Shown here one piece after another: positions 1 to 37,314 of a stretch of 37,314 nt of DNA (its first letter is position 1; each line of letters opens with the position of its first letter). Under the pieces are notes generated by a model. The model searched no databases. It was not told where the DNA came from and saw nothing but the letters and a program-made list of their open reading frames with translations. The DNA lies in the IMG/VR virus record IMGVR_UViG_3300021131_000022, positions 1 to 37,314 of that record. One strand, written 5' to 3'. Source of the DNA: a virus. The translations under genes and the position numbers were made by a program.

Positions 1-1665
1 GAGGAGGTCGAGCGTCTCGTATTAGAGAACGGCGGCAACATGCCTCACGAGGCCGTCAATCCAAGAACCTATGAAATATTGCCGCCGGTTCATAATCACG
101 GCATGACGGGCGTCCAAAAGAACGAGTTCGGTATGATAACCGACGGGCGCGAAAGCCAGATGGCCAAGATGATCTTTGGCCGTATGCTAGACGAGCGGCG
201 CAAAGACCCAACATTCCCCGACCCCGACCGCATACAGCGCATAGCGATTGATCTGTTCAAGCAATACGTGTCTCTGGTTAAGACGCGCATTGATGACCCC
301 ATTGCGCAAAAGCATGACTTGCTTGAGCGCGAGGGCCGCGGCCTTACGCTCTTCACGGAGAAGATGCACGACGCCCTGCGTAAGTGGGACACGAAGATCA
401 AGCAATACGCGGAGGCCGGCCCTCCCCCAAAGCATGAGAGGCTTGAGCACAGACAAGACGCAACAGACAGCGTTAATCCCGACGAGGAAGAGTTTAATCT
501 TAAGCCTGAGCAAATATCCACCCTGATGAGAGACCCCAGCGTCTTCAGGACGCTGACCATCCAGGAGATATATGACCTCCCTGATCCACGTTACTTGATC
601 AAGGATCTCTTAATCGAGAATGGCCTTTGCTTCGTCTACGGAGCTCCCGGATGCTGCAAAACATTTATCGTGCTGGATATGGCGCTCTCCATTGCTGCCG
701 GCCTTCCTGACTGGTGGGAGAAGCCCATAGAGCGGTCTGGGCCGGTCCTATACATCAGCTCTGAAGGCGTCACCGACATGAAATTCCGCATCAAGGCGTG
801 GTCGGAAGACAAAGGGCTCAGCGCGCCTCCTCTTCCCTTTCGCCTGCTTGATGAGAGCATGAACTTCATGAATGAGGAGGACATCGACAAGCTCATACGC
901 ACAATCGACAAGACTATACAGGAGATGGAAGGAGAGGTGCCGGTCCTTATCGTCATCGACACTGTCTCTCGTGTCCTGCCTGGCGCAGACGAGAACCTGC
1001 AGAAGGACATGACGCTTTTTATCCGGGCGTGCGACCGCATCAAAGCCAAGTTCGGCTGCTGCACCCTTGGCGTTCATCACACGGGCCGTCAGGGGGCAAA
1101 TATGAGAGGCTCAACGGTATTTGACGGTGCCGCCGACGGGTCCTTCCTGATTGTGCGTGAGGAAGGCGCAATGGAAGGCCAGATGATGGCCAGGAAAATC
1201 AAGTCTGCGCCTGACGGATGGACGTGGGACTTTGGCATTCACTTGACGCCATTGATCTCAGGAAACGCGTCACTGACGGTCAAACGCATGTTCGAGATGG
1301 AGACAAAAAAAGATAATGAACCGGTTCGCTCTCATACTGACTTTGGCAATACCCAAGACACGGGCCGCATCTTTGTTGGCGGAAAGAAGAGGGACGCCGT
1401 CCTATGCTTCAACATTCTGAATGCCCTCCAAGACGACTTCGAGAGCGGGCGTGGCTGGTCGGCCTCAAAGAACACGTCACGAGACTTTAGGAAGAACATG
1501 CACTCACTATTCAAAATCGACCACAGAGACGCGGAAGAAATTATTGAGGACTGGTATGCGCGGCACATCCTGGCGGAGGACTACAATAGCAACTCTAAGG
1601 CCACGAGCTACAAGCTTGGTGACAATTGGCTGCCCGACTTTAAGCGTAAAAAATATGACCGGTAA
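1..1665 (+). CDS. RepA-like AAA+ ATPase / DNA helicase (5' partial)
   Basis: RecA-fold ATPase of the RepA/AAA_25 type that phages and plasmids use as a replicative helicase or loader. The frame is open from base 1; the first ATG is at 40 but has no close Shine-Dalgarno sequence, so the true start probably lies left of the window. Counting from that ATG, residues 1-170 are a charged region without a recognised domain. The nucleotide-binding part runs from about 190 to 390. Walker A is GAPGCCKT (201-208), with Cys where the last Gly is usual; this position varies in the AAA_25 family. Walker B is VLIVIDT, with Asp near 307. The GVHHTGRQG stretch that follows resembles the sensor-like HHxxK/R region of RepA ATPases. 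The C-terminal 100 residues (SASKNTSRDF...YARHIL) look like a winged-helix DNA-binding tail. Iteron-like repeats directly downstream fit a role in origin recognition or opening. The ATPase fold is well supported; the exact role is inferred. Confidence 0.82.
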   Translation, partial: EEVERLVLENGGNMPHEAVNPRTYEILPPVHNHGMTGVQKNEFGMITDGRESQMAKMIFGRMLDERRKDPTFPDPDRIQRIAIDLFKQYVSLVKTRIDDPIAQKHDLLEREGRGLTLFTEKMHDALRKWDTKIKQYAEAGPPPKHERLEHRQDATDSVNPDEEEFNLKPEQISTLMRDPSVFRTLTIQEIYDLPDPRYLIKDLLIENGLCFVYGAPGCCKTFIVLDMALSIAAGLPDWWEKPIERSGPVLYISSEGVTDMKFRIKAWSEDKGLSAPPLPFRLLDESMNFMNEEDIDKLIRTIDKTIQEMEGEVPVLIVIDTVSRVLPGADENLQKDMTLFIRACDRIKAKFGCCTLGVHHTGRQGANMRGSTVFDGAADGSFLIVREEGAMEGQMMARKIKSAPDGWTWDFGIHLTPLISGNASLTVKRMFEMETKKDNEPVRSHTDFGNTQDTGRIFVGGKKRDAVLCFNILNALQDDFESGRGWSASKNTSRDFRKNMHSLFKIDHRDAEEIIEDWYARHILAEDYNSNSKATSYKLGDNWLPDFKRKKYDR

Positions 1666-1847
1666 TTGCGGAAGTGACCAAAAGTCATCTCCGCAAATTA
1701 ACGAGACAAAAATCATCTCCGCAAATAAGGCACTGAAAACAAATGAAATACTCACTTCCGCAAATTACTTCCGCAATCATCTCCGCACACTTACGCAACG
1801 CCTTTAAAATCAAAGACTTAACTTGCGGAAGTAATTTGCGGAAGTGA
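1666..1847. repeat. Iteron-like cluster, eight copies of TTGCGGARRTRA (candidate origin)
   Basis: This 182-bp stretch between the RepA-like gene and the next gene holds eight near-identical 12-mers. Three point right: TTGCGGAAGTGA at 1666-1677 and 1836-1847, TTGCGGAAGTAA at 1823-1834. Five point left and read TCATCTCCGCAA or TCACTTCCGCAA: about 1685-1696, 1713-1724, 1752-1763, 1766-1776 and 1777-1787, the last two imperfect. A more decayed copy may sit at 1790-1800. The spacers are AT-rich. Clustered direct and inverted short repeats beside a RepA-type ATPase are typical of iteron origins. A multi-site operator is the alternative. No long gene fits in this gap. Confidence 0.6.
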
Positions 1848-1878
1848 GGCATATAACACATTAGTGTTATATGGCCTC
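1846..1878. promoter_or_regulatory. 14-bp inverted repeat next to the iterons
   Basis: The arm CATATAACAC (1850-1859) and its exact complement GTGTTATATG (1864-1873) enclose a 4-base loop. GAGGC/GCCTC extend the stem outward with one bulged base. No T-tract follows, so it is not an obvious terminator. It abuts the last iteron and contains an ATG at 1871 that would otherwise look like the start of the next gene. A cruciform or operator at the putative origin is the simplest reading. Confidence 0.5.
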
Positions 1879-1966
1879 GCGGGGCGCTCCCTCAGGGTCG
1901 CGCGCCCGCTCGCCGACACACAGGGTGGTTGACAAAAATGGACTTAGTAGGAAGGATCATTGGGTG

Positions 1967-2326
1967 ATGGGCAAAACGGACAATGGGCCGGCGGGAGTTC
2001 AGACGGTTGGACGTCGGACGATTGGCAATCGGTCGTATAAGATTAGGTCGGACGAGAGGCTCATCGGCGAACGTGACGGTTGGGAGTTGAGCGAGCTGAC
2101 GGCGTGGTCGAGGGACGGCTGGCTAAGCTTACGCGTGTTGGACGCGAGGACGGACAGGCCGAAGGGTAATGGGACGCCCCGCATGCGGGTGTATCAGATT
2201 GGATACAACACGGCGCAAGGGCGCGTGGCCAGGAACTTGTATTGGTGGAAGCTGTCAGAGCACTGGCCTGAGGTATCGGCGTGGGTGCTAGACAAGATCA
2301 AGGAGGATATCAATGAGCACGGCTGA
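1967..2326 (+). CDS. Hypothetical protein (119 aa)
   Basis: Unrecognised small protein. An in-frame ATG exists at 1871, but it lies in the inverted repeat and gives an Arg/Ser/Pro-rich extension without a ribosome site. The ATG at 1967 has AGGAAGG ten bases upstream and is preferred. The product is basic and rich in Arg, Gly and Trp (GWELSELTAWSRDGWLSLRV; LYWWKLSEHWPEV), suggesting a compact beta-containing fold; no catalytic motif is visible. It is the first gene of a tightly packed rightward group, and its last codons overlap the next ORF, whose AGGAGG site lies inside it. Confidence 0.6.
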   Translation: MGKTDNGPAGVQTVGRRTIGNRSYKIRSDERLIGERDGWELSELTAWSRDGWLSLRVLDARTDRPKGNGTPRMRVYQIGYNTAQGRVARNLYWWKLSEHWPEVSAWVLDKIKEDINEHG

Positions 2327-2408
2327 ATGCGGGTTAGTGTCGTTCTTTTTTGTGTCTTGGCTTATCGCCGGCATCGTCTGGGGGTTCTTAGTCAAGGGGA
2401 GGTGGTAA
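2313..2408 (+). CDS. Single-pass membrane micro-protein (31 aa)
   Basis: Short ORF with a strong AGGAGG site at 2301-2306, overlapping the end of the preceding gene. The product begins MSTAECGLVSFFFVSW and continues LIAGIVWGFLV before a short basic tail KGRW: one membrane helix of about 20 residues with a positive C-terminus. It ends in TAATG shared with the next micro-ORF, so the two are probably translationally coupled. Function unknown; holin-like, spanin-like or membrane-anchor roles are possible. Confidence 0.55.
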   Translation: MSTAECGLVSFFFVSWLIAGIVWGFLVKGRW

Positions 2409-2503
2409 TGACCGGCGAAGATGTTATGGGATACGCGATTTGTATTATTATCGCAGCATTCGTCGCCTACCTTGCGGACGGTTTGCTTAATGGGTGGGAC
2501 TGA
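2408..2503 (+). CDS. Single-pass membrane micro-protein (31 aa)
   Basis: Starts at the ATG of the TAATG overlap with the previous micro-ORF; AGGGGAGGTGG just upstream serves as ribosome site. The protein has an acidic N-terminus (MTGEDVMGY), one hydrophobic helix (AICIIIAAFVAYLA) and a short DGLLNGWD tail. It ends in TGATG shared with the next gene. Opposite charge placement from its upstream neighbour suggests the two could pair in the membrane; that is inference. Confidence 0.53.
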   Translation: MTGEDVMGYAICIIIAAFVAYLADGLLNGWD

Positions 2504-2619
2504 TGGCGATATTGAAAAGGCTGTTTGACGCCGTTGGCTTTGCGATAGCATTAGTGGTGATTTGGGTATTGGTTGTCGGGCTAATCTTTCAAATGCATTG
2601 GAAGGGGAAAAAACTATGA
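2503..2619 (+). CDS. Single-pass membrane micro-protein (38 aa)
   Basis: Third consecutive membrane micro-ORF, coupled to the previous one by TGATG. MAILKRLFDAVGF is followed by a long hydrophobic run (AIALVVIWVLVVGLIF) and a basic tail QMHWKGKKL. The tail's codons contain the ribosome site for the next gene, whose ATG (2616) lies inside this gene's last codons. Three such ORFs in a row suggest a membrane complex. No lysis enzyme lies nearby to support a holin cassette. Confidence 0.53.
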   Translation: MAILKRLFDAVGFAIALVVIWVLVVGLIFQMHWKGKKL

Positions 2620-3050
2620 TTGACTGGACAGACAAGGCGCTTGACGCGGCGGTAATGGCAATGGGTGAGGGATCGTATCCCCGCCTGTCTTGGGGCAATC
2701 GCCTGAAATGCCGCGAAGACTTTAGGAAGATCCTCAACGCCGCCATAGAGGCGCAAGAGGCAAACTGCGAAGAGTTCGACGTAGACGAAGTTACTGACGA
2801 AGGCGAGAAGGAAGAGGACTTTGAGCTTCTTGTCGAGAGGCCGCCGGCAACAAAATCTTATTTGATTGAGATGACGGTAGAACAGCTGGACGCAATTATA
2901 ATTCAAGAAATGAAAGACACGTATCGTATTTGCAAAAATTTTATTTCGGAAACAGGCGACGAAAAAGTAATGGAAGCGGCAGGTGTAATCCTTAATTATT
3001 TTATGTCGCCTGAAGAATATGACGAGTGGTTAGAAGAAATTGAGGGTTGA
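2616..3050 (+). CDS. Hypothetical acidic protein (144 aa)
   Basis: Unrecognised. The start at 2616 overlaps the stop of the membrane micro-protein and has AAGGGG upstream; a longer in-frame start at 2562 has no ribosome site. The product begins MIDWTDKALDAAVMAMGEGS, then has a very acidic middle (FDVDEVTDEGEKEEDFELL) and a mostly helical C-terminal half ending EEYDEWLEEIEG. High net negative charge could suit DNA mimicry or a regulatory partner, but no known family was recognised. It overlaps the next small ORF by one base. Confidence 0.6.
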   Translation: MIDWTDKALDAAVMAMGEGSYPRLSWGNRLKCREDFRKILNAAIEAQEANCEEFDVDEVTDEGEKEEDFELLVERPPATKSYLIEMTVEQLDAIIIQEMKDTYRICKNFISETGDEKVMEAAGVILNYFMSPEEYDEWLEEIEG

Positions 3051-3163
3051 TGTCGATGTCAGAAACGAAGGAAGATCCTATCGCTTTACTGGCGGAGGAG
3101 ATTAAGAAATTACGCAAGAAGATTAAAAAATTGAAGCATGCCGTGAGGGGAATAAAGAAATGA
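3050..3163 (+). CDS. Small charged helical protein (37 aa)
   Basis: ATG at 3050 overlaps the preceding TGA. The product reads MSMSETKEDPIALLAEEIKKL and continues with alternating Lys/Arg and Leu/Ile, a short amphipathic or coiled-coil helix with a strongly basic C-terminus. A second Met (residue 3) could also serve as start. A seven-codon ORF follows directly (3160-3183) and was not called. Function unknown. Confidence 0.45.
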   Translation: MSMSETKEDPIALLAEEIKKLRKKIKKLKHAVRGIKK

Positions 3164-3236
3164 CGGAAGAGAAAAATACTTAGATAGGCTACACATTTCC
3201 ATAATATGACGCACGAAGCTTACAAAAGGCAATCAA

Positions 3237-3839
3237 ATGAGCAATCCAATATTTGTCCCGGCATACTGGCCGTTGTTTAAGACGCATGAGCTAAGACGGT
3301 TTGATTATACGTCTCCAGACGGAGCGCCATTTACGTCAGTGTTTTCGTATGACACTGGCAGCGACAGTATGCTTTACAATAATTACGACAGAGACGGCGT
3401 TTGGCTTAACAAGTGGTATTACCGGTATAATGTTGGGTCAGGGATAAATGAGTGGCGTGACGACTATCCGGGAGACAAGAAGGTTGTCATGCTGCCGCCA
3501 ATTGGATGGGGAGAGTTTCAGGGGATACCCTCGCTATACGAGAGTAAGCCGCAGTTTAATCCATTGATGTGTTGGCCGCCGGCGTTTGGGTCAGGAGAAC
3601 AGATTGTTGCGTTTGAAGAGCAGACGTCAATGATTGTGCAAGGCGTGCATTACGATGACGTTATTGTCTTCTCTTACCTGCAATCGTGGAACGGCAAGCC
3701 AGCAACAGGCGCGAGATACTGGATGGCGTTAGGCATTGGCCCAATCGCCACGCAATTCATCACGCAAGACGCGACAGACAGAACAAAGCTCATTACAACA
3801 TCACGCTGGGACGCAAAGGTGACAAGATACAATGTCTGA
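3237..3839 (+). CDS. Hypothetical aromatic-rich protein (200 aa)
   Basis: Unrecognised protein, unusually rich in Trp, Tyr and Phe (MSNPIFVPAYWPLFK; NKWYYRYNVGSGINEW; ARYWMALGIGPIATQF), consistent with a beta-sandwich or carbohydrate-contacting fold. It has no signal peptide or membrane helix. AAAAGG sits ten bases before the ATG. It is preceded by a 73-bp gap with only a seven-codon ORF, so it may start a new transcript, although no convincing promoter was found. Its end overlaps the next gene by 8 bases. Confidence 0.6.
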   Translation: MSNPIFVPAYWPLFKTHELRRFDYTSPDGAPFTSVFSYDTGSDSMLYNNYDRDGVWLNKWYYRYNVGSGINEWRDDYPGDKKVVMLPPIGWGEFQGIPSLYESKPQFNPLMCWPPAFGSGEQIVAFEEQTSMIVQGVHYDDVIVFSYLQSWNGKPATGARYWMALGIGPIATQFITQDATDRTKLITTSRWDAKVTRYNV

Positions 3840-4056
3840 TACAGATCACAGAGGAATTGCAATAAAGGCGTTTCTTAGCCGTATGGTATACGAGGAGCCT
3901 ACAAGAGAATTGATGGATGAGGCCGCAGATCTTATTGCGGCATTATATGACACAAAAGAGTTTTGGTTTGAGCAGCACAAATTGATGTCTGATTTGATAT
4001 ATGAGGAGATAAGAAATGGCTTCGCGTTTACGGAAGAGCAAAACACCCCCAACTAA
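3832..4056 (+). CDS. Hypothetical protein (74 aa)
   Basis: Small, helical, acidic protein (MSDTDHRGIAIKAFLSRMVY; RELMDEAADLIAALYDTKEF). It overlaps the preceding gene by 8 bases and the following gene by 41 bases, which contain the next gene's AGGAG site. No domain recognised. The dense overlap pattern supports it being a real, translationally coupled gene. Confidence 0.55.
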   Translation: MSDTDHRGIAIKAFLSRMVYEEPTRELMDEAADLIAALYDTKEFWFEQHKLMSDLIYEEIRNGFAFTEEQNTPN

Positions 4057-4720
4057 GGCAGACAGAGGCGTCCCCGTCTCTGCCTACACGCCACCGCCGT
4101 GGCAATGCACTGAGGGCTGCTACCTCGCCGGCAAGGAAGCGCTTGACGAGGCAGATCACCTTGGCGAGGAGATGGAGCGGTATTGGGGCCGCGGGCGTCT
4201 GAGGCTCCTGGTCAATAAGGAGCTCGCGGAAAGGTTTGACCGTCAGAGATACCTGACGGCTCAGGCCCGCTGGGAGGGTCAGCTGGAAGACGTCAAGCGA
4301 GAAGCTGGCCGCATGGTGAAAGCATACCGTGCGCTGGATAGTGCCGCAAAGGCCGTAGGAGCGTCACCAGTAGACGATGAGACGTGGGAGGCTACTATCC
4401 CCCACGGAGTAATGGAAGGCACTGTATTGGTCATTGTGAAGAACGAGGAGGCTATTCCTAAAGTCACGAAGACTGTTGACGGCAGGAATGTTGTCGTCAT
4501 GACGCTCAAAGACATTGCACATCACATCAGCATGGACCACGACTTGCTGCAGATACGCCAGTCATTTCCGGGGGCGGCAGTTGAGGCCAGGTCACGGATA
4601 ATAGACCCCCTGCAGCCATCTTTGCGTAAAACTGAGGATGGAGTAATAGACGTCAGTGTGCCGATCGACGGCATACAAGGCTTTCCAGACTGGGAGTATG
4701 GGGATGAAGTGCCCTTCTGA
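4016..4720 (+). CDS. Conserved-looking phage protein of unknown function (234 aa)
   Basis: Starts with MASRLRKSKTPPTKADRGV after GAGGAGATAAGA. Residues 30-110 are helical and charged (LAGKEALDEADHLGEEMERYW; LVNKELAERFDRQRYLTAQA), followed by a more beta-rich domain (GTVLVIVKNEEAIPKVTKTV; NVVVMTLKDIAHHISMDHDL). No catalytic motif was recognised and I cannot assign a function. Its 3' end overlaps the next small gene by 17 bases. Confidence 0.62.
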   Translation: MASRLRKSKTPPTKADRGVPVSAYTPPPWQCTEGCYLAGKEALDEADHLGEEMERYWGRGRLRLLVNKELAERFDRQRYLTAQARWEGQLEDVKREAGRMVKAYRALDSAAKAVGASPVDDETWEATIPHGVMEGTVLVIVKNEEAIPKVTKTVDGRNVVVMTLKDIAHHISMDHDLLQIRQSFPGAAVEARSRIIDPLQPSLRKTEDGVIDVSVPIDGIQGFPDWEYGDEVPF

Positions 4721-4901
4721 CGAAGAAGAAAAGACGCCATTTAAAATTGAGAAGGTGACAAAAATAGTTTTGGCCTGCAATCACTTTGTTGCTAATGCGC
4801 CGGTAGACGAGACTATGCTGCCGACAACGTCGTCAAGCAGGCGAAAAATCCCAATGTCATTACCCAGGGTTAAATTCCTGGAGGGGCCTGATCCAAAATA
4901 A
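4704..4901 (+). CDS. Hypothetical protein (65 aa)
   Basis: The ATG at 4704 has GGGAG eight bases upstream; other in-frame ATGs at 4656 and 4698 are less well placed. The product starts MKCPSDEEEKTPFKIEKVTK and ends LPRVKFLEGPDPK; no domain recognised. It is the last gene of the rightward block, ending three bases before the bidirectional terminator. Confidence 0.5.
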   Translation: MKCPSDEEEKTPFKIEKVTKIVLACNHFVANAPVDETMLPTTSSSRRKIPMSLPRVKFLEGPDPK

Positions 4902-4903
4902 AA

Positions 4904-4929
4904 GGCGGGGAAATCCCCGCCCTTTTTTT
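4904..4929. terminator. Bidirectional rho-independent terminator between convergent blocks
   Basis: A perfect 7-bp stem GGCGGGG (4904-4910) / CCCCGCC (4915-4921) with a 4-base loop. It is followed by seven T on the top strand and, read on the other strand, by TTTTATTTT. The leftward gene's stop codon lies at the end of the T-tract. It separates converging transcription from 4704-4901 and from 4928-5287. Confidence 0.9.
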
Positions 4930-5287
4930 ATAATTGTTTTTCTTGTTTCTTTTTCTTTTCTCTTTCCTTTTTTAAAAAAACTATTTCTTCTTTGAGCTCT
5001 TTAATTTCATCGTTAAGCGTTTCTATTTTTGCTTCTGCTGATTTTTTTGCTGACGTCATACGCTTTAGCGCGTCTTCTGCCGTTAGTGCCCGCGTCTCAA
5101 GTTCGCCAATGGCGTCGCCAAACTCTTTATCGCCATTTAAATAAAATTTCTGCCTCATGTCATTGTAATACGGCATCTTGTCTTTGATCGCGATATACGA
5201 TCTTTCTCCTACCGCAAAATTTCCAGGGCTTATTTCCAGCGGACCAAGCACATACATTTTCTCTTTGTGTAGTTTCTCTAGCGACAT
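4928..5287 (-). CDS. Coiled-coil protein with Lys-rich tail (119 aa)
   Basis: Last gene of the leftward early block. Residues 1-55 form a small beta-like domain (MYVLGPLEISPGNFAVGERS). From about 60 to 112 there is a clear coiled coil with heptad hydrophobics (GELETRALTAEDAL...KIETLNDEIKELKEEIVFLK), ending in a poly-Lys/Glu tail. The start is fixed by the perfect GGAGATTGATATG element, which overlaps the stop of the HTH gene upstream. Function unknown; an oligomeric accessory protein is the most one can say. Confidence 0.65.
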   Translation of the reverse strand: MSLEKLHKEKMYVLGPLEISPGNFAVGERSYIAIKDKMPYYNDMRQKFYLNGDKEFGDAIGELETRALTAEDALKRMTSAKKSAEAKIETLNDEIKELKEEIVFLKKEREKKKKQEKQL

Positions 5288-5296
5288 ATCAATCTC

Positions 5297-5533
5297 CTAA
5301 ACAGTTGCGTCAGCCTCTTGTCTCAATTCGTGGCACACCACCTCAAGCAGCCAGTCTCTGTCAATTGCTCCCTCCCTCAAGCCGTGCATGACAATAGCCA
5401 CAAGGCGTGGCACTGGGTGCGTCGCGGAAAGCCAGGAAGTAACCTGACGCGGTGTCTTGCCTGTAATGGTAGCCAAGTCATTATTTGACAGACCTTGGGC
5501 CGCCATTGCTTGTTTGAGCTCTAGAGGGGACAT
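5297..5533 (-). CDS. Small helix-turn-helix DNA-binding protein, candidate repressor (78 aa)
   Basis: XRE/Cro-like HTH: MSPLELKQAMAAQGLSNNDL is helix 1 and the start of helix 2, ATITGKTPRQVTSWL completes the turn and recognition helix (residues 20-36), followed by a short dimerisation-like helix (VPRLVAIVMHGL). Proteins of this size commonly regulate phage early promoters. In this window it is the natural candidate to bind the GAAGTTACTTC palindromes; that link is inference. AGGAG and GAAGG lie upstream of the start, inside the end of the preceding gene, which overlaps by 13 bases. Confidence 0.7.
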   Translation of the reverse strand: MSPLELKQAMAAQGLSNNDLATITGKTPRQVTSWLSATHPVPRLVAIVMHGLREGAIDRDWLLEVVCHELRQEADATV

Positions 5534-5715
5534 AGCCTTCTCACTCCTGGTTTTGCTTGTTCGTGTCCCTCCCGCTTTGCCTGTAGATAGTTGTGGACGT
5601 CAAGCTCTGTCCAATTGGGGGAAGTGTAGGTCGGATCACGACGCGTAAGCTTGCAAAACTCTTTCCAAAGATTTGGGTTAACCTCCCAGCAAGGTTCTAG
5701 CGACACGCTGCACAT
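5521..5715 (-). CDS. Hypothetical protein (64 aa)
   Basis: Small protein with several Trp and Cys residues (MCSVSLEPCWEVNPNLWKEF; SPNWTELDVHNYLQAKREG). No family recognised. The start follows a variant of the repeated start element (GGAGACTGATATG). Its end overlaps the HTH gene, so the two are probably coupled. Confidence 0.55.
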   Translation of the reverse strand: MCSVSLEPCWEVNPNLWKEFCKLTRRDPTYTSPNWTELDVHNYLQAKREGHEQAKPGVRRLCPL

Positions 5716-5716
5716 A

Positions 5717-5821
5717 TCAGTCTCCGTATTTAGTCATGAACCAGACAACCAGGGCGGCGCTTAATACACCGCCCACTAAGAACGATAACGCTACTACAAT
5801 TGTGGCAAGCGTCTCGCACAT
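5717..5821 (-). CDS. Single-pass membrane micro-protein (34 aa)
   Basis: Short ORF reading MCETLATIVVALSFLVGGVL then SAALVVWFMTKYGD: one hydrophobic helix with a short basic-then-acidic tail. It starts at the ATG of AACTGATG, which overlaps the stop of the upstream gene; GGAGAC sits eight bases before. Its own stop lies within the ribosome site of the next gene. Length, hydrophobicity and coupling support it as a real gene of unknown function. Confidence 0.55.
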   Translation of the reverse strand: MCETLATIVVALSFLVGGVLSAALVVWFMTKYGD

Positions 5822-6075
5822 CAGTTGTCTCCGACAAAAAATCCGTAGCGTGGGTTAAGGATCTTGAAGCCTTGGTAGTAAAGATGCAAAGCAAGATCTC
5901 GTGCAGGTCGGTGGTCGACTGCAATTCCGTTTCTCATATGCGCCCACTCATCTACTTCTATCTCATTCTCAAAGAACTCTTTGGCTGCGTCTGACACTGG
6001 TTCGAACATCCAAATGGTCGCAAAGCCCTCAGCGTGAACCAATACGTCTACGTCACTTGTATCTATATTTGTCAT
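5821..6075 (-). CDS. Hypothetical protein (84 aa)
   Basis: Acidic, mixed alpha/beta protein (MTNIDTSDVDVLVHAEGFAT; KEFFENEIEVDEWAHMRNG). No family recognised. The start is set at the second ATG of ATGGAGATTGACATG, because GGAG is then six bases upstream. The first ATG (6087) overlaps the preceding TGA and would add MEID. It is part of a chain of genes with one- to few-base overlaps. Confidence 0.6.
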   Translation of the reverse strand: MTNIDTSDVDVLVHAEGFATIWMFEPVSDAAKEFFENEIEVDEWAHMRNGIAVDHRPARDLALHLYYQGFKILNPRYGFFVGDN

Positions 6076-6086
6076 GTCAATCTCCA

Positions 6087-6380
6087 TCAGTCTCTGTCGG
6101 AATATTCGTCAATTTTGTGCTCAGCTATTTCTGTCCAATTAACCTGGTTAATAAATGCCAAGGCGTATTCAGCTGCTAAATTTTGTTGGTTCAGTCCTCC
6201 GTCACCGCATTGGGATAAAATGGTTTCTTCAGCGTATTCTTTTAGGCACAACCCAATATTGTAAGCGTCATCATCTAATGAGCGCCCAAGTATTTCGTAA
6301 GGGTCAAAGCTGTCGAACAGCTCAAGGTTAACGCGCCACGTCGCGTAATTTGTCCAGCCATTGTATTTATTGTCTGACAT
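6087..6380 (-). CDS. Phage protein with KYNGWTNYATWRVNLE motif (97 aa)
   Basis: Begins MSDNKYNGWTNYATWRVNLE, an N-terminal signature I recognise from small phage early proteins of unknown function (DUF7249-like). The rest is helical and acidic (DDDAYNIGLCLKEYAEETIL...WTEIAEHKIDEYSDRD). The start is placed at the second ATG of the repeat element. Its stop overlaps the ATG of the following copy of the element (TGATG). Confidence 0.65.
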   Translation of the reverse strand: MSDNKYNGWTNYATWRVNLELFDSFDPYEILGRSLDDDAYNIGLCLKEYAEETILSQCGDGGLNQQNLAAEYALAFINQVNWTEIAEHKIDEYSDRD

Positions 6381-6391
6381 ATCAATCTCCA

Positions 6392-6556
6392 TTATTTATA
6401 CTGACCATTGACTAAACGCTGCACTCTAAAGATCTGGTTATTTTTTCTGTATACTTCCATCTGGAACGCAATGGACTTGACGTCCCAGGCGTGAGTAATG
6501 ACAAGCCATTTGTTGTTATACATGAGCTGCAGGCGAAATTCTGGATATACGCGCAT
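6392..6556 (-). CDS. Hypothetical small basic protein (54 aa)
   Basis: Product begins MRVYPEFRLQLMYNNKWLVI and ends VYRKNNQIFRVQRLVNGQYK; beta-rich and basic, no family recognised. It starts at the second ATG of a perfect ATGGAGATTGACATG element and ends in TAATG, which starts the next copy. About 65 bases upstream are non-coding and contain no clear signal beyond a short GC-rich hairpin. Confidence 0.55.
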   Translation of the reverse strand: MRVYPEFRLQLMYNNKWLVITHAWDVKSIAFQMEVYRKNNQIFRVQRLVNGQYK

Positions 6557-6621
6557 GTCAATCTCCATTGGTCTCATCAGTGCCCGCGTGACGGACAGAC
6601 GGGGCGGACCCCGTTTCGACC

Positions 6622-6918
6622 TTATGCCGCGTCGGCTAAAGACGCCTTGACGCGCAGGGTGGTAATGACTTTGGTCTCAGTGACCAGCGCGACGTCCTCA
6701 GGGCTGAGCAGCTCCTTGACCAACGTAGCGCTGACGCTGGAGCGTGGAGCCTTGGTGATGTTGACTGTGAAGTGCAGGCCAACAATAGCGTCGAGGGATG
6801 GGTCCTGGTTAACAAGCGCGTAGATCTCTTCCTTGATCTTCTCCAGGTCTTTGGCCGCCTTGTCAGCGATAACCTTGGCTTGAGCGTAACGGTCAGCGAG
6901 GATGTTGAGGTTTGTCAT
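6622..6918 (-). CDS. Hypothetical early protein (98 aa)
   Basis: Helical N-terminal half with coiled-coil character (LADRYAQAKVIADKAAKDL; EKIKEEIYALV) and a beta-rich C-terminal half (GLHFTVNITKAPRSSVSATL; VALVTETKVITTLRVKASL). This resembles small phage proteins of unknown function. It is the first gene behind the operator-containing promoter at 6954-6982, so it probably heads the transcript that runs left to the terminator at 4904. Start at the second ATG of ATGGAGATTGATATG. Confidence 0.62.
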   Translation of the reverse strand: MTNLNILADRYAQAKVIADKAAKDLEKIKEEIYALVNQDPSLDAIVGLHFTVNITKAPRSSVSATLVKELLSPEDVALVTETKVITTLRVKASLADAA

Positions 6919-6953
6919 ATCAATCTCCATACAATGTGTGTTTCGATGATTTG

Positions 6954-6982
6954 AAGGTAGAGGAAGTTACTTCCTATGTCAA
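6954..6982 (-). promoter_or_regulatory. Early promoter with operator in the spacer
   Basis: Minus strand: -35 TTGACA (6977-6982), 17-bp spacer, -10 TACCTT (6954-6959). The spacer holds the 15-bp palindrome AGGAAGTTACTTCCT (6961-6975; 7-bp perfect half-sites around one central base). A protein bound there would block RNA polymerase. It drives 6622-6918 and the genes beyond. Confidence 0.75.
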
Positions 6983-7013
6983 TACACTTAGTGCGTTTTT
7001 TTAAAAATATTTT

Positions 7014-7030
7014 GGCCCCCTTATTGGGGG
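7014..7030 (-). terminator. Probable terminator of the helicase gene
   Basis: On the minus strand CCCCC and GGGGG flank a 5-base loop that contains the helicase stop codon, with outer GG/CC pairs beyond a bulge. It is followed by an AT-rich stretch including a run of T. Placing the stop in the loop is unusual but is also seen at 10035-10053. Confidence 0.5.
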
Positions 7031-8541
7031 ACCATGACTTCGATAAGTGAAGACTTGGCTCTTGTTGCCGCCACGTAGCAAAGATTGTCTTCCTGGTCCT
7101 GCTGCCACTTTTGCGTAGCGTAGGGGCTAGGCAGTGTTCCTTCACGGTCAAGCCAGTAAACCGTCTCCCACTCGCGGCCCTTTGCCTTGTGGATGGTGCT
7201 GAGCGTCAGCATGTTGCTGACATTGTCCTCGAACAAAGACTGGATGCTGTCCACCACTGCCTCAATGCTGTCGTTGCCAGCCCTGCGGCATTCGCCAGTG
7301 ATAACCATGATCGTGTCAGCCTGGTCCTTGATCTGCTGAGCCAGTGCGCCATTGCCCTTGGCCTTAGCGCGGACGATCTGAGCCTCCGACCAATTGGTGA
7401 CGCGTGTCTCAAGGCCGTGCAGCGTCTTGGCTGTCTTCCACTTGGTGGCCAGGTTGATCAGGCCCTTGCCAATGTCTCTGCCTTCTACCTTGCAGGCGAC
7501 ACGGGCGCGGATGAGCTCGAAGGCCAAAGAGACAAGAGGCTTGGTGTTGCGGCACAAAATAGCCGCGGAGCCATCCAGGTCATTGCGTCCAAAGATGTCA
7601 GCGCGGTCAATAACACTGTAGGAGCCTTCAGGGGCGCTGTCGTGGGCCTCAATGTGATTAACCCACTGGTGAGCCACCCTGACCACTTCCTTAGGGCATC
7701 GGTAGGTCACTGTGAGCGGCATGTCGACCGCATTGAAGTCTTCCTTGATCAAGTCAAGAGCGTCAGCGTCAGCGCCAGTGAAGCCGTAGATCGCCTGACG
7801 ACGATCGCCAACGGCCACAACCCGACCGCCTGGCGCAAGCAAAGCCTTAACCAAAGCGCGACGCGCTGGGTTCGTGTCCTGGGCTTCGTCAACAAACACC
7901 CAGGGATACGTCCAGAAACGCAGCTTCAGGAAAACAGGCAGGTAGACCATGTCGTCGAAGTCAACGACCGACGTGGTGCTGTTAGACTTCTTTAGGACCT
8001 CAATGGCCGTGGCAACAATATCGCCTAAGCGCTTCTCAGCCTTGTCGGTCTTTTCATTGGCCAGGATGTCGAAGTGCTCGACAATCTCATACCACTGGGA
8101 GGTGTCGTCAATAGCGCCAAAAACACCCAGGGCGCGCTGCTTAGCCAGAGACACAAGGTTAGCCACGATTGAAGAAAACAAGCGGACGGCATGCTCTGGG
8201 TGAGCTGACTTGCCCATAGACACCAGGATGTCTGTGACCTTGTTACCGTCGACGCGGACGCCTGGGAATGATTTTTTGTATGCGCCAAGGCCAAAGCCGT
8301 GAACCGTATTGGCATTGGCCTTCTGCCAGTCAATCTTGCGCGCCTTGAGCTTGCCCTTGATCTCGTCAGCAATTTTGCGGTTGTAGGCAAGAATAGCGAC
8401 TGGCTTGTCAGTGCGCTCGACAGCCTCAATCAGCGTGGTGGTCTTGCCAGCGCCAGCGACAGCCTCAAGAACGCAAGAGCCCTTGCCGGTCTCAACCCAG
8501 TCTAGGAAGGCAGCTTGTTGTGGTGAAGGGATAAAGGCCAT
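7021..8541 (-). CDS. UvrD/Rep-family superfamily 1A DNA helicase (506 aa)
   Basis: ATP-dependent 3'-5' DNA helicase fold. Motifs in order: Q-like PSPQQ (6-9), Walker A AVAGAGKTTT (27-36), motif Ia ILAYNRKIADEI, motif II VDEAQDTNPARR, motif III VVAVGDRRQAIYGFTGAD, motif IV VTYRCPKEV, motif V STIHKAKGREWE, motif VI CYVAATRAK. All catalytic residues look intact. It is shorter than UvrD or Rep (about 670-720 aa), with reduced 1B/2B insertions, as is common for phage versions. Likely roles are phage replication or recombination. The start is at the second ATG of the repeated element (8541); a longer frame to 8613 runs back into the promoter and is rejected. The promoter at 8585-8613 lies just upstream. 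Confidence 0.93.
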   Translation of the reverse strand: MAFIPSPQQAAFLDWVETGKGSCVLEAVAGAGKTTTLIEAVERTDKPVAILAYNRKIADEIKGKLKARKIDWQKANANTVHGFGLGAYKKSFPGVRVDGNKVTDILVSMGKSAHPEHAVRLFSSIVANLVSLAKQRALGVFGAIDDTSQWYEIVEHFDILANEKTDKAEKRLGDIVATAIEVLKKSNSTTSVVDFDDMVYLPVFLKLRFWTYPWVFVDEAQDTNPARRALVKALLAPGGRVVAVGDRRQAIYGFTGADADALDLIKEDFNAVDMPLTVTYRCPKEVVRVAHQWVNHIEAHDSAPEGSYSVIDRADIFGRNDLDGSAAILCRNTKPLVSLAFELIRARVACKVEGRDIGKGLINLATKWKTAKTLHGLETRVTNWSEAQIVRAKAKGNGALAQQIKDQADTIMVITGECRRAGNDSIEAVVDSIQSLFEDNVSNMLTLSTIHKAKGREWETVYWLDREGTLPSPYATQKWQQDQEDNLCYVAATRAKSSLIEVMVPQ

Positions 8542-8584
8542 GTCAATCTCCATAAAATCTAAAGGACGCCGTAGCGCCCTTTGA

Positions 8585-8613
8585 TTGGTATAGAAGTTAC
8601 TTCTACTTGTCAA
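8585..8613 (-). promoter_or_regulatory. Early promoter of the helicase gene with operator in the spacer
   Basis: Minus strand: -35 TTGACA (8608-8613), 17-bp spacer, -10 TACCAA (8585-8590). The spacer contains the perfect 15-bp palindrome TAGAAGTTACTTCTA (8591-8605). The -35 box overlaps the stop codon of the upstream gene (8610-8612). Confidence 0.72.
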
Positions 8614-8834
8614 TCTTTATTTTTATCTAGCCAATTTAATTTTGGCAGACTGACTGGCTTTTCAGCCGCCCGCCGCCTAGCTTGAGCGAACATGGACTTG
8701 CGCTTGTATTCCTCGCGGTATTCAGTGTCCCACTTCAGTCTGTCTGCCCTCTCAACAATGTTGCGGTATCCCTCGCTGTCGAGCTTGTTTTGATACTCAA
8801 CGGAGGTCAGTGTGCCGTTATCTAGAATAGCCAT
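8610..8834 (-). CDS. Hypothetical basic protein (74 aa)
   Basis: Charged helical protein (MAILDNGTLTSVEYQNKLDS; REEYKRKSMFAQARRRAAEK) ending WLDKNKD. No family recognised. It starts at GGAGATTGATATG, which overlaps the end of the preceding gene, and its stop lies in the -35 box of the helicase promoter. Confidence 0.58.
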   Translation of the reverse strand: MAILDNGTLTSVEYQNKLDSEGYRNIVERADRLKWDTEYREEYKRKSMFAQARRRAAEKPVSLPKLNWLDKNKD

Positions 8835-8835
8835 A

Positions 8836-9030
8836 TCAATCTCCAAAAAAGTTAGGGTTCAACAGTAATTGAGCTTCCATATAGGACTGCAGGCAGTCAT
8901 GTATCTGCCGGCAGTGTGTTGGGTTGTCTGGGTCAGACCACAGATCGTTAGCCGCCTTGCGTATCAAATCAATTGACTTGCACCTGACTTCCTTCAGGTG
9001 ATCCGTCAGTATATTCTCCTCCTGCGTCAT
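8836..9030 (-). CDS. Hypothetical protein (64 aa)
   Basis: Small helical protein beginning MTQEENILTDHLKEVRCKSI, with HCRQIHDCLQSYMEAQLLLN toward the end. It starts at a variant element (GGAGACCATTATG). Its first 62 bases lie inside the 3' part of the upstream gene in another frame, an unusually long overlap, so one of the two boundaries may be wrong. No function assigned. Confidence 0.5.
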   Translation of the reverse strand: MTQEENILTDHLKEVRCKSIDLIRKAANDLWSDPDNPTHCRQIHDCLQSYMEAQLLLNPNFFGD

Positions 9031-9235
9031 AATGGTCTCCGTCTGATTTCTGCTTTGGTTTAAGTTCTCTGATTTTGCGCCTGAGCTCTCCTGTTTTCCA
9101 GCTGTAGATGTCAGCGAAGGGGATCACCAGCTTCCCCTTCTCTCCGTAAACGACAATGACTTCTCTGTTGCTGGTGATCTCGTAGCCAATCTTCTCATAG
9201 TCCACGAGCATTCTCATAAAGGTTATAAGCTTCAT
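8969..9235 (-). CDS. Hypothetical protein (88 aa)
   Basis: N-terminal 60 residues look like a compact alpha/beta domain (MKLITFMRMLVDYEKIGYEI; REVIVVYGEKGKLVIPFAD). The last 30 residues are polar and low complexity, and they overlap the next gene by 62 bases. The ATG overlaps the TGA of the clamp gene (ATGA), implying coupling to it. No family recognised. Confidence 0.55.
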   Translation of the reverse strand: MKLITFMRMLVDYEKIGYEITSNREVIVVYGEKGKLVIPFADIYSWKTGELRRKIRELKPKQKSDGDHYDAGGEYTDGSPEGSQVQVN

Positions 9236-9810
9236 GCCGTCACCCAGTTTGGAGCCTGAGCTTTAATTGTTTTTCTCAAAGGCATCAAAACACCAAGGCC
9301 ATCTACCTCCTGACCAAATGACAAGAGCGCCGGGCCGTCGCCATTGTGGGCAATAGATACATGCGTCTCAGAGCCAGTGAGCGCCTTGGCCACTTTAGCG
9401 AAGTCACCCAGGTAGGTCATATTGAATTGGGCGGTCTTGCCGTCGACTTCTTTCGGGATAATGCGCTGCCAGTCAGGGAAGGTGCCGTCAACCACATTAA
9501 ATGTGATGGTAGAGCCGTCGTGAGTTATAGACCATTGGTTGAATAACTCATCTCCTGGCTTTAGCGTCGCCAAGGGATCTTTCTTGTTCAGCTTGATCTT
9601 GGCAATGATATCCAAGGGTATAATGATATTGAACGACTCTCCGTCGTATGGCTGCAGCTGACGCAGCGCTAAAAGACGGTGGCCATCTGTGGCCACAATA
9701 AACACGCCCTTGGCAGAAGCCTGGATGGCTACTCCTTTAAGGTAGTAGCGCGTCTCCTCCTTTGAGGCACATATAGCGGCAGCTTTAACGAGTTTAAGAT
9801 CGAGTTCCAT
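9232..9810 (-). CDS. Shortened sliding clamp, DnaN (beta subunit)-like (192 aa)
   Basis: Resembles the DNA polymerase III beta clamp. TRYYLKGVAIQ and FIVATDGHRLLAL (ATDGHRL at 40-46) match the second clamp domain. NVVDGTFPDWQRIIPKE matches the end of that domain (DGRFPDYRRVLP in E. coli). NMTYLGDFAKVAKAL and the final LGVLMPLR match the last half of the third domain (NVSYVLDVLNAL ... VVMPMR). So the protein appears to be domain 2 plus half of domain 3, about half the usual 366 residues. A processivity factor acting with host or phage polymerase is likely. The start at 9810 follows GGAGATGAAA; the frame extends to 9867 across the preceding gene's end, and that extension is rejected. Confidence 0.82.
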   Translation of the reverse strand: MELDLKLVKAAAICASKEETRYYLKGVAIQASAKGVFIVATDGHRLLALRQLQPYDGESFNIIIPLDIIAKIKLNKKDPLATLKPGDELFNQWSITHDGSTITFNVVDGTFPDWQRIIPKEVDGKTAQFNMTYLGDFAKVAKALTGSETHVSIAHNGDGPALLSFGQEVDGLGVLMPLRKTIKAQAPNWVTA

Positions 9811-9823
9811 TTTCATCTCCATA

Positions 9824-9997
9824 TCAATATTCAAGTGGGCTTTTTGTAACAGCGCCTCTTTCGTCAATTTCAGCGCACCAGCAATCCAAGTGATAGCTAA
9901 ACCAAGCGCCGCGCAGTAAACGGCCCTCGTTGTTTAAGTAATCCCAGGTCGCTGATGGGTCATTGTCAAATAGTTCAGTCTCAACTAACAGCTTCAT
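9824..9997 (-). CDS. Hypothetical protein (57 aa)
   Basis: Small ORF starting at the ATG at 9997 after ATGGAGATGAATG. It reads MKLLVETELFDNDPSATWDY, then GAWFSYHLDCWCAEIDERG, ending KSPLEY; acidic with a WCAE segment. Its stop lies in the leader of the clamp gene (TGATATGGAGATG), matching the coupling seen elsewhere. No function recognised. Confidence 0.5.
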   Translation of the reverse strand: MKLLVETELFDNDPSATWDYLNNEGRLLRGAWFSYHLDCWCAEIDERGAVTKSPLEY

Positions 9998-10034
9998 CAT
10001 TCATCTCCATATCAATATAAGCGAGTAAAAAGTA

Positions 10035-10053
10035 GCGGGCTTATGCAGCCCGC
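10035..10053 (-). terminator. Terminator or attenuator with stop codon in the loop
   Basis: On the minus strand GCGGGC and GCCCGC pair around a 7-base loop that contains the TAA of the gene at 10041-10232, followed by CTACTTTTTACT. It could attenuate transcription between the first gene of the leftward block and the clamp operon. Confidence 0.5.
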
Positions 10054-10232
10054 CTCCGACGCTTGGGAGCAACATAATTAGCGGCACGGTCTTCGTAATG
10101 CTCAACATGACGGAGAAGCTCTTCGCGAGTGTTGAAAAAAGCGACAAATGTCATGATGTCCTGATTGATGTTAGCTTCGTGGTTTTGCGCTGATGTCAGG
10201 CGGGCCATCAGGTCTGGGTTTTGTTTCCACAT
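10041..10232 (-). CDS. Hypothetical protein with basic C-terminus (63 aa)
   Basis: First leftward gene behind the promoter at 10265-10293. The product begins MWKQNPDLMARLTSAQNHEA, is helical, and ends in a basic KRRRRAA tail that could contact nucleic acid. The start follows GGAGATACTGAA, itself preceded by GAGATTGATAT, so the leader looks like one and two-thirds units of the repeated element. Function unknown. Confidence 0.58.
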   Translation of the reverse strand: MWKQNPDLMARLTSAQNHEANINQDIMTFVAFFNTREELLRHVEHYEDRAANYVAPKRRRRAA

Positions 10233-10264
10233 TTCAGTATCTCCATATCAATCTCAATAATCAG

Positions 10265-10293
10265 AAGCTACAGGAAGTTACTTCTACTGTCAA
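10265..10293 (-). promoter_or_regulatory. Early promoter with operator in the spacer (divergent region)
   Basis: Minus strand: -35 TTGACA (10288-10293), 17-bp spacer, -10 TAGCTT (10265-10270). The spacer contains AGGAAGTTACTTCTA (10272-10286), the same palindrome as at the other two promoters with one asymmetric position. It drives the gene at 10232 and probably the clamp group. Confidence 0.72.
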
Positions 10294-10330
10294 TAGGCTT
10301 TTTTCTGACATTGCAAAAAAATATTAGTGC

Positions 10331-10359
10331 TTGACATGGCCGGCAGTCGTATTGATGGT
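10331..10359 (+). promoter_or_regulatory. Possible rightward promoter
   Basis: TTGACA at 10331-10336, then 17 bp, then GATGGT, a poor -10. It lies upstream of the GapR-like gene in the divergent region, where a rightward promoter is expected. It has no copy of the operator palindrome. The weak -10 might need an activator; the match may also be chance. Confidence 0.33.
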
Positions 10360-10399
10360 GCAAGCGCCTGAATGTATTCGTATCGAAATGGAGGCATAA

Positions 10400-10708
10400 G
10401 TGACAAACAATCAGCTGAAGGCTCTTGTTGAGCGTATCGAAAAGCTTGAAGATGAGAAGACAATAATCGCTGAGGACATCAAAGAGGTTTACAGTGAAGC
10501 AAAAGGAAATGGCTTTGATCCTAAGATCATCAAGAAGCTTGTATCTCTTCGCAAGCAAGACGCTAAGAAAAGGGCTGAAGAGCAGGCTGTTCTCGCGTCT
10601 TACATGGACGCTTTGGGGATGTTGGCGGGCACCCCCTTGGGAGAAGCCGCGGTAAAGGCTATATCTAAAATAAATAAGCCTGATGGTTACGCAGAAGAGC
10701 AGTTCTGA
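10400..10708 (+). CDS. GapR/DUF2312-family DNA-binding protein (102 aa)
   Basis: MTNNQLKALVERIEKLEDEK through KEVYSEAKGNGFDPKIIKKL and KKLVSLRKQDAKKRAEEQAV match the DUF2312 (GapR) family nearly end to end. The family is largely alphaproteobacterial. GapR is a nucleoid-associated protein that encircles AT-rich, overtwisted DNA and aids topoisomerases ahead of replication forks. The start is GTG at 10400, with GGAGG seven bases before. It sits first in the rightward block, opposite the early promoter, so it could manage supercoiling or act as a regulator at the early-late boundary. The C-terminal extension (LGMLAGTPLGEAAVKAISKI) is longer than the core. The host inference rests partly on this gene. 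Confidence 0.88.
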   Translation: MTNNQLKALVERIEKLEDEKTIIAEDIKEVYSEAKGNGFDPKIIKKLVSLRKQDAKKRAEEQAVLASYMDALGMLAGTPLGEAAVKAISKINKPDGYAEEQF

Positions 10709-10716
10709 CAAACAGG

Positions 10717-10740
10717 CCAGGATGTGATATCATGTCCTGG
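10717..10740. promoter_or_regulatory. 24-bp palindrome upstream of the small terminase
   Basis: CCAGGA (10717-10722) and TCCTGG (10735-10740) flank TGATATCA, a perfect inner palindrome, with one TG step mismatched on each side. No T-run follows, so it is more like a protein-binding site than a terminator. Between the GapR-like gene and TerS it could be an operator or a packaging recognition site. Confidence 0.5.
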
Positions 10741-10762
10741 TCATCATATTGTGGGTTGAGTT

Positions 10763-11218
10763 ATGGGTAAGGAAGTAAAGCAGAAGCGGCCAGTCGGAAG
10801 GCCAAGCAAGTATAAGCCTGAGTATTGCGAGGCTGTTATTGAAATGGCCAAGCAAGGAAAAGGCTGGGCAAGCTATGCGGCTACTTTTGAAATTGATAGA
10901 GCGACGCTGTATGATTGGGCCGCCGCCCACGAAGAATTTTCCACAGCTTTAACACGCGCAAAGGTTTTAGAACAGCAATGGTGGGAAGATCAGGCGCGCG
11001 AAAATTTAAGGTCTCGCGAGTTTAACGCAAATCTTTGGATCAAATCCGCACAAGCGCGTTTCCGCGAAGATTACACTGAACGCAAAGAGACAGCGGTCAC
11101 TGGCGCTAATGGCGGACCAGTGCAAGTGCAGTCTCATGTCCTTGACGCAAAGACGCTGACGCCTGAGCAGCGCAATGCATTAAGAGAAATTTTGATTGCC
11201 GCTAAAGAGGCGAAGTGA
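10763..11218 (+). CDS. Terminase small subunit-like protein (151 aa)
   Basis: Recognises and binds phage DNA to start packaging. MGKEVKQKRPVGRPSKYKPE is the start of the common phage terminase small subunit pattern (GRPSKYxPEYC). It is followed by a helix-turn-helix (KGWASYAATFEIDRATLYDW) and a helical oligomerisation region (FSTALTRAKVLEQQWWEDQA; FNANLWIKSAQARFREDY). The C-terminus LTPEQRNALREIL may contact the large subunit. The large subunit lies 1.5 kb downstream, separated by three inserted genes. Confidence 0.82.
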   Translation: MGKEVKQKRPVGRPSKYKPEYCEAVIEMAKQGKGWASYAATFEIDRATLYDWAAAHEEFSTALTRAKVLEQQWWEDQARENLRSREFNANLWIKSAQARFREDYTERKETAVTGANGGPVQVQSHVLDAKTLTPEQRNALREILIAAKEAK

Positions 11219-11475
11219 TGACTGAAAACGAGCGCACAATGATGTTGGCAGAAACAACGGTCGATATCATTGCTATGCTCGAAGAGCGCATTGGCCCAAG
11301 CGACGATGAGCTCGCGGTCTTGAGCAGCGTGATCTCTTACATCTTGTGCAATCACTTATCCAATGAAGAACACGCGCAAAACGCGTTTAATGCTATTAGT
11401 TATAACGTAAATCAGATAATGCAGTCTGCAGACAGAACTGGTAATACATTTTGGGTTAGTGGTCCGGGACATTGA
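11218..11475 (+). CDS. Hypothetical protein (85 aa)
   Basis: ATG at 11218 overlaps the TerS stop (TGATG); a GTG at 11215 is possible. Helical, acidic protein (MTENERTMMLAETTVDIIAM; DDELAVLSSVISYILCNHL) with no recognised family. It ends just before the next gene, within a few bases of an alternative start for it. Confidence 0.55.
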   Translation: MTENERTMMLAETTVDIIAMLEERIGPSDDELAVLSSVISYILCNHLSNEEHAQNAFNAISYNVNQIMQSADRTGNTFWVSGPGH

Positions 11476-11476
11476 A

Positions 11477-12052
11477 ATGGATATATTTGAGGGGGCACGC
11501 TTGTATAAGCTATTTCCGCAACACGTCGTCGCGTCATGCATGCAGCGTGATGTCGAACCGCAAGAAGTATCAGCGGTTGATACAGCAAAATATAGGGAGT
11601 GCAATATCCTTGATAGCGATCAGCTAAGCGGCATCAGATCGTTCGTCGAAGAGCAGATTGCGTTATACGTCAAGAATGTTCTGAAGCCGCGCAATGACGT
11701 AAGCTTAAAGCTTTCGACGTCGTGGGCGCGTCACGGTAATGACGATCACACAATGTTCAGAGTTAATAGTTTTATCTCTGGCATATTTTATTTGCGCACA
11801 GAGCTCGGAGCTATATTGCAATTTCATTCAGGCCAAAAGCGTGATGGCTTATACATTCCGACATACGCGCCGAATGAATTAAATATGGACATATGCGACG
11901 TAGAAGTCGGTGATGGATACTTGCTGCTATTCCCCTCACGCATTCCATACAGATCAATAGCCGGCGAGAGCAGTCTTTACATTGGCTTCAATACATTCCC
12001 CGCGGGATGGTTAGGCGACGAAGGCGAGATCGATAGCTTTAAGGTAAACTGA
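11477..12052 (+). CDS. 2OG-Fe(II) oxygenase-fold protein, probably inactive paralogue (191 aa)
   Basis: Aligns with the next gene across most of its length: NILDSDQLSGIRSFVEEQI matches DVLHDPSMSKIHEFVQYYV, RVNSFISGIFYLRT matches HPNSILSGVIYFKA, and GESSLYIGFNTFPAGW matches NFTRVSLAFNTFIRG. At the metal-ligand positions the HxH of the neighbour is replaced (EHSHPNS against TMFRVNS), and the distal His of LKHFV is replaced by Pro-containing RIPYR. Iron binding is therefore unlikely. It may be a structural or regulatory partner of the active paralogue. The start at ATG 11477 is preferred over GTG 11459. The family call comes from the paralogue; its inactivity is inferred. Confidence 0.62.
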   Translation: MDIFEGARLYKLFPQHVVASCMQRDVEPQEVSAVDTAKYRECNILDSDQLSGIRSFVEEQIALYVKNVLKPRNDVSLKLSTSWARHGNDDHTMFRVNSFISGIFYLRTELGAILQFHSGQKRDGLYIPTYAPNELNMDICDVEVGDGYLLLFPSRIPYRSIAGESSLYIGFNTFPAGWLGDEGEIDSFKVN

Positions 12053-12053
12053 C

Positions 12054-12686
12054 ATGCTTGATGATAGAAATGCTCGCGTCGTCGGTCTTTTCCCAAAGCC
12101 TGTTCTAATTGCGCATCTCCCGCGTTTATTCACGAAAGAAGAAATAGGCTTCATGGAAGAATGCGCCAAGGAAGCGCAGCCTAATATCGGGAACGCCACA
12201 AGCAAAAGATCTGATGTTTTGCACGACCCTTCAATGAGCAAGATCCACGAGTTCGTGCAGTATTACGTCGATCAATTCTTCAAGCGCATATTGAAATGCG
12301 AAACGAACGCAAAGCCATACGTGACGCAGTCATGGTTTAACTACACGCAGCCAGGTCGCTTTCATCACGAGCATTCTCACCCAAACAGCATTTTGTCTGG
12401 CGTTATATATTTCAAGGCGGAGAAGGGCGTGGACAGCATCTTCTTTAAAGACGGTATCGCAAATCAGTTTGCCATCCACCCAAAGGAGTTTAACGAATAC
12501 AATGCTGAAGAGTGGTGGCTGCCTATAGAAGAAGGCTCACTGTTCATCTTCAATTCTAACCTCAAGCATTTTGTGGCCATGACCGACAATGCTCGCAATT
12601 TCACGCGCGTGAGCTTAGCCTTTAATACATTCATCCGCGGGGATATTGGCAGCCTTGATAGGCGAACTTATCTTAGTGTGAAATGA
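12054..12686 (+). CDS. 2OG-Fe(II) oxygenase (210 aa)
   Basis: Phage-type 2-oxoglutarate/Fe(II)-dependent dioxygenase, related to the 2OG-FeII_Oxy_5 group. QSWFNYTQPGRFHHEHSHPN then SILSGVIYFKAEKGVDSIFF gives the HxH metal-binding region and the LSGVxYF strand. GSLFIFNSNLKHFVAM carries the distal His, and RNFTRVSLAFNTF carries the Arg expected to bind 2-oxoglutarate. The substrate is unknown; phage members are thought to hydroxylate proteins or modify nucleic acids. It sits between the terminase subunits with its inactive-looking sister and overlaps TerL by 4 bases. Confidence 0.75.
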   Translation: MLDDRNARVVGLFPKPVLIAHLPRLFTKEEIGFMEECAKEAQPNIGNATSKRSDVLHDPSMSKIHEFVQYYVDQFFKRILKCETNAKPYVTQSWFNYTQPGRFHHEHSHPNSILSGVIYFKAEKGVDSIFFKDGIANQFAIHPKEFNEYNAEEWWLPIEEGSLFIFNSNLKHFVAMTDNARNFTRVSLAFNTFIRGDIGSLDRRTYLSVK

Positions 12687-14299
12687 CTGACGATGTTCTC
12701 CCGCTCGACATTGACAAGCAGCTGATTGAGCTTGACCGCGAAGACTGCAAGGACCTTGTTAACTTCATCCGTCTGTCGTGGCACCTGGTCGAGCCTGGAG
12801 CTGAATACGTTCACTCTTGGCACATAGACTTCTTGGCCGCTCACTTAGAGGCAATCACAAACGAAGAAGAGCTGGACGACGGATCGCTCTACAACCGCCT
12901 GCTGATTAACATTCCGCCAGGCACGATGAAGAGCTTACTCGTTAACGTGTTCTGGCCCGCCTGGGAGTGGGGTCCGTGCAACATGCCTCACTTGCGTTAT
13001 ATTTGCGCCAGCCACAACCAAGAGCTTGCAGTGCGCGACGGCCTGCGTATGCGCCGGCTTATTGAGGATCCTTGGTATAAAGACCGCTGGCCTCACGTCG
13101 AGCTCACGCGTGATCAAAATCAAAAAACCAAATACGAGAATACAGCCCTTGGCTTCAGACAATGCTCAGCGTCGAACTCAATCACTGGCGCTCGTGCCGA
13201 CCGCGTGATCATCGACGACCCGCTGTCTGTCTCTGACGCCATGTCTCAGCAAGTCAAAGACACGGTCAACACGTGGTTCTGCGAGGCGGTGCCCACGCGT
13301 CTCGTGTCGCCAAAGCGATCCGCCATCATAGTGATCATGCAGCGCCTGGCAGAGGACGACGTCAGCGGCACAATCATTGAGCGTGGCCTGCCATACGATC
13401 ACATTATGCTGCCCATGCGCTACGACCCGTCGCGCGCCATGCCGACGATGCTTGGCATGGAAGACCCGCGGTCACGGCCAGGTGAGCTTTTATTTCCCGC
13501 CCGCTTCCCGATAGACGTCGTCGAGCGCGACGAAGAGATCATGGGAAAGTGGGCCACCGCGGGTCAGTTTGCCCAGGCACCACAGCCACGTGGCGGTGGC
13601 GTCATCCTGACTGAGTGGTGGCAGATGTGGGACAAGCCGACATATCCGCCATTTGATTACATTGTTGCCGCAGTGGACGGGGCATACACGACTAAGACAG
13701 AGAACGACCCGTCCGCCATGACGGTTTGGGGCATATGGACGGGTGGCGATCAAACTGCGCAAGTCACGCGGACCTACACGCCTGACGGCATGATGGCGGC
13801 ATTAGAGCGCACGTATAAGCAAGAGCACCCAAAGTGTATGCTGATCTACGCCTGGGCTGAACGCCTGGAGCTCCACGAGCTCGTTGAGAAAGTCCGCGAG
13901 ACAATGACTGACTGGCGTGTCGACAAGCTTCTGGTCGAGAACAAGGCAAGCGGGTATAGCGTTGCGCAAGAGCTGCGACGCGTTTATGGTTACGACGATT
14001 TCGGTGTCCAGCTAATGGATCCTAAGGGGCAGGACAAACTAGCGCGTCTCTACAGCGTGCAGCATTTGTTTTCTGATGGGTTGATCTACGCGCCAGACAG
14101 AGAGTTCGCGCAAATGGTGATCGACCAGGTCGCCGTGTTTCCTAAAGGCCGGCATGACGATCTTGTCGACACGACTAGCATGGCGTTGCGGCATCTGCGC
14201 GACATCGGGCTCCTCGTGCGTGGCGTTGAATGGACAGCGGAGGTCGACAACAGTAGAGTGCATGTTGGCTCTGCGCCGGAGCCGCTCTATCCAGTATAG
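12683..14299 (+). CDS. Terminase large subunit (538 aa)
   Basis: Packaging motor ATPase and headful or site nuclease. The N-terminal ATPase has a Walker A-like INIPPGTMKSLLV (76-88) with Lys-Ser in the GTMKS form typical of phage terminases, and Walker B DRVIIDDPLSVSD with Asp-Asp near 178. The RNase H-like nuclease follows: IVAAVDGAYTTKTENDPSAM with the first Asp, LLVENKASGYSVAQEL with the central acidic residue, and GRHDDLVDTTSMALRHL with the last acidic pair. Length is normal for the family. The start overlaps the upstream stop (ATGA). Confidence 0.95.
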   Translation: MTDDVLPLDIDKQLIELDREDCKDLVNFIRLSWHLVEPGAEYVHSWHIDFLAAHLEAITNEEELDDGSLYNRLLINIPPGTMKSLLVNVFWPAWEWGPCNMPHLRYICASHNQELAVRDGLRMRRLIEDPWYKDRWPHVELTRDQNQKTKYENTALGFRQCSASNSITGARADRVIIDDPLSVSDAMSQQVKDTVNTWFCEAVPTRLVSPKRSAIIVIMQRLAEDDVSGTIIERGLPYDHIMLPMRYDPSRAMPTMLGMEDPRSRPGELLFPARFPIDVVERDEEIMGKWATAGQFAQAPQPRGGGVILTEWWQMWDKPTYPPFDYIVAAVDGAYTTKTENDPSAMTVWGIWTGGDQTAQVTRTYTPDGMMAALERTYKQEHPKCMLIYAWAERLELHELVEKVRETMTDWRVDKLLVENKASGYSVAQELRRVYGYDDFGVQLMDPKGQDKLARLYSVQHLFSDGLIYAPDREFAQMVIDQVAVFPKGRHDDLVDTTSMALRHLRDIGLLVRGVEWTAEVDNSRVHVGSAPEPLYPV

Positions 14300-14312
14300 C
14301 AAAGAGATAAAC

Positions 14313-14528
14313 ATGATCTTAGCAAACGCCATTGTGGACGTGCTGCATAAGGCAGCGCCAGCATCAAAAGAACTTAGTAGGTTTCGCGTAGAGGTTTGGG
14401 GCAAAGAACCCCACGACTATGTGCGCGTCTATGAGATTGCCGCAAAATCTGATAATCTGGCGGCTCGTGAGGGGCTTGACCGTTTCGTTGAAGAGATTGG
14501 GAAGCTTGTAGAGAAGCAAGGCGATTAA
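14313..14528 (+). CDS. Hypothetical protein (71 aa)
   Basis: ATG at 14313 follows AAAGAGATAAAC. The product begins MILANAIVDVLHKAAPASKE, then has a beta segment (RFRVEVWGKEPHDYVRVYEI) and a helix (AAREGLDRFVEEIGKLVEKQ). The frame is open further upstream inside terL, but no good start exists there. It lies between terL and the portal gene; function unknown. Confidence 0.6.
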   Translation: MILANAIVDVLHKAAPASKELSRFRVEVWGKEPHDYVRVYEIAAKSDNLAAREGLDRFVEEIGKLVEKQGD

Positions 14529-14530
14529 TC

Positions 14531-16912
14531 ATGCCTATGACACCGGGGCTTAATCCGAATATCCGCATGCCGCAGGAGGAGCCCCAGGCGGGCCTTGGTG
14601 CCGCAGAAGACATCCTCGTTGAGATTGAAGAAGGCAAGCCAGACCGTCAGCTAGACGACAAGGGCAATGTCATCCGCATTGAGCACGAAGACGGCTCTGT
14701 CAGCATATCGCTGGATGGGCGGGCGGTCGAAGAGGTGTCAGAGGCAGAGCGTGCCCGCGAATGGTTTGAGAACCTGGTCGACGACATCGACGACGGATCT
14801 CTTGGCACAATCGCCGACGAGCTGCTTCGTGGCGTCCAGGACGACATGGACAGCCGGCAGGACTGGATTGAAGACCGGGCGCAAGGCATCAAGCTTCTTG
14901 GCCTTAAGATAGAGGTCCCGCAATTGCAAGGCGCGGCAGACGGAGCTCCGGTCGACGGCATGAGCCGCGTGCGTCACCCGCTACTGCTTGAGGCAGTGCT
15001 GCGCTTCCAGGCCAACAGCCGCAGCGAGATGCTGCCGACAGACGGGCCGGTCAAGGTCCGCGTTGACAGCGTCAATACGTCAATTCAAGAAGACAGCTTG
15101 GCAGACGCATTAGAGAAGGATCTTAATCATTACCTGACCGCGGTTGCCAAAGAGTATTACCCAGATACTGACCGCATGCTGTTCATGCTAGGCTTTGGCG
15201 GCACGGCATTTAAGAAAGTTTACTTCTGTCCGTTGCGCGGACGTCCAGTCAGCGAGACGGTCGACGCTGACGACCTGATCGTCAATAACGCCGCGACAAC
15301 ATTAGAAGACGCAAAGCGCATCACGCACCGCGTCTACATGCGATCATCAACAGTAAAGCGTTTGCAGATCCTTGGCGTTTATCGCGACATTGACTTGTCC
15401 ACGCCGCGCATGGAGCAGAAAGACGCCGTGCAGCGTGAGAAAGCAGACCAGCAAGGCATATCTGTTGAGGCAGCAAATCCAGACGATCGCGACAGAGAGA
15501 TCTACGAGATCTATTGCGAGCTAGATATTCCTGGTTTTGAGCATAAATATAAAGGAAAGATTACAGGACTTGAGATCCCTTATCGTGTTACAATCGATGT
15601 GTCGACCAGACAGATCCTTTCGATTGTAAGGAACTACGATGAGCCAAACGGTGAAGAAGGCAACGAGCTGCCTGAAGCGCGCAGCAACTTCGTCAAGTTC
15701 ACATTTGTTCCAGGCTTGGGTTTTTATGACATTGGTCTCTTGCACATTCTTGGCAATACGACTAACGCCGTAACCGCCGCATGGCGAGAGATGCTCGACG
15801 CAGGTATGTATGCCAACTTCCCCGGCTTCTTAATGGCCGACACGGGCGCGAGACAAAACACCAACATATTCCGCGTCCCTCCGGGCGGCGGAGCATTAGT
15901 GAAGACGGGCGGACTGCCAATCAGTCAAGCGATCATGCCGCTTCCTTACAAGGAGCCGGGCCAAGCGCTGATGAATTTAGTTCAAAATGTTGTCGAGACT
16001 GGCCAGAGGGTTGGCGGCACAAGCGAACTGAATGTTGGCGAGGGCAGGCAGGATGCGCCTGTAGGCACGACACTGGCGCTCATCGATCAAGCAACAAAAG
16101 TATTAAACGCTGTCCACAAGAGAATGCATTCGGCGCAGGCAGACGAGTTCCAGCTTTTGGTTCGATGCTTTCGGGAGCATCCAGACAGTTTCTGGAAGAA
16201 GTTAAAGGGACCGTCGCTTCAGTGGAACGAGCAGATCTTTTCTCAAGCGATCAACAATTACGAGCTAGTGCCGCAGGCAGATCCGAATACAGCGTCACAC
16301 ACGCAGCGCGTGATGAAGGTCATGGCGCTCAAACAATTGCAGCAATCAAACCCTGGGATGTTTGACGCTATTGCAATTGACCGCGCCGCAATGAAGGCAA
16401 TTGGCTGGAGCAATCCAGAGCAATTTATGGCCGCGCCTCAACCTCCGCCACCGCCGCCGCCAGAGCTTATGGTTGCAATGGAAGAGATCAAGGTTAAGCA
16501 GCAAGACGCGAACACCAAGCAAATGCTTGCGCAAGCCAAGATTGCGGAGACGCAAGCCAACATTGCGAAAGACGGCCAAGGACAGCAAGGCGTGCCGCTT
16601 GACCCGAACAAACTGATTGACGCGCAACTAAAGCAGGCAGAGCTGAAGCAGAAAGACGCTGACCTGCAGATGAAGAAAATGGACATCATGTCGGACATGC
16701 GCACCGAAATGATGAACGACAAAGAGAACCAGCTAGACAATTGGAACCGTCGCAAAGACCGCGAGAGCGCTGAACGCATTGCGGCAGTTAAGCTTGCGCA
16801 AGACGTGATGAAGACGCCTAATGGTCTTCAGATCATGAAGAAGGTTATTGACCCGAACATGATGAAGGTCCTTGAGAGCAAAGAAGACGAACCGCCGTTT
16901 GAGGGTCAGTAA
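14531..16912 (+). CDS. Portal protein, P22-like (793 aa)
   Basis: Dodecameric head-tail connector through which DNA is packaged. Identified by position after terL, by length (P22 portal is 725 aa), and by family-like segments: RVRHPLLLEAVLRFQANSRS then EMLPTDGPVKV near 155-185, FMLGFGGTAFKKVYFCPLRG, a stem/crown region with FVPGLGFYDIGLLHILGNTT, and QNVVETGQRVGGTSELNVGE. From about 640 there is a PPPPPPP run and then a long Gln/Lys/Ala-rich helix (QQDANTKQMLAQAKIAETQA; LKQAELKQKDADLQMKKMD), the coiled-coil barrel typical of P22-type portals. Three bases separate it from the next gene. Confidence 0.88.
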   Translation: MPMTPGLNPNIRMPQEEPQAGLGAAEDILVEIEEGKPDRQLDDKGNVIRIEHEDGSVSISLDGRAVEEVSEAERAREWFENLVDDIDDGSLGTIADELLRGVQDDMDSRQDWIEDRAQGIKLLGLKIEVPQLQGAADGAPVDGMSRVRHPLLLEAVLRFQANSRSEMLPTDGPVKVRVDSVNTSIQEDSLADALEKDLNHYLTAVAKEYYPDTDRMLFMLGFGGTAFKKVYFCPLRGRPVSETVDADDLIVNNAATTLEDAKRITHRVYMRSSTVKRLQILGVYRDIDLSTPRMEQKDAVQREKADQQGISVEAANPDDRDREIYEIYCELDIPGFEHKYKGKITGLEIPYRVTIDVSTRQILSIVRNYDEPNGEEGNELPEARSNFVKFTFVPGLGFYDIGLLHILGNTTNAVTAAWREMLDAGMYANFPGFLMADTGARQNTNIFRVPPGGGALVKTGGLPISQAIMPLPYKEPGQALMNLVQNVVETGQRVGGTSELNVGEGRQDAPVGTTLALIDQATKVLNAVHKRMHSAQADEFQLLVRCFREHPDSFWKKLKGPSLQWNEQIFSQAINNYELVPQADPNTASHTQRVMKVMALKQLQQSNPGMFDAIAIDRAAMKAIGWSNPEQFMAAPQPPPPPPPELMVAMEEIKVKQQDANTKQMLAQAKIAETQANIAKDGQGQQGVPLDPNKLIDAQLKQAELKQKDADLQMKKMDIMSDMRTEMMNDKENQLDNWNRRKDRESAERIAAVKLAQDVMKTPNGLQIMKKVIDPNMMKVLESKEDEPPFEGQ

Positions 16913-16914
16913 TC

Positions 16915-19900
16915 ATGGACGATCTATCGGAAAAGCCACAAGACGGCCTGACAGGCGAAGTATCGTTTGGCCCTGACGACCCGCAAGTGCAAGCACGGTC
17001 GGCCTACGACGTGTCTCCGATAATCGATCAAAATCTCTACAAGACCGCCAGCGCCGCGCTGGAGAGAAATAGAGACAGGCCATTTTCTAGCGCGCATGAG
17101 TTCGTTCAGCACCAGCTAAACAAAGATGAGCAACAGCTGCCGCAATACGATCGCGAGGCAGTGAAGGCGTGGCAGGAGGGCGCAAAAGGTCTTGGCCATC
17201 TCGCCGCGTATAACATCCCAGTCGTAGGTGAAGGATTAGCGCTATACGACATGGCGAATGCGGTTCATGACATTGCGTCGCCGGAGTTCCGTGAGGCAGT
17301 GAACAAAGGCGATTACCTAACGTCAGGTCTAGACGTAGCTAACCTTGCGCTGTCAGCTCTTGGCGTGCCGTGGAAGGCCGCTAAAGGCGCAGCTCAGAGC
17401 GTTGGCAAGGCGATCCTTGGCGCACCAGGCAAGGCAGCAGCGGCAGGCGCAGCAGCAGCCGCAGGCATGACGCCAGAAGACGCAGAGGCAAGCTTCTTTA
17501 GCAAAAGAGCATTTATGTCTCCCGCTATTCAAAAGGCAATGAGAGAGGCGGAGGCGGCTACTCTCATACACGGCAGAAATCCTCATGAGGTTTTCAAGGA
17601 ACACGGATGGGTGCCAGATCCATCTGGTCACATGGTTAGCGAGCTGTCGGATGAGGGCGCAAGAATAATTCCAGAAGGACTTGAGAAGTTCAGGGCTGGT
17701 AATACAAATCTATCTCTGGGAGACGTATTGTCTCACCCTGATTTGTTTGACCTTTATCCGTCTTCCTACTCAACAAAGCTCACTCCGTATCTTCCACGGA
17801 CAAACCCAGAGAAAGAGCGTGGATATTTCAATGCTACAGGGGATAAGATTGGCTCTAACATACGACTGAGTGAAAGAGACTTGCTGGAAAATTTACTTCA
17901 CGAGCATCAGCATCGAATACAGCGCGTTGAAGGCATGTCTCCCGGTCAAAACTCAGAAGACTTTCAGCGTGCTCATCAATCAATAATGATCCCGCTTGAG
18001 GAAAAATTGCGGTCCATGCAAGGCGCTATTACGCTCCGATCGCTAATGAAACAAAACCCAGAATTAAGCGATCCAGTATCAGCAATTATGTTTGCCAAGC
18101 AGCATAATATAGACATTGGCCCTCAGCCGTTGCCTTATGTAAAGAAAGATATAGAAAGTCTTTTCGACGACATGAGGGACACTCAAAATAAAATTGTTAC
18201 TGCAAGACAGACTGCCCCAGATCCATTTCAAGAATATCTTAGGTCATTAGGAGAATACACAGCCAGGCTGCCTGGAGAGCGTCTGGGCATGTCCGCGGCA
18301 GAAAGAAGAAACGCCTATCCATTTGATCCGAACTATCCAGTTATTGTTAGGGCCCCAGCGCGTGACTTAATGCATCAAGTTGCAAATCCAAAATGGGAAG
18401 CAGAGCGAGACCGTGCTGTTGAGTTAGCCAGAGAGCTGCAAAAAAATCCGATCCCACACAAAGACAAAGGCGGCGCAGTCGCTAAGCTGCTTGGCAAGCT
18501 TATGCCGCCAGGCTCTGGCTACGCCCCACGCAAAGGCTTCCAGACGCTCGTAGATCTGCCAGGCATTGGCAAGGCAGAGAGCCGTCCTATTCCTGGCATT
18601 GAGGAAATAGCGCGCCGCTTTGCGGGCCCTGAGCATGGCGCGGACGTCACTGCACTCAATCCAGAGTTCGCGCGTCGCGTTGCAGGCGAGTATGACGTCA
18701 TGCGTCACGACCCGACAGATGCTGCAGTCAAGCGCGCATACGAGGCGCTGGCAGACGAAACAATGCAGCAGTATCGCGCCGCTAAAGACCTTGGCCTCGA
18801 CATCAGGTTTCTGAAGCCAGGCGAGGCAGACCCATATGCCGCCAGCCCGGCCCTAGGCTACGAGGATCTTGTCAATAGAGGCCGCATGTTCGTTTTCCCG
18901 ACGGAAAGCGGTTTTGGCAGCTCAGGCGAGGCACCCACATCCAACGTCCTCCTAAAGGGCGCTGGACGCATAGGCAATAAGGATGACGCAGTCATCAATG
19001 ACGCCTTCCGTGTCGTGCATGATCTATTTGGCCATCACGGCCCTGGCAATCCGTCTTTCCGTGCGCCGGGTGAAGAGCGTGCGTATCAACTGCACAGCCG
19101 CATGTTCTCGCCAGAGGCACGCCCGGCATTGACGTCAGAAACCCGCGGGCAAAACAGCTGGGTTAACTTTGGCCCTGAGGCTGAGCGCAATCGCACGGCA
19201 AGCGGCGCAGACACTATCTACGCTGACCAGAAGACTGGCATCATGCCGGCCTGGACAATGGCAAAGCCGCCAGAAGAAGGCGCGGACGTCGGCCAATACA
19301 TCAGGAGCCTGAGAGGCTACGCAGCGGGTGGTGCTATCCCACGCGCTGACGACGAAGCTTTCTTCCGCCGCTTGGCTCTTTGGACCTACTCAGTCGCGCC
19401 ATTGTTTTCAGGACGCCAGGCGTTGGCAGAAAGACGCCGCGGATATGGTGCGGGCGGGAAAGCTCTTTCAGACATAATTGAGAGAGCAATTAGATCCGCA
19501 AAAGTTATCACATCTGAAGGCACACCAACGGTTAGGAATATGGCAAGAGAGACGCCATTATATCCTGATGTTTATAAAAACCCTCGCCTTTTGGCAGAAG
19601 AAGCAGAGGGTCGCGTCGCTAAAGAAGACCCTATGTTAAAGCGTCTTTGGGGCGTTAATAGAGAAGACATCTATGATATTGCTGGTCACAGACCCGGAAA
19701 TGTTGAGCCTGTTTTAGCGCCGCCACCTGCAAAAACACGCGGAATAAATTATGCGTCTGAAGCTGTTATGGTTCCAGAAAATGCAGAAAGGCTTAGAAAT
19801 ATATTAGAAGCTGGATATGAGAAACCAGGATTACGAAAAGGCATGATGCCTTGGTATTACATGGATCCTGTTTATAACCGCCTTGAACAAATGTTCGGAC

Positions 19901-20652
19901 CAGAAGAGGCTGTTAATCGCTATAATTTGTTAAATACATCTGTCTCTATGATGTCTCCGGCGAGTAATGTTAAAACAGAAATAAATAGAGGTCTTGGCGC
20001 TTATCACATGGCCTTGCAAGGAAGATTTAATGATTTTGTTCGCGGTGGAGGTAAGCCAAGCGCGGCTCCATTAGACGTCATGCCACAATATATGAGAGAC
20101 AGAATGGTGGGGCATTTGGCGCATTCTACATCTCAAGCTGGTCCATTAAGTAAATACATACAGACTGGTAAAGTAGAAATGGAAAGCCCAAAAGTTCCGC
20201 TTTACATTCAGTCTTCAGGAGTTCCAGAAACTGGCTTCCAAACAAAATTGCCTGTTCCTGACGCGCATTACACTCGTGTTGTTGGCATGCCGGACGTCAG
20301 GCGCACAGCTGATCCAGAAGTATCAATGAAGATGAATGAGTATAGACCAGTTGGTAATTGGTTTAGAGAAGAAGTAGCCAAGCCAATGGAAATGGAAGCA
20401 GTTCCCGCGCAAGCCCTTATGTGGGGAACAGGATCAGGGGCGACTGGCGTTGACACGGCAATTGGCGCACCAAAGCTTGAGCTATTGTCGCAGCACATTG
20501 GCGATGTCGCCAAGCATTACAGAATATCACCCGAAACAGCGCGTGATTTATTACTGCAAGGGACGCTGTATAAAGACGGCGGCTCTGTTATTGATCACGC
20601 ACTTGATGTAGTATCCAACATTCCGCATAGCGGAAAGCGGGACGCCGCTTAA
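16915..20652 (+). CDS. Large polyvalent protein with HExxH motif, probable ejected virion protein (1245 aa)
   Basis: Multi-domain protein typical of phage polyvalent proteins delivered with DNA. Residues 1-200 are helical with an Ala/Gly-rich hydrophobic stretch (APGKAAAAGAAAAAGM). Near 329-333 DLLENLLHEHQHRIQRVEG gives HEHQH, a zincin-like HExxH seen in such proteins. Residues 690-790 form a second conserved block: VVHDLFGHHGPGNPSFRAPG, ERAYQLHSRMFSPEARPAL, TSETRGQNSWVNFGPEAERN and YADQKTGIMPAWTM, with a His-Asp...Gly-His-His cluster that could bind metal. Residues 950-1090 form a third (MMPWYYMDPVYNRLEQMFGP; NTSVSMMSPASNVKTEINRG). Gly-Gly boxes (KGGAV near 519, AGGAI near 804, AGGKAL near 845, DGGSVI near 1222) lie between the blocks. 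Base composition shifts: AT-rich at 17.55-18.44 kb and 19.47-20.4 kb, GC-rich between. Functions are inferred. Confidence 0.72.
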   Translation: MDDLSEKPQDGLTGEVSFGPDDPQVQARSAYDVSPIIDQNLYKTASAALERNRDRPFSSAHEFVQHQLNKDEQQLPQYDREAVKAWQEGAKGLGHLAAYNIPVVGEGLALYDMANAVHDIASPEFREAVNKGDYLTSGLDVANLALSALGVPWKAAKGAAQSVGKAILGAPGKAAAAGAAAAAGMTPEDAEASFFSKRAFMSPAIQKAMREAEAATLIHGRNPHEVFKEHGWVPDPSGHMVSELSDEGARIIPEGLEKFRAGNTNLSLGDVLSHPDLFDLYPSSYSTKLTPYLPRTNPEKERGYFNATGDKIGSNIRLSERDLLENLLHEHQHRIQRVEGMSPGQNSEDFQRAHQSIMIPLEEKLRSMQGAITLRSLMKQNPELSDPVSAIMFAKQHNIDIGPQPLPYVKKDIESLFDDMRDTQNKIVTARQTAPDPFQEYLRSLGEYTARLPGERLGMSAAERRNAYPFDPNYPVIVRAPARDLMHQVANPKWEAERDRAVELARELQKNPIPHKDKGGAVAKLLGKLMPPGSGYAPRKGFQTLVDLPGIGKAESRPIPGIEEIARRFAGPEHGADVTALNPEFARRVAGEYDVMRHDPTDAAVKRAYEALADETMQQYRAAKDLGLDIRFLKPGEADPYAASPALGYEDLVNRGRMFVFPTESGFGSSGEAPTSNVLLKGAGRIGNKDDAVINDAFRVVHDLFGHHGPGNPSFRAPGEERAYQLHSRMFSPEARPALTSETRGQNSWVNFGPEAERNRTASGADTIYADQKTGIMPAWTMAKPPEEGADVGQYIRSLRGYAAGGAIPRADDEAFFRRLALWTYSVAPLFSGRQALAERRRGYGAGGKALSDIIERAIRSAKVITSEGTPTVRNMARETPLYPDVYKNPRLLAEEAEGRVAKEDPMLKRLWGVNREDIYDIAGHRPGNVEPVLAPPPAKTRGINYASEAVMVPENAERLRNILEAGYEKPGLRKGMMPWYYMDPVYNRLEQMFGPEEAVNRYNLLNTSVSMMSPASNVKTEINRGLGAYHMALQGRFNDFVRGGGKPSAAPLDVMPQYMRDRMVGHLAHSTSQAGPLSKYIQTGKVEMESPKVPLYIQSSGVPETGFQTKLPVPDAHYTRVVGMPDVRRTADPEVSMKMNEYRPVGNWFREEVAKPMEMEAVPAQALMWGTGSGATGVDTAIGAPKLELLSQHIGDVAKHYRISPETARDLLLQGTLYKDGGSVIDHALDVVSNIPHSGKRDAA

Positions 20653-20672
20653 TATCTGGCCGGAGAAATTGA

Positions 20673-22031
20673 ATGTATGAGATGGCAAAAAAGGGCCGTG
20701 AGGCCATGAAGTCTAAAGCCCGCCGATTGGCAGGCGAGAAAGACCAAAAGGTCGACAGCTCTGACTGGTCGCCCGCGCCTCCGCTGAATGCGGAAGCAAA
20801 GACTGGCATGCGTCCAGTATCCCGCCGAACCTATAAGAAGGGTGGCAAGGTTGTTGGCCAAGAGGCACGCAAGCGCGCTGACAAGCCATCTCGCGCAACG
20901 GGCGGTGAAATTGCAACCGCAATGATGAACAAGAATTTAAAGGAAGCCAACGAGAAGCGCGATGGCGTAAAGCACGTCGGCGCTCTTAAGCATGGCGGCA
21001 AAGCTAAATACGCCACGGGCGGCGGTATCAAGGACAAGAAAGCGCTTGGCGCAATCGACCCAACGCCAGTTCGTTCAAAAGCTGAACACTACAAAAAAGG
21101 CGGGATGGTCAAAAAAGCAGGCGGTGGTGGCAGTTGGCTTGAGAAAATGGTTGGCAAGCCAAAGACCGGCAGCGACATGAGCCAAGTCGGCAAAATGGGC
21201 ACTGCACGCTACAGCCAAGAAGACAAAGGAGCTCTTGACCGCGCTCTTCGAGAGAACGACGCCCTTCCGGCTCCAGCAGAAGCGGCAGAAAGCGCTGCAC
21301 GCACGGGCGACAAGCGCGGCGGCATGGTGAAGCGTAAGGCTCACGCTAAGGGCGGCAAGACGGGAATGCATCCCGACGAGCGTGAGGATCGTTCACTCGT
21401 AAAGAAAATGGTTAAGAAGACCGCACTGACCGGCAAAAAAGATGGCGGTGAAGCTGGCGGTAAGTGGATCCAGAAGGCTATTAAAAAGCCAGGCGCTCTT
21501 CACAAGCAGCTTGGCGTGCCAAAGGGCGAAAAGATCCCTGAAAAAAAGCTTGAGGCTGCAGAGAAAAAAGGCGGCAAGCTTGGCAAGCGCGCCCATTTAG
21601 CTGAAACGCTAAAGCGCATCAATAAATACGGCGGCGGGTCTCTTAGCCTTGACGCCGCTGGCGGCGAAAAAAAATCAGCATCTAAAACAAAAGAGCCAAA
21701 GAAGGTCACGCTGATTTCAGTCAACATTGGCAAGGAAACACCTAACAAGCCAGCGTCCTCTCCCGCTGACATTATGAAGCCGCCAATGGTGCCGCCAATG
21801 CCTCCTGTTGCGCCTCCTGGCGCTGGCGCTCCTCCTGCCGCACCTCCGACAATGCCTATCCCTGGCGGTCCTGGCGGCATGCCAATGCCTGGAGCACCTG
21901 GTCGCAAGGCAGGCGGACGCATCAGCAAGGTAGCCAAGTCTTACAAGGACATGGAGGCTGGAGCTGGGTCAGGCGAAGGCCGGTTGCAGAAAGAAGATAT
22001 CGCTAAAGCGAAAAAGGGTCGCGGTAAGTAA
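20673..22031 (+). CDS. Lys/Gly-rich protein with repeated KxGG boxes (452 aa)
   Basis: Strongly basic, low-complexity protein, probably a virion or DNA-condensing protein; no enzyme motif. It contains about eleven short boxes of the form [KA]-x-G-G-x-[VAIS]: KKGGKVVG, ATGGEIATA, KHGGKAKY, ATGGGIKD, KKGGMVKK, KRGGMVKR, AKGGKTGM, KDGGEAGG, KKGGKLGK, KYGGGSLS and KAGGRISK. A Pro-rich segment (MKPPMVPPMPPVAPPGAGAP) lies near 370-410. The C-terminus YKDMEAGAGSGEGRLQKEDI resembles tails of similar phage proteins. The same boxes occur in the polyvalent protein before it and in 27178-27435. Confidence 0.6.
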   Translation: MYEMAKKGREAMKSKARRLAGEKDQKVDSSDWSPAPPLNAEAKTGMRPVSRRTYKKGGKVVGQEARKRADKPSRATGGEIATAMMNKNLKEANEKRDGVKHVGALKHGGKAKYATGGGIKDKKALGAIDPTPVRSKAEHYKKGGMVKKAGGGGSWLEKMVGKPKTGSDMSQVGKMGTARYSQEDKGALDRALRENDALPAPAEAAESAARTGDKRGGMVKRKAHAKGGKTGMHPDEREDRSLVKKMVKKTALTGKKDGGEAGGKWIQKAIKKPGALHKQLGVPKGEKIPEKKLEAAEKKGGKLGKRAHLAETLKRINKYGGGSLSLDAAGGEKKSASKTKEPKKVTLISVNIGKETPNKPASSPADIMKPPMVPPMPPVAPPGAGAPPAAPPTMPIPGGPGGMPMPGAPGRKAGGRISKVAKSYKDMEAGAGSGEGRLQKEDIAKAKKGRGK

Positions 22032-22042
22032 TTACTGCGCAT

Positions 22043-22107
22043 GGACTGGGCGTCACCCCCTTATGGCGTCCAGTCCTCTTACATCATAAGGGGAGCCCAA
22101 GGGGGTG
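22043..22107 (+). promoter_or_regulatory. Intergenic RNA with two mutually exclusive 9-bp pairings
   Basis: The segment CACCCCCTTATG (22054-22065) can pair perfectly over 9 bp with CATAAGGGG (22085-22093), or over 9 bp with AAGGGGGTG (22099-22107). The latter is the ribosome site of the GTG-started gene at 22112. A third stem GGACTGG/CCAGTCC (22043-22049 / 22070-22076) encloses the shared segment. Pairing with the second partner would hide the ribosome site; pairing with the first would free it. Confidence 0.5.
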
Positions 22108-22111
22108 GGTT

Positions 22112-22327
22112 GTGGGAACACTAACGCGTAGCCATATGTTTGCTCACGAGCTTGAGCGTTTGATTGAAATTGAAGTCGAGAGAATGAAGGACAATCTTGC
22201 ACTTGGATTTCTAGAAGACTTCAACGAATACAGGTTCGTTGCAGGAAAGGTCGCCGGGTTGCGCACGGCGATCGACTTAATGGCTGAGGCATCAGCCATA
22301 TGTGATGGTAAACCGCGCGAACACTAA
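22112..22327 (+). CDS. Hypothetical small helical protein (71 aa)
   Basis: GTG start at 22112, five bases after GGGGGTGGG; an internal ATG at 22136 is an alternative. The product is mostly helical (HMFAHELERLIEIEVERMKD; FVAGKVAGLRTAIDLMAEAS). Small proteins of this character often lie between portal and scaffold genes in such phages; function unknown. Its ribosome site can be masked by the upstream RNA pairing. Confidence 0.6.
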   Translation: MGTLTRSHMFAHELERLIEIEVERMKDNLALGFLEDFNEYRFVAGKVAGLRTAIDLMAEASAICDGKPREH

Positions 22328-22337
22328 GGGGACGTTA

Positions 22338-22730
22338 ATGACTAACTTGGTAATGGATCACGCAGAGGATCCAAAACAGAAAATAATAAATGAAATTGGC
22401 GATTTATCTAAAATTGAACTGTTTAACAATCAGATACTGTGCGCCGTCTACGTGCGTCCGACAAAAACAAAAAGCGGACTGTATTTGACTGATAAATATG
22501 CAGACGAAGATAGGTTCCAGGGCAAGGTTGGCCTACTCATTGGCATGGGCCCGGCTGCGTTTAATGATGAAAGTGGTCAGTGGTTTAATAATACAAGCTT
22601 TAATCTGCATGACTGGCTTGTTTATCGCCCATCTGACGGATGGAGCATCACAATAAATGGCGTTTTGTGCAGAGTTTTATCTGACACGCAGGTAAAAATG
22701 CGCATCCCGTCACCTGATACAGCATGGTAA
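22338..22730 (+). CDS. GroES/Cpn10-like co-chaperonin-fold protein (130 aa)
   Basis: NNQILCAVYVRPTKTKSGLY, LTDKYADEDRFQGKVGLLIG and MGPAAFNDESGQWF follow the GroES pattern (N-terminal strand, R/P-K-T-x-x-G-L/I, then G-x-V-x-x-x-G-P/G). Phage versions resemble T4 gp31 in role: forming the cap for the host GroEL chamber to fold the capsid protein. It sits two genes before the capsid-assembly cluster, which fits. The start at 22338 follows GGGGACGTTA; a longer frame from 22302 lies in the upstream gene and is rejected. Confidence 0.68.
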   Translation: MTNLVMDHAEDPKQKIINEIGDLSKIELFNNQILCAVYVRPTKTKSGLYLTDKYADEDRFQGKVGLLIGMGPAAFNDESGQWFNNTSFNLHDWLVYRPSDGWSITINGVLCRVLSDTQVKMRIPSPDTAW

Positions 22731-22742
22731 TGGAGAAAATTG

Positions 22743-23663
22743 ATGTCTGACGAACAAGATCACGTCGAAGTAGAGCTTGATAAGCCTGAAGAGACGAAAA
22801 AAGACGAACCTGAAATAGAAATAATCGACGAAAAGGCTGCAAAAGAGCCTGAAATAGAAAAAGCGCCGATTATTGAGCCGCAAGAAGGCATCCAAGAGCT
22901 TAAAAAGCGCCTGGAAGCTGAGAAAGCGGCACGCATAGACGCAGAAAAGCGCGCACGAGAGGCTAACTTTCACGCTGATCGCGCCCGTGATAACGCAAAA
23001 GACGCAAATTATCAGCTCGTCGTGAATGCGCTTGAGACTGTTAAGGAGCGTTCAGATGCCTTGAAGGCTGCGCATAAGGAAGCAATGAGTGTTGGCGACT
23101 ACGACAAGGTCGCTGAGCTTCAAGAAGCCATGTCAATCAATGCGTATCAGATGAATGAGCTGAAACGCGGCGAGAGAGCATTAAAAGAACAGATGCAGGC
23201 GGAAGAAGAGGCCGCTAAGCGCCAACCCCCACGTCAAACAGAGCTCCCTGGCGACATTATTGAGCAAATGGCTCAAACGGTATCGCCAAAATCAGCGTCT
23301 TGGCTGCTAAAAAATAAAGAACATCTGTCTGGCGAGCGTGAAATACGCAAAATGTTTCGCGCTCACGAAGACGCCGTGGATGATGGGCTTAAGACAGACA
23401 GCGACGAGTATTTTAGCTTCATTGAAAGCCGCCTGGGGCTCAATAAGCAGGTTGAAGAAGATGTTATGTCAGAAGCCGCGGCTCCTGCGCCTAGACGCGC
23501 ACCGCAGCCACCGCCTGCGCCCGTATCACGTAGCCCTCAACGATCAAATGTCGTCCGTCTAACTAAGGACCAGGCGGAGATGGCGTCAATGCTTGGCATG
23601 ACTGACAAGGAATACGCGAAACACATGCTTGACCTTCGCAAAGAAGGCAAAATTGCAAACTGA
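22743..23663 (+). CDS. Scaffold-like capsid assembly protein (306 aa)
   Basis: Very acidic N-terminus (MSDEQDHVEVELDKPEETKK; EPEIEIIDEKAAKEPEIEK) and a long helical coiled-coil middle (IQELKKRLEAEKAARIDAEK...ANFHADRARDNAK). A Pro-rich linker (RAPQPPPAPVSRSPQR) precedes a conserved-looking end: RLTKDQAEMASMLGMTDKEY, AKHMLDLRKEGKIAN. This end is typical of phage internal scaffolding proteins, and the capsid gene lies three genes on. The start at 22743 has GGAG seven bases before; the TAA of the previous gene lies just upstream (TAATGGAG). Confidence 0.68.
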   Translation: MSDEQDHVEVELDKPEETKKDEPEIEIIDEKAAKEPEIEKAPIIEPQEGIQELKKRLEAEKAARIDAEKRAREANFHADRARDNAKDANYQLVVNALETVKERSDALKAAHKEAMSVGDYDKVAELQEAMSINAYQMNELKRGERALKEQMQAEEEAAKRQPPRQTELPGDIIEQMAQTVSPKSASWLLKNKEHLSGEREIRKMFRAHEDAVDDGLKTDSDEYFSFIESRLGLNKQVEEDVMSEAAAPAPRRAPQPPPAPVSRSPQRSNVVRLTKDQAEMASMLGMTDKEYAKHMLDLRKEGKIAN

Positions 23664-23674
23664 TGGAGATTGTT

Positions 23675-24235
23675 ATGAATACGCCTACGGTAAAGAAGGG
23701 CATGTTTGCGAAAGCGGCAGCCGGAGCCCCTATTGATGAAGCGCCGCCAATGAGGCCCGCAATGCGTGAAGACGACCCAAGAGAAAGAGCAAGGCAGCGT
23801 GCGGCTGAACTGCGCAACCACTTAGAGGAAGTCGTCGACGGCACTGATGACTTCTACGTTCCTCAGGACATTATTCCAGATGGCTGGACGTATGAGTGGA
23901 AACGCTTCACGACATACGGCGCTGAGGACCCGTCTTATCAGGTTCACTTAGCGCGTTCTGGGTGGACGGCGGTCCCAGTGTCTCGTCATCCGTCTATGAT
24001 GCCTCAAAACACAACAGACAAAGTAATTACCAGAAAAGGCATGGTCCTCATGGAATGCCCGTCTGAGATTGTCCTTGAGCGTATCGACGCAGATAAAAGG
24101 AAGGCGCGCATGCAGGTCATGCACAAGGAAAACCAACTTGCCGGCACGCCTGACGGCACAATGACGAGAGATCACGCGCAAGCACGTCCTCAAATCAAGA
24201 AGTCATACGAGGCTATGCCGGTCCCTGAGAAGTAA
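23675..24235 (+). CDS. Phage structural-module protein of unknown function (186 aa)
   Basis: Start at 23675, the second ATG of ATGGAGATTGTTATG, a near copy of the leftward start element occurring here on the plus strand; the first ATG overlaps the previous stop (TGATG). The conserved-looking core is IIPDGWTYEWKRFTTYGAED, HLARSGWTAVPVSRHPSMMP and VITRKGMVLMECPSEIVLER, a pattern seen in small proteins next to capsid genes of related phages. It may be a head-assembly accessory. It ends before a terminator-like hairpin. Confidence 0.62.
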   Translation: MNTPTVKKGMFAKAAAGAPIDEAPPMRPAMREDDPRERARQRAAELRNHLEEVVDGTDDFYVPQDIIPDGWTYEWKRFTTYGAEDPSYQVHLARSGWTAVPVSRHPSMMPQNTTDKVITRKGMVLMECPSEIVLERIDADKRKARMQVMHKENQLAGTPDGTMTRDHAQARPQIKKSYEAMPVPEK

Positions 24236-24260
24236 GTTCTCTGGCAGTAAGCTAGTCCAG

Positions 24261-24290
24261 GGGGTCGCCTCGTGCGGCCCCTTTACTTTT
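24261..24290 (+). terminator. Rho-independent terminator-like hairpin before the capsid genes
   Basis: GGGGTCGC (24261-24268) pairs with GCGGCCCC (24274-24281) with one G-U pair and a 5-base loop, followed by TTTACTTTT. It ends the scaffold-side transcript and precedes a 191-bp intergenic region. Confidence 0.62.
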
Positions 24291-24337
24291 AGTTTGCAAA
24301 TATGCGATAATGAAGGCAAGCCACACTGATGGCCTGG

Positions 24338-24380
24338 GCCTCCCCGGCGCGAGGCGTTAACTTTTTCTGTTCCGTATAAT
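24338..24380 (+). promoter_or_regulatory. Possible capsid-operon promoter and hairpin
   Basis: A perfect TATAAT lies at 24375-24380, 47 bp before the ATG at 24427, but no good -35 was found at 16-18 bp. Upstream, GCCTC/GAGGC (24338-24355) forms a small hairpin followed by TTTTT. The 10-mer CCCCGGCGCG is repeated at 24342-24351 and 24383-24392. With the terminator before it, separate expression of the capsid genes is likely. Confidence 0.38.
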
Positions 24381-24426
24381 CGCCCCGGCGCGCGATGAAG
24401 GAACTCCTGAATAAGGAGAACCCGTC

Positions 24427-25032
24427 ATGGCGAATACAAGTGCGCCTTTCGGTTTTAGACAATATGCGGGAAACGGATCTGCTCCTACTTACGAGCAAGT
24501 TCAGTATCCTATCGCATACAACTCTACCAATATCTTTTTTGGCGACCCAGTAACAGCCGTCAGCGATGGCACGGTTACTCAGTCTGCCAGCACCAGCACA
24601 CCAGCTGCTCTCGGCGTCGCTGGCGTATTTGTTGGCTGTAAATATCTTTCAACGGTTCAAAAAAGAACTGTTTGGTCGAACTACTATCCGGGCGGCACCG
24701 ATCCAGTTTCTGGTTCGATCTACGCCTACATCGTAAACGACCCTAACGCTAAGTTCGTTGTTCAGTCCGACAGCACGGGCATTGCTCTTGCTGACGTGAA
24801 CGCAACAATCGGGTTCTTAATCGGCACGGGCAATACTTCAAATGGTATTTCTGGCGCTTATCTAGATACCTCCACGTTGCAGACTGGCACGCTTGCTAAC
24901 TACCCATTTAAGATTGTTGCATTAATCAACGATCCGCCTGGGGCTCAAGGCACGCTGTCGAACGGACAGGCATATGACAATGCCATCGTCATGTTCAACA
25001 ACGTCTACACCCGCAACTTCCAAGGCGTCTAA
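24427..25032 (+). CDS. Probable head decoration / capsid-associated protein (201 aa)
   Basis: Begins MANTSAPFGFRQYAGNGSAP, the style of phage structural proteins encoded just before the capsid gene. Beta-rich and Thr/Ser/Gly-rich (GDPVTAVSDGTVTQSASTS; PAALGVAGVFVGCKYLS). A strong AAGGAG precedes the ATG. No exact family can be named. Position and composition favour a capsid-stabilising or decoration role. Confidence 0.62.
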   Translation: MANTSAPFGFRQYAGNGSAPTYEQVQYPIAYNSTNIFFGDPVTAVSDGTVTQSASTSTPAALGVAGVFVGCKYLSTVQKRTVWSNYYPGGTDPVSGSIYAYIVNDPNAKFVVQSDSTGIALADVNATIGFLIGTGNTSNGISGAYLDTSTLQTGTLANYPFKIVALINDPPGAQGTLSNGQAYDNAIVMFNNVYTRNFQGV

Positions 25033-25048
25033 CAAGGAGTAAGGACCA

Positions 25049-25963
25049 ATGGCTGTTAATCTCTCTGCCATTAAAGACCTCCTCCTTCCGGGCCTCCGGG
25101 GGATTGAGGGTAAGTATGAGATGATCCCATCTCAATACGATAAGATCTTCACGAAGCATGATTCCAAAATGGCGCTTGAGCGCACTGCGGAAATGCGCTT
25201 CTTGGGTCTTGCACAGCTGAAGACTGAAGGTGGCCAGACCGCTTTCGACAACTCAGCTGGTGAGCGTTACATCTATAACCAAGAGCACACTGAAATTGCT
25301 CTCGGCTATGCGATCACGCGCAAAGCAATCGACGACAACCTGTATAAATCACAGTTCATGCCTTCGAACCTTGGCTTGATGGAAAGCTTCCACCAGACCA
25401 AAGAGATCTACGGCGCGAACGTGCTTAACACGGCGACGACGTATAACGCGTCTGTCGGCGGTGACGGTGTCGCTCTTTGCTCCACGGCGCATCCAATCGA
25501 TGGCGCTACTGTAGCGAATACGCCTACGGTTCAGGTTGATCTTAACGAAGCCACGCTTCTGAACGGCATGATTGCTATCAGAACAAACTTCAAAGACCAG
25601 GCTGGCCTGAAGATCTTCGCCCGCGGTCGCCGCTTGGTTGTTCCTGCTCAGCTTGAGCCTGTAGCAATCCGTCTCACAAAGACGGAGCTCCGCCCAGGAA
25701 CGTCAGACAATGACGTCAATGCAATCATGATGACAGCCGGCGGATTGCCGGAAGGTTTCATGACCAACGACTTCTTGACGTCATCGTATGCTTGGTTCTT
25801 GCTAACCAACATTGACGGCCTGTCTTACATGGAAAGAGTTAAGTTCGAAACCGACATGCAGGTAGATTTCGTGACTGACAACTTACTCGTAAAGGGTTAT
25901 GAACGCTACAGTTTCGGCTATTACAACTGGCGCTCAATTTACGGCAACTTCCCAACGTCGTAA
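25049..25963 (+). CDS. Major capsid protein, HK97-fold (304 aa)
   Basis: Recognised by position and Mu gpT-like features: an N-terminal arm (LLLPGLRGIEGKYEMIPSQY), an extended-loop-like region (ERYIYNQEHTEIALGYAITR), ALCSTAHPIDGATVANTPT, the P-domain/backbone helix LLNGMIAIRTNFKDQAGL, IFARGRRLVVPAQLEPVA, and a C-terminal NLLVKGYERYSFGYYNWRS. Length is normal for HK97-fold capsid proteins without a long delta domain, agreeing with a separate scaffold gene. A strong AAGGAG precedes the start. Confidence 0.83.
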   Translation: MAVNLSAIKDLLLPGLRGIEGKYEMIPSQYDKIFTKHDSKMALERTAEMRFLGLAQLKTEGGQTAFDNSAGERYIYNQEHTEIALGYAITRKAIDDNLYKSQFMPSNLGLMESFHQTKEIYGANVLNTATTYNASVGGDGVALCSTAHPIDGATVANTPTVQVDLNEATLLNGMIAIRTNFKDQAGLKIFARGRRLVVPAQLEPVAIRLTKTELRPGTSDNDVNAIMMTAGGLPEGFMTNDFLTSSYAWFLLTNIDGLSYMERVKFETDMQVDFVTDNLLVKGYERYSFGYYNWRSIYGNFPTS

Positions 25964-25975
25964 GGAGGAAGTAAT

Positions 25976-27163
25976 ATGGCTAATGCTGCTTTCTCCGGTC
26001 CATTAATTGTGTTCGGGCAAAACCCGACACAGCCTGGTGACTACAACCCGGACATCGGTGGCTCGTCTCTGTTTTACGCAGGGACGGGTATCTTAGATCC
26101 ACGTCAAGTATACACCTACATCCCCGGTGAAGCTCAGTCTGCACCGGACTTTGGGTGGCTTGGCGTGGACAACATCACGACCTTGAGTGCTGTTCCTTAC
26201 ACTGCATCTGCTACGGCAATTGTCGCGTCAGCTGCTGCCACAAGTGCAACGCTCACAGTTGTATCGTCGAGCTCTTCGACGACTGGCGTCTATTATTCCA
26301 CGAGCTTTGTTCGTGCGGATACGGGTGCGACTGACACGGTCCTCGCTCTTGACGCTTACGCGTCAGTAACGGGCTCATTCAGCAATGGTGTTCTCACGAT
26401 CACCACCTCCACCAATCAGATGCCAATTGGTCCCGGTATGGTTGTTCTTGCTACTACAGGAACGGTTTCTCAGGGAACCGCTGCTGGAACGCAGATCGTA
26501 TCTCAGCTCACGACAACCGGCACATACTCGTCGGTTTCGCAGGGCACGACTGGCACTTATCAGACAAGCGGCAATTTGACGGCGACTTCAGGCACGGTAA
26601 CACTTGCCTACCAGACGCCAGGCCAGTGCGCCGTTCCTAATAATGCCCAGACGCCTGGCATGTATAACTGGAGCCCTCAAGCTCTTCTTGGTCGTGCGGT
26701 CACGGTTACGGCTGCTTCAGGTGCTACAGCTACGACAGCAACTGTCTCTGGCTATGACATCTACGGATACCCAATGACGCAGGCTCTTACGATCTCTGCG
26801 GGTGGTGTTGTTACCAGCACAAAGGCGTTCAAATACATCAAGTCAGTTGTTCTTAATGCTGCTGACTCTGGCCATAACTACTCTGTAGGAACGGCTGATG
26901 TGTTTGGGTTCCCACTGCGGTCTGATACGTTTGGTGACGTTATCATTAACTATGCAGCGTCACTGGTTGGCACGACATTGATCACTGCCGCCACAAACTA
27001 TCTGCCTGCAGATAGAACAACGCCTAGCTCGACAACAAACGATGTTCGTGGAACCTTTGCTGCTACTTCAAGCAGCGGGGCAAACAAGCTAATCGTTCGT
27101 CAGTCACCACAAGCTTATATGGTGCCTTACGCAACTGGCTTGTTCGGCCTTACTCAGGCTTAA
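25976..27163 (+). CDS. Structural protein, Thr/Ser-rich beta protein (395 aa)
   Basis: Starts 13 bases after the capsid gene with AAGGAGG. The N-terminus MANAAFSGPLIVFGQNPTQP continues DYNPDIGGSSLFYAGTGILD. The middle is Ser/Thr/Ala-rich with Ig- or hyaline-like repeats (ATAIVASAAATSATLTVVSS; SQGTTGTYQTSGNLTATSGT). The C-terminal part (NYSVGTADVFGFPLRSDTFG) resembles capsid-associated proteins that follow the capsid gene in related phages. A decoration or head-fibre role is likely; no precise family. Confidence 0.58.
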   Translation: MANAAFSGPLIVFGQNPTQPGDYNPDIGGSSLFYAGTGILDPRQVYTYIPGEAQSAPDFGWLGVDNITTLSAVPYTASATAIVASAAATSATLTVVSSSSSTTGVYYSTSFVRADTGATDTVLALDAYASVTGSFSNGVLTITTSTNQMPIGPGMVVLATTGTVSQGTAAGTQIVSQLTTTGTYSSVSQGTTGTYQTSGNLTATSGTVTLAYQTPGQCAVPNNAQTPGMYNWSPQALLGRAVTVTAASGATATTATVSGYDIYGYPMTQALTISAGGVVTSTKAFKYIKSVVLNAADSGHNYSVGTADVFGFPLRSDTFGDVIINYAASLVGTTLITAATNYLPADRTTPSSTTNDVRGTFAATSSSGANKLIVRQSPQAYMVPYATGLFGLTQA

Positions 27164-27177
27164 GAAAGGGCTCTAAA

Positions 27178-27435
27178 ATGGTATCTCAGACTAAAGATCC
27201 AGATGCTAAGGGCTCCCGCAAGAGCCTTTACAATGCTCAAAACAGCCACGTTGCGGCTGAAGCAGAGCAAGGCACAGACGGCTTCAAAAAAGGCGGTCGT
27301 GCTAAAAAAGCTGCTGGTGGCTGTGGCGTAATGTCCTCAGCCGCTAAGGGTAAGCGTCCTGCTCGCGCAAGCGGCGGCGGCGTCTTCTCTTCAGCTGCTC
27401 AAGGCACCCCACGCGGCAAAGCTTCTCATTACTGA
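27178..27435 (+). CDS. Small basic protein with KxGG boxes (85 aa)
   Basis: Short basic protein: MVSQTKDPDAKGSRKSLYNA, then GFKKGGRAKKAAGGCGVMSS, then a similar unit ARASGGGVFSSAAQG. The internal units resemble each other (GGCGVMSSAAKGK, GGGVFSSAAQGT), a short tandem repeat. The KKGGRAKK box matches those in 20673-22031. Possibly a DNA-binding or minor virion component; function not known. Confidence 0.55.
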   Translation: MVSQTKDPDAKGSRKSLYNAQNSHVAAEAEQGTDGFKKGGRAKKAAGGCGVMSSAAKGKRPARASGGGVFSSAAQGTPRGKASHY

Positions 27436-27455
27436 GATTTGTCGGTGCTAAAGTC

Positions 27456-27488
27456 GACGAGGGTTTTTTGGAACCCTCGTCTTATTCT
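27456..27488. terminator. Perfect 10-bp hairpin, terminator-like
   Basis: GACGAGGGTT (27456-27465) and AACCCTCGTC (27472-27481) flank a 6-base loop and are followed by TTATTCTT. The stem is strong but the T-tract is imperfect; it may terminate partly or protect the mRNA end, thinning expression after the abundant capsid genes. Confidence 0.55.
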
Positions 27489-27500
27489 TGGAGATTAGAT

Positions 27501-27770
27501 ATGGCGAAAACGCCCACTTGGCAGAGATCAGAAGGCAAAAGCAAATCTGGTGGACTTAATGCTAAGGGAAGGGCCTCCGCCAAGGCTGAGGGTCACAACC
27601 TGAAGCCGCCGGTCTCGAAAGAGCAGGCCGCTAAAAGCGATAAGTCGGCCTCTCGACGTAAGTCATTCTGTGCTAGGATGACAGGTATGAAGAAGAAATT
27701 AACTGGCGCAGCAGCTGCTGCTGATCCAAATAGTCGTATCAATAAGTCATTGCGCAAATGGGATTGCTAA
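27501..27770 (+). CDS. DUF6321-like small phage protein (89 aa)
   Basis: MAKTPTWQRSEGKSKSGGLN, AKGRASAKAEGHNLKPPV, SRRKSFCARMTGMKKKLTGA and ADPNSRINKSLRKWDC match a widespread small basic protein of phage structural modules, which I recall as DUF6321. Function is unknown; it is probably DNA- or virion-associated. The start at 27501 follows GGAGATTAGATATG, another relative of the repeated start element; the frame's earlier ATG at 27468 lies in the terminator hairpin. Confidence 0.72.
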   Translation: MAKTPTWQRSEGKSKSGGLNAKGRASAKAEGHNLKPPVSKEQAAKSDKSASRRKSFCARMTGMKKKLTGAAAAADPNSRINKSLRKWDC

Positions 27771-27771
27771 A

Positions 27772-27945
27772 ATGAGCAAGCCATTTTGGGAAAAAGATGC
27801 ACCTAAAGACGCAAAGCATAAGGCTTTAAGCGCAAAAGGTGTTAGAATGGCAAAAGCTAGGGCACGGGCGGCGGGTCGTCCTTACCCGAATTTAGTTGAT
27901 AATGTTGCGGCTGCGCGGGCCCAGAATAAAAAGGAAAAGCACTAA
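27772..27945 (+). CDS. Small basic phage protein with GRPYPNLVDN motif (57 aa)
   Basis: Reads MSKPFWEKDAPKDAKHKALS, then RMAKARARAAGRPYPNLVDN, ending AARAQNKKEKH. The GRPYPNLVDN stretch is familiar from small basic proteins beside the previous family in other phages. It starts two bases after the previous stop and ends in TAATG shared with the next gene. Function unknown. Confidence 0.62.
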   Translation: MSKPFWEKDAPKDAKHKALSAKGVRMAKARARAAGRPYPNLVDNVAAARAQNKKEKH

Positions 27946-28586
27946 TGCGTCCTATCGTTATCACTGCCGGCCCTCTTGCCGCCGCCTCTGCAGTAGGCAT
28001 TGCCGCCAACCAGGTGGTGACTGGCGCGGCAAATATGACGCTTACTTCCTCTACTGTCACCCTTGACGTTCCTCGCCGTGTGTTAATTACCAACGTCGGC
28101 AATGATACGGGCATAACCTTTACGATTACGGGCACGACGTTTTGGGGTGTTGTTATTTCTGAGACAGTGACAGGCACAAGCGGCAGCTCTGTCGCAACAA
28201 ATAACGACTTTGCTACCGTCACAAGCATCAAGACAAGCGGCTCAACGAGTGCAAGCGGCGCGTCTGCCGGCACAAATGGCGTGGCAGGAAGCAGTTGGGT
28301 GCGCTTTGACGAGTGGTCTCCGTCTAACATTTCAATTCAATGCACCGTAAGCGGCACTGTTAACTACACGCTGCAGTCTACCCTTGATGATCCAAATAGC
28401 GCGACAAATCCTGTAGCAATTGGTTCAGTGACCTGGGTTAACTCATCTGACACCGCTGTTGTTAGTGCAAGTGCTACAAAGCAATCAAACTTCTTGTTCG
28501 CGCCAGTTTATGCCCGTGTTGTTATAAACAGTGGCACTGGTTCAGTGACGACGACGTTTGTTCAAGATAGTAATGGACCATACTAA
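27945..28586 (+). CDS. Beta-rich structural protein (213 aa)
   Basis: ATG overlaps the previous TAA. Product starts MRPIVITAGPLAAASAVGIA; the body is Thr/Ser/Val-rich (GITFTITGTTFWGVVISETV; CTVSGTVNYTLQSTLDDPNS). This type of protein occurs between capsid and tail genes of related podoviruses and is probably a virion component. No recognised catalytic residues. Confidence 0.58.
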   Translation: MRPIVITAGPLAAASAVGIAANQVVTGAANMTLTSSTVTLDVPRRVLITNVGNDTGITFTITGTTFWGVVISETVTGTSGSSVATNNDFATVTSIKTSGSTSASGASAGTNGVAGSSWVRFDEWSPSNISIQCTVSGTVNYTLQSTLDDPNSATNPVAIGSVTWVNSSDTAVVSASATKQSNFLFAPVYARVVINSGTGSVTTTFVQDSNGPY

Positions 28587-28684
28587 TGGCCACGGGCGGA
28601 CTATCTACGACAACCGGCCTTCCTAACGGTTCGGGTCTTACTCAAACGACTGGGACATCTGTCGGCGGCGGGTTAACAAATTAA
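28586..28684 (+). CDS. Gly/Thr-rich micro-protein (32 aa)
   Basis: Begins at the ATG overlapping the previous TAA and reads MATGGLSTTTGLPNGSGLTQ then TTGTSVGGGLTN. Low complexity; contains GG-x-x pairs. It fills the gap to the next gene exactly and continues the overlap pattern, so it is probably translated. Function unknown. Confidence 0.42.
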   Translation: MATGGLSTTTGLPNGSGLTQTTGTSVGGGLTN

Positions 28685-28696
28685 TAAGGGGAACAG

Positions 28697-29647
28697 ATGT
28701 CTAACCTTCCGATATCAGGATTAGCGGCGGGTGCAGCTGTATCTGCCACAGATGTCGTCCCTAATGTTCAGACTACAGGTGTCGGCCCGGTCCAGACAAC
28801 GGCGGCTCAGCTCAAGACGTTTATGAGCGCGTCACCTTATTTTACGGGTAATGTCGGCGTCGGAACATCAAGCCCGCAAGCACACTTTCAAGTAACTTTA
28901 GAAACTGGCCTGTCTGGTTTTTATTCTGATTCATACCAAGACAGTAGCGTCTACCACTATTATTCAGAATTACGGAATATAAATACTCAGGGATATGGTG
29001 AGGGCTTTTATAGTTCTTACGGAAGAGGTTCTTATTCATCTCCTGCAGTTACGCAAGTATTAGATACTCTTGGATACTTTGGCTGGGGTGCCTACAGTAA
29101 TTCGACCAGCCCTAATGCATTTAATGGATTTGATTACAGCACAGCCATAGCTGCTATTGTTGATGCAACACCTACTGGAACAGGAACAAGCTCTGCACTG
29201 ACGCCTTCTGCCATTGTGTTTATGACACAAGGTCTTCCTGTAGGTGGCTCAACAACAACGACTCCTTATGAAAAAATGCGTTTGTCGAGCGCGGGCAATT
29301 TGGGGGTTGGAACAACAACGCCAGCAACGCTTCTTACTGTCGCCGGTCCTATTTCAATTAAGAGCCCAAGCACGGTAACTGCTGCAACTTATACTGTAGC
29401 TTCTACTGATTCATCTTTAATTTTTTCTACAAACAATTGCACAGTAACAATGCCTTCGGCTGTTACATATCCCGGCAGAATCCTTCATGTTAAAAATATT
29501 TCTGCTATTACTGTAAGTAGCGCATCTTCTAATATTGTCCCGTTATCTACAGCAACTGCAGGAACGGCTATATTGTCTGCTAGTGCCGGCAAGTGGGCAA
29601 TGCTACAGTCTGACGGAACAAACTGGGTAATAATGGCGTCTAACTAA
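28697..29647 (+). CDS. Tail fibre-like protein (316 aa)
   Basis: MSNLPISGLAAGAAVSATDV then VPNVQTTGVGPVQTTAAQLK is the N-terminal signature of phage tail-fibre or head-fibre proteins that also appears in the large fibre at 30936 ([20 protein letters not shown]). GNVGVGTSSPQAHFQVT and NLGVGTTTPATLLTV are the GVGTxxP repeats of intramolecular-chaperone-style fibre tips. The C-terminus is beta-rich (RILHVKNISAITVSSASSN). No C-terminal chaperone domain was seen. Confidence 0.7.
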   Translation: MSNLPISGLAAGAAVSATDVVPNVQTTGVGPVQTTAAQLKTFMSASPYFTGNVGVGTSSPQAHFQVTLETGLSGFYSDSYQDSSVYHYYSELRNINTQGYGEGFYSSYGRGSYSSPAVTQVLDTLGYFGWGAYSNSTSPNAFNGFDYSTAIAAIVDATPTGTGTSSALTPSAIVFMTQGLPVGGSTTTTPYEKMRLSSAGNLGVGTTTPATLLTVAGPISIKSPSTVTAATYTVASTDSSLIFSTNNCTVTMPSAVTYPGRILHVKNISAITVSSASSNIVPLSTATAGTAILSASAGKWAMLQSDGTNWVIMASN

Positions 29648-29656
29648 GGATGAGTA

Positions 29657-30343
29657 ATGTCGACCTCGAACGCATACACGTTCAATCCTTCGCTCGGCGA
29701 ACTCACCATTTACGCCTACCAACTGATTGGCGTTCGCCCTACGGCATTACTCCAAGAGCACATTGACGCGGCGCGCACTGCGACAAATATGATGTTTGCT
29801 AATTGGAGCAATCGCGGCGTTAATCTTTGGCAAGTTACATCAACGACGCAGACGTTAACGCAAGGAACGTCTCAATATAGTGTAGCCGCTAATACAGTCG
29901 TTGTTTTGGATGCCTATGTCACAGTGACATCGGGCGGCGTGTCAACTGACCGTATTATTTTACCAATTAGCCGCACTGAATACGCGTCATACCCAAATAA
30001 AACGCAGCAAGGATTTCCGAACGTGTTCTGGTTCGATCGCCTTCTGTCTCCAACCATTACGCTTTGGCCGGTTCCCGACGGAAACGAGGTGTCACTAACG
30101 TATTACAGCGTTCTGCGCATTCAGGACGCTAACATGAACGGCACGGAGCAAGTAGATATCCCTCCGATATGGCTAGAGGCGTTTGCTTACGGATTAGCGT
30201 ATCGCCTGGCTATGATATGGGCACCAGACAAGGCGCTCCCATTAAAGGCAGTCGCTGATGAGGCTTATGAGATAGCCGCGGCTCAGAACGTAGAAACTGC
30301 GCAGCAATACATCAGCCCGCAAATTAGCGGATACTTTAGATGA
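29657..30343 (+). CDS. P22 gp4-like tail accessory / head-completion protein (228 aa)
   Basis: P22 gp4 seals the portal after packaging. LGELTIYAYQLIGVRPTALL, ARTATNMMFANWSNRGVNLW, FPNVFWFDRLLSPTITLWPV and PPIWLEAFAYGLAYRLAMI follow the family pattern (two helices, then a beta-rich middle with W-P-x-P/D). Position between fibre genes and before a Zn-ribbon protein matches podovirus tail modules. Confidence 0.78.
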   Translation: MSTSNAYTFNPSLGELTIYAYQLIGVRPTALLQEHIDAARTATNMMFANWSNRGVNLWQVTSTTQTLTQGTSQYSVAANTVVVLDAYVTVTSGGVSTDRIILPISRTEYASYPNKTQQGFPNVFWFDRLLSPTITLWPVPDGNEVSLTYYSVLRIQDANMNGTEQVDIPPIWLEAFAYGLAYRLAMIWAPDKALPLKAVADEAYEIAAAQNVETAQQYISPQISGYFR

Positions 30344-30935
30344 GGCCCCACGGACGCGCGAGGGTAAGTTCACGCAACCCGAATGCGTTCGGCATATGCG
30401 ATCGTTGCAATTTTTTATACAACCATAACGAACTTTCCTGGCAATTCGATTGGCGCGGCGCTGCACTTTTAAACACACGCATTCTTGTTTGCCACACTTG
30501 TTATGACACGCCACAGCAGCAATTGCGTGCAATCGTTATTCCCGCTGATCCTACGCCAGTTCAAAATCCGCGCGTGCAAGATTACGCGACGGCAGAAACA
30601 AGCACCAGATATACGTCCGGTCAAAACTCCATAGATCCCATTACAGGCATCCCGGTTATTGGCGGAAATGTTCGCGTTACATCGACACCAACTGGCGGTC
30701 TTCTGTTGTTAGAAGACGGTTCTGGCGCTATACTGTTAGAGGATGGCGTGAGTTATCTTGTCCAGGAAAATTCTGGTGCTGCTGCAACGACAGACGATCG
30801 CGTCCTGCAGCAAACAGGCGAGCCTCCTGGCGGATTGAATACGCAACCTGGCACGGATCCAAATGCTCCGGGTGACAACAACCCAGGCTTGCCATATGAT
30901 TACACGCAAGTTCCTAAAACAGGGCCGCTAAACTA

Positions 30936-30936
<1 letters not shown>
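30340..30936 (+). CDS. Zn-ribbon structural protein (198 aa)
   Basis: ATG overlaps the preceding TGA (ATGA). Residues 15-60 hold two Cys pairs, [10 protein letters not shown] and [10 protein letters not shown] (CxxC...CxxC), a zinc-ribbon likely binding one Zn. The C-terminal part is flexible ([20 protein letters not shown]) with a repeat-like [20 protein letters not shown]. In related phages this type of protein lies beside tail accessory proteins and is structural. Exact role unknown. Confidence 0.65.
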
Positions 30937-34514
<3,578 letters not shown>

Positions 34515-34523
34515 GGATTAACA

Positions 34524-34853
34524 ATGGCAAACTCATATTCTTGGGTAATTTCTCAACTAGAGTGCTATCCAGAACACGACAACCATACAGAAGTCGTCTT
34601 CCAAGTTCACTGGCGCAGACAAGCGACAGACGGAACGCACACCGCTGACATATATGGATCACAATCCGTAACGCTAGATCCAGCCGCTCCATTCACAGCC
34701 TATGCTGATCTGACAGAAGCACAGGTTATCGGCTGGCTGGAAGATGCGTTTGGCTCTGAGACATTAGCTGCACAAGTTGCTTCACTTGATAAGCAGATTG
34801 AGGATCAGATTAACCCGCCCGTTCTGCGTATGCCTAATCCTTGGTCCGTTTAA
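34524..34853 (+). CDS. Tail-associated small protein (109 aa)
   Basis: MANSYSWVISQLECYPEHDN, EVVFQVHWRRQATDGTHTAD and EAQVIGWLEDAFGSETLAAQ follow the small DUF7936-like proteins found after tail-fibre genes; I recall this pattern but cannot name a function. AAGGATTAACA precedes the ATG. Its last 20 bases overlap the end of the antisense endonuclease gene. Confidence 0.62.
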   Translation: MANSYSWVISQLECYPEHDNHTEVVFQVHWRRQATDGTHTADIYGSQSVTLDPAAPFTAYADLTEAQVIGWLEDAFGSETLAAQVASLDKQIEDQINPPVLRMPNPWSV

Positions 34854-35613
34854 CATACCGCCAAGTGTAGCCGTAGGCGGAGGACTTTTCGCCTCGGCAT
34901 ACTTTTGCAATGGATGAATGGTCGCCCTTGTATTTGCCTTGGGATGCAACCCATTCTGCCGCAAGTGTCCCTGTTCCAAAAATCATACCAGTTTCAATAC
35001 ACTTTACAGCTTTAGCTTGAACATGCGCCGCCCGCTTTTCGGGTGTGTTGAAGCGTTCTCGCGCTCTTTTGCTGGCTAGGGCGCGGGCTTTTGGGTTCTT
35101 AAATTGTGCGATGGTTGCGGCGCTTAGTTTTTCGCGGTTTGTGGGATTGGCAAAATACTCTTTTAATGTTTGGCTAATTTTTGCTCTAATTTCTGGACAA
35201 GCAGCTTGTTGTTTAACTCTTTTTACGTGGGCGGAATAAAAAACTGGATCAGCGTAGCGTTCTTTTGCTTTTTGTTTCAAAAGTTGCCTTGCTTTTGGAT
35301 CAGCAAGTCTTCGCCGTTGCTTGGCGCGAGTTTTTTCTGACACGATAGCTCCATGCGCCCCGTCGCCTCCGTCAGTTAAATTGCAAAGTCCTAAATGCTT
35401 GTATTTTTTGATAAGTTTAATTTCGAGGGCAAAGGCTTCGTCTTGTGTTAAATTGTTTTTGACAATTTCTGCCGTGTAACCATATTTATTTACGATGTTG
35501 TGCCAATAGGGTGTTCGGGCCCATTTAGATTTGTGACGGTAACGGCATCCTTTGCCGATGTAAAAAATGCGCCCGTCGGTTGCTTTTTTGTGGATGTAGA
35601 CAAAGAATTGCAT
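34834..35613 (-). CDS. GIY-YIG homing endonuclease (259 aa)
   Basis: FVYIHKKATDGRIFYIGKGC is the GIY-YIG core (YIH...YIG); KSKWARTPYWHNIV, ALEIKLIKKYKHLGLCNLTD (catalytic Glu in ALEIKLI) and the NLTDGGDG end complete the nuclease. A Lys/Arg-rich linker with repeats (SEKTRAKQRRRLADPKARQL; FKNPKARALASKRARERF) resembles NUMOD3-type DNA-binding units. The end KAVKCIETGMIFGTGTLAAE through CRGEKSSAYGYTWRYVK is a NUMOD/IENR1-type helical domain. Freestanding, in antisense orientation among tail genes, AT-rich relative to neighbours: a typical selfish insertion. The start lacks a ribosome site. Confidence 0.9.
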   Translation of the reverse strand: MQFFVYIHKKATDGRIFYIGKGCRYRHKSKWARTPYWHNIVNKYGYTAEIVKNNLTQDEAFALEIKLIKKYKHLGLCNLTDGGDGAHGAIVSEKTRAKQRRRLADPKARQLLKQKAKERYADPVFYSAHVKRVKQQAACPEIRAKISQTLKEYFANPTNREKLSAATIAQFKNPKARALASKRARERFNTPEKRAAHVQAKAVKCIETGMIFGTGTLAAEWVASQGKYKGDHSSIAKVCRGEKSSAYGYTWRYVKRTKD

Positions 35614-35723
35614 GGATGATATTATAACACATTGTAATGTATTGAATATAAATATAATTCACACTGGACATATTTACTTTATTGTTGGTAAATATTGAGA
35701 TACAAAGAACATGTTGGTTAAAT

Positions 35724-35906
35724 ATGAGCAGAAAAATGGAAGATAAAGAAGTATCAATCACGTTAAAAATTACCCAATGGAATGTTGTAATGCAGGGGCT
35801 TGGGCAATTGCCGTATTTTCAAGCCGTAGCTTTAATTGATGAGTTGAAAAGTCAGGCAAATAGCCAGCTGAACGCGACGATTGAGCCGCCACAAAATCCA
35901 TCCTGA
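35724..35906 (+). CDS. Hypothetical protein (60 aa)
   Basis: MSRKMEDKEVSITLKITQWN, VVMQGLGQLPYFQAVALIDE, then QANSQLNATIEPPQNPS. The core VSITLKITQWNVVMQGLGQLPY... is a short beta-helix unit often annotated only as hypothetical in phages. Start at 35724 or 35736 is uncertain since neither has a strong ribosome site; 35682 is less likely. It lies between the endonuclease and the methyltransferase fusion. The upstream 110 bp are very AT-rich. Confidence 0.55.
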   Translation: MSRKMEDKEVSITLKITQWNVVMQGLGQLPYFQAVALIDELKSQANSQLNATIEPPQNPS

Positions 35907-35934
35907 TATCCATATGGCATAAAAGGAGGGGTTT

Positions 35935-37314
35935 ATGCCTTACAGCTCTGAGAGCGGAAAATCTTACATCCGCAATATAGTGGGTCGTATTAAACACGGC
36001 CGCATGCTTGACATTGGCTGCGGCAGCGGCACATACGCCAAAATGTTCCCAGAAGCAGACTGGACCGGAATTGAGGTGTGGGAACCATATATTGAAGAAT
36101 TTAAACTAAATGATCTGTATCAACAGCTGATACTTGCAGACGCAAGGGCCGTTAATCTTACGCGCTTTGGGCATTTCGACGTCGTCATGCTTGGCGACGT
36201 ATTGGAGCATATGGATAAAGATGATGCTGTCGCGTTACTCGACAAGGCCAGGTCTGTCGCAGACACCGTCATCGTCAGCATACCCATCGGCCACTATCCT
36301 CAAGATGCATACAACGGCAATCCTCACGAAAAGCACATAACAGACAATTGGTCAGACCAAGAGTTTATAGAAACCTTTGGTGAGCCAACAGTCGGATACA
36401 TCGAAAATGAGATTGGCGTTTATTGCTGGTCAAACCAGAAAGTCAGACCAAAGATCTGCATTTACGCCATCAGCAAGAATGAAGAACAGTTTGTCGCACG
36501 CTGGGCGGCGTCGGGAAGAGATGCAGACCTGTTAATGATTGCCGATACTGGCAGCACTGACAAAACAGTAGAAGAATGTAAGAAAAACGGAGTAACCGTT
36601 CATGAGATTTGCATTACGCCTTGGAGATTCGATCACGCTCGTAATGCTTCTATCGCCCTTATACCTCGCGATATTGATATATGCGTTAGCCTCGACGTGG
36701 ATGAGGTTATGGAACCCGGATGGCGAGATGAAATAGAGCGCGTCTGGACACCTGAAACCACCCGCCTCCGTTACATGTTTGACTGGGGCTGCGGCGTTAA
36801 GTTTGGGTATGAAAAGATCCATCACCGCCACGGCTACTACTGGCACCACCCTTGCCACGAATACCCACGCTTTGATGCGCGTATCAACGAGGTCTATGCA
36901 TACACCGACAAGCTGCTTGTCAGCCATCATCCAGACCCCACAAAGAGCCGCGGGCAGTATCTGGACCTGTTGGCGCTGTCGGTCAAAGAAGATCCTGTGT
37001 GCCCGCGTAACGCCTTCTACTATGCCCGCGAGTTATCATTTTATTCACGCTGGGATGAATCAATTGTAGAGCTCCAACGATATCTGGCACTCCCCGGCGC
37101 TACGTGGATCAATGAGCGGTCATACGCAATGCGCACACTGGCAAAATGCTATGAAGGGAAAGGCGACCCCGCTGAGGCTGAGGCTTGGTGGCTAAGGTCG
37201 GCGGCTGAGAGCCCTAATACCCGCGAGCCTTGGTGCGGGCTGTCAAATCTCTACTATATGCAGGCAAGATGGCAGGAATGTTATGGCGCTGCAATGCGTG
37301 CGCTATCTATAAAA
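35935..37314 (+). CDS. SAM methyltransferase - GT2-like glycosyltransferase - TPR fusion (3' partial, 460 aa seen)
   Basis: ATG at 35935 after AAAGGAGGGG; the frame stays open to the window end. Residues 1-170: class I methyltransferase with MLDIGCGSGTYAKMFPEADW (motif I), TGIEVWEP, and DVVMLGDVLEHMDKDDAVAL (motif IV region). Residues 175-300: GT-A fold glycosyltransferase-like, ICIYAISKNEEQFVARWAAS, MIADTGSTDKTVEECKK, CVSLDVDEVMEPGW, where DVDE supplies the metal-binding Asp. Residues 360-460: TPR helices (MRTLAKCYEGKGDPAEAEAW; LSNLYYMQARWQECYGAAM). Likely modifies a glycan or decorates a phage or host surface component; the substrate is unknown. Multi-domain GT genes next to tail fibres often serve receptor or fibre modification. 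Confidence 0.85.
   Translation, partial: MPYSSESGKSYIRNIVGRIKHGRMLDIGCGSGTYAKMFPEADWTGIEVWEPYIEEFKLNDLYQQLILADARAVNLTRFGHFDVVMLGDVLEHMDKDDAVALLDKARSVADTVIVSIPIGHYPQDAYNGNPHEKHITDNWSDQEFIETFGEPTVGYIENEIGVYCWSNQKVRPKICIYAISKNEEQFVARWAASGRDADLLMIADTGSTDKTVEECKKNGVTVHEICITPWRFDHARNASIALIPRDIDICVSLDVDEVMEPGWRDEIERVWTPETTRLRYMFDWGCGVKFGYEKIHHRHGYYWHHPCHEYPRFDARINEVYAYTDKLLVSHHPDPTKSRGQYLDLLALSVKEDPVCPRNAFYYARELSFYSRWDESIVELQRYLALPGATWINERSYAMRTLAKCYEGKGDPAEAEAWWLRSAAESPNTREPWCGLSNLYYMQARWQECYGAAMRALSIK

What the first reader, a model, noticed from the sequence alone, without database searches (positions are those of the whole stretch)
35935..37314. Methyltransferase, glycosyltransferase and TPR in one phage gene
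Three domain types are fused in order, running past the window edge. A metal-binding DVDE in the glycosyltransferase part and a complete SAM motif argue that both enzymes are active. Next to fibre genes, such a fusion could modify the fibre or the host's surface sugars, changing receptor use or blocking superinfection.
Basis: partly seen in the sequence, partly recalled or inferred. Interest (0 to 1): 0.5.

Follow-up and report, generated by a model that had tools for sequence, protein, structure and literature searches.

The report
Phage enzyme predicted to sugar-coat collagen fibres
A phage gene joins a methyl-adding and a sugar-adding enzyme in one protein, and its relatives often sit near collagen-like fibre genes rich in threonine, which suggests that these phages decorate their own collagen-like fibres with (possibly methylated) sugars, much as some bacteria do on their spores.

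Summary
The fusion is real. Window 35935-37314 holds a class I methyltransferase (MT), a GT2 glycosyltransferase and the start of a TPR array, cut by the contig end (about 63 aa missing). Catalytic motifs are invariant in 24 fused homologues. The host-surface reading gets little support. Better: O-glycosylation of threonines in the phage's own collagen-like (Gly-X-Thr)n fibre (30936-34514). Among collagen contigs sampled blind to the Y residue, 7 of 14 Thr-rich ones carry a near-full-length GT and 0 of 31 Thr-poor ones do; generic GT2 enzymes show no such bias. Gly-Pro-Thr versus Gly-Pro-Gln contigs gave 21/50 versus 0/40 (the samples overlap and are not tree-corrected). Of 46 well-flanked bacterial relatives, 18 lie within 300 bp of a Thr-rich collagen gene. 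Architecture and setting match C. difficile SgtA, a GT+TPR enzyme shown to glycosylate Thr in collagen-repeat peptides; seven bacterial relatives begin with its nine primer-encoded residues. Foldseek's best matches are the protein glycosyltransferases SunS/ThuS. The MT (perhaps O-methylating the sugar) and a GT32 domain come and go modularly. Exceptions without collagen exist; activity is untested. A new variant of a known kind.

The parts
35935..36429 (+). Class I SAM-dependent methyltransferase domain (aa 1-165; motif I LDIGCGSG at aa 25-32, GDVLEHM at aa 87-93)
   Evidence: Pfam Methyltransf_11/25 over cut-off; invariant motif residues in 24 fused homologues; Foldseek 3cc8, E 4.5e-7
36448..36969 (+). 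GT2 (GT-A) glycosyltransferase domain (aa 172-345; DTGSxD, DxDE at aa 254-257)
   Evidence: phrog_13126 E 1.9e-91; phmmer of relative L002 to GmaR and ThuS chains; Foldseek SunS/ThuS
36970..37314 (+). Start of the TPR helical array (aa 346-460), cut by the contig end; about 63 aa lie beyond it in L002
   Evidence: TPR_2; helices from residue 340 onward in the L002 model; intact fused homologues mostly 521-540 aa
30936..34514 (+). Collagen-like fibre gene, proposed substrate: 51 Gly-X-Y triplets counted in runs of four or more, Thr at Y in 35, Pro at X in 25
   Evidence: Pfam Collagen E 2.8e-8; triplet count
34524..34853 (+). Small gene with DUF7936 between fibre and fusion gene; role unknown
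   Evidence: Pfam PF25590 E 6.8e-28
34834..35613 (-). Probable homing endonuclease on the other strand, between the fibre gene and the fusion gene
   Evidence: phrog_314 homing endonuclease E 1.3e-18; weak GIY-YIG Pfam match, E 0.016; in L004 the collagen gene ends 57 bases before the fusion gene

Best explanation
The gene encodes a virion-modification enzyme. The GT2 domain transfers a sugar from a nucleotide-sugar onto threonine hydroxyls in the Y position of the Gly-X-Thr repeats of the phage's own collagen-like fibre (30936-34514), made in the same cell. The TPR array holds the repetitive, still unfolded chain. The fused MT then most likely O-methylates the sugar; in other members a GT32 domain fused at the C-terminus would extend the glycan. 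Shown here: the fusion, conserved motifs and selection, the predicted folds, the statistical linkage to Thr-rich collagen genes, and modular gain or loss of MT and GT32. Inferred: substrate, sugar, order of reactions, what the TPR holds, and the purpose (stabilising a triple helix without hydroxyproline, protease resistance, or tuning adsorption).
For: (1) Collagen contigs >=15 kb sampled with a Gly-Pro-any pattern (45 with a verified collagen ORF, of the 80 rows listed out of 120): near-full-length GT (E<1e-90) in 7 of 14 with >=40% Thr at Y and 0 of 31 with less; Fisher p=7.6e-5; counting any match at E<=0.001, 9 of 14 and 3 of 31. Generic GT2 (PF00535) outside the family: 2/14 and 9/31, p=0.46. 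(2) Gly-Pro-Thr contigs 21/50, Gly-Pro-Gln contigs 0/40 with a near-full-length GT, p=4e-7 (at E<=0.001: 27/50 and 1/40); the 21 GTs fall into 19 clusters at 70% identity, 12 at 60%, 5 at 50%. (3) Contigs picked by the window's terminase (23 of >=15 kb): all 7 with the GT have a collagen match (one below Pfam's cut-off), 4 of 16 without it do, p=0.001. (4) In the 20 of these 21 Gly-Pro-Thr contigs fetched around the GT, a collagen ORF lies in the stretch in 18, on the same strand in 16, nearest gap about 2 kb at the median; their having collagen is by selection, only the nearness is informative. (5) Bacterial relatives: 20 of 46 well-flanked loci have a Thr-rich collagen ORF within 3 kb, 18 within 300 bp or overlapping. 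(6) SgtA of C. difficile (358 aa, GT-A + TPR, gene immediately upstream of bclA3) adds beta-O-GlcNAc to Thr of collagen-repeat peptides in vitro (PMC7157674, passages); seven bacterial relatives begin MITISLCMI, which is what the published sgtA primer encodes (my translation). (7) Foldseek's six best hits are SunS/ThuS chains.
Against: No activity or glycan has been measured. 8 of 27 GT-selected contigs of >=15 kb show no collagen match anywhere; four of these have under 1.2 kb before the GT match, but G091, G092, G102 and G113 keep 3.7-5.6 kb, and L006, L007 and L009 carry the fusion with no collagen-like gene in the stretch held. 29 of 50 Gly-Pro-Thr contigs lack a near-full-length GT, so this collagen does not require this enzyme. 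Samples 1 and 2 overlap (8 of the 14 Thr-rich contigs and 5 of the 7 positives of sample 1 are also in sample 2) and contigs are not phylogenetically independent, so the p-values are too small. In the terminase set the GT-negative collagens are also Thr-rich, 0.66-0.81, so that set tests collagen presence, not Thr. The positional test is home-made and modest (p about 0.004). Of the seven bacterial relatives that begin like SgtA, three (L427, L430, L433) have a Thr-rich collagen ORF in the stretch held and four do not. Identity between the phage family and the clostridial relatives is mostly 23-31%. The MT's acceptor is a guess: its structural neighbours include a protein N-terminal methyltransferase as well as small-molecule methyltransferases.
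Confidence: 0.7

Rival explanations
1. The enzyme modifies the host's surface polysaccharide or LPS during infection, altering receptors and blocking superinfection (first reader's second branch; also the role proposed for glycosyltransferases in the host-recognition cluster of pelagimyophages).
For: phrog_13126 is named beta-1,4-glycosyltransferase and filed as moron/host takeover; one PaBG record names its copy UDP-glucose LOS-beta-1,4 glucosyltransferase; that role is argued for other phages (PMC7029224, passages); WrtF fucosyltransferase is among the lower structural matches.
Against: Best structural matches are protein glycosyltransferases; the GT tracks Thr, not Gln, at Y of a fibre, which a surface-polysaccharide role does not predict; many bacterial relatives flank collagen genes.
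Confidence: 0.12
2. The enzyme glycosylates another virion protein (capsid, tail, or a Thr/Ser-rich non-collagen fibre), and the collagen link reflects a shared fibre module.
For: L006, L007 and L009 carry the fusion without a collagen-like gene in view; L009 has Thr/Ser-containing repetitive ORFs upstream. Mycobacteriophage Che8 is reported to carry glycans on major capsid proteins (statement in PMC11256854, passages; primary paper not read).
Against: Phage contigs with Gln-type collagen lack a near-full-length GT, 0/40, though these too are presumably fibre modules.
Confidence: 0.14
3. The enzyme modifies phage DNA bases (sugar or methyl hypermodification).
For: Phage GT plus MT could in principle serve DNA; DNA glycosylation is mentioned as a possible role for glycosyltransferases of other freshwater phages (PMC10202952, passages).
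Against: No DNA glucosyltransferase appeared among the listed Pfam, PHROGs, NCBIfam or Foldseek matches; neighbouring genes are structural.
Confidence: 0.03
4. Assembly or frameshift artefact joining two neighbouring genes.
For: L038 has MT and GT as separate genes.
Against: MT-GT fusion in 40 of 109 phage loci and 2 of 79 loci of the bacterial genome scan; purifying selection across the junction.
Confidence: 0.01

Closest known systems
SgtA of Clostridioides difficile (BclA3 collagen O-GlcNAc transferase; PMC7157674, passages)
   Same: GT-A + TPR of 358 aa (phage GT-only members mostly 345-374 aa); gene beside a Gly-Pro-Thr collagen gene; seven bacterial relatives found here share its nine primer-encoded residues
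   Different: Phage-encoded; in the window fused to an N-terminal methyltransferase, in some relatives also to GT32; sugar unknown; full SgtA sequence not compared
SunS/ThuS glycocin glycosyltransferases
   Same: Best structural match (Foldseek E 3e-16, 371 columns); weak NCBIfam match to TIGR04195 (E 1.6e-4)
   Different: Fails the TIGR04195 cut-off (20.6 of 350 bits); they act on a small bacteriocin peptide (recalled); no methyltransferase; no collagen
GmaR of Listeria (flagellin glycosyltransferase and anti-repressor; role recalled)
   Same: GT2 + TPR protein; phmmer 22ao over the GT start, E 1.3e-5; Foldseek 7x9r over 184 columns, the size of the other TPR matches
   Different: Substrate flagellin (recalled); no fusion to a methyltransferase
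Mimivirus L230 (collagen lysyl hydroxylase + glucosyltransferase; review PMC9614988, passages)
   Same: A viral two-enzyme fusion acting on the virus's own collagen-like protein
   Different: Partner domain is a hydroxylase; modifies hydroxylysine, not Thr; virus of amoebae
PHROG 13126 proteins of large phages (PaBG, Lu11, HRDY3, Erwinia and Dickeya phages)
   Same: Same GT2-TPR family by sequence
   Different: About 25-35% identity, and no record of the phage collection covers 80% of the fusion; no collagen ORF seen in the 12.9 kb around PaBG's copy

Membership tests
GT2 (GT-A) glycosyltransferase | GT-A core with nucleotide-sugar motifs and a DxD-type metal site | tested here: met
   PF00535 and PF13704 matched by 23 and 13 of 24 fused members at E<=0.01, although the window itself reaches only E 0.036 to PF13704; DTGSxD and DxDE invariant; Foldseek SunS
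Class I SAM methyltransferase | GxGxG-type motif I and acidic residue after strand 2 | tested here: met
   Pfam over cut-off; D26/G28/G30/G32 and E47 invariant; alternating helix-strand model of high confidence
SgtA-like collagen O-glycosyltransferases | GT-A followed by TPR in a protein of about 360 aa | tested here: met
   GT-only members mostly 345-374 aa; TPR helices in the model
SgtA-like collagen O-glycosyltransferases | Gene linked to a Gly-X-Thr collagen gene | tested here: met
   In the window and in 19 of 27 GT-selected contigs of >=15 kb; further; exceptions
SgtA-like collagen O-glycosyltransferases | Direct sequence homology to SgtA itself | tested here: inconclusive
   Only the nine residues encoded by the published primer were compared, with bacterial members; full SgtA not fetched
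SgtA-like collagen O-glycosyltransferases | Transfers sugar to Thr of collagen repeats | not testable with these tools
   Needs an enzyme assay or mass spectrometry
SunS family (TIGR04195) | Score above the curated cut-off of 350 bits | tested here: not met
   20.6 bits for L002
PHROG 13126 | Profile match over most of its 394 positions | tested here: met
   Positions 1-292 matched, the rest cut by the contig end, E 1.9e-91

The most novel reading that the evidence does not exclude
Collagen-like tail fibres of many environmental phages are glycoproteins: a phage-encoded SgtA-type enzyme, often fused to a methyltransferase and sometimes to a second glycosyltransferase as a one-chain glycan assembly line, O-glycosylates the Y-position threonines. 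The abundance of Thr at Y would then be an adaptation to glycosylation, and phages and spore-forming bacteria would share one collagen-glycosylation family.
Probability: 0.55. Interest if true: 0.75.

Novelty: new variant of a known kind. Interest (0 to 1): 0.6.

Why it matters
How phage collagen-like fibres stay folded without hydroxyproline is, to my knowledge, open. A dedicated, linked glycosyltransferase gives a testable answer and would re-label a family now filed as a host-takeover 'beta-1,4-glycosyltransferase'. It would also offer a reason why Thr dominates the Y position in one class of phage collagens, and would supply compact enzymes for glycosylating recombinant collagen.

Tried and rejected
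Rejected: frameshift or assembly fusion (conserved fusion and selection); DNA-modification role (no supporting match listed). The host-surface role is kept as a rival but not favoured. Terminase-matched contigs were meant to test Thr dependence too, but the four GT-negative collagens are Thr-rich as well (0.66-0.81); their contigs end within about 3 kb of the collagen gene, so a GT could lie beyond. Three literature searches for phage collagen glycosylation (20 of 31 papers listed; 9; 0) listed no paper that, by title, abstract start or the passages I read, links a phage glycosyltransferase to a collagen-like fibre; the library holds open-licence papers only, so this is weak. Searches for BclA glycans and for glycosylated phage particles gave context, not a test of the MT step. 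The idea that the MT's structural neighbour 3cc8 (bce_1332) belongs to an exosporium glycan cluster was not tested and is not used.

Full report
What is there. The window is the whole of one virus record (37314 bases). A frame starting with ATG at 35935 runs off its end (460 aa). Pfam finds a methyltransferase at aa 25-108 (Methyltransf_11, E 5.5e-8) and weak GT2 and TPR matches; PHROGs places aa 172-459 in phrog_13126, named beta-1,4-glycosyltransferase, at E 1.9e-91. A scan of IMG/VR found 184 confirmed relatives, of which the best 80 were kept. Intact fused relatives are mostly 521-540 aa (L002 523), so the contig end removes about 63 aa; GT-only relatives are mostly 345-374 aa; others of about 620-790 aa carry a further C-terminal domain, which is Gly_transf_sug (GT32-type, PF04488, over its cut-off) in the two I scanned. 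Over the 109 phage loci examined, near-identical ones included, the architectures by my models were GT2 66, MT-GT2 33, MT-GT2-GT32 7 and GT2-GT32 3; among the 79 loci of the bacterial genome scan 77 were GT2 and 2 MT-GT2.

It looks like a functional fusion. The catalytic-motif positions of both enzymes are invariant in the 24 fused sequences aligned. Nucleotide comparison of the window with six relatives shows non-synonymous change far below synonymous change (often saturated) in MT, junction, GT and TPR; the exception is the MT of L002, which is nearly identical and says nothing. AlphaFold2 on the alignment gives mean pLDDT 89.2 and pTM 0.76 for L002: an alpha/beta MT, a GT-A-like domain and a helical array. 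Foldseek's best solved structures are SunS and ThuS (ranks 1-6, E 3e-16 to 7e-14), then TPR proteins including the TPR domain of O-GlcNAc transferase; GmaR (rank 16) aligns over 184 columns, as the TPR matches do; WrtF fucosyltransferase is at rank 20; the MT part matches 3cc8 and other methyltransferases, among them the protein N-terminal methyltransferase NRMT2. phmmer on PDB sequences also gives GmaR (22ao, E 1.3e-5) and 7msk (named ThuS; E 0.0012) for the GT part.

The neighbour that matters. The fibre gene 30936-34514 has collagen-like repeats: 51 triplets counted in runs of four or more, with Thr at Y in 35. In the relative L004 such a gene (74 triplets, 52 with Thr at Y) ends 57 bases before the fusion gene; in the window a DUF7936 gene and a probable homing endonuclease lie between. 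I tested the link four ways. (a) GT-selected contigs of at least 15 kb: 19 of 27 hold a collagen match at E<=0.001; of the 8 that do not, four have under 1.2 kb before the GT match and four (G091, G092, G102, G113) keep 3.7-5.6 kb. (b) Contigs selected by the window's terminase, 23 of at least 15 kb: the 7 with GT all hold collagen (one, G138, below Pfam's cut-off), 4 of 16 without GT do (p=0.001). (c) Contigs selected for Gly-Pro-Thr repeats: 21 of 50 have a near-full-length GT match at E<1e-90 (27 of 50 at E<=0.001, the rest partial or weak); contigs selected for Gly-Pro-Gln: 0 of 40, with 1 weak match. (d) Contigs selected for Gly-Pro-any repeats, 45 usable of the 80 listed: 7 of 14 with at least 40% Thr at Y and 0 of 31 with less (at E<=0.001: 9 and 3); GT2 enzymes outside the family 2 of 14 and 9 of 31. 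Samples c and d overlap: 8 of the 14 Thr-rich contigs of d, and 5 of its 7 positives, are also in c. Contigs are not independent by descent, although 21 GTs of set c form 19 clusters at 70% identity, 12 at 60% and 5 at 50%.

Nearness. For 20 of the 21 positives of set c I fetched the stretch around the GT: 18 have a collagen ORF in it, the nearest on the same strand in 16 and about 2 kb away at the median; a home-made positional test gives p about 0.004.

Bacteria. One scan of GTDB genomes gave 79 loci. The closest (up to 67% identity) sit in MAG contigs and in one isolate, Quisquiliibacterium transsilvanicum (L410), where the GT follows a collagen-like tail gene and precedes endolysin and internal virion protein genes: most likely a prophage of a Burkholderiaceae host. 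Distant relatives (mostly 23-31%), many in Clostridia and Paenibacillus, often flank a Thr-rich collagen ORF: of all 46 well-flanked loci, 20 within 3 kb and 18 within 300 bp or overlapping; of the 33 loci cut short, 13 and 10. All 18 genomes that I chose from these loci for a whole-genome search have collagen matches, against 3 of 14 control genomes; several have many collagen genes. Seven of the 58 relatives whose first residues I printed begin MITISLCMI; three of these seven (L427, L430, L433) have a Thr-rich collagen ORF in the stretch held, four do not. C. difficile SgtA, whose published primer encodes the same nine residues (my translation), is a 358-aa GT-A + TPR protein encoded immediately upstream of bclA3 that adds beta-O-GlcNAc to Thr of collagen-repeat peptides, metal-dependently, and also works on Ser versions (PMC7157674, passages). 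This is the strongest mechanistic anchor; I did not compare the full SgtA sequence.

How it most likely works. GT2 adds the first sugar to Thr at Y of the fibre's collagen chain while the TPR array holds it; MT caps the sugar with a methyl group; GT32, where present, extends it. Only the parts and their linkage are shown; these steps are inferred. The tree of 84 GTs needs 14 changes of MT status (at least 10 forced by starred branches) and 5 of GT32 status (quick method, long branches flagged), so these parts come and go often. The window itself is a mosaic: its MT is 98-100% identical in DNA to L002's while the rest falls to 58-88%, and its TPR part is 90-98% identical to that of L040, a phage copy without MT, whose GT start is only 52-78% identical; the nearest GT is that of L032 (92% in protein). 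That fits optional tailoring domains added to a core enzyme.

Against. Several fused members have no collagen-like gene in view (L006, L007, L009), most Gly-Pro-Thr contigs in set c (29 of 50) lack a near-full-length GT, nothing has been assayed, and the MT's acceptor is a guess. Viral collagen glycosylation is known in mimivirus L230 (review PMC9614988, passages) and phage virion glycosylation in mycobacteriophage Che8 (as stated in PMC11256854, passages; primary paper not read), so neither idea is new by itself. My searches listed no paper joining a phage GT to a phage collagen-like fibre (listings and passages only).

Noticed in passing
window 35935-37314 versus L002 and L040: The gene is a mosaic with switches near domain borders: MT 98-100% identical in DNA to L002, TPR part 90-98% identical to L040, the GT core close to neither of these.
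   Followed up: partly
L038:723-2852: MT and GT are separate genes with an ORF between them that looks like an HNH-type homing endonuclease (by eye, not searched); the window has a probable homing endonuclease just upstream of the fusion gene.
   Followed up: partly
L082:10436-13080 (Actinomycetia phage DSL-LC01): A tryptophan-halogenase-like gene overlaps the GT gene by 4 bases, downstream of two collagen genes; a halogenase in a fibre module is unexplained.
   Followed up: no
L062:6004-7828 and L061:309-2133: A truncated 60-aa copy of the GT start precedes the intact GT with about 560 bases between them.
   Followed up: no
L410 (Quisquiliibacterium transsilvanicum): Probable prophage with collagen-like tail gene, GT, endolysin and internal virion protein genes, giving a named host lineage for this family.
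   Followed up: partly
L009:464-2806: Two upstream ORFs made of similar 'RNKYTYACDT..GIFALG' repeats, beside an MT-GT fusion with no collagen gene in view.
   Followed up: no
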